Assembly (NCBI RefSeq): GCF_964019385.1
Contig: NC_088644.1
Coordinates: 38,686,149-38,750,148 of the forward strand
Length of the DNA: 64,000 nucleotides
Source: Sycon ciliatum
Lineage: Eukaryota; Porifera; Calcarea; Leucosolenida; Sycettidae
Direction: 5' to 3'
Shown: piece after piece, positions 1 to 64,000 of the stretch
Layout: each line of letters starts with the position of its first letter
Numbering within the stretch: position 1 is the stretch's first letter
The notes under the pieces: generated by a model
Told to the model about the DNA's origin: nothing
Seen by the model: the letters and a program-made list of their open reading frames with translations, nothing else
The model's database searches: none
Position numbers and translations under genes: made by a program

Positions 1-72
1 TAGGACTACCTGGTAGTACTAGTACTGAGTAGTAGATCTTTATGACTGTCCCTCCAGGAAATCGCGATTCCA

Positions 73-400
73 CGGATGCAACAAATTTCGCGATTTTGGC
101 CCAAATCCGCGATTTTCAGCGAAATCCGCGATTTCCCGCGTTTTTTGTTGTTTTCTGCACTATATCTCACATGTTTTCTGCACTTTTCAGTTTTCACACA
201 GTGCTTTCCATGATCCTGTAGGTTATTTTCACAGTATGACCCGTACTGCTCCGGAGTAGATATACGATGCAACAAATTTCGTGATTTGGCCCAAATCCGC
301 AATTTTCTGCAAATAATTCCGCGAGTTCCTGGCAAGTTCTGCATCATTGCGCACTTTTCGTCGCATTTTTGTTGTTTTCTGCCGCAATTTCTTGCGCAAG
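73..400. repeat. Diverged direct repeat, about 190-bp period
   Basis: The stretch beginning ATGCAACAAATTTCGCGATT near position 75 recurs near 266 with substitutions. Both copies continue into GGCCCAAATCCGC and then a TTTTGTTGTTTTCTGC run (about 145 and 367). It is a two-copy, partly decayed tandem duplication. The reading frames across it have no recognisable protein content. Confidence 0.6.
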
Positions 401-639
401 TTTTCGAGAGTTTTTTCCGCGAATTCCCGCAGGGATCGGGACAGACATGCACGTAGCGCTATCGCCGGTATGGTTGGGTTTTGGGGTTGAGCATGCGCGC
501 AAGTCTACACTCAAGTAACTAGACTTACTAGTTACTGAGTTTGTTTCCCTGGCCTGGACCATGGTGTAGTGGTGAGCTCAGGCTGATGTGTGATGAAGAC
601 GGAAGTATTTTAGAAACTGTTACAAAAATAGTACATGTA

Positions 640-870
640 CAGTCAACTTCGCTAATAACGACTGTGGATATACATGTAACGACAATTCGCGAATAACGAC
701 TGCGGATATACATGTAACGACAATTCGCGAATAACGACAGAATTTCCATGCCCAGAGAAAAGTCCCATCCAACTGTAATACATAGAATGCGACTTCGGGT
801 ATAACGACACTTCGCGAATAAGGACACTTTACTCATGCCCGCCGGGTGTCGTTATAAGCGAAGTTGACTG
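640..870. mobile_element. Pogo/Tigger-like MITE with TA target duplication
   Basis: The element starts CAGTCAACTTCGCTAATAAC and ends with the inverted counterpart GTCGTTATAAGCGAAGTTGA followed by CTG. It is flanked by TA at 638-639 and 871-872. A CAGT terminus with a TA duplication is typical of pogo-type elements in the Tc1/mariner superfamily. The interior holds two near-copies of a roughly 45-bp unit ending in GACAATTCGCGAATAACGAC, and no transposase frame, so it is non-autonomous. Confidence 0.75.
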
Positions 871-1267
871 TATGCCACGTCGCCTGCACGTAAACAATGA
901 TTATGCCTCAGTCATGCATGCTGGTTGTACTAGTATCAATATCATGCAATGGTCGTGCTCCACATGCGCACACACTGGGACATTACCCCTGGCCCCAGGT
1001 TACCCCACTGGCCCCAATCACCAAACCAAGTAGAACCACAGTACGGCTGGAAACTTTTTGTTGGACACCAGATCAAATAAATCGGTGTAAGAAAAGTGCT
1101 CAGAGAGCAGAAAAGAGAGTCTACGAGTGAGACTTTAGTAGTGTTTTAGAAACAAGTGCAGTTGCCAAGAAAGAAGACAGGCCTCATAGCTAGGAAACAA
1201 GCGCACAAGTGAACACAAAGACAAGTCATTGAAGCGGAAAGCTTGCGACAGTGGCGTTGCCTGGCAT

Positions 1268-1774
1268 TTACTTGAAGGTCTTGTCGAAGTGGTATACACC
1301 GAGACCGTCTCCGACGAGCTTCAGTTGAGCACAATAGTCAGACAGCTGCTTGATGGCATCCACTTGCTCCTTGAGGTACTCGCCCTCCAAGAAGTCGCTC
1401 ATCTGGTAGTCGTTGTGTGTGTCGGAGACGGCGTGAAGGTCCAGGAGAGCCTTGTTGACGTATTTCTCCAAAGCCAGGGCTGTTTGGAAGGCATCCAGAG
1501 CAGAGTCGAAGTCGGTCTTGGCCGGTTTGTCAATAGGAGTGAGGACGACACGACCGCCGCGCTTCACTTGATATTCCATCAGCTTCTCAGCGTGCTCCTT
1601 CTCCTCTTGAGCGCTGTCCTTGAAGAAGGAGGCGATGTTCGAGAGAGCAATGTCGTCTCGGCTGAAGTGGTTGGCCATGGCCATGTACGCATACATAGCG
1701 CCTAACTCCTTGTTGATCTGGGCATTGATGCCAGCCTCACAGTTCTCGTGGAACTCCTGACGAGCGAGAGACAT
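1268..1774 (-). CDS. Ferritin, heavy-chain (ferroxidase) type, intronless
   Basis: This is a complete 168-residue single-exon ferritin, the normal length for invertebrate cytosolic subunits. The product assembles into a 24-subunit shell that oxidises Fe(II) and stores it as ferric mineral. By alignment to human H ferritin (offset minus 4), every ferroxidase residue is present: E23, Y30, E57, E58, H61, E103 and Q137. The acidic residues of the three-fold iron channel are D127 and E130. No signal peptide is visible, so a cytosolic protein is expected. The ATG at 1774 is the first in the predicted transcript, and the start MSLARQEFHENCEAGINAQI aligns with family N-termini. A TATA box and initiator lie upstream. 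The 5' leader has no CAGTGN loop, so classical IRE control is not supported. No AATAAA is obvious in the 140 bp downstream. The antisense frame at 1229-1705 is a shadow. Confidence 0.97.
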   Translation of the reverse strand: MSLARQEFHENCEAGINAQINKELGAMYAYMAMANHFSRDDIALSNIASFFKDSAQEEKEHAEKLMEYQVKRGGRVVLTPIDKPAKTDFDSALDAFQTALALEKYVNKALLDLHAVSDTHNDYQMSDFLEGEYLKEQVDAIKQLSDYCAQLKLVGDGLGVYHFDKTFK

Positions 1775-1900
1775 AGTGACTGTTGGTTGAGGTACGGGGT
1801 ATTCGGCTTAGAGGAAATTGAAAAAGCAAGTCCCTACGCAAGACGATCAAGAAGTGTCGACACAGCGAGCAGCAACTTGAAAGCAAGCAAAGTGTAGATA

Positions 1901-1936
1901 GACTGAAGCTGCTAGAGCGCGCGTTCCAGTTTTATA
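1901..1936 (-). promoter_or_regulatory. Ferritin core promoter: TATA box plus initiator
   Basis: On the minus strand TATAAAA occupies 1936-1930. TTCAGTCT follows, with its A at 1904, which matches the metazoan initiator TCAGTY. The 32-bp spacing is that of a focused TATA/Inr promoter. It predicts a 5' leader of about 130 nt before the ATG at 1774. Confidence 0.75.
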
Positions 1937-2350
1937 GCGCTCGCGCATTGCCATTCACGTACGCAAAGCGCTTGCGCAACCAGTCGCTTGACATCATGCA
2001 ATGATCGTGATGAGGCGATATCCCATTTGCTTGTGTGTAGGCAAGCGCTTCGTGCAAAGGAGCGTGCTGTCTAAGCCCATATGAGTGGCCAGCGATTGGC
2101 TAGTTTTGACAACGGGTGCTAGGTGGTCTAGCTCCAGAACCGCGTGACCTGTCGACAAAGCATCGCGATCGCGTGCCTCATAGATCATTCTAGTATGATG
2201 TACGATCGCCTTTGATGTGAATGATGCATCGATGGTGCACGCGCCTGGGCGGCTCGGCCGGCCCTGGCATGGCCATGGCCTACACGTACACGTAGATCTA
2301 CGTAGTGACCGGCCATGTGACTGACTGTCTGTGCTACATCATGACTGTGT

Positions 2351-2428
2351 CAGTGCTGGCAACTGAAATCCGACCCCTTGGCCGCGCGCCGCGCCGCCAA
2401 GGAGGTCAGATTTCAGTTGCCAGCACTG
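2351..2428. repeat. 78-bp near-perfect palindrome
   Basis: The arm at 2351-2382 (starting CAGTGCTGGCAACTGAAATC) is mirrored at 2396-2428 with two small indels. The GC-rich centre is CGCGCGCCGCGCC. The CAGT terminus resembles the pogo-like MITE at 640, so this may be a minimal foldback element, but no clear target duplication is seen. Confidence 0.7.
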
Positions 2429-3390
2429 TACTAGTACTAGTAGTACTGCATGATTGTACTGCAAGCCGGCCTTGCAGCTTGGAAGATCGGCTACAAAAAA
2501 GACAAAGGTCATGATTGTGTTGGACTGTTTTTTTTACATGCTGTCCATGTACGTAGACTACGTATCTGTACTTGACTTGTGTCAAGCAGTGGTAGTGCAG
2601 TAGTGGTCAAGTGAACAGAAGCTTCCCGAAGTGAGTAGTAAAACAGTCCTGTCAAGGCTGTCATCATGGTCATGACATTGTGAAGTGACATACAGACTCA
2701 GTGACGTCAGTGCATGCACTGAGTAGATCGAGTCGGAGACTCGGAGTCGGAGTTCGCGTCCTCCGCGATGATGCCTTGATTCTTGAAGCTTGAAGCTTGA
2801 TCCGCCCGAGTGCGATCCGATCAGATCATCGGAACAGTTCTACATCTGTCATGACATAATACTATTATAATACTAGTCATTGCATTGCAGTGACACCTGG
2901 ACACTGATACTAGTGATAGCTGATACTGATACAGTGATAGCAACGATACTCGATAGGCGATAGCCGGATAGGTGTACGTGTACTGATGTAGCGGAAAAAA
3001 GCGGGTACAGACTAGTGCCATGTACATGTATGTGAGTAGGCGGCCATGGCATGTATGGGACATTGGGGGGCTGTGTGGACCCACATCTCCCTCTAGATCT
3101 GGCGGATCATTAATTTTTATTTGTAGCTACTACTACTAGTACTATGTACATGATTGTACATGTAGGTTAGCCATGATCCTGCAAAACAAAACTAGCAGTA
3201 GCACGCTGTATGTTAGTGTTACAGCCTAAAATAAATACAGGCTTGCACTGTAGTTGCAGGGTATGCGAGTTTCTAAGCAATACATCATGACGTAGTCGGA
3301 GAGTGTAACCGCATAGTTATACTCTATATATACCGGTAGACATAATATCACTACACACTACACACTACACAGTAGTAGTCAGTACTAGTC

Positions 3391-3475
3391 AATTGTTAGA
3401 TTGACAGCATGAAACAAGGTGGAGGACACTGTGTTCGGAAACAGTGACCTTACTACAACCTTCCGCGGTTGCCAG
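3391..3475 (+). repeat. Dispersed repeat family P, copy 1 (partial)
   Basis: The sequence runs TTGTTAGATTGACAGCATGA then AACAAGGTGGAGGACACTGT and on to ACCTTCCGCGGTTG. Related copies lie at 12649-12738, 14144-14330 (minus), 37066-37130 (minus) and 63350-63515. No coding content was recognised. Confidence 0.75.
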
Positions 3476-3711
3476 TGTTAGGTTACATCATAGTCAGTAC
3501 TAGTAGTAGTACTAGTAGTAGTGCTCAATGCTTGAAGGCCGAGCTGGTAGCGCACAGCCAGTCACGCAGCACATAACCAGGGTATCAGTTTTCTACGTCT
3601 CCGAGTTTTGTGCCAGCAAATACCAGCTACTGAGTACTTACTCACACGGCAACTGATTGGCACAGCTGAAAGGTCCACAGCGCTTGCGATTGCTTTCACC
3701 GTCGCGCAGCC

Positions 3712-5300
<1,589 letters not shown>

Positions 5301-5304
5301 GAAA

Positions 5305-5636
5305 CTAGACCAGCCAGGATGTCAAATACTGAGCTGTATGAGAGGTGCAACACGGAACCACTATCTGACATCGTGGACAGGAGAAGATGGCAGCTAACCG
5401 GCCATATTCTCCGTATGGACAGGGATGCGCCGCTATGGATCGCGCTGACGGGCTATTTTGCGGGAGATGCCAAGGCTGGGCGTGGACGTCCAAGGACATC
5501 CATTGCGACGCGCATCACAAGCGACTTACAGAGGAGGAACATCGACTTGAAGCGCAGCAGTCAGCTGGGGAATGTGAGGGCCATCGCTCTGGACAAGCTT
5601 ACATGGAGAAATCTGGCCGACAATCCATGATCTGGC
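5305..5636 (+). mobile_element. LINE ORF2 C-terminal fragment
   Basis: The frame at 5319-5627 encodes the tail typical of many metazoan LINE polyproteins: an ELYERC stretch, then RRRWQLTGHILRM, and GRGRPRTSI near the end. It lacks the reverse transcriptase core, so it is a 5'-truncated copy. The LINE clade cannot be fixed from this tail alone. Confidence 0.7.
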
Positions 5637-6356
5637 GTCACAGGTCATCAGTGCGCCGTGTTAATAATTACCTTGATAATGGAATTTGATCATAGGAGAT
5701 AGGACAGAAGCGGAACGTATAATTATACCCACATAATTATATTATTACGCGTGCTGTGGTATTATTATTATTATTATTAGACTGTAGTACTTGAAGTAGG
5801 CTAGAATGGCTGGGTACCGGGTTTCATCCACCTTCCGAAACGCACGCAAGAGGTGACAGTCATAGCCCAAATTTTTGTTGCCTCAAATGTCAGCACGTAA
5901 CAAACTCTTGCGTCAATAGGGCTTGAAAGTGCTACGTCACAGCATAGCAACAATTTCAAAAATTCAAAAATTGGATCCACTTGGATCCAGTTTTTGTATG
6001 GATCCAAGCACATTTCAAGCCGTCTTACTCTCAACAAGGTGATGTAACCAGTGAAACTGACTGATTTGGCTACTGGGGGCGGGGTTACAACTGGTGGCGA
6101 AATAAAAGTCACACCTGCATGCGACATGAGTGGGTTGCTATGCACCCACATACTTAGGCAATAGCAAAGTCACACCTTATTGGATCCAAAAATAGAAATC
6201 TGATGTCAACTTACTACTCCCTGGCCATTTTGACGTCATCACTTTCAAGCCCTATAAGCGACACGTAGACAGTAATGTAACCAAGGCTATGGCAAGTCTG
6301 TAGATCGCCGAGCTGCAGAGAGTAGTGCTCAATGTCAAAAACGGAGCTTAGAACAT

Positions 6357-6484
6357 AACTCAGCAGGAGGACGTTCAGGTGGCTGGTTGCAACACTGAGT
6401 TTCATGCCGCATGCATACTAGTAGTCTGATTGCCTAGGGGCATGAACCTCAGAGTTACAACCAACCTGAACGTCCTCCACTGAG
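6357..6484. repeat. Foldback inverted repeat, about 50-bp arms
   Basis: The left arm at 6357-6409 (ACTCAGCAGGAGGACGTTCA onward) pairs with 6438-6484 with few mismatches across a 28-bp spacer. A shorter, weaker inverted pair (AGGGCTTGAAAGTG near 5922 and 6250) lies just outside. The rest of 5640-7400 holds no recognisable gene. Confidence 0.7.
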
Positions 6485-7410
6485 TCTGCTATGTCAAGAC
6501 TATGGATAAGATTAGACGTGCCGTCGTCACCAAACACTCGATCGCTTTTCCATAGAAGATATTGGCTCAGTGTGAGCAAGCTGATACAGATCACTGTTTG
6601 AAATGGTGCCATGGAAGAAGATGCCAAGCATATGCCGAAGTTGCTTGCGATGAATCTTGACCAGGTAGTAGTAACATAGTAAAATACCAATGCTGAGCAA
6701 TGGTATTATACTACTCTCTGGTCATAAATACCGGGGCAAACCACGCATATTCGACAGTCCGGACCCGCTTCTCGCACCTCCTTCGTTCTTCATGTTCATG
6801 TCGATGTTAGACAGTGGACAGTGGTGCAGTGCGGCTCGAGGCAGTGTGTTTGCACTGCATAAGGGTTAAAGACAACGGTTGTCTAATCGCGAATCGCGAG
6901 ACCACCCAGACGACAAGGGCATGCAAAAGAGCGCCTCATCATAAATAGCTCATTATCCACATGTCCTGTGCGTCTCTGTGTTTTCACTGTTTTTTATTTG
7001 ACATTATCTTTCTTTACGGAGTTGTTGTTGCTGTTCATTTTGCTACTCTTTCTTTTTCCCTCCCCATATTTTTATTTCTCGCCGTGGTTGGCAATCACCC
7101 ACTCTCTTAACATTGGCCGATGTTTCCACCGAGTCATGAGATGTTGTAATAAATATAGATATAATTATATCATATCGTTGGGGAGGCACGGCTCTTTTTG
7201 GATGGTTAAGCCAGTGATGGATGGTCTTTTCTAGTGGCTACTATGTTATTTATTACTATGACCTCGAACCTTCCAAGTTGGAAGACTGTCGGAGTGCGCA
7301 TCCAAGATGTGCTAGCGCTGCCTCGTAGTTTGGTATAGAACGTCAGTACCATTGGGCAGTTACTCCATTGTTTTCTGTCGCGGGCATACATGTAGCTGCC
7401 AAGATCACGA

Positions 7411-8040
7411 AGGCAGCTGAGCTTAAAAATGCAGATAGGTGTGAGGTGGACGTCTCGCTGGAGACGATGGGACCCAGCCCCTGACACAGCTAACATTCGC
7501 TGTGGGAATGCAGTCCTTGCAGTTGTGGAACAAGCGCGGTACCTGGGCGTAATGGTAGATGGGCAGCTCTCCTGGGAGCAAAAGATCCTGTTTTACAGGT
7601 CGATGATCCAGGGCAGGTTGTCGTACGCTTCCAACGCCTTTTATCCGTCACTTCAAATTGGCAACATGGAGCCCCTCACACGTCTAACGAAGTGCGCTAT
7701 CCGCGGCTTCTTCGGTCTGCCACCGTGGTCGCGCACGAACCCAATCTTTGAACAGCTCCGCGTCACCACCCTGGAGGACATGTTTAACATTAAGCTCCTC
7801 ATCTTTGTCCGTCGTTGTCTGTTCTCCCGAGCTAGCTCCCTCTTCACCAGCTTCTTCGTGAGAGTTACTGGTGACCGCACTCGGGGAGCAGCACATCACC
7901 TCGTTCGAGTACCATTTTGGCCCGGGCCTGCGGGTCGAGCGACCATGCAGTTCATTTTTTTGACAATGCAACACAATTATTGTGGAAAGGTCACAACAAT
8001 AAGAAACAAGATCAAAAGGAAAGCTTTACAATAATAATAA
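7411..8040 (+). mobile_element. LINE reverse transcriptase C-terminal fragment, internally deleted
   Basis: A 201-residue frame at 7429-8031 contains the post-catalytic RT segment (QARYLGVMVDGQLSWEQ) and the thumb/tail region of a CR1/Jockey-like LINE. After the words TMQFI the expected tail (AVLWNQLP) is missing and replaced by unrelated sequence. That missing tail occurs separately at 10968-11081. The copy ends in an (AAT)n-like run. It is truncated and inactive. Confidence 0.75.
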
Positions 8041-8082
8041 TAATAGTAAAACGTAGCCTATATTTTCACTTCATACATAAGT

Positions 8083-8381
8083 AAAAAAAAGTAAATTATC
8101 GTATCCGTTCCCGAAGGGAACTCACGACGGCCGCTAACACCCGATAAACCCTAGCGGCAGATGCAGCGCCTAACGGTGGGGGTGAGTGGGTAAGTCTCAC
8201 AACCACTGGCACAAGTGCCGAAAGCGACCCCATTAGCTGCATCCATGTACCCCTTGTGCCTGGCCACAAGTTCCCAGTTGACTGTGGGTAGCAGCACGGC
8301 TGGAAAAACCGCTCCCAGGCAGGACTTGAACCAGGTACCTCTCGTATCTCAATCATGGTCTTTGACCAACCCACTGTGCCT
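8083..8381 (-). mobile_element. tRNA-derived SINE, copy 1
   Basis: This copy is nearly identical, in reverse orientation, to the SINE at 41679-41995. On the minus strand it begins AGGCACAGTGGGTTGGTCAA, contains the polymerase III B-box GGTTCAAGTCC, and ends ACGATAATTTAC followed by a T run. The open frame across it has no independent support. Confidence 0.85.
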
Positions 8382-8504
8382 ACATATCACACAGAATAAT
8401 AATCTCGCTTCCTGTGGTATTGCAACATTTTACGCTATACCATCACACCTTTGGCCACTAGTACTTGTCACATATATATATATAAAGCCCTGTTTTGTCT
8501 ACAG

Positions 8505-8550
8505 TAGACTTATTCCTGATGATGGGCCTTGCCCGAAAATTTGATCTAAT
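8505..8550 (+). ncRNA. Degenerate hammerhead ribozyme-like motif
   Basis: CTGATGA at 8516-8522 is followed by a T, a 4-bp stem II (GGGC/GCCC, loop CTT) and GAAA at 8535-8538. This is the hammerhead core order. Stem III is almost absent and stem I pairs poorly, so self-cleavage is doubtful. It may be a decayed hammerhead of a Penelope-like terminal repeat. Confidence 0.4.
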
Positions 8551-8762
8551 GTATCAATTGCAGTGTAGCCTAGAGACCGTTAGAGAGAGTGTGTACAAGG
8601 TGTGTGTACAGGATGTATGGATTCAAGTATTGGCTACAGTGGAGTCTCCAAACCTTGAGAAAAACGTAGCCTGTAAATGTAAAAAAGTCGCTGAGTACAG
8701 TTTAATTCAATATCCATGTCCAGGATTTATAATAAAAATAATCTGCTGCAATTTATAGATTC

Positions 8763-9371
8763 TCACATGCGAGCAACCTGGGCCTCAGCAACAACAAGCT
8801 CAGCAGACTCCGGATGCCGAACCGATCGCTCACGGAAAAGACCCCGTGAACCCCGCAAACACATGATGCATGATCGCAACAGGGCAAATGAGAGACGGCA
8901 TCTGATGTAAGATATTACGTGGGAGTACTGCTCCTTCCTCCTTTCCGCTCTCAATAACGCGATTCGGCGATAGAGTGATGTCGCCGCTCTTCCCATGCCA
9001 CCACTTGCCGACAGCACAACAGACATGAACGTCGCATGCTCCACCTCTCTCACTCTCTCTTCATAACATCGTCGCTTTTCTTTTTCATGGCGCCGATAGA
9101 CAGTGGTGTGTGGTGCAGATCGATTTGAGCGTGCATGAGGATTAAAAACCCGTATATCAAGTAAAGTACGCTCAAAACGACTGCCCCACAAACCACTGAC
9201 CGCTACATCAAGCCGCGCATGCTCCTCCACAATAGCAGACCGGTATCTCATTCTCTCTCCAGTGAGTGGCTGTAGCAGTGGCTCAATGGAGACATTGTGA
9301 CAGGTCTCTTGAAGGAGAGAGGCTGTCACATCCCGGATCTCATTATGGCGGATAATGGTAAACCCACCAAG
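8763..9371 (-). mobile_element. R2-like (RLE-type) LINE C-terminus: restriction-like endonuclease part
   Basis: A 188-residue minus frame, preceded by in-frame RHNEIRD sequence, encodes the downstream half of a domain pair common in invertebrate retroelements. The segment ARLDVAVSGLWGSRFERT then LLDIRVFNPHA fits a restriction-like endonuclease with spaced Asp residues. It continues the frame at 10491-10955, from which it is separated by the inserted LINE at 9372-10490. The R2-like assignment rests on domain order (CCHC knuckle, then nuclease) and is inference. Confidence 0.65.
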
Positions 9372-10490
9372 TGCCCCAAGGCTCCGTCTTGGGGCCTGTT
9401 CTCTTTAACGTCTACACCCGTGATGTGAAATCGGTCTCATCGCCAATACCCAGCGTGCAATTCGCAGACGACATTGCCCTGTATGATTCAAAAGCTTCCG
9501 CTGGGGAAGTCTCCAAATCCGTCTCTTCAGCTGTCACTGATCTCGCCATATGGCTTAAGTCACGTGGCCTAATTTTAAATGCCTCCAAAAGCCAAGTAAT
9601 GACTATCTCACCGCAACATGCCGGGCCTGAGGTCTCTATCGTGTGCTGTGATACCTCTCTACCGATAGTGAAGTCTGCGCGGTATCTTGGTGTCTTTCTT
9701 GACAACCGCCTGAGTTGGGATGTACACGTCAGCGCCATAGTGACCAAAGTTGCGAGGAAGATAGGCGCCTTGTGGCGAGCCCGTCGATGCCTCTCCCGCA
9801 GCTCGCGCAAGATATATATATGTAAAGGCTATTGTCATGCCGGATATGATATATGGTGCCTGCTGCTTCTCTGCAGCCCTCCGCGTGACCCAACTTCAGC
9901 GTCTGCAAGCCATGCAAAACCGGGTGATCCGATGCATTGATGGCAGCCCGCCATGTTCCGCGATGCAGCCCCCCCCCCCTGGCTGCGAACTCGATTTACC
10001 GCGTCACTGAACTTTTTAAACAAAAGCTCCTGATCTTCATCTGGCGTTGTCTAAATGACTCCACTAGCCTTGCTCTAGCCCAGCTTCTCAAACCAGCAGC
10101 ATGCAGCGGCAGAAGTACGCACCATCAGCATGCCAATGGTCTGCTCAGCCAGCCAGCTCGCAGTCGGTGTGGCCAAACGAGATTCGCCACCGCAGGAGCA
10201 TTGCTGTGGAACAGTTTGCCTAGAGAGGTGCGCACCGTATCCAGATTGCAAGATTTTAAGCTAGCCTGCCTTCCTTATGTATGCCTGAAATAGGTTGTGT
10301 TTCGTCAGGTTTTGACATGTTCCTTTCTTCTCAGTATTCTCGCTCGCATAGTACTCCACTTCTATGATAATATTGCCTATGCTGTTGCTCATTAGGATTT
10401 TGGCAAGTTCTATCCTTCGCTTTCATATAACTGGGCCAGGAACCCGTTTGAAGTTGCGAAGTAAAATAAAATCAATCAAATCAAATCAAT
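9372..10490 (+). mobile_element. 5'-truncated APE-type LINE (family A) inserted in the R2-like element
   Basis: The insertion starts inside the RT palm at PQGSVLGPVLF, retains the catalytic FADD motif, and continues to the C-terminal LLWNSLPREVR segment. It ends in a tail of AATC/AAATC repeats (10462-10490). CACCAAG flanks it on both sides (9365-9371 and 10491-10497), a 7-bp target duplication. The frame is broken twice, once at an (AT)n run near 9811-9821 and once at a run of C near 9969-9978. It is closely related to the minus-strand copy at 29943-32096. Confidence 0.88.
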
Positions 10491-10955
10491 CACCAAGGGG
10501 ACATGACAAGGCATGGTCAATACCATTGTCCCGTCCACAAGAGCAATGAGTTGGTAACCTCGGCGGCATCCAACCATAACGGAGGCCCAAGCCGTCCATG
10601 AACTCAGCTTTGCTCAGTGAAAAGCCATACTTTTTCAATGGACGGCAAGTCAGCCAACTCGAGGCACCAGGTTCACGGGCGAGGACAATGGTGTGTCGCA
10701 AGGCGTCCGACGCATCATTGCTGATACGCCGTGCCGACTCCGCCTGGCTATGACGCACTTCCTTCTTCCTCTTCGCCTTCTCCCGCTGGATGCCAATCAG
10801 AGAATTCCCAATATCAGAAACACGATCCACGATACGCCGGGAGAGAGATGCTGTGATGGCGACAGACGACTCATACTGGGCGCACAAAGTCATCGGGCTG
10901 ACCAGGCCCAGGCCACCCAAACGACAGGGCATTGCTAGTACTTCCCTCAACACTG
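10491..10955 (-). mobile_element. R2-like (RLE-type) LINE C-terminus: zinc-knuckle part
   Basis: The minus frame encodes the segment just upstream of the endonuclease piece at 8763-9371. It contains MPCRLGGLGLVSP, SSWLTCRPLKKYGFSLSKAE, a LRYGW box, and a Cys-Cys-His-Cys knuckle (CSCGRDNGIDHALSCPLG). The frame stops being homologous exactly at the target duplication of the inserted LINE. Sequence upstream of about 10955 abuts another LINE fragment, so the RT core is missing. Confidence 0.65.
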
Positions 10956-10967
10956 TGCCAGGCGGTG

Positions 10968-11082
10968 ACCATGCAGTTCATCGGCGCAGTCCTGTGGAAC
11001 CAGCTCCCGCCTGATCTCCGTTCCGAGCCCAGCCACCTTCAGTTCTGTGCCCTGCTAAAAGCGCATCATGGCTCCGTTTAAA
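10968..11082 (+). mobile_element. LINE 3' terminal fragment
   Basis: TMQFIGAVLWNQLPPDLRSE and the residues after it match the terminal segment common to LINE ORF2 proteins. This is the piece missing from the copy at 7411-8040, whose frame ends at the same words. The reading frame closes at about 11081. Confidence 0.65.
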
Positions 11083-11564
11083 TGTGTTTCGGCTAGTGTG
11101 TTTCTGTGGTATCGGATTGAAGAATAGTAAACGTGTTTTGCAATATACATGTACTAGCAGCACCCCCGCCAGCGTTGCCTGGCCGAATGTGCATGCGGGT
11201 GAAGCAAGTACATGAACAGCACACGTGCTCAGCACGTGGTGGTGGCCAGACCGCTGAAGTCCTGGTGAGGGAGGTTCTTCATCGTTGGAAGGAGAAGGAG
11301 GGACGTCTGTTACGCCTTCGGGAGGCTGGTCAGGGTTGTCCATCACCTGGTGGCGGATGAAGCGGCTCAAAAAATTCAAAAACTTACGAACAAAAGTGCG
11401 ATGCGCTCTTCACTGCAGATCAGATGCAGAGTGCAGTCAGTGCAGATCTTTTGTATCCTTTTGTTGGAGATGTTTCTATTTGCAGAGAACGGTTCACGTG
11501 GTCCGCAGCGCTTGTGCGGCTGCTAGTGCTACCTATGGCCTAGGCTAGGTGGCTACATGATTCC

Positions 11565-12083
11565 CACGCTTCGCGTGCTCAGTGCTTCTGCGCGCGGCTG
11601 CTACTGCTACTCGTACTGATCGTGTCTGCTATAGTATAAGTATAAGCGCTACCACCGTAGAAATAAAAAATCCGAAGGAAATACGACAATTTTACTGCGT
11701 CTGTAGCTTGTGTTGTAGCGCACCTATGTTCTGAATTCCTGCTGGGTGGGTCAAGCCAGACTCTCTTCCCTGTTCCATCGCCTCTCCAAAAGTATATTCT
11801 GACATTGTTGAGATTTACAGATGAGAAATTGCACACCTGTCAAATCGTTTCTGATTCGAGCACGTGCACCCGGGTCTACGTACCTACACTGTTAACATAA
11901 TAATATTATGTTGGCACGCTTCGCGTGCTCAGCACGTGGCGGTGGCTACACGATTCGAACGCTTCGCGTGCTCGGTGCTGTGGCTGCTTCCGCTAGCTAC
12001 ACGATTCGCACGCTTCGCGTGCTCAGTGCTTCTGCGGCCGCTAGCTACACTGTGCTACACTGTTCGCACGCTTCGCGTGCTCA
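11565..12083. repeat. Hairpin minisatellite with GCACGCTTCGCGTGC core
   Basis: A self-complementary 15-mer (6-bp stem, TTC loop) recurs at 11914-11928, 12008-12022 and 12066-12080. Variants lie at 11565-11580 and 11956-11972. The units are separated by about 45-60 bp of related TGCTC...GCTACACGATTCG text. The stretch at 11581-11907 between the first and second copies is not repetitive. Confidence 0.75.
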
Positions 12084-12119
12084 GGGCAGCGCTGCTCCGC
12101 AGCGCTTCAGCGTGACACA

Positions 12120-12206
12120 AAAACACACGTCACAGGTGCCTCTTCTTTATAAGGAGCGTGACACACACACAGACACACGTCACAGGTGCCTCTCTTTTAT
12201 AAGTAA
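12120..12206. repeat. Two-copy direct repeat with TTTATAAG ends
   Basis: ACACACGTCACAGGTGCCTC followed by TTCTTTATAAG occurs twice, about 53 bp apart. The adjoining sequence at 12230-12320 repeats GGGCGTATA/GGGCATGGGCG words but contains no gene. Confidence 0.6.
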
Positions 12207-12648
12207 AGATGTATGAAGCTATTTTGTATACCGTAAAATCCCAAGCCCCGGGCGTATACTTTGCAGAGCGTCAAAAACCGGGCGTATATTTGGGCATGGG
12301 CGTATTTTAGGGCATGGGCGTTATTTCGGACGCAATCTGCAGAAGATCAATCTATCAGCAACCGACTAGTTTCAGTGAACCACCATTCACACTGAGCGCG
12401 GTACAGGTACATCAAACCACAGCTGGAAATTTGGTCGTAACCAAGAATGTAGCGATAAATTACAGATTTGATAGGCAAACCACTTGCTATGGTAAGTACA
12501 AGGCACAACAGGTACCCGCATGGCTGAAAACGTCGTGACGCTGAAGCAGGTAAGGCAGAAAACTAGATGACATTTTGAGTCCACTTTACGTTCCCATTCC
12601 GTTCAGTTTTGCTTTGGTGTAGCCCTGAGGTTGATTTGCTTATTTATT

Positions 12649-12850
12649 ACTACAACCTTCCACAACCTTCCGCGGTTGGCAGAGCCCCGGTCCCTGCGGA
12701 CCATTTGAACCATATGGGTATCGCACCCGGTTCTGACTAGGCACCGGTGGATTATACCGGCATAATTATTGGCATAATTTGGAGGTTGAACATTTGGAGC
12801 ATAATGAGGCATCCTTTCGGAGGTAGGAGCATAACTACATGGTTGTACCA
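12649..12850. repeat. Family P copy 2 (12649-12738) abutting family Z copy (12741-12850)
   Basis: The first half matches the CCGCGGTTGGCAGAGCCCCG segment of family P. The second half is rich in GCATAAT/ATTATGC words and matches 28660-28765 in reverse orientation (shared GGAGGTAGGAGCATAACTAC). No coding capacity was recognised. Confidence 0.65.
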
Positions 12851-12956
12851 CCAGTATGTAAGCTACACAATTGTGTACAATGCAACTGATCAGTGCTGGG
12901 GGTCCGCATGGTAAAGGGTTCGGAGCAGGGAGTAGTACAATACCGGTATTGTACTA

Positions 12957-13180
12957 CGTATCTAATATTGACTGGATACTTGGTCGATAGGAAATAAAAG
13001 CCGAGTAAAAGACCGAGGCGAAGCCGAGGTCTTTTACGAGGTTTTTATTACCTGACCAAGTACGAAGTCAATATTAGATTTATCACGACAAACAGTCCGT
13101 ATTTCAAATTCCAGAACGATAACCTCATGAATCCCGGTTTTATGATTGCACAACCGTTGCACCACCACCTACTCATGCAG
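12957..13180 (-). repeat. Dispersed repeat family D, with strong internal hairpin
   Basis: This is the reverse complement of 23516-23742. Both copies centre on GTAAAAGACCGAGGCGAAGC and CGAGGTCTTTTAC, which folds into a hairpin with a 9-bp AT/GC stem plus a GGC-GAA-GCC tip. The outer parts share GATGGTGCAACGGTTGTGCA. No frame of note. Confidence 0.75.
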
Positions 13181-13361
13181 TGAAAATGCTGCACTAGGCA
13201 CCGTTCAACTGCGCAACCTCTAAGCAGTCAAATAAAAGCAGTCAATATAGCCCTAAGGAGTGAAATATGCAGGAATATTTGACTTCTTAGGTATGGCAAA
13301 AAGCTATGCGAGTCAATACTAAGGGAGTGATAATCCCTGGTATTGTACGACTCGTACTACT

Positions 13362-14030
13362 CCCTGGTTCGGAGTAGCCCTTTTCCAAAGAGGCTGGCCA
13401 CTTTTTTCGCAACTTTCCGTTGTTTTGCAAGAAATCGCAACTTTCTTCATTTTCACAAACTACTTCGCAACCTTTCCGAAAAGGTGTGCAGAGAAGCGCG
13501 CTGGATCGAGACCATCGACTGTGCAAGCTATGGTTATTGTTCTAATAATTAAAAAAATGAGGTATAGGTGATGTTCGGTCATGGTGGAAGGAGAGGTGGA
13601 GTTACGAGAGAGATGAGCTGATTTCTCGCAGGGTGAGGGTGACATCGGTTGGACGAGTATGACGATTACGAAGACAGTTGACCATGATAATTTTCAAAGG
13701 TAACTCAAACTAATTTAGCAATGAAAAAATCTTTTTACAAAAGAAATCAACTAATGAATAGAAGGAGTCATGTTTTCTCTTTCCATGTTGATCTCTAGCA
13801 TGCATGGTCATCTTGCTATGGGGATATTCATGTATTTTGTTGTACTAATGGCCACTTGCAAGTACGAAAAGGCACAACATTTCCGAACGTTGAGGCTCCA
13901 TAAGTACAACAAAGTGAGTATGTATCCCTGCGTGCCAAAGCATAATATGAGGATTTCGCGAGCATAATGCGAGAATCCATGAAAGCATAATTCCATGATT
14001 TCGCGAGCATAATCCGCCGGAGCCTAGTTC
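13362..14030 (-). mobile_element. Non-autonomous element X, full copy (hAT-related end)
   Basis: On the minus strand it starts TAGGCTCCGGCGGATTATGC, has several ATTATGC words in its first 100 bp, and runs about 665 bp to GGGCTACTCCGAACC. It is homologous along its length to 34396-35062. Partial copies lie at 25452-25690 and 27376-28330. Its first 20 bases resemble the terminus of the hAT-type element at 32363, which suggests mobilisation by a related transposase. It has no long frame. Confidence 0.7.
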
Positions 14031-14143
14031 TGACCCTCGTTATGCCATGGGCAGAAGTTGGAAAGAAAAAGAAAAAGAAGTTTTTTAGACAAGTTAAAAA
14101 GAGCGAAGACAATAAGACGACATCAGGAGTAGTCTCCTAACCC

Positions 14144-14330
14144 CCTCGCATAACGAGGGTCAGAACCGGCTGCGATACCCATTATGGTTCAAATGGTCCG
14201 CAGGGACCGGGGCTCTGCCAACCGCGGAAGGTTGTAGTAAGGTCACTGTTTTCAAACACAGTGTCCTCCTCCTTGTTTCATGCTGTCAATCTAACAATTG
14301 CGTGAACTACAACAAGGTTTATCTAATACT
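14144..14330 (-). repeat. Dispersed repeat family P, longest minus copy
   Basis: It matches 63350-63515 in reverse, including the flank ATTAGATAAACC-type sequence, the GACAGCATGAAACAAGG block and the GGCAGAGCCCCGGTCCCTGC block. Next to it is CCCTCGCATAACGAGGG, a small perfect inverted repeat. Confidence 0.7.
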
Positions 14331-14421
14331 GGTTTACCAGTTTTGGATTACATCATAATGATCTTAATATCTGTGGTGCCTCCTTTGCACCATGGCTGGT
14401 AGCTCGGCCTATTTAGCTCGT

Positions 14422-14469
14422 GCTGTACTGATGAGGCCTTTATGGCCGAAAGAGCTTGCTGTCTACAGC
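14422..14469 (+). ncRNA. Hammerhead ribozyme motif (type I topology)
   Basis: Stem I 5' strand GCTGTA (14422-14427) pairs perfectly with TACAGC (14464-14469). Between them lie the core CTGATGA (14428-14434), stem II GGCC/GGCC with loop TTTAT, GAAA (14448-14451), a short stem III containing one G.G mismatch, and the cleavage triplet GTC ending at 14463. All invariant core bases are present. The weak stem III is like those of Penelope/retrozyme hammerheads, which often act as dimers. The rest of 14520-16250 shows no gene. Confidence 0.75.
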
Positions 14470-16254
14470 ATTGGGTAATGTATATGTACATGTATTTTTT
14501 TTTTTTTTTTTTACTATGTTCACACACCCAGCTCGAAAATAATAAAGAAAGACAATGATACTGAGACTAGGACGAACGTATGTACATGGCTGTAACGACA
14601 GTATGGAAGGGGGGAGGGGGCTGCACTGGCAGAGCACAGCCCTACCGCCTACCAGTAGCTATTGCGGTGACATGCCATACCAGTCTTTGCTGCCAAGTGT
14701 CAGAGAATGACAGGATGTCACAGGGATGATGACAGTGTGGTCTTGGCTGAACGCGCACGGGGAGTCAAGCTACCGCAGTATGACAGTATGAGTATGACGG
14801 CTGTGACAGTGTGCGTGTAAACGCTGTGTTCATCTCGTGTGTCATGCATGGTGGACATTTTCCGGGTGCTCTCAGTCTCAAGCCGGCCGACAAACAAAAT
14901 CCAAGGAGCGAGACGAAGCACCTCACGTGTCTGTGTGTGTCACTCTGCCCCTCCCCACACCGGGCCACAGTCCCCACGAATCCCCAGGCCAGAGCCGGAA
15001 CCTTGTATTGTTGAGCCGCCACGTCAGCACAGACATTCAGTGATTCGCCAATAGCCATCAGCCGTGTCCAAGCCCTCACTCAGGCCAGGGCGTACCAGTT
15101 TTCTCTCTCTCTCGCTGTTACATGTACCAGGTTACAGTGATCATGATTGCTAGTATATACGTGTAGCATTCGTAACTGTCCATCCAGTTTATAATATCAA
15201 TGATGGCGGACAGTAGAGATTCGATGGCTGCTCACCAAAGGCAAGGAAGTAAGTACTAACTGTTTGTACGTGTTAGCGATCGATGGTTGTTGATTACGAT
15301 GGGACCAGGGAGTCTAGCATGTACATGTACCAGTACTAGATACACATGTTTTTTTTGTAGTACGAAAGTAATGATGATGTGCTAGCAATGTGATGCGGGA
15401 CGGGTTAGCGTTGATGAGAACACAGTGAGAAGATGTACGTGTACTCGTACATGTACTTGTAAGTAACAGTTGTAGCCGAGCATGATGCGGTACGCGATAA
15501 GAAGATGGTTGGGAGTACGTCATATACGTGTCATGTAGATCTACGAGTGCTTGGATAGCGTCGCAACTATTACTTACATTGTACAAAGTCATGTACATGT
15601 ATATGTACAGCACCGTCTTTAAACCATGCAGCATAATTATTTGCAGCAACTAAAATGTCCTTTTCATGCACATTGCAGTAGTAAACCCTGATTTTCTAAT
15701 CCAGCAGAGTTTCCGTAGCACAAATGCCGCCGGGTTATAAAGGGACCACTGTACATGAACAGTACATGTGACCATGGTGACTGGATAACTACAATGGACA
15801 TGTACATGTACATGTACATGCATGTCCCTCCCCACGTGCCGAACTGGCTAACCCCGGGTTATGTACTGTTGAAAGTACATGTATAGTCCGTGAGCCAAAA
15901 CTCAAAATCACAAGTGCCGTTGCACTCTCGGAGGGACAAGTCGCCGCTTACAGTGTTGGTCAAGGACATCACAAAGGATACGTTTTCGCTTGTTGGACGT
16001 TCCAGAACCGATCCAGAGACCTTCGGGAGGGCTTCTTTTCTCGACCAAATTCCACCGTGAGAACAAATATTTTTACGCGAGTGGTGAGGTGTGCATCGGA
16101 CAAGTAAGCACAAAAGTACGATTTCGGGTGGAGTGAGGAAAAATAATTTATTTTTTAGAAGATAACGACGTTGACGACAATAATGGATTTGGGATTTTGT
16201 GATCACTTTATTGAAGTTTATTCCTTTCGTGTACATTGATGTTGTTTGACAACA

Positions 16255-16608
16255 ATGGAAGAGGAGGAAGACGTTTCTAGTGGCAGCGAGGTGCCAGATG
16301 GGGCAGCTGACGGCAACGAAGTGGCAAATGACAGCCCAGCGGAGTAATATTGCTGGAATTTGTGTCTGTGTGACAGCACCCAATTTAGTAGAAACGAGAA
16401 GCCTGCAGCGAGTAATATCGAGACTACAAGTTGGCGTCGCATCGTCAGCGCTGTTCGAGAGAAGGACGACCATGTCTGGGATTTTCTCTGCCAGCACAAG
16501 GGCTCAGGGAAGAGCAAATGGTGTGGCTGGTATCATGGAAAGTGCTACACCAATTGCACGCATGTGATCCTGAGCATTTGCAACACTGGAGAAGACCAGT
16601 GCCTCTGA
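16255..16608 (+). pseudogene. Unrecognised ORF with one in-frame stop
   Basis: An ATG at 16255 opens a strongly acidic start (MEEEEDVSSGSEV) that meets TAA at 16345. The same frame then continues open for 87 codons with protein-like content, including SWRRIVSAVREKDDHVWDFL and a Cys/Trp/His-rich stretch (KWCGWYHGKCYTNC), to TGA at 16606. I do not recognise the family. It could be a transposon-derived gene inactivated by one nonsense change, or two exons with a retained intron. No second copy is in the window. Confidence 0.35.
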
Positions 16609-16916
16609 TTTTGCTTTAGCTATACTTACTGACAGTGATGTGCATGTAGTAGTGAACCCAGAGCCACATCCTAAGGCCAACAAGGGGCTACCTACCAGGA
16701 GCTTAGTGGCTGATACGAACAACGAATGCCATGAAAGCCGAGCACGGTGTCAACACAACACCGAGAACTGGTCCACCCAGAGTTTACGGAAGGGAATGTT
16801 TTGTTGCAGGCAGCACTGGAGAGGGCAAGACGACAAGTAGCGAGGGCGAAACCAGCGCTGCTGGAGGTCCAAGCCAGAGCACCTGGCTGCTTGACGAGGA
16901 ACATACTATACCATTG

Positions 16917-17096
16917 TCTGTGTATGTGTGCCAGTGTGTGCATGCGTGTGTGCGTGCACGTTTCTGTATGTGCGCGTGCGTGTTTGTGTGTGCGCGCGCG
17001 TGCATGTGTGTGTGCTCGTGCGTACATGTGTGTGTGTGCGCGCGCGCGTGCATGTGTGTGTGTGTGCGCGCGCACGGGTGCATGTGTGTGCGTGCT
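16917..17096. repeat. GT/GC-rich simple repeat
   Basis: This is an imperfect (TG)n with GC-rich interruptions. The long Val/Cys-rich and His/Thr-rich frames here follow from the repeat and are not genes. Confidence 0.9.
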
Positions 17097-17756
17097 AGGC
17101 GCTTTCCTTTGTTGGTGACACCACCCCAGGCTACAACTGCGGGCCGGATGGTGGGTGTCGGGGCACGGTGTTGCCACAATCACTGTGGTCAGTGTGATCC
17201 GTGTTTCAGGTCAGTGGTGGGTTTTAGCTCACTGCAGCCAAAGCGATCATGTTGCAAGTCAACCCGAGGGTTCCAGCTGCACAACTGCAACAAATGGATT
17301 CAAGAAAAGTCTAGATCTCGCTAGGACGTTGATGCGAGCAGCGCCTCAGCCAAACTCTCCATGTCTGTCGGCCCCTCACACGAGGGGACATCTAACCGGA
17401 AACGGCAATGTTCAGGACAAGACAGGAAGTGTGTTCCGGCCACGGGACATGCTGTTGTTGCTGGTTTCGCAGCAGAGGAGCTTTGGCCGACCACACGTGC
17501 ATCCCTAGATTGCCTTCACTCCCATCCGCTACTGGACTCTGCCTCGGTGATCAGGCAGGCACCAGGGACATCTGCTTTTCCTTCGTTCGGTCGCTGTCCG
17601 TCTTGTAAAGAGAGATCAATTTACAACTGACGGCAGCAGGACCACAACAGACAACGGGCATCGGTCATTTTGCACTCGCTGAGGTGGGTCCTCCTCCTGA
17701 TCCGGCGTCCTCCTGGAGTCTGTTCTTCTCCCATTGCCATTGGGGTTGCGTGCCCG

Positions 17757-18065
17757 GGAGACCGCATAGTCGGATTCGGCAGCTGGTCCATGTGTGTGTG
17801 TGTGTGTGTGCGCGTGCACGCGTGCCTGGGAGACTGCATAATCGGATTCGGCAGCTGGTTCATGTGTATGTGCGCACGCGCGCGTGTGTGGATGTGCACG
17901 CATGCCTGAGAGACTATATAGTTGGATTCGGCAGCTGGTTCGTGTGTGTGCCCGTGCGTGCGTGTCTGGGAGACTGCATAGTCGGATTCGGCAGCTGCTT
18001 CATGTGTGTGTGTGTGTGCGCGCACATGCGCACGCGTGTGGGTGTGGGTGCGCGCGTATGCGTGT
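17757..18065. repeat. Minisatellite, about 60-75-bp unit, four or five copies
   Basis: Each unit has GGGAGACTGCATAGTCGGAT followed by TCGGCAGCTGGTTCATGTG and a variable (TG/GC)n linker. Copies start near 17757, 17828, 17907 and 17968. The antisense frame with repeated AAESDYAVSQA is a product of this tandem array. Confidence 0.85.
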
Positions 18066-18069
18066 ATGT

Positions 18070-19680
18070 ATGTATGTGGCATCATCTTATATCGGTAGTT
18101 ATCTGTGTATTACTGTGTACTGCGGTGGACTGCGATAGCACACATTATGTGCCAAGATGTGCACCTAGCTGGTAATTTCCAACTGTGTTATGTTGAGTGG
18201 AAAATGAGCAATGACAGATAGTTTTTGGTACTGTATGAGTGTGTTAGGCAATCAATAGCCAATTCCAACCTCTTGCATTGGCTGTCAGGTTGGATAGGAT
18301 CAGCGCGTGCATTTACAACAGTGGTGACGTACTTCCTATTGTACTACCGTAATGTCACATTAGCTTCAGTGTTCATATCATTCTATACTGGAGTATTCTA
18401 CGTACATGTATTTAGTAATGGAGTGGTTATTATAAATATACTTCACTCACCAATTCATTGCTCGCTATTAAGTCCAATTCCAGTATGATGAAGTCAAGAG
18501 GCGATTTATCCAGCCAAGTAGAGGAACTTGGGATACGAAATCCAAGAGAAATCATTAGGGTATTCTCAGTTCAGCCATTCACGAATGTAATTGTTATTCT
18601 TCAACGTAAACTGAGTAATATTTGACCTTGAACAGGATGAAAAGAAGTTCATGCTCGGGGCAGAGTCCGCCATTCGCTCCAGAAGGTTACTCACTACAGT
18701 CTTCTACGCCTAGGAAGTGGTGAACAAATATCTCCAGAGGTATTTAGGACCTTCTTTGAAGTCAGTTTAGTTCTGAACGAATGCATTGTAACTAATTACT
18801 TTGCTGCAGTTTGCATGCGCGATCCGGATTGATAATTCTCAGCGGTAAAAAAATTCAAATCTAGTTTTGTGCACTGGTTTCCGCGTTATGTGCACTCGTG
18901 GAATCTGCTCATGGCTTCAAAAAATGAGAATCCGTGAACAAGCGCAAAAAAATCAAGTGAAGAAGGCGAAAATGGCCGCTGCTGTCAGTGAGCAAAGTTG
19001 GATGTTTGGCGTCTTCTGTGACCTCCCTGGATCAGTTTCGAATTGTCCAACAAGTGGAAATCGCTTCAGGATACCATCCTGAAGCGGTGTGCTGAAGGAC
19101 GATTTGTCCCTCTCTGGGTGCAACGGTCGATGCTAAAACAGCCGATTCTGAGATTTGGCTCACGGACTAGTAGGCACTACGCGAGGATGGAGTAATAAAG
19201 AAAAATAAAGAACGCCGCACGAGGATGGCCTTGTGAGCGTGATGAAATATTTCTAATAATCCACCACACAAAAAATACGTCTCTCAGCTCTTTCTATTTT
19301 TCCGCCATTGCCGTAGCCATGGCACAGAAACGATGAGGCTCCGTTTTCGCTGTTTACACGGTTGGAATCCGGAACAAAATAGTTGCGTTTCCAGATTCTT
19401 ACACCTTGGTGAGCGTTTTCGTTTTGTTTCGTTTCGCGGTTGCGTTTCTTTCGTTTTCGTGTACTGTCGTGTAAACGGAAGGCCAAAACGCAAAAATATT
19501 CTTGCGTTTTCGCTGGCAGCGTTGTCGTGTAAACGCACCCTAACACTAGTAACCGTAATACTAGTAATACTAATGTCTGGTAGAAATACGAGATGTTTGT
19601 CGCGCTGGAAGCAGGGCGTCACTGTAATAATTATTATTAAAGTTGGTATCACAACTTGACGGGCGATTCGGGCTGCCGGA
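18070..19680. other. No recognisable gene; possible decayed repeat at 19333-19545
   Basis: Short frames only. At 19333-19545 the words CGTTTTCG and GTGTAAACG/GTTTACACGG recur in both orientations, as in some short inverted-repeat elements, but clean termini were not found. Confidence 0.45.
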
Positions 19681-19689
19681 GCGCTATAC

Positions 19690-19750
19690 GATAAGGGGTG
19701 ATTTCTCAAAAAACACTGTGTATACATGTACATTGAGCAGGGAGTGGTGC
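19690..19750 (+). ncRNA. Degenerate copy of the 21.37-kb hammerhead repeat
   Basis: It matches the family-B repeat (AAGGGGTGATTTCTC, CACTGTGTA, TTGAGCAGGGAGTGGTGC), but the core CTGATGA reads ACGATAA and GAAA reads AAAA. A TACATGTACA insertion splits the downstream stem strand. It is a dead ribozyme copy. Confidence 0.55.
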
Positions 19751-20314
19751 ATCCCGGCCAAAAACAAGCACCACCAATGATTGGCATTGGCAGCAATGAC
19801 CATGGAACGGTCGAAGAAGCAAACGTGACACTGAGCATACGTCACGTGATAGGTGAAGTGATGCAATCAGGACTGGGACGGGTGAAGAAGAGGGAGTCGG
19901 AGGAACAATGTGATCATCATAATTTATTATTATTATGGTAAAAAAGGAGAAGGACAAACTGTTACGAGTTATGACTACTGCCAGTACGGTACATGTAACT
20001 GTCCACCAACGTAACCAGTCATGAACATGACAGTTGTACATGTACATGATACACTCAGCGAGTGCGACAAAATGGCACAAAATTGACAAGGGGTACTGAG
20101 ACTCAAAGACCTGACATCTATCTCGTACAAGTAGCTCCAAAACTTCTCCGAGGCGCCTCAGTAAAACATTCTATTTTGCCGTGGGTCGTAGCTCGTGCTC
20201 TTCTTCGTCGCGCTTTCCTTCCCCTCTTGGACCTTTCCGAACCTGAGCCTTCCAAGCTGGAAGGTTGGTTTGCGCCTTGGAGAAGTGTTGGAGCTACAAT
20301 GTAGGTACCATAAT

Positions 20315-21169
20315 ACGGAGCATCAGCAAATCGAATTTTCGATTTGATTATTCGAATGGCAAAAAGAAAATCAGAGAGAAAATTCGAATGAAAAAGAGGT
20401 TCAGCATGTAGCGCAGTCCAGTATTTTCGAATCGAGTTTTTTTTAGCTTGAGCAGTTGAGGACTGGGATTTTGAGATGTGCAATGAACGGAGTTGCTGTT
20501 GTTTCTCATTGCCTTTGGGGATGACGCGAAGCGGCGGATGCTTCATCCGATTCAGGCTATTGGCGATAGGATCTCTCTTGGAGACCCCTTGAATAGGCGG
20601 ATCTCGGCCAAGCTCCTCCGCTATCCCTTGCATATCAGGAGACCCGCGGACGAATAGGTGAGGGTGGGCCCTACACTGCCTCAGCAGAATGAGATCCATG
20701 GTAAGGTCGACCCTCAAATATTTGGCACACTTTGAGTTGCCCTCTCCCTGCGGGGAACTCACCATAGACGCAGATGCCGAGACAACGCCAGCAGGGCTAC
20801 TGCAGTACTGGGAGCAGGAGCCATACCGGGGCTGGTAGTTGGTGACAAAGCCATGATTCCAGGATACTTGAAATGAAACAAAATGCACACTTGATAAAAC
20901 TTTTCACAGTTCGAGAGAGAGGAAAGCGTCAAGATTGACAAGAAGTCCGGACTAGTACTTTAGTAAGAACTAGTAGCTACATGCGCAAGAATGAGTACTC
21001 GTAGTGCGCCGTGTACTAGAGCACGCGCGGAGCATTCGAAAAGTATTCGAAAAGTATTTTCTGTTTGCGGGCATTTTTCAGTCGAACAAAGCCCTAGTTT
21101 CGACTGATTGAGTGCTTTTCGTGACGATTCTCGAATTTCATTCGAATATTCGATTTGCTGATGCTCCGT
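20315..21169. mobile_element. Terminal-inverted-repeat element, 855 bp
   Basis: The 22-bp terminus beginning ACGGAGCATCAGCAAATCGA is repeated in perfect inverted orientation at the other end (21148-21169). Both subterminal regions are rich in ATTCGAA words. Target duplications are not clear: 8 bp on each side do not match, and a TA or TAA cannot be excluded. The interior contains a frame with a Myb/SANT-like segment on the minus strand. The superfamily is not fixed; PIF/Harbinger or hAT would fit. Confidence 0.7.
20440..20888 (-). pseudogene. Myb/SANT-like (trihelix) domain fragment within the TIR element
   Basis: The minus frame contains VDLTMDLILLRQCRAHPHLF followed by MQGIAEELGRDPP and VSKRDPIANSLNRM. 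These follow the pattern of Myb/SANT-like DNA-binding domains (acidic start, Leu-Leu helix, IAEEL helix, then VSKR helix) found beside transposases and in transposon-derived genes. The usual Trp before the second helix is absent, and the frame runs past the element end, so it is probably a decayed transposon gene. The residue-level match is from pattern memory only. Confidence 0.4.
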
Positions 21170-21358
21170 TTTAATTGGCTCAATAACTTCCATGAGCGAC
21201 ACTGACTCACGCTGCTATCTGGTGTTCAGGAGGTATTTGTCGCGCTGGAAACGGAGCGGCTCTGTAAGTTTGTATCCCGGTGATGTTTGTGCCTGGAGAG
21301 CACTATGTACATTGTACATGTACATATAAGTGGTGCTCTTCAGGCACAATCTTCCTCA

Positions 21359-21605
21359 GCCTACTCAAGCTCAACTGATGAGGGGTGAATTCCCCGAAAC
21401 ACTGTGTATTGAGCAGGGAGTGGTGCTTTCTTGTAGGTTTGCCGAGTGGAAGGTTCGATGGATTTCTCGTGTGCTATGGATGGCAGTCGTGAGTCAGTCA
21501 AGTGAGAATTCAAGTCGGCAGGAAAAGCGCGTACGCTCCCACGTAGGGAGCAACACACAATTCCCCGAGTATCGCACCAACCTCTTCCTCGCTATCCGAG
21601 TTCAC
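21359..21605 (+). mobile_element. Family-B repeat headed by a hammerhead ribozyme (retrozyme/SINE-like)
   Basis: The repeat begins with the hammerhead at 21369-21414 and continues through TTGAGCAGGGAGTGGTGCTT, GGATGGCAGTCGTGAGTCAG and GAGAATTCAAGTCGGCAGGA to ACACACAATTCCC. Copies lie at 62589-62860 (plus), 62402-62500 (minus, body only) and 19690-19750 (head only). It has no coding capacity. Small non-coding repeats starting at a hammerhead cleavage point are known as retrozymes. Only one ribozyme per copy is seen here, so the assignment is tentative. Confidence 0.65.
21369..21414 (+). ncRNA. Hammerhead ribozyme, complete core (type I topology)
   Basis: Stem I GCTCAA (21369-21374) pairs perfectly with TTGAGC (21409-21414). 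The core is CTGATGA (21375-21381), stem II GGGG/CCCC with loop TGAATT (21382-21395), GAAA (21396-21399), a tiny stem III in ACACTGTGT (21399-21407), and cleavage nucleotide A at 21408 in a GTA triplet. Beyond an internal loop, CTACT (21361-21365) can pair again with AGTGG (21419-21423), the usual site of the activity-raising tertiary contact. All invariant nucleotides are present. Confidence 0.85.
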
Positions 21606-21797
21606 ATTATTATTGCCGTATTATAACATTTTGAATAGGGCAATCCCCACAGGCCTAGCGCCTTCTTACAGGGTACCTATGTGATAATTATGAACGATCA
21701 TACCGCGGTACTTCAAAATACATTTCTTCAAATTCCATTCCAGGGCTAGGCTTTACCAATTTCTGACTTTGTTTTTGTTGCTGTTTACCCTGCACAG

Positions 21798-24166
21798 ATC
21801 AAATCCAAGCTGACAATAATCAGAGAATAACTCCATGGAAAACTGAAGCGTTTAGACATTGCTATCCGGAACTTATAATGAAATTGACACCGGATACAAT
21901 AAGAATCTACTGCTACAGCAAACTGCTAATATCCGACGTCCAATATGAAATACTCAAAGACATCAAAAGTCAGATTACTCACAACGAGGAGCTGTTGAGT
22001 ATTTTGTCCAGTGGCAATGAGGCGTCCTTTATAAAGTTTATGAAAGTTATAAAAGAAAGGGAGCCCGTTTTCAATTTCGAGGACGTTCTCAAGACAATGG
22101 AGGATATTTTATTACGTGATAAGAAGCTTCTCAATGGTAAGAGCCTATCTCGGTGTGGAATTCATAAAATAACCGTCTCTACTGCAATTTATTTGCACAG
22201 GGAGTATTGTTAAGGGGATTCTGGCTGATTTTCGTAGAATAAAGAGATAGTATCTGCCCAGCGACCCTCCAGCCTTGTTCTGGTCGGTTATCAATCTGCT
22301 GTCAATCTGTGAACAGAACTGCTTCGGCCTTCATGGACTCATCCGTACAGAACAGGAACAACAGTTATCGTTTTAACAATGTATACATTCACATGTACAC
22401 GTGTGTACATTCACAGCGTGTAGGAAGCTCGGATGCATGATGTGGCAACTTCCAAGTGTACATACATGTACATGTATTAATATGTCCCTGTTTTTTTTGT
22501 ATGTGTGACCGTATATGCCGTGTTTCATGTAGGGGTGGCTGTAACCGAAGCTTATAACGATAAGCTCTCCTGGCAACTACGGGAGGTGGAGCGGGCAGCA
22601 GAGCGATGTAAAATCGTCTTCCCCCATGAGCTGTCGGAAAACCAAACAGCTCGGATAAGTACCAATTTGAATGAATGCAAACATAGCATCCAAAAGGCAG
22701 AAAATGCCATAAAAACTTTAAATGATGCTGTGCCTTTCCAGCACAATAACCTTCACGTATTAGAGCTTGACATTGATCAGCAATTAAAAATATTGCATGA
22801 GCATAAAACACAATTGGCGCTCTTAACAGAGAAATATAATTCTTTCTTGATCAAGGCTCCATACGCATCTGCGCTACCATCCTTGGATGGGATGACATCG
22901 AAGCAGAATGAAGGAACCACTGCAGGCCCCAACGATGGCTCAAGGTACAGCTGTGTGGACAGAATTAATATCTATGTGAAGGAATGAAGACAATGAATAT
23001 GCGTCTGCGGTATGCCTTCGCGGCAGCGGTGCAAGGGCAGTGAAAGTGGCGAGTAGCGTTGAGTGATAAGAAGGTATATTTGACGTGCTAAAGTCACACC
23101 AGCTGTACATAAAGGTCATGCGGCTAAACTTTAGAACAAGTGTCAAGTTGAAGACTGGTCAGGTGGAAAAGCCCATTCAAAAAAGACACTGCAAAGCCTT
23201 ACCAGATTCGTTCTAACGTTTTGGCACTTGGCCCGCACTAGGTCACACGTAGTAGGTGCATACATTGTAACCATGGCAATGATGCTATCAGGCCAGGAAA
23301 GAGCTGCTTATGCTATACAATCATGTAGGTTATGCCTAAAATATCTGTAATTTCTCGCCTCAAAGTCAGGCTCCAGTCTAACTTCCAAATGAGTTATACA
23401 AAGACTGACAGCTTATGTTGCCAATACCACCTATTGACGGCAAATCTATGCACTGGAAAATGCATCAGCAAAGGCGTGGATGATAATTATTGCAAATGAA
23501 AACGAGAGGTGTCACTGTATGAGTAGGTGATGGTGCAACGGTTGTGCAATCATAAAATCGGGATTCATGATGTTATCGTTCTGGAATTTGAAATACGGAC
23601 TGTTTGTCGTGATAAACCTAATTATTGACTTAGTGGTCAGTATGAAATAAAAAAACCTCATAAAAGACCTCGGCTTCGCCTCGGTCTTTTACTCGGCTTT
23701 TATTTCCTATATTGATCTCGTTCTCAGTCAATATTTGTAATTATTATTAGGTACTTATTGTTGTGTTTTGTTTGAATTTGTTGTCTTCAGGGAATTACCA
23801 TCTTGGCGGGGCCAGCACAATGCACAGCCGCTCACTCAGCCAGACATTTCTCCCACTATTTATCTAAAATATGCTGCTTTCTTGATTGCCTTTTCGGCCG
23901 TTTTTACCTTTTCTGTGGTGGGAGCTTTCCATGCAGGGGTTATAATAACCGGTTTTTCCTCCAGGTGCACGCCGCCGTCAGGGTGTGGAGGTTTTTCCCG
24001 TCAGCTACCAGGCTGTAAATTATCTGACGGCCCCGAGCCATGGCCACTTTCTGTTGGCTCATATAATGCAACTCATTTCTTCTTCCTTTATGATTTGCAT
24101 CGTGCGTTGCCGCGCTCTGGGAGTGAACTCAATAAGAACATCGCGGTTATTATAAACCCTTACTAG
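21798..24166 (+). CDS. CARD-like, helical and transmembrane protein, three exons (5' end missing)
   Basis: Exons are 21798-22136, 22533-22944 and 23791-24166 (stop TAG). Splice sites are CCCTGCACAG/AT, AATG/GTAAGAG, TTTCATGTAG/GG, CAAG/GTACAG and TTGTCTTCAG/GG. Exon 1 ends at phase 1 and exon 2 at phase 2, and both joins keep the frame open, which is strong support. Exon 1 encodes a helical domain: LTPDTIRIYCYSKLLISDVQ, then EELLSILSSGNEASFIKFM, which fits helices 2-5 of a caspase-recruitment (CARD) fold. Exon 2 is charged and helical, likely coiled coil. Exon 3 has a 25-30-residue hydrophobic segment (YLKYAAFLIAFSAVFTFSVV onward) and a short Cys-containing tail. CARDs recruit partners in death and innate signalling; membrane anchoring here is inference. 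Exon 1 begins mid-codon, so at least one upstream exon is missing. Exon 3 is the least certain. Confidence 0.6.
23516..23742 (+). repeat. Dispersed repeat family D, second copy (in intron 2)
   Basis: Plus-orientation counterpart of 12957-13180. It shares GATGGTGCAACGGTTGTGCA, CGATAAACC-type sequence and the AAAAGACCTCGGCTTCGCCT hairpin. It lies within the second intron of the CARD-like gene. Confidence 0.75.
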
Positions 24167-24468
24167 CATGTTCATGCACTAAGAGCCCTGTTATTTGCAC
24201 GCAGCCATCATGCAATTGTATCAATACAATCATGATCTTCTATGGCATCTACCATGTACACGTACAATGCCATGTATCTATCACTGCCAATACGGTTTGC
24301 ACCAGAAATCCATTGTTGCATTTTGGGAGATTGCCGGGGAGAGGAGTCCGGGGCGAAAAGCCCAGGGGTGGAGTCGGAGGGGGGGGGGGGGGCGTGTGTC
24401 TTCAGGAATTTCTTTAATAATTTATTAAAATGAAACTTACTCGTACGGCATGAAATCCGGACTCCCGC

Positions 24469-24968
24469 TAGCCATTGGCGGACTATGCTCGGCCAATCGT
24501 CAAATTATGCTTTTGATTATGCCACAATTATGCCAACAAATATGCTGAATTGTGCTGAATTATGCTCGGTTCCACTATGTATTCACGCTGTACATAGAGG
24601 ATTGAGAAACCACGCGTACACACACGGCCATGCCCTAAGCATAATTTTTGTCTAAACCGAAAGATTATGCCGACCTTACACGTTGGAAGCCGTATATTAT
24701 GCCGGAGCATAATGTTTCCCCAAATATTATGCCGGCATAATCCTCCAAGGGCTATGACAAGGAGTCGTAACTAGGGTATTAAAAAAAAAAAAACATCTGC
24801 AGGCTTTCTGACAAAGCTGTATTATGCCCCAAAGCATATTTTTTGTCTAAACCGAAAGATTATGCCGACCTTACACGTTGGAATCCGTATATTATGCCGG
24901 AGCATAATTTTTTGACGAAATCCCAAGATTATGCCAAATATTATGCCGGCATAATCCGCCAAGGGCTA
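24469..24968 (+). mobile_element. Non-autonomous element Y: one full copy and one partial copy
   Basis: The full copy (24469-24754) starts TAGCCATTGGCGGACTATGC and ends GCATAATCCTCCAAGGGCTA, forming imperfect inverted ends, and holds many TTATGC/GCATAA words. The partial copy (24831-24968) shares the right half (TCTAAACCGAAAGATTATGC onward) and ends CCGCCAAGGGCTA. The 34065-34375 copy is closely related and shares the flank TGACAAGGAGTCGTAACTAG, so the mobile unit may be longer than the inverted ends suggest. A run of G at about 24376-24392 lies just upstream. Confidence 0.65.
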
Positions 24969-25451
24969 ACTCCCACTCTTGCTGCAAACCAGGTACAATG
25001 TAAAGCTTAGTACTTAAGCCTAGCCTTGTTGTACATGTTGATTTTGGTTGACAGCATGTTACAAATAGCATACATGGACATGTACATGTATGTAAAATAT
25101 TCGACTTGGAGACAACAATTTTAATATTGCAATAAAAAAAACGAGCTGACATTTGGATTACTTTATAAAACAATGTGTAGTGATGGAGATGATGCGAAAA
25201 ACGATCTAAAAGGTAAGGAGAAATACATACATGTATAAGGAGAAAAAGCGATGGAAAAAGATGACTCGAACATGTTTTCGTACAACACTCTTCATGAATT
25301 ACCGTTGTACTAAAGAACAAAATTAATAAGAAAAAAGGAAATAATAACAAGAGTACATAACCCCTGTACTCTTGATAATAATTATAGCAATCAAGTTAAA
25401 GTAGCAAGGTACAGTGAAAGCACTAAAAAAATAATATCAAAGTGTGATACT

Positions 25452-25690
25452 TAGGCTCCGGCGGATTATGTTCGCGAAATCATGGAATTGTGCTTACATG
25501 GATTCTCACATTATGCTCACAAAATCCTCATGCTGTGGCACGCGGGGATACATATTCACTTTGTTGTACTTATGGAGCCCCAAAGTTCGGAAAATTGTGC
25601 GTTTTTCGTACTTGCAAGTGGCCATAAGTACAACAAAATACATGAGTATCCCATTACAAAAAGAATAGAATGGGATACGGAGCTTGGGTT
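25452..25690 (+). mobile_element. Element X, 3'-truncated copy
   Basis: It starts TAGGCTCCGGCGGATTATGT and matches the first 240 bp of 34396-35062, including TTTGTTGTACTTATGGAGCC and CTTGCAAGTGGCCATAAGTA. It then leaves homology after ATGAGTATCCCATTAC. The following 25700-26870 holds no recognisable gene apart from a 24-bp run of G at about 26160-26183. Confidence 0.65.
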
Positions 25691-26872
25691 GGCTGTGACT
25701 CAGAGTTTCACGCCTGTGGCGATAATCAGACGGCAATGATTACAAAAACTCAATGAATGTTCTTGATATAGTGTGGTAAGGTGCTAATGGAATCAGAGAA
25801 TTTAAGCGCAAATAAGGTCAAGCGGTGATCTATGCATGCACTTGCAAGATCAGCGCCAGATACCAGGTGTAATCCTGGTTTATGTAACTGGAGGTGTGAA
25901 GTTAGATAGGTAGAATTTGTTCTCATGTCTGCACTTGGCCACTAGCTCCGATCGCTTGTTGATGTTCACCCTTCTGTCAGCATTTTTTATTTTATTTTTT
26001 TAATTGAAAAACCACAAACCTTCTGACATGTGAATGTGCACATGACATACAGTGTACACACGTATGTATCGAGAAGGCAGCACAGAAACGGCAGTGGTGG
26101 TGAGGCCTGGGCAGCTTGTCCGACCTTGGGTCTCGGAGTCAACACTGGGCAGACGCACCGGGGGGGGGGGGGGGGGGGGGGGGATGGTAGCTTAGGAGAT
26201 AAGGGATGGAGCCAGCATGATCATAGTATGTAATGCGTATTGTTGTGAAACCACAAGTTCTCGAGAGTGAAAGGCCTTCTCGCTTGTGACATTGTGTTCG
26301 TTCCAATGCAGTTGTATCCCGACTCCGCCGTACCGCTGATGTTTACGACGTAGTATACGCTACATGCGCTATGTGCGGTTTGCTGTGTGCGCTGTAGTTG
26401 TATGTTGTATGTGTATGCTTTTCTCATATACGCTGTCATTTTCACGCTATAACTACCTGGTGGTTTTAGTGTTTTTTCATTCATTCATTTGTTCATTATT
26501 ATTAGTCGATGGAAGTGAAATACACTGTTGAGCATAAATAGTTGTCCTCGTGCCGTGTGGGGTCGTTCGTTCTTGACACTTTAGAGAACCAGAGGGTTCA
26601 CAACACAAATGCAGAAGTAATAATTATGTTAATCTTAAAAACAATAGTGTGGTCGAAATGCGCAGAGGAAAGGCATCATGGACATGATCTACGTGTATAA
26701 CATAATAACAATAAGTGAGCTAGGGCACATCATACACACACATATGCGCATGTTCAAATAGGAGATCAACCTGATAGGCGTTCACCGGCGTAGGGTAATC
26801 TTGAAATAAAGATATTACTATTATTGAAGAGATTATTATCATACGCTCACATAAACACCACATACCAACCAT

Positions 26873-26921
26873 GTGCACCCTCCCACCCACACACACACAC
26901 ACCCACACACCCACCCACACA

Positions 26922-26972
<51 letters not shown>

Positions 26973-27090
26973 GCACACACACACACATGCTCGCACGCAC
27001 GCACACCCACCCACACATACACACCACACCCACACACCCACACCCACACACGCACGCATGCACGCACGCACGCACGCACACACACACATG
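26873..27090. repeat. (CA)n-rich microsatellite
   Basis: Imperfect CA/CACACC/CACG repeat. The His/Thr/Pro-rich and Val/Cys-rich frames are repeat artefacts. Confidence 0.95.
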
Positions 27091-27182
27091 TGCACATTCA
27101 CACAGACGCGTAGTCATACATAATATTCGTGCACAGACTCACTCTCTTACAGTAACGTCCAGAAAACCACCACGCCGAGTCC

Positions 27183-27375
27183 CTACAGCCGGTCGGTCGC
27201 GCAGTTCCAGTGGCTCGAGCGCAGGAATAGGTGGACGCTGCACTTGAAGGACTGCAACCTCTGCAAGATCTCCAGCTTCTCACGCAGACAGAGAGGGCAG
27301 CGCTTGGTGGCATTGGAGTATGCTGGTGCTTGGGCGACAACCGACCAACTGATGCTGTACCCGGCATTCTTGCGC
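27183..27375 (-). pseudogene. Penelope-like element GIY-YIG domain fragment
   Basis: The minus frame reads AGYSISWSVVAQAPAYSNAT then KRCPLCLREKLEIL. This matches the C-terminal part of the GIY-YIG endonuclease of Penelope-like retroelements, where a Cys-x2-Cys pair precedes a EKLxI helix. The fragment is short and is bounded by element X at 27376. It matters because Penelope-like elements are established carriers of hammerhead ribozymes. Confidence 0.55.
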
Positions 27376-27511
27376 TTCATGAGTGTCCCATTACCAAGGT
27401 GTCCATGCATGCTAGAGATCAACATGGAAAAGAGAAAACATTACGTCTTCTATTCTGAGTATTCATTAGTTTGACTTACTTGTAAAACGAATTTCATTGC
27501 CACTTTACTGT

Positions 27512-27706
27512 AATAGGAAGTTAGAGGCCACATGCCTCGTACTGCTCTTTTCTCTCCGAAACTCAACACTTGCAAGCCAGATACGAAAGAAAGAAAAAAT
27601 CAGCCGTGTGACTGGTGATTTTTTCTTTCTTTCGCATCTGGGTTGCAAGTGTTGAGTTTCGGAGAGAAAAGAGTAGTACGAGGCATGTGGCCTCTAATTT
27701 CCTAAT
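27512..27706. mobile_element. Hairpin MITE with about 90-bp inverted arms
   Basis: The left arm (TAGGAAGTTAGAGGCCACAT through AAAGAAAGAAAAAATCA) is matched by the right arm with about five mismatches. The loop is roughly GCCGTGTGACTGG. Flanking TA or TAA is present on both sides. No coding capacity. Confidence 0.8.
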
Positions 27707-27857
27707 ACTTTGAAATTCTCCGTGAAGTCCAAAATATGAAATTGAAATTGCTAGTATAGTTTGAATTACCTCTGAAAATTATCACGTTCAACTGTCTTCG
27801 TAATGGTCATACTCGTCCAACCGATGTCAACCTCACCCTGCGAATGAGCTCATCTCT

Positions 27858-28219
27858 GCCTCCCGTTCATTTCTGTGCTCCTGTCTTTATTCTCGTCAGC
27901 TGTGTACTTCAGCAGTTCAATTCTGTGCTCCGATCCTCTTTATTCTCGTGAGTTGTGTACTTGTTTTGCTCTTTGTTTGGTTTGTTGGAATTCGAACAGT
28001 AAACGTGTACGTCAGCTATTCTCTCTTCCCTCTTCTGAGTTTGACCCTCCGCTGGCCTTCTCTCCTCCCATCCCCTTACATTTCATTGGGCCTCCGCAGC
28101 CCCCACCACCACCACCCCACGCACACACTACATTGTCACATAGCATAACTCAACCATTCGCTACCCTGTTATTGAGCACTCCTGCTCGTTTGGTCTCGCG
28201 AATCCAAATAAATCAATCA
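27858..28219 (+). mobile_element. SINE-like insertion with LINE-A-type tail
   Basis: The insertion is flanked by ATCTCT at 27852-27857 and 28220-28225, and the pre-insertion sequence is confirmed by the intact element X at 34775-34800. It contains an internal duplication (TTCTGTGCTCC...TTATTCTCGT occurs twice) and a pyrimidine-rich middle. It ends AATAAATCAATCA, a tail resembling that of LINE family A. A second, 5'-truncated copy is at 32097-32337 on the minus strand. Confidence 0.75.
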
Positions 28220-28659
28220 ATCTCTCCCGTACCTCCACCTCTCCTTCCACCATGCCATGATTGAACATCAGCTATACCTCAATTCTTTAAAAGTATTAGA
28301 GCAATATCCATAGCCTGCACAGTCATTGCTGCTAAAATCCAGAGGTCATGACTTCGTATCATGCATATTCATGTACGCAGAGTTTTGCGGACTAGTACCA
28401 TCACCATCTCGTCCGCCCCGGGATACCTGATAAAGGCTGACTCGCATCTTCTGCTACATGACTGTACTGTATCAGTCTGAGAAAGAGTTACTTTGAAGAA
28501 GACGAGTTCGAGCATACAATAATGTATTGCCAGGATTAGGCTACCCTGCTTTTCATTGAAAACACTACCTGCATGACCTCCAAACCCTTTACCATGCAGA
28601 CCACCAGAGCTGATTAGGTGCATTGTACACAATATTGTAGCCTACATACTAGAACTGTG

Positions 28660-28765
28660 GTACAATCATGTAGTTATGCTCCTACCTCCGAAAGGATGCA
28701 AATTATGGTCCAAATTTTCAACCACCAAGTTATGCCAATAATTATGTCGGCATAATCCGCTGGTA
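28660..28765 (+). repeat. Family Z repeat (ATTATGC-rich)
   Basis: It matches 12741-12850 in reverse and ends GTCGGCATAATCCGCTGGTA, similar to the ends of elements Y and the hAT-type element. No gene. Confidence 0.6.
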
Positions 28766-28941
28766 CCTAGTGATACTTCTCACAAAGGTGTGTACAAAAC
28801 ACCTCGCTTTTTCTCCTTACATGTATACATCCAATACACGACACCACCACATTGCGCTCTTGGCCGATCCAAACTCTGCACTCACATCACCATCACCACA
28901 GCGAGGACAATTCCGGTATATAGATTGATATTGACAATGAC

Positions 28942-28985
28942 CCTCCAGACAGCTGTTTCGCTCCTCCTGAGCTCATCAGTGGAGG
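28942..28985 (-). ncRNA. Hammerhead ribozyme (left arm)
   Basis: On the minus strand stem I CCTCCA (28985-28980) pairs with TGGAGG (28947-28942). CTGATGA is at 28979-28973, stem II is GCTC/GAGC with loop AGGAG, then GAAA and the self-complementary ACAGCTGT stem III ending in the cleavage triplet GTC. It is base-for-base the same as the right-arm motif. Confidence 0.82.
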
Positions 28986-29178
28986 CATATGATGTTGAAT
29001 GAAAGAATAATAAGAATAAACTGATTTTTATAGGGCTAAATTGGCGCAATTGCGCTCATTCTGCATAGAAACGTGGCATACCCTAAGTTACAAAAGTGAT
29101 AACAAGGTCAGGTGATAACGACACGCGCTCATGGCTGGGACAGTCTATTCTTATTATTCTGTCATTCAACATCATATG

Positions 29179-29222
29179 CCTCCACTGATGAGCTCAGGAG
29201 GAGCGAAACAGCTGTCTGGAGG
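29179..29222 (+). ncRNA. Hammerhead ribozyme (right arm)
   Basis: Stem I CCTCCA (29179-29184) pairs with TGGAGG (29217-29222). CTGATGA is at 29185-29191, stem II GCTC/GAGC at 29192-29204, GAAA at 29205-29208, stem III ACAGCTGT at 29208-29215, and the cleavage C at 29216. The loopless palindromic stem III would favour intermolecular dimers, as reported for minimal hammerheads of Penelope-like elements. Confidence 0.82.
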
Positions 29223-29504
29223 GTCATTGTCAATATCAATCTATATACCGGAATTGTCCTCGCTGTGGTGATGGTGATGTGAGTGCAGAGTTTGGAGCGG
29301 CAAAGTGCGCAATGTGGTGGTGTGGTGTATTGGATTCCATAATGGCCGGGTCGTCGCTACTTCTTCTCAACATATATACAATGTATAAAGTAATCCAAAT
29401 GTCACTTCAGCTCGTTCTCCTTATTGCAATAGACATGTATATCTTCAAGTAACTCCCCTACATCAGTACATAATTATAGTATAACGAGGGTCCGAACCGG
29501 GGCC

Positions 29505-29672
29505 TGGTTGGTTGGTTGGTTGGTTGGTTGCTTGGTTGGTTGGTTGGTTGGTTGGTTGGCTGGTTGGTTGGTTGGTTGGTTGGCTGGTTGGTTGGTTGGT
29601 TGGTTGGTTGGCTGGTTGGTTGGTTGGTTGGTTGGTTGGTTGGTTGGTTGGTTGGTTGGTTGGTTGGTTGGT
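29505..29672. repeat. (TTGG)n tetranucleotide array
   Basis: About 42 units of GGTT with a few C substitutions. Frames of Gly-Trp-Leu-Val or Gln-Pro-Thr-Asn are artefacts. It is followed by ATTTTACTTTGCACATTCAA and similar text related to 63530-63600, and by a run of G at about 29799-29818. Confidence 0.95.
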
Positions 29673-29942
29673 TTTTATTTTACTTTGCACATTCAAACGG
29701 GATGACGACCCAATAGAATGGTGGCGAAGGCTTAGCCTAGAAGTGGCTATGGAAGCCCATAGTAAGAGATTAGGATACTAAATAATTGCGAGTAAACGGG
29801 GGGGGGGGGGGGGGGGGGGAGAGAGAGAATACGATGTATCTGTGATACTACGTGAGGATTACTGAACTGCACGGGGAGGGAGAGAAGAGCGATCAGCAGT
29901 AACTCGAACTACTCCCTACAGACGCATGGTACACATGCATGC

Positions 29943-32096
29943 TTAATTAAACTCAGGTAGCCGGGTAATTGTGCGGACCTCACCAGGGAGAGCGTTCCAC
30001 AGCAGAGCACCAGCAACAGAAAATCTCCGCTGACCGCGGCGGCTACGGTTTGCCTGGATTAGTAGGCCATTTGACTGCTGATGGGGGGTAGGGCCGCCTT
30101 GTGCCGGGGTCAGAAGCTGGGCGAGAACAGGGCTGGTGCGGGCGTGGATGCACCGCCAGATATGGTGATCGATATTTTCTGCCTGTATAGCTCGCTGACA
30201 CGGTACAGGGAGTGAGCAGTGAGCAGCGGCTGCATGGCTGTTCGGGGCGGGTTGCCATTGATACAGCGGATGGCTATGTTTTGCGTGGTTTGCATTCGTT
30301 TCAGTTGACCCTCTCGCATTGCGGCTGAAAAGCAGCAGGAGCCATAAAGCAGGTCGGGCACTATGACCGCCTTCACATACACCTGACGAGAGCGTCTTGA
30401 TAGGCTTCGGCGTGCGCGCCACAGGGCGCCAATTTTCCTGGCAACCTTGGTGACCACATAGTTTACATGGGTGTACCAGTCTAGGCGATTGTCAAGGTGA
30501 ACGCCGAGGTAGCGCGCAGAAGACGCTGAGGGGAGGAGACAGTAGCCGCTTTTGACTATTACTTCCTGTGCGTCATGCTGCTGGAGAGAGATAGTCAGAA
30601 CCTTGCTCTTGGCGGCGTTCAAGATGAGGCCTCGAGACTTCAGCCAATCGGCCAGAGAAGTTGCCGCTGTGGTGAGGGTTCTGGACGCTTCCGCCGCTGA
30701 GGCCTGGGAGTCGTACAGGGTTATGTCATCTGGAAATTTTACATTTGGCACAAGCGAGGAAACCAAAGGGACAGCTCTTGTGTATATACTGAAGAGGACA
30801 AGGCCGAGAACAGAGCCTTGGGGCACTCCGCAGGTGCAAGCCAGCGCAGGGCTGGTTGAGGGCGAGATGAGGATCTGCTGCTTGCGGCCGGATAAGTAGC
30901 CGACGAACCAACTGAGGGCATTTCCGGAAATTCCAACTGCAAGGAGGTCTCGGATCAACTTGTCGTGGTGCACTTCATCACGTCTAATAGCCTTTGTAGG
31001 CAAAGCCCTGTGATCTTGCCACTATCTCTCGCCTTCTGCAGATTATCCGTCAGCACACAGAGGGCGTCTTCCGTAGAACATTTCTTGCGGAAGGCAAATT
31101 GTGTTTCGGGTAATGCCTCGCTCAAGTCCAAATGACGAACTAACTGGTGTTCCACTACCATCTCCAGCAACTTGGACACTATTGGGAGAAGGGATACGGG
31201 TCTATAGTTGGTGGGGATTGATGGGTCACCGGCCTTGTACAGTGGCACGACAGACGCCAATTTAAATGTAGATGGAATGGTTCCAGTCCTCAGCGAGGTG
31301 CAGAACAGCACAGCAAGAGAATAATCATGCCCGCAAGGCAGCACACTGCTGTAGCAGAGAGCCCGGTATGCGGTCACTACCTGTGGCTTTCCGCGCATCT
31401 AACGTCTCAAGGAGACGTCGGACGTCAGCAGGAGTCACATGATCAAGTTCGGTCAAGGAGACAGGTCCAGCGGGACCTGGCGGGGTGCAGAGTTGTTCAG
31501 GACGGTTAGGATCGGTGACAATGGAGTGAAACGTGTCTGCCACCTCACTGATGCTACAACTAGGATCTTGGTGGCGACGCCCAAGACTTCCTAGGGTGGG
31601 CCACATTTTCTTCGCACTGACGGGAGAAGCACTAGTTTCTCTTGCGCAGATACGCGTTCCGAGCAGTGCTACGTGCTTGTTCGAATTCGACATACAGTGT
31701 GCCGTCTGTCCTATCCTTCCTCCATCGGCTGTGCAGCCAACGTTTACGCTGTTCGAGCTGGTGCAGCTCTCTGTCAGACCAGGGAGGTATCGCCCTCCGG
31801 GAAGGCTTAGAGTTGTGCAGCGGGGCATGCTTGTCCAAAACGTACAGGAACTTAGTGTGCCACTCTTTCCACATGCGATTTACATCATTGTGATCCGAGA
31901 AATCACGTAGGCAAGCCTCATGGATATCTTGCCGAAAAGAGTTAACAACGCCCCGTATATTCGTGGGCAGCCGCGACGTCGTGGATGACGCGGGTGGAAC
32001 ATCAACGTCAAGCTGAATATAGGCTTCCACAGCGCTGTGGTCACTAATATCAGTGGGCACAACCGTTGCTAGGGACACTTGCGCCGGGTTGGTCAA
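29943..32096 (-). mobile_element. APE-type LINE family A, decayed endonuclease-RT copy
   Basis: Read on the minus strand, the copy starts in the APE endonuclease (DISDHSAVEAYI contains the conserved SDH). It passes the RT finger region (DARKATGSDRIP, then VVPLYKAGDPSIPTNYRPVS), QFAFRKKCSTEDAL and VPQGSVLGLVLF, and ends at LLWNALPGEVRTITRL. The frame is broken at least four times (near 31.65, 31.35, 30.97 and 30.3 kb). The catalytic FADD is FPDD here, a change expected to kill activity. The 3' tail is missing. Closely related to 9372-10490. Jockey/CR1-like by layout. Confidence 0.85.
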
Positions 32097-32337
32097 TATT
32101 GATCGATTGATTTTATTTGGATTCGTGAGACCAAACGAGCAGGAGTGCTCAATAACAGGGTAGCGAATGGTTGAGTTGTGCTATGTGACAATGTAGTGTG
32201 TGCGTGGGGTGGTGGTGGGAGGGGCTGCGGAGGCCCAATACAATGTAAGGGGATGGGAGAAGAGAAGGCCAGCGGAGAGTCAAACTCAGAAGAGGGAGGA
32301 GAGAATAGCTGAAGTACACGTTTACTGTGCGAATTCA
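32097..32337 (-). mobile_element. SINE-like repeat, 5'-truncated copy
   Basis: It matches the 3' two-thirds of 27858-28219 in reverse (GTAAACGTGTAC, GGGCCTCCGCAGCCCC, CTGCTCGTTTGGTCTC) and ends AATAAAATCAATCGATC directly against the LINE-A endonuclease fragment. The joint may reflect insertion into the LINE or joint mobilisation. Confidence 0.7.
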
Positions 32338-32717
32338 AATACCGTATTTTATCGGTTGTAAGTAGGGTCCAGCGGATAATGCTCCGAAAATGTTCGTATA
32401 ATGCTAACCATAATGCTCCAAAAACCGCCTTATAATGCTGATTATAATGCTTCAGCAAGGGATATAATGCTCTTGGTTTGGGACAAAAATGGAAGAAAGT
32501 CTGCGCATTGTCAAACTTCCTGGAAATTATGCATATCGTCGATCTACATCTGAAGTTGCCCCCTTATCTCTCACGAGCTCCACTACTTCTTAGTACTATA
32601 AGACATGATTGCTTCTCCATTGATTGCTCTCCATTCCAACTTTGATGCAGGGTTGCGGCAGAATAGTCGGTGTATCAAATCCCTCCCCTAATTATCCATG
32701 TAGTGAGAGGTGAAACC

Positions 32718-33320
32718 ACTATTGCAGGTAGTCATTCATTGTTGGGATGAAGTTAATCTTGGCAAATAGTATTCCTGCCTGCAGACAAGCTGTCACTGCA
32801 TCCACTCTGTGAATAATGTCTTCATCTGAAACACGAGACGTGAGGCCAGCTCCTGAGATCCGATCTCAGATGCCAGAGAGCCATCCCATTTGCGGAAATC
32901 CGGAAAACACGTGGCCAGAAGTTATTTTGCCACTCTACAGTCTACATCCTTTGTTTGTGCTCTCATCTTCTCCTTGAGATGGTGTGTTGACGCCACAATA
33001 CTCTTCCTTTCTCATAGCATTTGACTGTAGGTCTGGCATTACAACCGTCCACAACAAACTGTACTCATTTCATCAGGAAAGTAAGACAGCCGCTGCTGAG
33101 CAATCGACTTGGTACTGAGTCCATGATAAATTCTAGTTCTTTTCGAGCCTCCTGAGCTGGACTCGGCAAAGGCAGTTCTTTTGGAACGAGCTTTTTCTGT
33201 TTATAGCCGCTCCTTGATCCTGGTCCAAATTTAGCAATGCATCAGTGTCTACTTCAGTATCGCTAGAGATGCTATCGCCAGAGCCTCTGGCACAACTAGA
33301 AAACTCTTCTTCGTCTGTTT
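32718..33320 (-). pseudogene. Remnant of a hAT/CGGBP1-like transposase gene
   Basis: Minus-strand pieces include an acidic N-terminal-like stretch (SGDSISSDTEVDTDALLNLD) and, closer to 32.75 kb, EDIIHRVDAVTACLQAGILF followed by AKINF. The latter resembles the helical segment after the zinc finger in CGGBP1-like/hAT proteins (pattern RVxVVxxFLxAGIPLxKI). Stops and frameshifts separate the pieces. Identification is by pattern memory and is tentative. Confidence 0.4.
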
Positions 33321-33669
33321 GATATTCACTTCGCGTATGTCTCCTCCATAGCTCTCCATTATTCTAAAAGACTTTTAAGTAAAAGAAACCTCGTAAATAA
33401 TTTCTCTGGATTTGTGTCACTTGAACTGCCGGCCTCGGCCTCGGTTGGGCATGCTTCACAAATGGCTTGTATACATTTACCCGACCACATCGCTACAATC
33501 ATAACGTTCTTATGTAGCAATAGTTATGTAGCGTTAGTGCTAAAGGTGTTACGTGTCTGTACACAATCACAAAGTCATGCGCCGGTACAATGCATAGTGC
33601 TCAAATGCCCGGAATGGACTGAGCGCAGTACGCAAGAGGTACACAAAAGGAGTAAACTAGGGCTGTTTC

Positions 33670-33714
33670 GTTGTTTACTCAGAGTTTCATGGCAAAAACC
33701 AATCATCAGACAAC
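33670..33714 (-). ncRNA. Possible degenerate hammerhead inside the hAT-type element
   Basis: Minus strand: CTGATGA (33709-33703), a weak stem II (TTGG/CCAT across TTTTTG, first pair U.U), GAAA (33688-33685), a palindromic ACTCTGAGT stem III like the one at 21.4 kb, a GTA triplet, and stem I GTTGT pairing with ACAAC after one extra A. The one-base offset and the weak stem II argue against activity. Confidence 0.35.
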
Positions 33715-34064
33715 ATCTCATGAATCACACGATCATGATTGTAGCCGATTGTGGCCAAAAACCTGGGATTTCCCGATATTATCCACTATGGAACTCGTTA
33801 TGCCGCTCAAACCTCATATAATGCTAGATTTGTTCCTTTCTAATGCTCCATAATGCTCTGATGCTCGGATAGTCGTATAATGCCGAATATAATGCCGGCA
33901 TTATCCGCTGGACCCTAGTTGTAAGTCGACCCCGGTTATAAGTCGACCCCCGTATCCGGAGGTCTCAATTCTGCGTTTTAAAGTTTTCACCCAAAGAAGC
34001 ACTACTAACCACTCCGTGCTACCAACACATCAACAAAATCATGTAAACATTCCTTATTGGAGGG

Positions 34065-34375
34065 TAGCCATTGGCGGACTATGCTTGGCCAATCATCAAA
34101 TTATGCTTTTGATTATGCCACAATTATGCCAACAAATATGCTGAATTATGCTGAATTATGCTCGGTTCCACTATGTATTCACGCTATACATAGAGGATTG
34201 AGAAACCACGCATACATGTACACACGTGGCCATGCCCTAAGCATAATTTTTGTCTAAACCGAAAGATTATGCCGACCTTACACGTTGGAATCCGTATATT
34301 ATGCCGGAGCATAATTTTTTGACGAAGTCCCAAGATTATGCCAAATATTATACCGGCATAATCCGCCAAGGGCTA
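34065..34375 (+). mobile_element. Element Y, full copy
   Basis: It starts TAGCCATTGGCGGACTATGC and ends GCATAATCCGCCAAGGGCTA, with at least ten ATTATGC/GCATAAT words between. It is close to 24469-24754 and is followed by the shared TGACAAGGAGTCGTAACTAG and then directly by element X. Confidence 0.7.
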
Positions 34376-34395
34376 TGACAAGGAGTCGTAACTAG

Positions 34396-35062
34396 GCTCG
34401 GCGGATTATGCTCGTGAAATCATGGAATTATGCTTTCATGGATTCTCGCATTATGCTCGCGAAAGCCTCATATTATGCTTTGGCACGCAGGGATACATAC
34501 TCACTTTGTTGTACTTATGGAGCCTCAAAGTTCGGAAAAGTGTGCCTTTTCGTACTTGCAAGTGGCCATTAGTACAACAAAATACATGAATATCCCCATA
34601 GCAAGATGACCATGCATGCTAGAGATCAACATGGAAAGAGAAAACATGACTCCTTCTATTCATTAGTTGATTTCTTTTGAAAAAAGATTTTTTCATTGCT
34701 AAATTAGTTTGAGTTACCTTTGAAAATGATCATGTTCAACTGTCTTCGTAATCGTCATACTCGTCGAACCGATGTCACCCTCACCCTGCGAAAAATCAGC
34801 CCATCTCTCCCGTAGCTCCACCTCTCCTTCCACCATGACCGAACATCACCTATACCTCATTTTTTTTAAATTATTAGAACAATAACCATAGCTTGCACAG
34901 TCGATGGTCTCGATCCAGTGCGCTTCTCTGCACACCTTTTCGGAAAAGTTGCGAAGTAGTTTGTGAAAATGAAGAAAGTTGCGATTTCTTGCAAAACAAC
35001 GGAAAGTTGCGAAAAAAAGGGACCAGCATCTTTGGAAAAGGGCGACTCCGAACCCTTTACCA
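34396..35062 (+). mobile_element. Element X, intact plus-strand copy
   Basis: It runs from TAGGCTCGGCGGATTATGCT to GGGCGACTCCGAACCC and is collinear throughout with the minus copy at 13362-14030. It has no transposase. Together with the adjacent element Y it may form one composite unit. Confidence 0.7.
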
Positions 35063-35091
35063 GAACGCTGTTAGACTTTTAAATTCAAGAG

Positions 35092-35640
35092 GTGAATGTC
35101 GGCGAGGAGAGATTATGTCCAAGCAGGGTAGGACACTGTGCCCTCTTACTCGCGTATGCTATGAGTGGCCCAGTGCCAGTTCGTTCTGAGGAGATGGTGA
35201 TAAGCTGCTGTCTTGAACTTTTGGATGTTCTTTGGGTGAAATGGGCAGGGAATGATAGAGGAAGGCAGCTGGTTCCCAATTGGGATGACGGAGTGGGGAA
35301 AGGCTCGGCTCACATTGTTCCGGGAATTGGCAGGAAGAACATTCTGTAACTGATGGGGATGCGCGCTGGACAGTCGTACAGCCTGGCGGGTGAGGCGTGT
35401 GGTCCTGGGCTGGTGTGTCGGGGATGGAGCCATTCTAGAGAGAAGAGAGGGAGAATTATTGCAAAGGGCTTTCTTTATACAGGAGGCAGAGGGCAGCGAT
35501 GGTGCGGCGAATTATGAGGCTAGGAAGCCAGCATTGCGGATGTATTGCCTTGATGGCTCGCTCCTGCACCCAGTCTAGCCGATTCAAGTGGGAAGGAGCT
35601 GCCCCCATCCAGACGATCGGGCAGTACTCCATAACCTGCC
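35092..35640 (-). mobile_element. LINE ORF2 C-terminal fragment, cut by the chromovirus piece
   Basis: On the minus strand the frame reads EYCPIVWMGAAPSHLNRLDW then VQERAIKAIHP, followed after a frameshift by a 95-residue tail with IPIGNQLPSSI. These are the usual post-RT and tail motifs of metazoan LINEs. It stops abruptly at 35640/35641. Confidence 0.65.
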
Positions 35641-36992
35641 TCTACTATTGACGCTAAAGGAAGTGCTGATCGGTATATTCAACATGTATTTCGACTGCAT
35701 GGCTTGAGTTCTAGTATTGTATGTGATCGTGATCCAAGATTTACGGCAGCATTTTTTCAGGAATTGTTTGATCGCTTAGGAACGAAACTAGCATTTAGTA
35801 CTGCCAATCACCCTCAGACAGATGGCCTAACTGAACGAGTAAACAGAATAGTAGAGGATGTGCTGAGGGCTTTTGTAAATCATACGCAAGATAACTGGGA
35901 TATGCTCCTACCTCTCTGTGAGTTTTCTATCAACAGCGCTACTCAATCATCTACAGGAAACACACCGTTCTTCTTAAATTATGGTCTAAATCCCAGAGCG
36001 CCACCCGACTTCCTCAACCCTATTAAGGAAGGCAAAGATTCAGCTGATTGGTTGCAAGCAAGACAAGACGCGGTCAAGATCTCACAAGATGCGCTAGTGG
36101 CAGCTCAAGCTCGTCAGGCCTTCTATTCAGATCGGACAAGGGTCGAGGGAAAGCTGAAGGTGGGAGATTTGGGAATGGTCTACCGGGATTTCCTCCTGAT
36201 TCCTGAAGCTCAGGACCGACCATCCCATAAATTACGCCCCAGGTGGTTTGGCCCCTTTCCTATAACCCAGGTGGTCGGCCCGAATGCCTACAAACTCAAG
36301 TTGCCTCATACCAGCCGCTGTCACCCGGTATTTAATGTGTCGGCACTCCGTGCCTACAAGAAGAACGCTATTTCTGATAGGAGACAGCCTACGCCTCCGC
36401 CTATCACGGACCTTGATGGTCATACCTGCTACATGGTGGAGAACATTCTCAGTCCCCGACGCCGGCAGAATCAGCTTCAGTACCTAGTCAAGTAGCAAGG
36501 CTACTCTGATGCCACTTGGGAGCCTCAACATTATTTTGTTGGATGAATCTGGTAATGACATTGTTCCACTTCAGAAGTACCAAACCTTGGCTTCTGCCCG
36601 CTGAGTTTTGCAGTTGAACTTCTAGTTTTCACCTTACACATTTTTTGAGCTTATTACACTTATTTTTAATTGCATGGAGTTTCAGTCGTCTTATTGTGTT
36701 ACTTCAGTGCGAAGCCTTTTTTCGTCTCGCACGTGTTTGCGCTTATTGTACTCTATTCCACTTGAGCATTTGGGTTGTAAGCTCCTTCCTCTCCATAGGA
36801 GGGGGATGATGTAACAGTTTTCCCATGTTCGCTATAACTTTACACTCCCTTGCACCTCATGCATCTTACGCCTGTCTATTAGCACCTTCATTGCCGCCAT
36901 TGCCACATGTATACTATCACATTTTGCATATAACTGGTCGAGGCATGCTCCACCAGGCCTCTTACTTTTCAAGTTCGATTAAACCTGTTACA
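35641..36992 (+). mobile_element. Ty3/gypsy chromovirus 3' end: integrase, chromodomain, PPT and LTR
   Basis: The frame at 35644-36495 covers the second half of an integrase core: the DRDPRF Asp and the TERVNR Glu are 35 residues apart, as in D,D-35-E integrases. It continues through the C-terminal GPFPITQVVGPNAYKL region into a chromodomain (CYMVENIL...YLVK). TAG falls where the conserved chromodomain Trp should be, and QGYSDATWEP follows in frame. A polypurine tract (AGGAGGGGGATGA, 36797-36809) precedes an LTR at 36810-36992 (183 bp) with perfect 8-bp ends TGTAACAG/CTGTTACA. Everything 5' of mid-integrase is missing. Dead fragment. Confidence 0.88.
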
Positions 36993-37065
36993 CTGCCCAA
37001 GTGGTTCTTGGGGTGGTCCAAGCTTGCCTGTTGACGTTGCAGTCCGAGCTGTGACTGACTCCATT

Positions 37066-37130
37066 AGGGTTCAAATGGTCTGGTCAAGACCGGCGCTCTG
37101 CCAACCGATGATGGTTGTAGTCAGGAGCGC
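37066..37130 (-). repeat. Dispersed repeat family P, short divergent copy
   Basis: It contains GGTTCAAATGGTCTGGTCAA and GCTCTGCCAACCGATGATGG, divergent from the 14144-14330 copy. A short (TTGG)n lies at 37485-37508. No gene in 37000-37870. Confidence 0.55.
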
Positions 37131-37877
37131 TGTTCATACTTTTGCCTTAGACCATCACTTGCCAGAACTGTTGTGGCAGGCCATAGAGAGTAGCCATGAG
37201 CGGTTTAGATTTGTCCATTAGCAAGTGAACAACATTCTTGACCAAGCCTAGAAAACACTCTTAATAATAATATGAACAGGTCGCATATTGCCCGCATAAA
37301 CAAATCATGCGGGGTCATGCATCTGTCAATGATCGTTAACCAGAGTTGCTTGTTGGTGGAAAACACTCTTGCCAATATCAATAATTATGACTCACAAAGG
37401 TAACTGTAACACGCTGAGGACCTGCCTTGGACCCAGCTAGGGCGCGGCTATTGTAGTTGTAATATTTTTTTAAATATACACGTGGTTGGTTGGTTGGTTG
37501 GTTGGTTTCTTTTAATTCGCATAATAGACGGGAACTACAAGTCATATAAAAGGTGAATGAACAAGTCGCCTTTTTAGAAATGAATAGAAAGGACAGGAAT
37601 TTGTTGAGGCTGCAGATTATTACGAAAGAAAATGGACCTGACAGAGGAGTCAAACGAGTAACAGGGGAGGGGCGGGCCAGTCAGAGCAACTACATTTATG
37701 CTAAACTTCTGTTTTGCCTCGGGCCGAGCATCATCCGGCAGCAGGTACCAGAGTGCAGATCCTGCGACGGAAGGCCGAGAAGCGACCAGAGTGAGTGGAG
37801 TACCGGTACTAGTACTAGTATGGCTGACTTCAACCACTGGACCACTGATGACGGCTTCTCGTGCTAGCATCCCGGTG

Positions 37878-38262
37878 CAGTAAAACCTGTAGCTAAAGAC
37901 CACCGTGACTAGCGATCAGCCTGGTACTACAGACCACTTCACCAGGCACGGACGGTCTCACATTCATATACAGTAAAACCTGTAACTAACGACCACCCCT
38001 TGGGACCAGAGAAAGTGGTCTTTAGTGGCAGGTGGTCCTTAGTTAGAGGTTTGCACCGCACAACCATAATTATGAATGTGAGACCGTCCGTGCCTGGCGA
38101 AATGGTCTGTAGTACCAGGCTGGTACTAGGCGGTGGTCTTTACTAGTATTTACAGGTTTTTCTGTATGGTTGTGCGGTGCAAACCTCTAACTAAGGACCA
38201 CCTGCCACTAAAGACCGCTTTCTCTGGCCCCAAGGTGTGGTCGTTAGTCACAGGTTTTAATG
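37878..38262. mobile_element. Interlocked inverted repeats A-B-A'-B' (pogo-like MITE ends)
   Basis: A (37878-37967) pairs with A' (38072-38164), and B (37971-38067) pairs with B' (38165-38262), so the two palindromes overlap rather than nest. A and B both begin CAGTAAAACCTGTA and contain GACCACC, as in CAGT-ended pogo-like MITEs. The arrangement could come from one element inserting into another or from a rearranged dimer. Confidence 0.75.
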
Positions 38263-39294
38263 TACATGTAGATGGCTTTCATGAAAGTATTATTAGCCTG
38301 AGCTTCGGAGCAAGCCCTCCCTTCCTCACTCCGAAACGAACATCTCGGAGTACTTACGGTATACAGTTCTGCTAGGTGAAGTCTGATCCCACGTGCATAT
38401 TTGGCGCCTTGGACTTGCACTGTGACGCCCAGGCCCCTTGATGGCCTGAGAGCCTGCAAGGGTCATGTTACTTATGTACTCCTAACAGTAGTAATCTTTC
38501 AAGAGTGGTGCCAATTGCTGCTTGATACTTCAGTACACATGTAGTGACTGTACAGCAAAGCCAAGGGCACCGTTCATTTTTCAGGGATAGCAGTCAATGA
38601 ACAAATCAGTATACAATGTAGCTTTGAAGTTTCGTGCGCAGAATCACCGCGGCGACAGTTTGTCCTGGGTGAGGTTGGTTGAAGGGCCGAAACACTGATT
38701 GCCATAAAGGGAGCTGAGTCAGTTGATAGTTGACCATGACTAGGTTATACAAGAGGTAACAGGATGTATTCTCACCAGCCCCACTGTGACACCAGTATAG
38801 TCTGTAAGTTATAATAATGCATGTCGCCCTCTGTTTCTTATCTAGCAAGGAAGGATACTGAGCCAATATTAACATTTAGTGTAAAATAAAAGGACTCGCT
38901 CAATCGAAAAGGACACATGCCTCGATGTGCCCTTTGGCATGATTTTCAACACAGCAAGGATAACAGTTAATTATTTGAAGATTCTTTTCCATAGTAAGAA
39001 AGCAGCTGTCTCAGTGCCAATGATGGTGCATGGACGTGCAGGAACCAACTGCAGCAGATACACTAGTCGCATAGGCAAGAAGCACATAGCAAGCATTGCT
39101 CGGCTGTGATTGTGGCGGAACGAAGCCGTTACTAAAATAGAATGCACTCAAAGCCATTACTAAACAGAATGCACTCAAAGCCGTGAGAACTACAAATAAT
39201 TACTTCAAAGTATATTGTCAAGTTGTGACCCTGATGGCGCTACAATGTAGCATCCATCCAAGTTACGGAGTAAAAGTTCGACTACAGTACCGAG

Positions 39295-39421
39295 GCTCAA
39301 TGAAATCCAATCCAGCACGTGAATGCCATGACGGACGCTGTGCAGCCCTAGACCTGCGGACACTGGAATGTGAACAGGCGCTGTGCGGCGACTTGGTCTT
39401 TGTGATTGGATTTCATTGAGC
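39295..39421. mobile_element. 127-bp MITE candidate with 18-bp terminal inverted repeats
   Basis: GCTCAATGAAATCCAATC at 39295-39312 is perfectly inverted at 39404-39421. The interior is unrelated and non-coding. No target duplication longer than 2-3 bp is apparent. Confidence 0.65.
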
Positions 39422-39662
39422 AGCACTGCAATTTACCTAAATGACATCTCATTTGAAAATTGATGGAGGTTGCCATGACAACACCAAGGGATGAACTCAA
39501 CGCTGTAGCCATGTTACTTCTGCGATGATTCAGAGCCCACCACCACCACCACTACCACCACCGCCGCCGCCTTCCAGGCTGCACCTTTTATCTATTTCTC
39601 GAACCGATTGGCAACACAAATTCTGCGCTATTCCGGCTTGAGCTCTGAAGCACAAGAAGAAG

Positions 39663-42600
39663 CTAGTGAGTGGTTGCCGTGTCATCTGCAGTGGAGTAGC
39701 GTACGGTGGCGCGCCGATGGTTGCAAAACCAGTTGTTCAGCTGCTTGGACGTCATGCCGACTTTCAGCAGGAGGCGCCCGCGGTCTTCCATTGTCGGGTA
39801 GCAACCATGCTCACGAGCCCAATCCTCTAATATGCCGGTGCACGTTTCGCAGCGAAACTTTCTTTTCCCCGTCAACAGCGAATCTTTTGGCTTCCTGGAA
39901 GACGAACAAGATCGAAACCAGAGAAGAGTACATAGAATTAAACTGGCTGCAAGTTGACAATTTACTGGCCCTGCTATTTGTGAAGTATGTGCCAACAACT
40001 GCTGAACACAACACCTCATCAGCACTGTGGAAGTTGTTGCCAAGGGTTTCAAAAGGGAAGTGGAAAAACAACAGTCGACTCTGGCTCGTTAGGGCTAGCC
40101 TAGCTGAGCAAATATGCCGACGTTTTGGTTGCGATATGCTTTTCCAATCCCTTGAAAAGTGGCAATAATAATTTACCAAGAATGTAGCTCTTTATCTATA
40201 ACTCGGAAGTAGCGGCAGACTTGGCCATTTGAAAATAATTTGAACTGGCCAACCCTCCACAATGCGCTCTTGGCCCACATTCACAACACCATACCCCATA
40301 GCAAGGAAGTAATGTTCACTATGGAGTATGGTGTTGTGACTGTGGGCCAAGAGTGCGTTGTCACCGGGAGAGTTGGGCAGTTCAAATTATCTAAAAATCA
40401 GCAAAAAAATTGCATCTATATTTTGAAAATTCACACTTCAAAAATAAAAAATAAACACTAATGAAAACTGCTTCACCCCCCCCCCCCCTTAATGGCCAGG
40501 GCGTGCAACGTTTTAGCACAATTTCGGACAGAGAATGCTGAGACATTCAACGACCTGATACTGAGCCCATCCACAGCTCATCGGGGCTAATGGGTCACGG
40601 TCCTTTCAACATGGAATGTTCGTGGTCAGGGGTGATAATCCACCGATAGGCCATCGAGATAGACACAAGCTACATCCCGCGGCTCCACAGAATGCACAGC
40701 TGATCGGCTGATGGTGGCTGTGATTAGGCAAGACTATTGAATAGTACACAGAGCTGCAACAGTCACGTGATATCCCAATGATATTTAAATAATTTTGATA
40801 GATTTCAAAGCCTCCAATATCACGTGACTGTTGCAGCTCTGTGTAGTATTCAATAGTCTTGCCTAATCGATGTTCAACTGTATCAAGAATCATAATTCCA
40901 AAAAGCGCAGAGAAAATCCTTTAGGATTCCGACTCAGGGTGGTATTGGTTGTAAATGGATTCCTGAAATTCTCGTCTTGGGCTACAAGTTTCCAGCAACA
41001 ACAATGTAAAGCAGCAACGACCATCCTTGAGTCTCAACTTTGCCAGGGATTTCTTATCCCAATACTATTAAATAATTTTGATAGATTTCAAAGCCTCCAA
41101 TAAGAAATCCCTGGCAAAGTTTAGACTCAGATCAAGGATGGTCGTTGCTGCTTTACATTGTTTTTGCTGGAAACTTGTAGCCCAAGACCAGAATTTCAGG
41201 AATCCATTTACAACCAATACCACCCTGAGTCGGAATCCTAAAGGATTTTCTCTGCGCTTATTGGAATTATGATTCTTGATACAGTTGAACATCGACGCTG
41301 CACATTTTCGTAGTTTGCACGCTCCAAGTGCACATACGCCATGACCCGATCTCACCAAACTTCCCACGAAAGTTCATTTCGTGTTCCCTGCAAGTTTCGC
41401 GTCCAAAGCTGCGAAAGTTCGTGCGAAGTTTCTCACTTTGTGACGTAACAGCGAAAGTTCGTGCACACTTTTTCGTTTTGCAGAACCTCTGTAATGTCAC
41501 ATTGGGTATTGTTTCCAGCAATAGCGCACTATTACCTCACTGGACTCGGATGGAGAGCCAAGGATAAATTTATAGTAAAGAACGCTATATTGTCCACTAA
41601 CAGCACCAGTTACTAAACAATAACTTGTAGATTCTTGGTCCTTTTTTCTTTATTTAATACCTCACCAGTATTACCTTACCAGGCAGGCACAGTGGGTTGG
41701 TCAAAGACCATGATTGAGATACAAGAGGTACCTGGTTCAAGTCCTGCCTGGGAGCGGTTTTTCCAGCCGTGCTGCTACCCACAGTCAACTGGGAACTTGT
41801 GGCCAGGCACAAGGGGTACATGGATGCAGCTAATGGGGTCGTTTTCGGCACTTGTGCCAGTGGTTGTGAGACTTACCCACTCACCCCCACCGTTAGGCGC
41901 TGCACCTGCCGCTAGGGTTTATTGGGTGTTAGCGGCCGTCGTGAGTTCCCTTCGGTAACGGATACGATAATTTACTTTTTTTTTTTTTTTTTTTTAGTAT
42001 TACCTTATTATTTTTGATTGCTAACTACCGGAATCCAGCTCCCCTGATGTACCAGCCATTATCTATCAGTATCATATTATTATTATCTAGTATTATTGCC
42101 TCAACTGTTCTTGTCGTTGACGGAACCATAACTGATGTTAGAACTTGGCCATTTCCTTCCGCCCTGCCGGACTCTTGTAGTTCTTTTAAACTCTTCTACT
42201 TCTGTTTTCTCATCTCCTCTTCATTCGCTTCTCTGCAGTGGTATCACTGTCATTAGGCCATTTCCCTGTTCTGGCTGCCACTCTAAATGAATACAAATAC
42301 ATACAATACAAATATTACTTCACACTAGAACTTACAGTCTGGTGGGACGAGTTCTAACGTGGAACGGGCAGATTTGAAATGTTTCCCAGAAGGAGCCCGA
42401 CTTTGACGGAGGACCGGCGACATGCGACCTATCTCCGACGTGCAAATGAAGGTACTGCGATGGCTGCTGGTGGGGCGTCTGCGCATGCCGGACACCTGTT
42501 TCCCAGCGATTCACACCGGGATATGGCGGCCAGTGCTGTGTGGCTTGCTGCCCCATGTATTGCTGCTGCTGTTGCTGCTGTGATGGAGTAGGTATTGGAC

Positions 42601-44692
42601 CTGCCGAATGCGCACTGTGTTCGGGAGACAGCTGACCTTGGGCCATCGGGCCCATGCCCTGGGGTAGTAGGGCAGGAGGGTTGCTAGGCATACCGAATGA
42701 AGCGGTGGGCGACTGTTGGTACTGGCCCGACACCCTTGAAATGCCGCCCACCATACCGGCCGTTGTACAGGGCTGTGTGTAGGCCTGTTGATTAGGATAG
42801 TGAGCGCTGACACCCGCACTACTTCCGACCGCACCTAGTGTGGGCCCTGAAGCGGGTGCACTCTGACCGACTACTGGCTCCCAGCCTGCTCCAGAGTGTA
42901 CCGTTGCCGGCTGTGATGCGAGTGCTGCTGGCATTGCGGAATTGTGTGCGTACGGTGTTGCAGAGTGTTGCTGCTGCTGCTGCTGCTGAGGATGATGATG
43001 GTGCTGTGGATGGTGGTGGTGGTGGTGCTGCTGATGGTGATGCTGGTCATGTGGATAGTTCTCTGGAGCACTATGCTGTCTGGTAATAGCTGCTGTGAGC
43101 GGTGGAGCCACGTGTTGTTGGCCAAACGGAAACGAGGGAAGACCGTCCTCCCCGGCATGAGGGTACTGGCCTGTCGAGATTGGTGACGCTATGCATGACG
43201 TTGGAGGCTGATGGGCTTGCGACGTTGACGGCATTCTCGATGCTTCTCCGTATGTGACAGGCGTCATTGGAGAGAGAGGTGCTTGCGCAAGACAGGTTTG
43301 AACACTGGGACTGGTGGCGCCGATCTGTTTGGATGTGGCCGTGGGCACGAGACTTGGTACATTGCCAGCAATAGGGAATCGGTCTTTGGTTCTCCAATCC
43401 TGGTGGGGATCCCACGGACCTCCGTTACCCGCAACAAACTGCTCACCCGGCTCAATGCGTCTGTGTGCATGTGGCCTCGTTGACTCTTCTAAGGGTCGGG
43501 CTGTCTTTGCATTTTGAACCTGTCCAGTTTGGTAGGCTGCAGTAGCTATCACAAAAAAACACATGCACACACACATACAAACACACACAGTCATATAAAT
43601 ACACATTCACATACACGTAGACATGCAGGAACACACACATAATAAATACACACACATATATACGTGTATACATGCAAGAACACACACACACACATTCAGG
43701 TGTCCAGACAAACACAGACACGCCGCATGTTCATTCGTCTATACTCAGACAGAGATGCGCAGGACCACTTGAGCCAACAATACATGCAGTCATGCTCACG
43801 GTATTCCAGACATCGTTGACGAAACATGACTAACTTGTCTTAAACATCCATTAGCAAGCCCTCTAGTGATGCCCGGTCCACCCAGTGGGCTCTCAATGCA
43901 TACAGGAATATGGAGTGTTCAACCTTATTTGGTAGTTGGATTATCCTCGTACGTGTATAGCCTAAACAATGACAAGCCCAAGGAGTTGCTGCTGTGGCTT
44001 GTTTTGCCTCGGCCTGTGCTGGGTTTCTGTCCTGCATGTAGGTCCTGTCGGGCAATGATGTCATCACCTTCAGGGGCATATTTCAAAAGACTTTTCTTAG
44101 TTTCAGACAATACTTGATGCATGGAATGCGAACACTTATCAGGAGGTGTGTGCTGCAGGAAGTCACTACACATTTGTCCCTAATCAAGGTGCTCATTCCA
44201 TCTCAACAATTCTCAACAGTCAGTCACCTCTGGTTACGCTAGTCGCATTTTTCTTGGTCCCGTACAACAACCGGCGATGCGTGTGTGTGCCTGACAGTCT
44301 TCATGCTATCTAATTCTATTCGTCACAAGCAGGATACGTGCGATACTATTTGTTCAAGGCATGCAGGGCACCAGGTTCCATAACCCCTCGAAGTGGAGAA
44401 ACATGGTTCTGTTTCGACTGACCTTGGTTGGGGTACCAGGCCGATGCGAGTGTTGACGAGTCGAAGCTGGTGGCGGACGATGTGGCGTGTCGGTCCGGCG
44501 AGTGCTTTGCTCCGAGCGAGTAGCTGGATACACCGCTGCTGCCTGTGCCTGCGCCAACACCACCGGCCATTGTGTTGCTAGGTGTGGACGGCATCATTCT
44601 CTGGGCAGTGCAGACCGGGTAGCAAAGCTCTTCCTTGATTGGCGCTACGGGCAGCATAGCTAGCATGATCTGTTCATTGGTACGCAGAGTTT
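39663..44692 (-). CDS. Homeodomain-like transcription factor with Gln/His-rich region (5' end missing)
   Basis: The proposed exons on the minus strand are 44692-44372, 43545-42336 and 39894-39663 (stop TAG). The middle exon ends CAGACT/GTAAGT at phase 2. The last exon starts after TCGTCTTCCAG with the one base needed, so the join is in frame. The 44372 donor (CTG/GTGCCC) is weak but phase-compatible. The first exon carries APIKEEL, a sumoylation-type psi-Lys-x-Glu site. The middle exon is rich in Pro/Ser/Gln with poly-His/poly-Gln near 42.96-43.04 kb. The last exon encodes a homeodomain: GILEDWAREHGCYPTMEDRG, then GMTSKQLNNWFCNHRRAT, with the invariant W, F, N and R of helix 3. The loop before YPT suggests a SIX/TALE-like class. 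Nuclear DNA-binding is inferred. At least one upstream exon is missing. The plus frame at 39608-40168 is a shadow. Confidence 0.6.
40235..40390. repeat. Inverted repeat, about 65-bp arms (intronic)
   Basis: ATAATTTGAACTGGCCAACC and the following GCGCTCTTGGCCCACATTCA are mirrored at 40335-40390 with a few mismatches. It lies in the last intron of the homeodomain gene. A run of C (about 40477-40488) follows. Confidence 0.7.
40727..41296. repeat. Two adjacent hairpins sharing one spacer sequence (intronic)
   Basis: Hairpin 1: arms at about 40724-40773 and 40817-40868 with spacer 40774-40816. Hairpin 2: arms at about 40868-41056 and 41101-41296 with spacer 41057-41100. The arms differ between hairpins, but the two 43-44-bp spacers are nearly identical and in the same orientation (AAATAATTTTGATAGATTTC then AAAGCCTCCA). 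The hairpins abut at TAATCGATG. No coding content. Confidence 0.85.
41679..41995 (+). mobile_element. tRNA-derived SINE, copy 2, 12-bp target duplication
   Basis: It is flanked by AGTATTACCTTA at 41667-41678 and 41996-42007. It has the B-box GGTTCAAGTCC at 41734-41744 and a perfect pairing of CCAGGCAGG (41679-41687) with CCTGCCTGG (41743-41751), suggestive of a tRNA-like head of 73 nt. It ends in about 22 T residues. It is nearly identical to 8083-8381, so the family was active recently. It lies in sense-opposite orientation in the homeodomain-gene intron. Confidence 0.9.
43556..43700. repeat. (CA)n-rich simple repeat
   Basis: Imperfect ACACAC/ACATACA repeats just upstream (in gene orientation) of the 43545 splice acceptor, in the intron. 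They extend the apparent frame with a spurious Cys/Val/Tyr-rich leader. Confidence 0.85.
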
Positions 44693-45104
44693 CTGACAGT
44701 CACAGCAACAACAAGTGCAAGCTAGGGCACTGCCCTGTACAGAAAACATGTTGTACAGAAACATTCCAGATTACTTGTATGGTGACATTCGAGGATATGC
44801 CACATTCTCTGACTTGTTTCTGGAACAAAAATTAACGATACTGTACCAGTACTTCAGAAGTACTAAGCATTCTGCGCAGTTCAGTTGATTCAGACAACAC
44901 GCATGCACACATGCACAACACAGGCACGCACGCACACGCGCACATGCGCGCACACACACACACACTAATGAACACATGCACGTCAGATGGCAGAAGCCTC
45001 ACTATATCTAATCTTCGGGGCCAAGTTTGAATTTGAATATCTCCGTAGCATTGCCTTCTACTGCTCTTTGAGAGAGAAAGAGGAGGGTGTGACGGGAACA
45101 GGGG

Positions 45105-45372
<268 letters not shown>

Positions 45373-46008
45373 AGCGAGCGAGAGACAGAAAAAGAGAGAA
45401 AGACAGGAGAATGAGACAGGAAGAAGAGAAGAGGGGAGGAGGGGAAGAAGGAAAGGAGAGTTACTACGTTATCACGCACACATCTCAGTTACTACCTTAC
45501 CTTTTAGCGGGCAAGTTGGCTACCGTCGACCTCTTGCACAAAAGCACAGTTTCAGTTTATACTTGTACGCCTGTGCAAGAAGATGGACAGAAAAAGATAT
45601 GCAAGAACAGTCAGAGTACTAATAGCAGCGGTACCAACAGCTGCAGCAGCAGAAGCAAGCCCAGAACACTCAGATACTAACTGTGATATTAGCATGAGTA
45701 CATAAGCTATAGAAAATAATGACTTCCTGCACAACGGTTTCACACAAGAAAGCGGCTTACATTACCACGGCCTTAACCATAGGTTCAGTCACCGACAAGA
45801 GATCATCAGACTGGCAGAACATCAGCATGAGCAATGCTTTCGAAAAGGGAATGCTTTACGGCAAGTTTCCAACCGTCTTAACAGCTAGACACATCCTGTC
45901 ACTTCCAGACTACTTTGTATCCTTTTTCTGGTTATTCTAGTATAAGTCACCATACCCTGCTTCAAGTATAGAGTGTGCTCTAAGCTTAGAGAGTGACGCT
46001 TTATGTAG

Positions 46009-46488
46009 TTTTGCACTAACAAGACACACCACAGTTTCTGGGACATCGTCGTACTTCCATCCGAACTAGTGGACGTTAGCACTTTACTTTCTTTTAGCCT
46101 GTTCAACTTCATGCCAGTTACTGAGTACTACAGGGTGAAGGCAGAGCAGCTGAGCTGTTATGCAAAGCACAGCAGTGAACTTAGGCTATGCTACAATACA
46201 CTAGTGAGTAATGGCGAAGGAATCACAGCCCGGCCATCCACAGCTGGAGTAGCCAGGTGGTGGTCTGCTCACTTTGCACTGGGCGTAGCAGTGGTACTGG
46301 GGCTGTTTGCACCACTTGATACCAGGCCTGCTCTAGTTCATTTGCACCAGCTTTCGTGTCGTGAGACAAATGCGTTGTCTGATCGGAGGGGCAATTTCCA
46401 CCTACCTATGTATTACATGCAGTCCACTTGTTGTACAACACTAAGTGACTGGCAGGCTACATGCGATTTAACCACGGAAGTTACGAAG
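46009..46488 (+). CDS. Possible exon of an unknown plus-strand gene
   Basis: A frame stays open for 160 codons and ends at a good donor (GTTACGAAG/GTGAGC). It contains a hydrophobic stretch (FALGVAVVLGLFAPL) and no domain I recognise. The start is undefined and no partner exon was found. It may be chance. Confidence 0.2.
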
Positions 46489-46523
46489 GTGAGCAGATGA
46501 GGTGGAATGCACGAATGCGCGCC

Positions 46524-46527
<4 letters not shown>

Positions 46528-46570
<43 letters not shown>

Positions 46571-46676
46571 GATAGATAGAGAGATACATAGATAGGGAGA
46601 GATACATAGGTAGAGAGAGAGAGGGAGAGAGGGAGATAGATAGATAGATAGATAGATAGATAAAGAGAGAGAGAGA
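46528..46676. repeat. (GA)n/(GATA)n microsatellite
   Basis: GAGA followed by GATA/GATAGA arrays. The antisense Leu/Ser/Tyr-rich frames are artefacts. Confidence 0.93.
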
Positions 46677-46758
46677 GGGAGTGCCACACCATGCAGCATG
46701 TCTCCGTTGCAAGTATTACCAACGCTCAGAGGAGCACCAAACTGCAGATATCAATACG

Positions 46759-47120
46759 CTAGATCCCTCTCTCCAAGGTAACCAAACCAAGTTCAATTTC
46801 AATTCGCGTCCCAAATGTGTTGGAAAGTGGTGCTAGGCCGAGCACAGATTTGCCAACCTGGATATCACGGTCTGCGGCATAATAATTATGATGCTCGAGT
46901 TTGAAACCAGACTCTGATGGAAGCAATTTTTTAATTGTCAACATTCCAGAGAGTTTCTTGCCCAATTGGAATGATCCTGATACTGTTGGTAACACCTGAG
47001 AAGGCGTTTGTTGTGTATGACGTGGAAACAGTGCCGGGCCATTGCTTACCGAGGATCTCGAAACCAGCTACTTCGAGGGAAGATTTTGGTTGAATTCCCT
47101 CTGAGGTGCACACGCTTGTG
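46759..47120 (-). CDS. Possible exon pair of an unknown minus-strand gene
   Basis: A short minus frame (EGIQPKSSLEVAGFEIL) ends at a strong donor (ATCCTCG/GTAAGC near 47052). After acceptor-like CCTTCTCAG or CCAACAG comes a 75-codon frame (SGSFQLGKKLSGMLTIKKLL and onward) ending at TAG near 46759. No family recognised. It could belong upstream of the homeodomain gene, but it ends in a stop rather than a clear donor. Confidence 0.25.
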
Positions 47121-50100
47121 ATCTATGTTGCGCTCCTTCGGTTATTGCGTGCCTCCAATCGAATCCCTCTCCTATCGTGCTATGCTTCCACATACGACTA
47201 GAGAACGAAAGCAGATTCTACTCATGTGCAACCTGTCTAGCTGGCTCACTGGTAGCATCTCTCTAGCTGAATTGCCACACATCCCCACGAGATCGGACCT
47301 CCCGTAACACGGTATTCCCGGTCATCCAAAGAATAGTGTTAGGAGACCTCCCTGCCAGCTTCCAACAAGCAAGCTCAACTCATGATATCGGTGCATGCAT
47401 CCTGACACTGATGTTGAGTTATCACGGCACAGCGGAGCACCATGACCGATGACCAAAGAGGATGAGTATTGTCAACGGTTGGATGCTATTGATGTCGGGG
47501 CTGTCCAGCGGCACTGTGCCGTGGGGTTTACTGGTCGGCCACAACCATGTTTTGACCTGCAACAATGCAGTCTGCCGCGGATCTGACTAACGCCAACATC
47601 CTTTATCCCTGTGTCTACGGCAAGTCAGCTGAGCCAACATAGACCAGCCTTGCGCATGAGCTTGGCCACGGGGCGCTTCTCAATGACAAGCTTGCAAGAC
47701 GGAGAACAGCAGGCAACAGATGCAGCAGTTTCCTTTTTGGATACAAGTTGCAACCGGCTGCATGCCTGCCTGCGACCCATGACCTTAATCTTAGCAAATC
47801 TGTCCAGCACTCTGAAACACTATCCCTCGCCCCAATTGCAGGCACCCGCTGATCCTAGCTCTGAGCAGTGCATACGTTTCAGGTCCGATGCCAAGTCTGC
47901 AGCAGTGACACCACCGCATCCACTGCAGTATCATCGGCAGCATACTGTTGCCTTCACCTGTCAAATGTGACTCTGATCATGTAGCAGATGGTGGCCTGTC
48001 CTGGTTTTGACTATTTCCAGCCCGATATATCAATGTACCATGACCTGCGGGCCACGCCAGCTTTCTTCAACATTCAAGAAAATGTCATGGCAGAAGAAAG
48101 GACAGGCAAATGTTTGGAACCTGATGGATATGCACGATATTTGCACTGGTTTTGAAAGCAATTAAATCCAGCAAGTGGGGGTGGATACGGCAAGAAAACA
48201 AGGCAGGATTTTTATCTGCTAGCCGGCTGACTATTTTGTGCTTCATGTTCCTCTCCTAGACTAGCTACTTTCATTATCCTCTGGATAAAATGCAAGAATT
48301 GAACATCCATCCTTCAGCTACCTACAAACTCTCAGACTTGTCTGGGTAGTACGCTAATTTAATGTGTTCAAAGCATTCTTCCGGGGGTCTCTGACACTGC
48401 GTATTACTTACCTTCCTAAACCAGTAGGTTCACCGGCACAGTGGAGCCAATTCCTTTTCCGCCAGCACTTTTCACCAGGTTTTCAGGCGACCCTTTCAGG
48501 TCCACCACGGCGGGCTTACCGCAATTCGCCCACTCGATTTGAACGTATTTCCTGGCCTTGCCTAGGCGCCAGGTTATCGAATCTCGATCAGATGTTGACA
48601 TGAATCGGCAAAATCTTGAGGTTCGACTGGGCTCTCATCTTCGACAACGACAGCTTGCCTCTTACTGAGTATTACTAATAGCCGGAATTCATCGATGGAC
48701 GCATGCACTCTGCCATCTTTTGCAGCCCATCAAATATTCAAGATGGGCATGCATGATGGGGAGTAGACCTACTAATCGCGCCAAGTCACTAAGTGCTGCT
48801 ATCTACTCAGTATGTAGCGGGAATGCAGTGGCCAGAGGCACGCGTGCGTACAAAATCCTTTATCCAAGATTGTCAAGGGCAAAACAATCAGGCCGATGAC
48901 CGTGTACATAACAACATGATTAGTGTGTGACTGATGCCTTGATGGCGGTAGTGTTTCGCTGGAAGCGCGCGAGGGAGAGATAGTGTGAACTCTAAGTTCT
49001 TGCCCGTGTATTGTTGCGATGAATGTATCCGCTTGCAGTACTATTGTGCACCAGCTGTTCTTGTGCCGGGCTGGGAACGAACTCGAAACATGGGTCGCAC
49101 ACGGGTAGGACCCCGCTGACTGGGCATGTTTTACGGGCAGCGCGAATGATTCACAAGGAAAGAATTCAGAGAATTGCCTGTAACACCCTGTTGGCATACA
49201 AGATCAGAATACCCAGGCCTTTGAGCCCCACTCTCACTCACCTAAATAGCCCCAGTGACGGATGATGTTGCTATTGAAGGGCTAAATCGCGAGCACCAGC
49301 ACCAGCACCTCTAATCAGAGCTCCAAGCAGCAGGTTTCGTCGCCTCCCCGTGCCAACAGCAATAGCGTCAGTAGGAGAGCTGGTGAGGAGGAGAGATGTA
49401 TCCGGACGCGGAACGCTCAGCCCAAGTTCGGACGAGGGGAAAATAGCCCGGAGATACGGTCGCCTGAAGGCGTGTAGATACCTGATACAAGACAAGGCAA
49501 AGTGAATATGCATTACAGCTCCGAAGACACCGCATGGGTGCGTCAGTGCGAGAGGGGTGTACTACCGCACACTATCACACACACTATCTTACACAGTGGA
49601 ATCTTTTGTGGCCAGCTCACCAGATGAAAGAAAGTGGAAGGGGTCACCCTCAGTGGTCATCCAGTCACCTGTATCGGATACGACACACTCCTTCTTGGTT
49701 TCTTACCAGATGGTCCTGTTGTCGTTTTGCAAACCGACCGTCTTGCTTGTCGACCGAGGCGTCGCACGCTGGTGAAAAATGATCCTCAAAGACTCGCCGA
49801 CCTTGTGCCTATATGATATGTCTTGCGTAGTCGCAAAACGTTGGGACTGTGATCGCGCTGTTCAGGAGGAGACTAGCTCGAGAGCGTGTGTTGACGGGCG
49901 CCTTATGCCCCTATATTGTAATGCGTATCGCTACTCGTGCTGGGCAGCTAGGGTGGGCGGGTGCACACGTTTACCAGTACTACACGTCTTAGACAACTAC
50001 CGTGTATTTAGCTGCTGGATAGTAGGATCCCCCATCAGTATCACTATCAGGCTATCCGACTACACACAATACCTAACAACACAATCATTACATACATTGT

Positions 50101-51270
50101 TATTGTCTTTCTTACACGTGCACCCACCAATGTTCCCGGCGGTGGGCGTCAGGTGACCACTAGTCCGTGTTCAGTGGAGAGACTCTTGCACAAGACCACC
50201 GCAGTGGCTCCAGATTCTGCTGGTGATGCTGCTACCCACACTCACGGACGCACTGAAGGTGATTCGCGCGAAGAGACGGGGAGGCGTCCGTCACAGGATG
50301 ACGGAGAATGGAGAGTGTTGGGAAGTCGGACACTGCGATATCTCCACTACCCGACACACGAGCGGCTGAACGGCAGTTGTACACGGTGAGAAGTGACTTT
50401 CAGCGGACCAGGCCAGCGAGCAGTCGCTAAGACCGCACAGCTCTCGACGTTATCATGATCCCTAAACAAGGAAGCTCTGACTGTCCGTGGCGTGACTCGC
50501 CAGATCAGCTCAGCCCGTGGCGCTAGCAGATGCTATTCAGATTCTTGGCGGAGGTCTCATCCCATACTAGTGTGCGGTTACAATGGGTGTGCTGAGGTGA
50601 TCCTCCCTTGATGCTGCCACTCAACTGTGGCCGTAAAGGGCAGCAGAAACGGATCATGGAATCTCCAACTTTTGACCGAGAGGCTGCGGGGTCGCTACCC
50701 GCTAATGGTGGGTGGCTGAGAACCCAGCGTCAGCGATTTCGGTTATGGAATGTTCTCAGAACTGCACCTGTTTGGAGCCACCAGTCAGCGATGTGTTCGT
50801 GTTACCAAGTAACGGACGACAGATTACTAATGGGTTTGGCCGCTTGACAAGAGCGCTTCGTCTTGACAGGCTAATGGTCATATAATGATCCGCAGCGTTA
50901 CCCCGGACCAAGCTCGAGTGGTAGGGCTGTTGACAAAGGGCCTGGGAGCGTACTAGACAAGATGTCAACGGTGGTGACGTCCCGTGTCTCCGATCACATG
51001 CCCATCACACTGCTATGCATGCCATCCTTGGGCCAGTGGGGGCTGCATGCTGCCTGGCTCTTCATGGTCGTCCAAGTGTGCGGTTTCCTTGACCGACTGG
51101 CACTGTGAGACTACTACGAGTACGCACGATACTCACGATAGCGTATCTATGATATAATGCCTAGTAAACTCAATACTGCTGACTTCTGGGTGTATTTTTT
51201 AAAGTTATGTTAACGTCTGCCACGAAAAGTCCTCGACACACAATGTGAAGCTTTGCACACTCATACAACA
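47121..51270. other. No recognisable gene
   Basis: Frames under 135 codons with no domain I recognise. A strong donor-like CAGGAAG-type site (TTTAGGAAG/GTAAGTAA, minus, near 48415) follows a 61-codon frame but a stop lies just before it. Possible untranslated or small exons cannot be excluded. Confidence 0.4.
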
Positions 51271-51276
51271 CCTTAC

Positions 51277-51341
51277 GATTGACAAAGAGTCGACTCGTCA
51301 GAACAATTTGAGCGTCCAGTAAACAGAAAAGATTTTGACAT
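51277..51341 (-). CDS. Candidate first coding exon downstream of a TATA promoter
   Basis: The first ATG (51341) after the predicted start site at 51403 opens MSKSFLFTGRSNCSDESTLC, which reaches a donor-like GTCAATC/GTAAGG at 51277 in phase 2. It has no recognised domain. It could be the 5' end of the minus-strand homeodomain gene (joins needing intermediate exons) or of another gene. Confidence 0.3.
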
Positions 51342-51397
51342 TGGCAGTGACAAAGGTCCTCCCTCTTCAAGTTATTCTGTCCTCACGGTCGCTGTGT

Positions 51398-51434
51398 GAG
51401 ACTGGTCTCGGGCGCACGGGAGGGAATATTTATA
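51398..51434 (-). promoter_or_regulatory. TATA box plus initiator, minus strand
   Basis: TATAAATA (51434-51427) is followed 31 bp on by CCAGTCTC, with the A at 51403 matching the initiator consensus. Spacing and CAGTC core are the same as at the ferritin promoter. Confidence 0.55.
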
Positions 51435-52839
51435 GCAAATTCCCAAGCGGGCTAATAGTACCACGGCCGGAGAGTGAGAATTAGTTTTGCGAAAGTGTAC
51501 TGCACTGTACGTGATTTCGATGAGAGGTCCATCTCAATTTGCATTTTACACTCTGCTTTGACATCCCAGTGTGCCCAGAGCCCGGCAGGAGATCTCTCCG
51601 ACTCTATGCCAAACTCGAACTTCATTAGTACGTCATGCACCTCTCCAAGCTTGTAGGATAACAGGAGAGAATGGCGGCAGAATGCGATGGCTGTTGGCAC
51701 TCTTCCTTGTCTTGCGGGAACAAGCCTGATCGTTGCGAATCCCTACTGTGGAAGTGTGGGGAAGGGATCGGAGAAATGAATAGAGCGTCAGCTGCATAAG
51801 TGCTTGGCAATCCACATCAGCTAAGCGTTTTCATAGTTGACACGGTATGACGCCCAACAATAGATTCACAGAGGATTAAAATACAATTCGCATTTAGAGC
51901 GATCCTGACATTGTCGACGATCGCGTGAGCGGTCCACCCTCTTCTAGTATCTGACATGCGAGTATTGTGCCGGAGAACTAGAAAATTTCAGGCGGTCCTC
52001 ATTCGCTTTTCCTCTTGTTCTTTCTTGCTCAACGTTGTATAGTCACATTATGCAAAGAGATCCAATCAACCAGGTGCACAGCACGATATTCATTCCTGTT
52101 GCGGCTAATGTTATTTCGCCAGTTTCATCTGTAGAGATGCGTTGGAGCAAGGTACCGCCAATTTCTACAGCGCGGACTTCATTAGAAGTTTGGTGCCTCA
52201 ACAGGAAATAGCATCGCCATCGGCTACTACTCTGTCGGGCTCCTACTCGCCACACACGGAGATGTGGACCACCCATGCGCTCCGCTCCACCTCCTAATAC
52301 CAGGACTGGCTCCAGATACACGATGAAAAAATTGATAAGATGCGATGTACATTCTCCATTGCGTTTTGCAAATAGAAGCTGCAGAAGAGGCAGATGTGGA
52401 GAGCATTCGGAATTTGATTTCAGATCTTGCTACCGATTCGCGTTGGTCTGTCAGATGTCCATTCGTTCTTGACTGTGCCATGGGATGTGCGCTCAGAGGG
52501 GGTAAATACTTTGTACATTGCAAACTTGACAGCACTGGTGCTGGTTTGGCAGCTGACACACATGCTTGCATGCACAGGCTCAGAGCAAAGACGCTTGGTC
52601 AGCTACTGTTCTCAGACTCAGAGTCAGAGTCAGACTCTCCCATAAGAATATCACTATGCATGGTGCTAGCCAGAGAGGATAATAATTACATGTAAATGCA
52701 CATGCACATGTACGAGCGTGACAGAACATACAATAAAATATAAATTTTGTCAGTTCGAGCACTCTGGCAAGGTATTTTCGGGCCTGGTTTAAATCTGGCG
52801 TTGGAAAATTTATTTTTCATTGCCGTATCATGTCCGGCC

Positions 52840-52903
52840 TCATTTTCTCTGTGCAGCGCTGATGAGTCCACAAGGGACGAAAGAGTTCTGTCCGCAGATT
52901 GAG
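52840..52903 (+). ncRNA. Hammerhead ribozyme motif with canonical core
   Basis: CTGATGA (52859-52865), stem II GTCC/GGAC with loop ACAAG (52866-52878), GAAA (52879-52882), a short stem III with a G.G mismatch like the 14.4-kb motif, and the cleavage triplet GTC ending at 52892. Stem I is GCG/CGC next to the core, then after an internal loop TCTG pairs with CAGA, and CTCA with TGAG farther out. The surrounding 51440-57000 has no recognisable gene. Confidence 0.75.
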
Positions 52904-55702
52904 TGTAAGTAATTATAATATGTATGATAGTAAAGGAGGCCGGACATATCCACAGAGTTCGCAGGTAAAGCCGCTGACACGATTGATGATGTTTAAAAGG
53001 CTCCCTACACTTCCACGACACGCGGGCACACGAATTAACGTACTCGATTCGCTGAGTTCCGATTTCGGTAGTATCAAACTACTATACCTGTATTTGCGCA
53101 GACGATTTCTTATGCCGTTATGGAAGTGCTAGTACTGTGCACCCAAATTATTTCAAGTCCGCTGCTGTAGCTTGACTGCAGACAGCTCAGACTGTTCAGT
53201 CCCAGACACAGTTTTACAGTACATGTACAATGTCATGTACATGTACATGTACATAATACTGTCATTGTATGTGTGAGAGTGAGTCCGAATTTGTGCCTAT
53301 CATCATAGTATGCCCAACCAGGCTAATGAATACACCATCGAGTCAACGACTTCTAGAGGGCGCGGTGTGTAAACCCTTGCTCACGAGCAGAAGTGGTAAA
53401 GACGCATGCCATCCGCAGACCTTAGACTATTCTTGGCATTTGCACGTCGTAATTCGGCGAGCTCAAAACGATGAAACAGAACCCAAGATGTCACTGTTCT
53501 CACACTAACACGATCCGCACAGGCCATCTACGGGTAGGCATGATTCGTGGGCGACAGCTAGCCATTGACGAGGAACAGCGGCCTACTCATGGCGTCCTCT
53601 TCAGACTCAGTTCATTACCAATGAGCAGACACAAAGCATAGGTTCGTTCTAGACGGAAAAGAATCTCAGGACTCCTGTAAAGTGTTTGAGTTGCGCTTCC
53701 GCTGCCTGGGTCAGGGCATGTGTTCCCTCTTGACATTATCCGCAAGCATGCTTTCATGGGCAGCCCGTGCTCAAAATGTGAATGTGTTAACCTTTTGAGC
53801 ACGACGCTACCTGAATGCCTCCCCACGGCAACACCTGCAAAAGTTTAAAGAGTTCGTGGTTCAATCTCTCCGCTCCATCTGACCTGCAGTGATGGGTTGT
53901 GGTCGTGGACCTAGAATCAGGAATTTATTTTAGCCAAGCTGTTGTTGCCGTAGAATGACATAGTGTGTAACTGAATCCATAAGACTTAGCCCTATTCCCG
54001 GCGTTAGAGGCACTCGTGCCGTGAATCGCGCACAGTGCTGAGGGTGTAACATTCATACATGTGCACAAACACGTCAGCCAGTCATCACCAGCACTCGTAC
54101 TCGAACCAGGGACCTTCGCTATCCCTGTATCAGCGAGCAATGCTTTAAATTAACCACTGAGCTGACCAGTAATGGCAGTATGGTGTACATGTACATGTAC
54201 ATGTAGCTGTCATCCAACGCAGTGAGTAACAGTTACGTTGCAGAATTGCACTGTCATAATTGGACGGCGTACTGCAGAACAATGGCCAAACAGTGGAAAC
54301 TGTTGATGAATTGTTGGCACGAGTAAGTGTAAATAGCAGTGGTAAAGCAGTGTAGACTACTTTGCAATATACTAGACCGTCAGAAGTGAAACGTGTCGTT
54401 TATTCAACCCATAGTCTATAGAATGTCAGAGATCCTCAGGCTAAATAATAATTGGAACTCAAGTACGTTCCAACTATCATCATGCCCCGAAGCCCAGACT
54501 ACTCTTTATGGCCTAAGTACACACGTAGAAGCCTTCCGTGGCTCTGTGAGGTACAATGCAGCCGAGACATTCTGCCGTGGGTCCCTTTCGTAGGCAACAG
54601 TGTAGTCATTCCATCCATGTACAGTAGCGATTTTACGGCATGGCTAAGTAGCGTTGTCATGGACAAATCATGTTTTCTCTCATTGCAGTAATGAATGGCT
54701 TATTGTTGGCTAATCTGACCAATAATCAATCTGCGGGAAGGGTTTTCAACTTTTCACTAAAACTTCCTCTCTTTTTCAACCACTCATTTTGAGTGTTCCG
54801 CGTCTGACGACGTCCTTGCGCGTATACACGCTGTCCCAGACGGAGGAGAACCCCAGGCGCATAACGTGTACAGATGTTATGACTACACACTTTGCGACCA
54901 CTTATACGTGTAGTTCTGGTGCGGTGGTGCGAGCATATTTTCTCTTCCTGGGATTGCCCGCAACAATACAGTCCATTCTCCGGACTTTGGCGTAAGTTGA
55001 TCGTTCCTAGGAGACAACAGGAGCTCGCTGAGCTTGCTGGTAAACACTCCAGAGGCAGAGTCCTGAGTTGTGCCATTCCTCTCCAAATCACGCCTAATGG
55101 GTCTTGGAGGTGCGGGCAGAGGTTGATGGACGAAATGGCGCAAAGAACCTGCATAGCAGTTTGCACGTTCTGCCCACAACTCTTGTCCGCCGCACTGTGG
55201 TTGGTTGTGTTGCTGCCAGGCAGTGACACTGAACACTTCATGAGTGTTGTTTTGTCACATTGGACGCAAACTTATCCCCCAGGAGATCGTGGTTGGATTC
55301 CACCAGTTTTCCTAAGCCCATAGGACCGACACTTACAGTGGATCACTCGGATTGGATGTTGCACGACGTTTTGAACAACTACTTTTGTTTCCATGAGTAG
55401 AACTACTAGTGTTGGTTTATTTTAAAAGTCAGGGAGCGGAAGAATGGGGTGAAAACTGCTAGCTGGCATGCTGTTAATGATCGACCTGGGGCTCTTCACG
55501 TATCGTTGGCCTAGGCATTGACTAAAATTTAGTTTCCTTCTGCCGTTCTGGTTCTTCCTACGTGACAAAAGACCGTTGCTAACAAACCTAGATCGATCTG
55601 GTGGACACTCCATGTTCTTTCTGACCTAGCTTGGCATGTGAGACAATAAAAAAGACCTTAAATGTAACCACTGTACAGTGTGTATGACTGCACCTGACTC
55701 TA

Positions 55703-55768
55703 CACACACACACACACACACGCGCGCGCGCACGCACACACACACAAACACACACACGCACACATCCA
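55703..55768. repeat. (CA)n/(CG)n microsatellite
   Basis: ACACACAC and CGCGCGCG runs. No gene. Confidence 0.9.
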
Positions 55769-56167
55769 TTGTATACATTTACAGAGATACCTACTCCATA
55801 GCTCAGGAAACAATAATTATGTACATTGTTCATAGCAGGATAACAGAACAACTAGGACCTCAAAAGGTATCCAGTTGTCCTTTTACTCTTCACATTAATT
55901 GTATTTTTGACTCAGTGCCTGAGTTCTCAACTTACATGTACATTGTATATTGACATATACTGCAGTCATGAACATGTACATCAGCAGTGGGCACTGCCAC
56001 CCGAAGCCAGGTCAGCAGTGTGTAGGCTGTGTCCAGCTGTCATATTCGTTAACAATAAATGACCGTTATATTATGGGTTTGCTCCGTTCTGGCACTTTTA
56101 TTGGTACTTTTCTCTGATATTTCTTAGGGTGTGCAAGCTCCACTGCAGCCACTTCATACATGTAGCA

Positions 56168-56364
56168 CAGAAAACTCTACATAATCACCAAAGCAGATGG
56201 TCTCTTTGCTGCAAATTCAAGAAATCTCAATCAGAGTTGCGGTCAGGAGCCGTCCTCAGGTGGCTCCTGGCCGAAATCTTGGTTGAGATTTTATTGAATT
56301 TGCAGCAAAGAGACCACCTTGCTTTGGTGATTATGGAGAGTTTGAGTTTTCTGTGTTTCCCCGG
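56168..56364. mobile_element. Foldback element, about 90-bp arms
   Basis: AGAAAACTC and ACCAAAGCAGATGGTCTCTT through CAGGAGCC on the left are mirrored on the right with scattered mismatches and a short indel. The spacer is about 10 bp around 56255. Non-coding. Confidence 0.75.
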
Positions 56365-57001
56365 TTTTATAAATGTTCTTCGTTGCTGCGTCTGCGAACC
56401 CTTGTGCTCTTGATTAATCTTGTCCGGTAGAATGATTTTATACTGCATCATAGCTAGTCTGACTCTGAGTAGTCTGCGGCAGAGGCAGTATACCAGGTAT
56501 ACAGTCATGTACATGTACATGATTGTACAGCATTGGGTGTACAGTCATACATGTGTATACGTATTATAATTATAACCCAATACTAGTTCAAAACTAGTAT
56601 ACATGTACAGTAATATCAAGAGTACTGTACATTGTACTCTTGATCATATACAAAAAAAATTGGTCATATACACGTACATAATTGACGTTGTACATGTACA
56701 TGGTTTTAGTATGATTTTTCTATTGTCTGCATCCTAGTACAATGAACATGTAGATCTACATTGTACACAATGAGGCTTGAGCTGAGGCTGAAGGCTCGTA
56801 CAGGACCTTCCACAGTCAATAGACAGTAATGTATACGATCATGATTGTATTGGCACGCTGCCTGACACTCTTCAAGACATGGCTGCCACTGTCAGTGTCA
56901 CAGTGTGTCAAGTCTGTCATCGCTCTGCCGTTTGCGTTTTGTTCCCATCCATGGCATAAGCCTGGCCTACGCGGATAAAACAGCAGCATTGGGTACCTTT
57001 C

Positions 57002-57314
57002 TGGTAGATATCTGACGTGTGCTGTTTGGAAGAAGTGTTTGGATGCAAACAGAACTTACAAGAGATGAGTAAAGACTACTTTTCTACAATAGCGTTGTAG
57101 GCGAGGAGTGCGTAACATCAAAAGATGTCGTAATGTGGATTGGAACTATGCTAGCCAAACATTACGTAATTATTATGGTAGAGAAGTACGTGTAGTAGGT
57201 ATTACAATGTGTGCGAGAGTATGGTGAATCAGTGTTTGTGATGATGAGGAAAATATGACGTGTACATGCAAACAAATGATGATATCATGATGCGAGGACG
57301 TCAGAGACGCTACA
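57002..57314 (-). repeat. 3' LTR
   Basis: 313-bp long terminal repeat, identical to 61261-61573 except for G in place of T at its third base on the plus strand. Near-identity implies recent insertion, since LTRs are identical at integration. Confidence 0.93.
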
Positions 57315-57397
57315 GAGCTCCCCTCCTAGTGAATGAGTAATGAGCGATAACTAGCGCGATAAAGTGAGAGCAAGCAAATGGGATAAGCGAGAGAGTG

Positions 57398-60300
57398 TCA
57401 GAAATAGGCGGGAAATCTGACTTGACGACCAGCTCGTGTTTGGCGTGGCGGAGGCACGTCGAATGCGAGCGATGGCGTCGGCTTGGTCGGATGGCAATGG
57501 TCGACAGACTGGTTGTCATGGAATGCTGGTTTGAGTCGGTCGATGGATACTGTGTCGGAGCGGCCGTTGAGGTCGAGGCGGAAGTACTTATCATGACGTT
57601 CCAGGACTCGGTGTGGACCAGTGTAAGGACGTTGGAGGGGCGTTCGTGTTGCATCTGTGCGAATGAAGACATGAGAGCATGTCGAGAGGTCAGCTGGAAT
57701 GAACGGATGCTGGGTGGGTGGCTTGCGGGGTTGTGTAGGGCGGAGCTCGGACATGGCTTGTTTGAGGCGGCTGACATAGGACGTCGGATCCGGAAATGGC
57801 TCAGGCTCGTCAGTGAGGAAATCACTTGGCAGGCGGAGGTGGCAACCGTAGACCATTTCTGCAACTGAGCAGTTGAGGTCAGCCTTCAGGGAGGAGCGAA
57901 TGCCGAGCAGGACTAGTGGCAGATGTTCCGTCCAGCGCTGTGGATTGTCGGAAGCTCGGAGTGCAGCTTTCAGTTGTCTGTGAAAGCGCTCTACCATGCC
58001 GTTGGCAGCCGGGTGGTAAGCCGTTGTGCGAATGCGAGATGTGCCAAGTAGTGACATGAGCGATGACCACAGGGATGACTCAAATTGGGCACCTCGGTCG
58101 GTTGTGAGCACAGTGGGAACACCAAATCGGGCGACCCAGGTGGCAACAAACTGGCGAGCGACGGTTTCGGCTGTAATGTCGGGAATAGGTACTGCTTCGG
58201 GCCAGCGAGTAAAGCGATCTACCATCGTCAAGAGGTAGCGAGACTCACTAGAAGATGGAAGCGGGCCTACGATGTCGACATGGACATGGGAGAAACGGGC
58301 ATCAGGTTGTTTGAATGCACTTACGGGAGATGTGGTGTGGCGCTGAACTTTAGACTGCTGACAAGCGTGGCAGGTACGACACCACTCACTAATATCCTTG
58401 TTCATCGCGGGCCAGACGTAGCGAGCTGTAATCAGGTGCCTGGTAGCGCGGGTACCAGGGTGGGAGAGGCTGTGAAGCGAATTGAAAACAGCACGGCGCA
58501 GCTTGGCAGGTACATACGGGCGGGCAGACGCAGTAGAGGTGTCACAGATGAGCGAGTGATCAGTCATGGGCAGAGCTATAGATTGCCAGCATAGCGAAGT
58601 GGATGGATCCTTACCAGGACTGGGCAAGTCTGGATCATCTTGTTGAGCGGCGGCAAAGGAAGCTGTGTCAATGGCAGTGATGGCAGAGACGGGCTCATCG
58701 GGTAGGTGGCATCGTGACAGTGCATCAGCGGCAGCATTCTGAGAACCCTTGACATGACGAATATCTGTCGTGAACTCAGCAATGTACGACAAATGGCGCT
58801 GTTGACGCGGGCTGTGGGTCTGTGAACGGCTGTGGATGGCATGTGTCAGAGGCTTGTGATCGGTGCACACATGGAAGACACGCCCTTCCAGGAAGTGTCG
58901 GAAATGCTTAATGGCTAGGTAAATAGCGAGGAGCTCTCGACAGAAGGTGCTGTAGCGTGTCTCAGCAGGCTTTAACTTGCGTGAAAAGAAGGCAACAGGA
59001 TAACACTCACCATCTAGCTCTTGTTGGAGGACGGCACCAACAGCAATGTCTGAAGCGTCGACCATCAAGCTGTAGGCGGCATCCGGGCGAGGATGGTGAA
59101 GTGTGATGGCCTCAGTGAACGCAGCTTTGACATCATTGAAAGCAGCGATGGCCGAGTCGGACCAGACGAGCGCGCCTTTGGTGCGGTGGCGTTTCTCAAG
59201 CATAGCGTGCAGAGGTGCGAGCTTAGCAGCAAGATGTGGCTGAAATCGGTGATAGAACGTGACGAAGCCGATGAACTCACGGAGCTTACGAACACTAGCT
59301 GGCTGTGGGAATTCACGAATGGCGGTCATGCGAGCGTCGAGAGGTCGGATACCTGAGGCAGTCACGTGATGTCCCAGGAAGTCAAGCTCATCCTGGCCGA
59401 ACTGCGACTTCCGGACGTTGATCAAGATGCCATGTGAAGCAAGGCGGGAGAATATGCAGCGAAGGTGGGCCATATGTTCAGCGGGTGAGGCGCTAGCAAT
59501 GAGCAAGTCATCCAGATATGCAAAGCAGAAGGGAAGGTCTGAAACTACCTGGTCAATGAAGCGTTGGAATGTCTGGGCTGCGTTGCGAAGGCCAAAGGGC
59601 ATGCGGACAAACTCAAACAGTCCAAAGGGGGTGGTGATGGCAGTTTTCGGGATGTCGTCAGGGTGCACAGGAATGTGGTGGTATGCACGGACGAGGTCAA
59701 TCTTAGAGAATATGATCTTGTCATGCAGGTGGGACGTGAAGTCTTGAATATGCGGGATGGGATAGCGGTCGGGGATCGTGCAGTCATTCAAGGCTCGGTA
59801 ATCACCACAGGGTCGCCAGTCACCGGATTTCTTTGGCACCATATGCAGAGGGGATGACCATGCACTAGAGGAGGGACGAATAATGCCTAAATCTAACATG
59901 TGTTGGAACTCACACTTAGCGACAGCAAGGCGGTCGGGTGCCAGACGGCGAGGCTTAGCGTGGACGGGGTGGCCATCTGTGACTATGCGGTGTGTCACAT
60001 TGTGCTTGACAGGCGAGTCACCAGTGGTCGGTCGGACAAGGTCAGGAAACTCACTCAGCAGGGCAGAATACTCACTAGGGCTATCAGTGTCCAGCAGGTT
60101 GGTAGCGGAGGTGCTGACATCCGAGGTGGATCCGACAACGGCAAGTTGAGTAGTGGAGTCCCGGAGACATCTGGCGGCCAGGTCGACAGTGAGTTGGAAG
60201 TGGCCAAGGAAATCCGCACCCAGGATCGGATAGCTGACGTCAGCAACGACGAAGACCCATTTGAAAGTGCGTCGGAGACCTAAGTCTAAATCTAGCAGCT

Positions 60301-60604
60301 GCTGACCGTACGTGGCGATGCTGCTCTGATTCGCTGCACGGAGACGAGGACTATTGCGATGAACACGACGAGACAGAGTTACGAATGACGGAGGAAGAAC
60401 ACTGACGGCGGCGCCGGTGTCGACAAGGAACTCGACGGACTGGGAGCGATCCTTGACGAATAGTAGGCGACCGGTAGCGGTATTCGAGGGGCCAACCACA
60501 CTAGCGGTCGCGACTAGTGGCTGGCCTTCCCGTTTCCCGACAGGAATCGGCAGGGGTCTCGGCATTTGTTCGCCTTCGCACCGAACGCACGGTGATACCA
60601 GCAA
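57398..60604 (-). CDS. pol: Ty3/gypsy pol polyprotein (protease, RT, RNase H, integrase)
   Basis: An uninterrupted 1068-codon frame; the first codon is a frame boundary, not a proven start. Domains in order: aspartic protease with VDTGA (Asp62); reverse transcriptase with [11 protein letters not shown] (Asp303) and YLDD (363-366); RNase H with Asp516, Glu557 and TDHKP Asp582; integrase zinc domain with His711/His715 and Cys745/Cys748; integrase core with Asp777, Asp836 and Glu872, the last two 35 residues apart. The C-terminus ends in a basic segment without a chromodomain. Order RT-RNase H-integrase defines Ty3/gypsy. It overlaps the gag frame by about 90 bp in another frame, which suggests programmed frameshifting. 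All catalytic residues are present, so the enzyme set could still act in trans. Confidence 0.95.
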
Positions 60605-61109
60605 AGGTCGTCGTGATTGTTACGGCCGGGAGACCTGGAGGCACTTGGGTGGCGTGACGGTGGCCCGGGACTACGCTCTCGTTGGCGGCCACGCTGGGAA
60701 GGGGCACCGGTGTCACGGGTCATCACATTCACAGCGGACGTCAGCTTGGCGAGTTCAGCTCGGAGCTGGGCCATCTCAGCCCTGTCAGCGGTGCAGGCCT
60801 GTTCCGCATCTGTGGACGCTGTAGATCTACATGATAAGGCCGTATACGTACTAGACCGAGCAGGGCTAGGGGCTTCACTCAGAGCGTGAACACTTGTACC
60901 GGTGAGTGGGTTTGAGCACGTGCTATCAACCATCTTGTCAGCAAGCGCGGCGAGGTCGGCCAGGCTGAGGCACCAGTCACGGGCAAACGCTGTACAAACA
61001 GCTTGCGCAGGATAGTCGGGTCTAGAGACTTACTGCCCGAAAGCGAGCGGAAGCGGAAGAACCAGCGTTGCTGGACATATTGCACTTTACTCACGTCGGA
61101 GGTCACCAA
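60514..61109 (-). pseudogene. gag remnant, N-terminally deleted and frameshifted
   Basis: The upstream piece (61109-60975) has the capsid-type segment ILRKLFVQRLP. Homology then continues in another frame as LSLADLAALADKMVD, and ends at a zinc-knuckle-like box ([18 protein letters not shown]) near 60540. About two-thirds of a normal gag is missing upstream, and a small deletion near 60975 shifts the frame. The element therefore would need gag supplied by relatives. Confidence 0.75.
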
Positions 61110-61260
61110 TTTAGTAGTCTAGATACAGTGCAACGAGTGTTAGTTTCCAAGATCTTTACAAGACTGGCGAACACTAAATGTCATGAAGAAAGTGAAGAGA
61201 AAGGAGGTTTATATAGGAAAGAGATTGTGATAGAAGACTGTGCAATGAAGTTTGTTGTTT

Positions 61261-61573
61261 TGTTAGATATCTGACGTGTGCTGTTTGGAAGAAGTGTTTG
61301 GATGCAAACAGAACTTACAAGAGATGAGTAAAGACTACTTTTCTACAATAGCGTTGTAGGCGAGGAGTGCGTAACATCAAAAGATGTCGTAATGTGGATT
61401 GGAACTATGCTAGCCAAACATTACGTAATTATTATGGTAGAGAAGTACGTGTAGTAGGTATTACAATGTGTGCGAGAGTATGGTGAATCAGTGTTTGTGA
61501 TGATGAGGAAAATATGACGTGTACATGCAAACAAATGATGATATCATGATGCGAGGACGTCAGAGACGCTACA
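61261..61573 (-). repeat. 5' LTR
   Basis: 313-bp LTR matching 57002-57314. In element orientation it is followed by AAACAACAAACTTCATTGCA, with no evident tRNA 3'-end complement, and by TATATAAA near 61210 outside the LTR. Confidence 0.93.
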
Positions 61574-61579
61574 GTTTCA

Positions 61580-62100
61580 GCGACATCCATCTACATTTTT
61601 TTATTTTTCTATTTCTGCACCTCGTAGTATGTCAAAAATTGAGGAGAGGGTGAGACCAACCACGCGTGCACGGAAGAAGAGAAAAAAAGAAAAGAAAAGC
61701 ACGTAGACAAAAGGGGTAGGGATTAGCAAGTTACAAAGCAATGGGATGCCCAGCGAGCTATGCAGCGGAGGTGGTGTGACTGTGACTGTGATTTTGTTTA
61801 CTGGAAGATACTGAAGTGCTGTCTGACGAGGGTACGGAATTTGGGCACATCTGGAGCTTGCCTAACACTGGGAGGCAGTTGGAGCCACGTGGAGTAGGAG
61901 GAAAGAAAGGGCATTTAATTAAAAAAATTATTTTAATTTATCTGGGGAACTTGCGAATAGGGTAGACCTGTACACGTGCATGATTGTACTAGTGTGCAGG
62001 GTAAAGATTCTCCACCGCAAGAAAACCGGCAATGTAAAACAATCAAGCTAATGTCACTGACCTCTGCTTGGACATCGATTACAGTATACCATAGCCTAGA
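61580..62100. other. No recognisable gene
   Basis: Flanking sequence of the LTR element with short frames only and an A/T run near 61918-61936. Confidence 0.5.
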
Positions 62101-62102
62101 TG

Positions 62103-62246
62103 CACACTGGCACACTGGCACACTGGTAGACTGGTACACTGGCACACTGGCACACTGGTAGACTGGTACACTGGCACACTGGCACACTGGCACACTGGCA
62201 CACTGGTACACTGGCACACTGGCACACTGGCACACTGGCACACTGC
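62103..62246. repeat. 8-bp minisatellite, 18 units (CACACTGG and variants)
   Basis: Eighteen exact 8-bp units without indels. CACACTGG is the main unit, and TAGACTGG followed by TACACTGG recurs twice after CACACTGG blocks, giving a small higher-order pattern. The last unit is CACACTGC. The Cys/Val/Ser-rich antisense frames are artefacts. Confidence 0.95.
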
Positions 62247-62401
62247 TAGAGCATCGCGGGTCTGAAGTGGAGGTGCCTGGGTCGAGTCTTGCACTTTGCA
62301 GATAGCAGCCAGTCTCTTATTCAGATGTGTCCTATACTCTATAGCCATTGTGTTTGCTCACTACGTGGGAGCTCGCCTTCAAGTTTTACGCTGAATCTAA
62401 T

Positions 62402-62860
62402 TTTCACTTGACTAACTCACGACTGCCATCCAGAGGACATGAGAAGTCCGTTGAGCCTTCCACTCCGCAAACCTGCAAGAAAGCAGCCTTTGGGTATCCC
62501 TACAGTGTTGGTGGTGTTTAGGCTCGGAGACAGAGAGCTGCACTTGACTACAGTCACACTCGGAGCACAAAATAGCATTAGGTAACCTACTCAAGCTCAT
62601 GACTGATGAGGGGTAATTCCCTGAAACACTATGACATTAATTTGAGCAGGGAGTGGTGCTTTCTTGCAGGTTTGACGAGTGGAAGGTTCGACGAACTAAC
62701 TTCTCGTGTACTCTGGATGGCAGTCATGAATCGGCCAAATGAGAATTCAAGTCGGCAGGAAGAGCGCGAGCTCTCATGTAGGGACCCCGAGCAACACACA
62801 ATTCCCAAAAGTATCGCCGAATTCGCTACAGCCTCTTCTTCGAGAAACATGTATGTGTAC
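62402..62860. mobile_element. Two inverted family-B copies, one with a degenerate hammerhead
   Basis: The minus piece at 62402-62500 has only the body (CGACTGCCATCCAGAG, CCTGCAAGAAAGCA). The plus copy at 62589-62860 has the head: CTGATGA (62603-62609), GGGG/CCCT stem II, GAAA (62623-62626), and TTTGAGCAGGGAGTGG downstream. In the head, stem III is destroyed by an insertion, and TG is inserted before the core. Probably inactive. Confidence 0.6.
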
Positions 62861-63349
62861 TATTCTAGAATTTCTATAAAGGCAGAAGAGAACAGAGACA
62901 ATGCTCCATCCTTGTGGTGTTGAGCACTGTAGTCTACTGTACAGGCAGAACATTTCGTCGGTCAATAATTTAGTCCAACTCCAAAGAAAGGGAATTCGTC
63001 CGGTTGTAAATTTCGTCCATGGATGTTAGGAGTGTATTGAAAAGCTGGACAAATCGACATTAGTCCAGCATTTTATTTAGTCCAAAAGCTCCCTGGACGA
63101 AAAAGACGAAATTAAATTCCAGACGAATATTTCCGCTTATACTAGGAACTCTCGCTATCATGTACTATTCTATACTATTCGATGAATAGTCATCATCCAC
63201 TGAAAAGAGAAAGAAATGCATGGAAAAGGGGTAGCAATACCTGAATGCGTGCGTGTGCGAATCAGTCTACATTGTACAGTTTTAAAAGGACATTGTTCAT
63301 GTACATACATGTACATGGTATTAATATAATCGTATTATATAACCCAATA

Positions 63350-63515
63350 CTAGTTCAATACTAGTATTAGATAAACCGTGTTATAGTTCACACATATTGT
63401 TAGTTTGACAGCATGAAACAAGGTGGAGGACACTGTGTTCGGAAGCAGTGACCTTACTACAACCATCCACGGTTGGCAGAGCCCCAGTCCGTTGGGACCA
63501 TCTAAACCATTATGG
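63350..63515 (+). repeat. Dispersed repeat family P, plus copy
   Basis: It matches 14144-14330 in reverse and 3391-3475 directly, through GACAGCATGAAACAAGGTGG, TACAACCATCCACGGTTGGC and GAGCCCCAGTCC. It is followed by (GTTT)n and text related to 29665-29700. Confidence 0.7.
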
Positions 63516-63675
63516 GTGTTTGTTTGTTTGTTTCAAGTTTTATTTTACATCGCAAACCAAACGGGCATTGATGCCCAATATTATGATGGCGATAGAATAA
63601 AAAGTGTAGCTCGATAAAGCTTCACTTGCGAAAATGAGAAAACAGTCAAAAGGAAGTATTTGTACCGGTAATTAC

Positions 63676-63678
<3 letters not shown>

Positions 63679-63708
<30 letters not shown>
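63679..63708. repeat. (AGT)n trinucleotide repeat
   Basis: About ten AGT units, directly next to a possible LINE 3' end. Confidence 0.9.
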
Positions 63709-63715
63709 AATTTAT

Positions 63716-64000
63716 TATTTTACTAGGGAACTCCCAACAGGCGTTGCCTTTTTACTGGGAACCCTAGGAATGACTTGGTGCTTGTGACAAATGCAGAAAG
63801 GGGCTTAGCTTGACGACATCCAGGTGGAAGCATGTTCCATCTGTCTGCTGCCAAAAATGAAATAGCGGGAGGAGCGAAGCACGATAAACAAGAAACAAGT
63901 CAAGTTCGAACGAAGTAACAATCAGGGAGAAATAGGAAGATGAGGACCTATGCCAGAGGGAGGTGCTATTCGGCCATATTAACCGTAGAAAAACACTTTC
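63716..64000 (-). mobile_element. Possible LINE 3' fragment, running off the window
   Basis: The minus frame includes FLAADRWNMLPPGCRQAKPL, which fits the WNxLPxxV tail motif of LINE ORF2 proteins, and it ends next to a trinucleotide tail (63679-63708). Only the tail is visible, so this is tentative. Confidence 0.35.

Follow-up and report, generated by a model that had tools for sequence, protein, structure and literature searches.

Inverted hammerhead ribozymes in the sponge Sycon ciliatum as the probable product of two-ended integration by a Penelope-like retroelement family

How Penelope-like elements (PLEs) integrate is unsettled. In the 2013 paper on the Penelope families of the rotifer Adineta vaga (PMC3846280), the parts drawn on here give as the typical structure adjacent inverted pLTRs, a target duplication of 9-10 bp and a 31-bp tail that one of the two inverted pLTRs may carry; self-priming is discussed and favored there for such inverted structures, with other routes left possible. 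In vitro work from 2024 on PAc, a PLE protein of the lizard Anolis (PMC11167929), showed, in the sections cited here, that the enzyme cuts and extends both target strands, and that reverse transcription starts inside the RNA at two adjacent sites, the stretch between them being the tail. In those experiments, the two strands showed no difference in start site, and the ribozyme was dispensable for insertion. A further point of reference is the metazoan non-LTR retrozymes, which, according to the portion of the paper used here (PMC7229834), are non-autonomous, abundant, short repeats with a type I hammerhead, arranged as direct tandem repeats of ~170-400 nt; the same source reports that an axolotl hammerhead with a palindromic stem III works better as a dimer. 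The statement in a preliminary description of the present locus that Penelope terminal repeats carry hammerheads as direct repeats therefore does not hold as the sole form, given that the rotifer paper counts inverted pLTRs, one of them tailed, and a target duplication as part of the typical structure.

The locus studied here lies in a 64,000-nt stretch of the Sycon ciliatum genome (hereafter, the window; positions 38686149-38750148 of contig C2), and the genome searched comprises 538 Mb in 313 contigs. The inverted repeat has arms of 195 nt each (28829-29023 and 29141-29335) that are complementary at 189 of 195 positions and have 117 nt between them, in agreement with the arm positions and length first described. 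The 507-bp extent originally given captures the arms and misses the whole feature, which reads as a single insertion of 541 nt (28829-29369), tail included, plus its target duplication. Specifically, a tailless left unit (28829-29143, minus strand, U37-360 of the unit query by BLAST), with its ribozyme sense on the minus strand, meets a right unit (29141-29369, plus strand, U5-231 by BLAST, with the end read by eye) that consists of arm plus tail and has its ribozyme sense on the plus strand. The 117-nt “spacer” (29024-29140, minus strand) is the left unit continuing upstream of its ribozyme, as the same sequence follows the arm contiguously in other copies, and the trinucleotide CAG at 29141-29143, where the two unit matches overlap, is common to both units at the head-to-head join. 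The left arm has no tail, and the right arm runs on into a 34-nt tail, TCCATAATGGCCGGGTCGTCGCTACTTCTTCTCA (29336-29369, plus strand), that other copies also show where they are tailed. A 10-bp target duplication, ACATGTATAC at 28819-28828 and ACATATATAC at 29370-29379 (9/10 identical; flank-test score 9), encloses the insertion. In the ribozyme-sense direction, a unit reads from an upstream region through the arm with its hammerhead to an end or a tail: tailless units end near GTATTGGAT(TCCATAAT), and tailed units run on into TCCATAATGGCCGGGTCGTCGCTACTTCTTC(TTC)TC, while the truncation point at the upstream end varies from copy to copy. Relative to the majority of copies, the window arms carry two (left) and four (right) private changes. 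About 130 bp from the insertion lies a decayed non-LTR retroelement (29506-32180, minus strand) with RVT_1 in the frame 30110-31021, beside which an AACC repeat may be its 3' tail. A candidate empty site within the window (25104-25251) resembles both flanks and was set aside as too diverged to place the duplication.

Each arm carries one hammerhead motif of identical sequence, at 29179-29222 on the plus strand (predicted cleavage after C29216) and at 28985-28942 on the minus strand. Its parts are stem I CCUCCA/UGGAGG (6 bp), CUGAUGA, stem II GCUC-AGGAG-GAGC (4 bp), GAAA, stem III ACAGCUGU and the triplet GUC; both copies are of type I with an intact core, so the initial observation of an inverted repeat with a complete hammerhead on each strand stands. 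Since they lie on opposite strands, a transcript from either strand holds one sense and one antisense copy, as had been anticipated. Stem III is the palindrome that had been described, as in the axolotl retrozyme motif (PMC7229834), but it is not loopless: within one molecule, it would consist of 2 bp closing an AGCU loop, or of 3 bp closing a loop of 2 nt. A three-stem descriptor found three sites in the window (the two arms and +21375), whereas 100 first-order Markov randomizations gave 0.01 on average and never more than 1. At gathering level, no Rfam family was reached in the window; a permissive search returned Hammerhead_HH9 at 21.4 bits, short of its gathering score of 52, with E-values of 0.013 over 801 bases and 1 over 64 kb, and Rfam thus weakly supports the assignment. 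The short motif did not surpass its shuffles in folding energy (z 0.02 and -1.25), and this measure, for the motif as for one arm taken alone, was dropped as evidence for a hammerhead; the case therefore rests on the core motif with its stems and on its repetition. This putative ribozyme resembles the minimal hammerheads of PLEs and Terminons named in the retrozyme paper (PMC7229834) in its type, short stems and very short stem III, but falls below the Rfam cut-off. Two pattern scans of viral contigs, a set from which records close to this genome may be missing, gave no matches.

The ribozyme overlaps a relic ORF start on the plus strand, which by translation runs from an ATG at 29176 through 31 codons (MPPLMSSGG...) to a stop (29176-29271). 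A second ATG lies within CUGAUGA at 29188, and the predicted cut falls 28 nt after it, compared with 26 bp after the start codon for the lizard PLE ribozyme (PMC11167929). The conserved core with its three stems recurs beyond the window, its 13 core positions being kept in 34 of the 45 units that cover the ribozyme. Those 45 units, which include one distant relative, have diverged by 2.03% within the ribozyme, by 2.12% outside it and by 2.22% at the 13 core positions; because the ribozyme diverges about as much as the rest of the arm, these sequences give no sign of selection on it after insertion. Only L040 (U154) and L036 (U159) end close to the predicted cleavage site (U156), and truncation at the ribozyme is not claimed.

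The window holds other repeats. A second hammerhead family has cores at +62603 (62334-62814) and +21375 (21360-21575) and a decayed copy at +19690 (19690-19750); in 62334-62814, the left arm is an inverted copy that lacks the ribozyme and stops at ACACAAT, and the right arm extends into ~40 nt common to the 21375 copy, giving this second family a tail/no-tail look as well. A third family has two plus-strand cores, 14428 and 52859, whose stem III contains a G-G mismatch; its decayed minus-strand copy at 22355 has a C-G pair in that place. Two abutting hairpins (40722-40868 and 40867-41295) have near-identical loops (49 columns, 94%) and unrelated arms of ~52 and ~190 nt. A ferritin gene is encoded at 1268-1807 (minus strand), with Corticium candelabrum as its closest named relative by identity (63%) and an ENA protein at 74%.

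Searches with the arm (best 40 of 1,120 first-look candidates scored) and with another copy (best 40 of 440 scored) returned 47 matches each, those to the arm at 90-100% identity, and among the candidates so scored, the family is abundant and its copies dispersed. We read the window and 54 further loci (L009-L045 and L054-L070, seven of them extended by L071-L077), which are the best matches to two queries rather than a random sample. Merging paralogs by shared flanks (L010/L038/L042; L036/L037; L033/L044; L063/L066/L067) reduced the 55 places to 49 independent insertions. Six further places of a group on contig C7 were left out; there, copies of one insertion recur at 7358428, 7364168 and 7369908, a spacing of 5,740 bp that points to a larger tandem repeat carrying the element along. 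The arrangement thus recurs at independent places with different flanks, and the two circumstances that the preliminary description said would undermine it, an assembly artefact or a sole copy, do not apply. To its question of whether copies of the arm are single, direct or inverted, the answer is that inverted pairs and single units prevail, and direct joins occur only in L014, L018, L027 and L030. In this respect, the family departs from the direct tandem repeats of retrozymes (PMC7229834), with which it shares a non-autonomous, abundant, short repeat and a type I hammerhead: here, the unit is ~806 nt and occurs as inverted pairs and truncated single units. L014 runs on into the seeming tail of a neighboring unit, and in L027 and L030, a unit end lies beside a unit start, so that the source RNA was probably a tandem of units of ~806 nt.

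Across these copies, unit ends cluster at U1-8 and at ~U28-49, 30-40 nt apart, as genomic end points rather than enzyme start sites. Both convergent units begin at these two recurrent sites in 18 insertions, and 17 of the 18 pair one tailed with one tailless unit (the window, L010-L013, L017, L019, L021, L023, L024, L026, L028, L036, L043, L057, L060 with L073, and L063 with L071). The exception, L030, looks tail/tail, and its left end sits in a tandem; none of the 18 is tailless at both ends. Were the ends independent, the probability of at least 17 mixed pairs among 18 would be 4.6e-5 at the single-copy rate and 7.2e-5 at equal rates. Some tailed pieces are short, ~30-45 nt in L017, L021 and L024 (~32 nt in the latter two) and 7-8 nt in L010; those of L017 and L010 were recognized by eye, and the count without L010 is 16 of 17. 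The longer unit of a pair is tailed in some insertions and tailless in others. In 6 of the 49 insertions (L014, L031, L040, L062, L069, and L070 with L074), a second inverted piece starts at neither site. Those of L031, L040, and L070 with L074 begin at U197, U127 and U126, respectively, which hints that there is a minor third start point close to U126. Single-unit copies comprise 10 tailed and 14 tailless; L027 is tailed and in tandem. A copy was called single where neither BLAST nor the 60-110 nt of flank inspected revealed a second piece, so that very short pieces may be missed. The recurrence of the tail/no-tail architecture elsewhere removes the possibility that ribozyme and inverted repeat coincided by chance in a window rich in inverted repeats.

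The flanks and joins bear on whether each pair is one event. In the 14 mixed insertions then known (L057, L060 and L063 are outside this test), an insertion's own left and right flanks scored at least 7 in 11 of 14 cases and averaged 10.6. Mismatched flanks reached 7 in 11 of 182 pairs, with an average of 4.8 and a top score of 8. The automatic test detected no duplication in L010, L023 and L036 (score 4 each), the score of 20 for L011 lies inside a GTT repeat and proves nothing, and L010 and L017 had their outer boundaries placed manually. Of the 11 central joins listed, 10 show an overlap or gap of 0-5 nt and the last, L021, an overlap of 12 nt, and the two units of a pair stop at different points, up to ~500 nt apart (L026). 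Given the enclosing duplication and these close joins, each pair is best read as one insertion event. Further, among 12 pairs compared (L036 and L037 being paralogs), L019 has two private changes in stem III common to both units and L030 has one, so both units of a pair can come from one RNA source.

With units, tailed and tailless ends, target duplications and joins observed as above, we consider it likely that the window feature represents a single insertion of a non-autonomous Penelope-like retroelement family and, jointly and at the same level of confidence, that it arose through two-strand priming from two internal RNA sites by a PLE enzyme. Like the PLEs of Adineta vaga (PMC3846280) and Anolis (PMC11167929), in the features that the cited sections describe, the family has inverted pLTR-like units of which one bears a 30-40 nt tail, head-to-head joins at which the truncation varies, a short target duplication, a hammerhead beside a start codon and two adjacent reverse-transcription start sites, seen here as genomic end points. 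Four marks of a PLE (a tail on one inverted unit, two adjacent end points, a short duplication and a hammerhead by an ORF start) are present. It differs from those GIY-YIG elements in that the copies read here carry no reverse transcriptase/endonuclease ORF, that the unequal tailing has been put in numbers (17 of 18) and that no palindrome is needed at the joins. We infer the PLE enzyme as the agent, the priming of both strands and the order of steps. First, the enzyme, supplied in trans, would make a staggered double-strand cut, giving rise to the 10-bp duplication. Second, both target 3' ends would prime reverse transcription from inside the element RNA, priming at the distal site yielding a tailed unit and priming at the other site, ~30-36 nt upstream, a tailless one. 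Finally, two convergent, incomplete cDNAs would be joined head to head through microhomology, which would make the inverted hammerheads a by-product of integration.

Coding PLEs are present in the genome. A GIY-YIG search (best 150 of 944 candidates scored) gave 13 matches, among them L052, an 802-aa frame flanked by inverted repeats of ~390 bp (96%), and L053, the same PLE frame as a head-to-head inverted pair (849-2594 and 3455-5201, 98.9%), which shows the same inverted layout as the present family. Pfam GIY-YIG scored 24.5 and 25.5 bits in L052 and L053, respectively (cut-off 22.6); RVT_1 scored 27.0 bits in L053, under its cut-off of 29.6, and was not reported in L052. The reverse transcriptase motif YIDD was recognized by eye, and Rfam found no hammerhead on L052. 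It counts against our preferred reading that neither L052 nor L053 shows a convincing sequence match to the present unit, and that no ORF-bearing copy of the family was found among the copies read or via the GIY-YIG search (best 150 of 944 candidates). The tail/tail look of L030, the six insertions with a second piece at neither site, the three with no detected duplication and the position of L011 in a simple repeat also weigh against it, as does the lack of a strand difference in start site in the lizard enzyme, as reported in the sections cited (PMC11167929).

The genomic ends match the two-site picture of the lizard PLE, and the pairing of one end of each kind is an addition to it; as that enzyme showed no strand difference in start site, such a rule is not predicted by the in vitro result. 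The rule may be stated as the two target strands priming at different RNA start sites, tail and inner, as though the two ends were being extended together by an asymmetric complex of two subunits and two templates, and we give it an even chance. If it is true, single-unit copies would be events in which one cDNA was very short (as are the ~32-nt pieces of L021 and L024 and the 7-8-nt piece of L010), and the rule would take over from self-priming in explaining inverted Penelope repeats.

Among the alternatives, the one that we rate highest, though still improbable, is that the inverted copy serves as a source of double-stranded and small RNA directed against the family, which could be a side effect compatible with two-strand priming. 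A transcript is predicted to fold into a 195-bp hairpin (-389 kcal/mol), and rotifer Penelope copies yield small RNAs, mostly antisense, according to the cited part of that paper (PMC3846280), but such a role would leave the origin of the structure unexplained. In equilibrium folding, as opposed to kinetics, the predicted probability of stem I is at most 3.1e-47 for all 14 prefixes folded from the full-repeat transcript; in the arm alone, it reaches up to 0.96 once the motif is complete and is 0.09-0.96 thereafter. If the repeat is transcribed, the ribozyme is therefore likely to be buried, as had been proposed; burial would follow from the insertion itself and so provides no evidence of regulation.

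Snap-back self-priming, in which one cDNA folds back and copies itself into a head-to-head repeat (on an antisense template in the version of PMC3846280), is in print for inverted Penelope structures in the part of the rotifer paper drawn on here, the shared private changes of L019 (two) and L030 (one) are as copying would give, and the joins have short overlaps. It should, however, copy the outer end too, and the mixed ends of 17 of 18 pairs argue against it, as does the longer unit being now tailed, now tailless; two-strand priming fits these sequences better, and we leave self-priming a small chance. A terminal-inverted-repeat DNA transposon (MITE or foldback) that gained a hammerhead is very unlikely. 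Inverted arms with target duplications would suit it, and the window has other hairpin repeats, one of which (40227-40398) has an arm similar to the outer portion of the hammerhead arm (score 21, whereas shuffles average 9.2 and 0 of 1,000 reached it; its motif has 4 sites against 0.26 expected). Such a transposon would have equivalent ends, yet 17 of 18 pairs are unequal, one end tailed and the other not; inner ends also vary from copy to copy, and many copies are single units. The abundance of the family would allow two independent insertions of the same element in opposite directions at one spot, a reading that we think scarcely credible, as most of the pairs tested have both units inside a single duplication, and 10 of the 11 joins listed leave 0-5 nt of overlap or gap between them. 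Weakest is the regulatory switch of the preliminary description, in which the inverted dimer is retained since hairpin formation controls self-cleavage: the predicted burial would suit it, but the ribozyme shows no sign of constraint among copies (2.03% versus 2.12%), arm lengths and joins vary freely, the join differing each time, and many copies have one unit alone, so that we give it next to no credence.

The family is new, the Penelope-like kind and its architecture were already known, and the count of mixed ends and its consistency are new. The 2013 rotifer paper favored self-priming (PMC3846280) and the 2024 in vitro study showed extension of both strands (PMC11167929), in the sections cited; a short, abundant family in which both products of insertion can be read supplies many natural records for testing such models of integration. 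In the account proposed here, the mirror-image ribozymes would be explained by integration, not design, and their value would lie in a clean record of two-ended target-primed reverse transcription.
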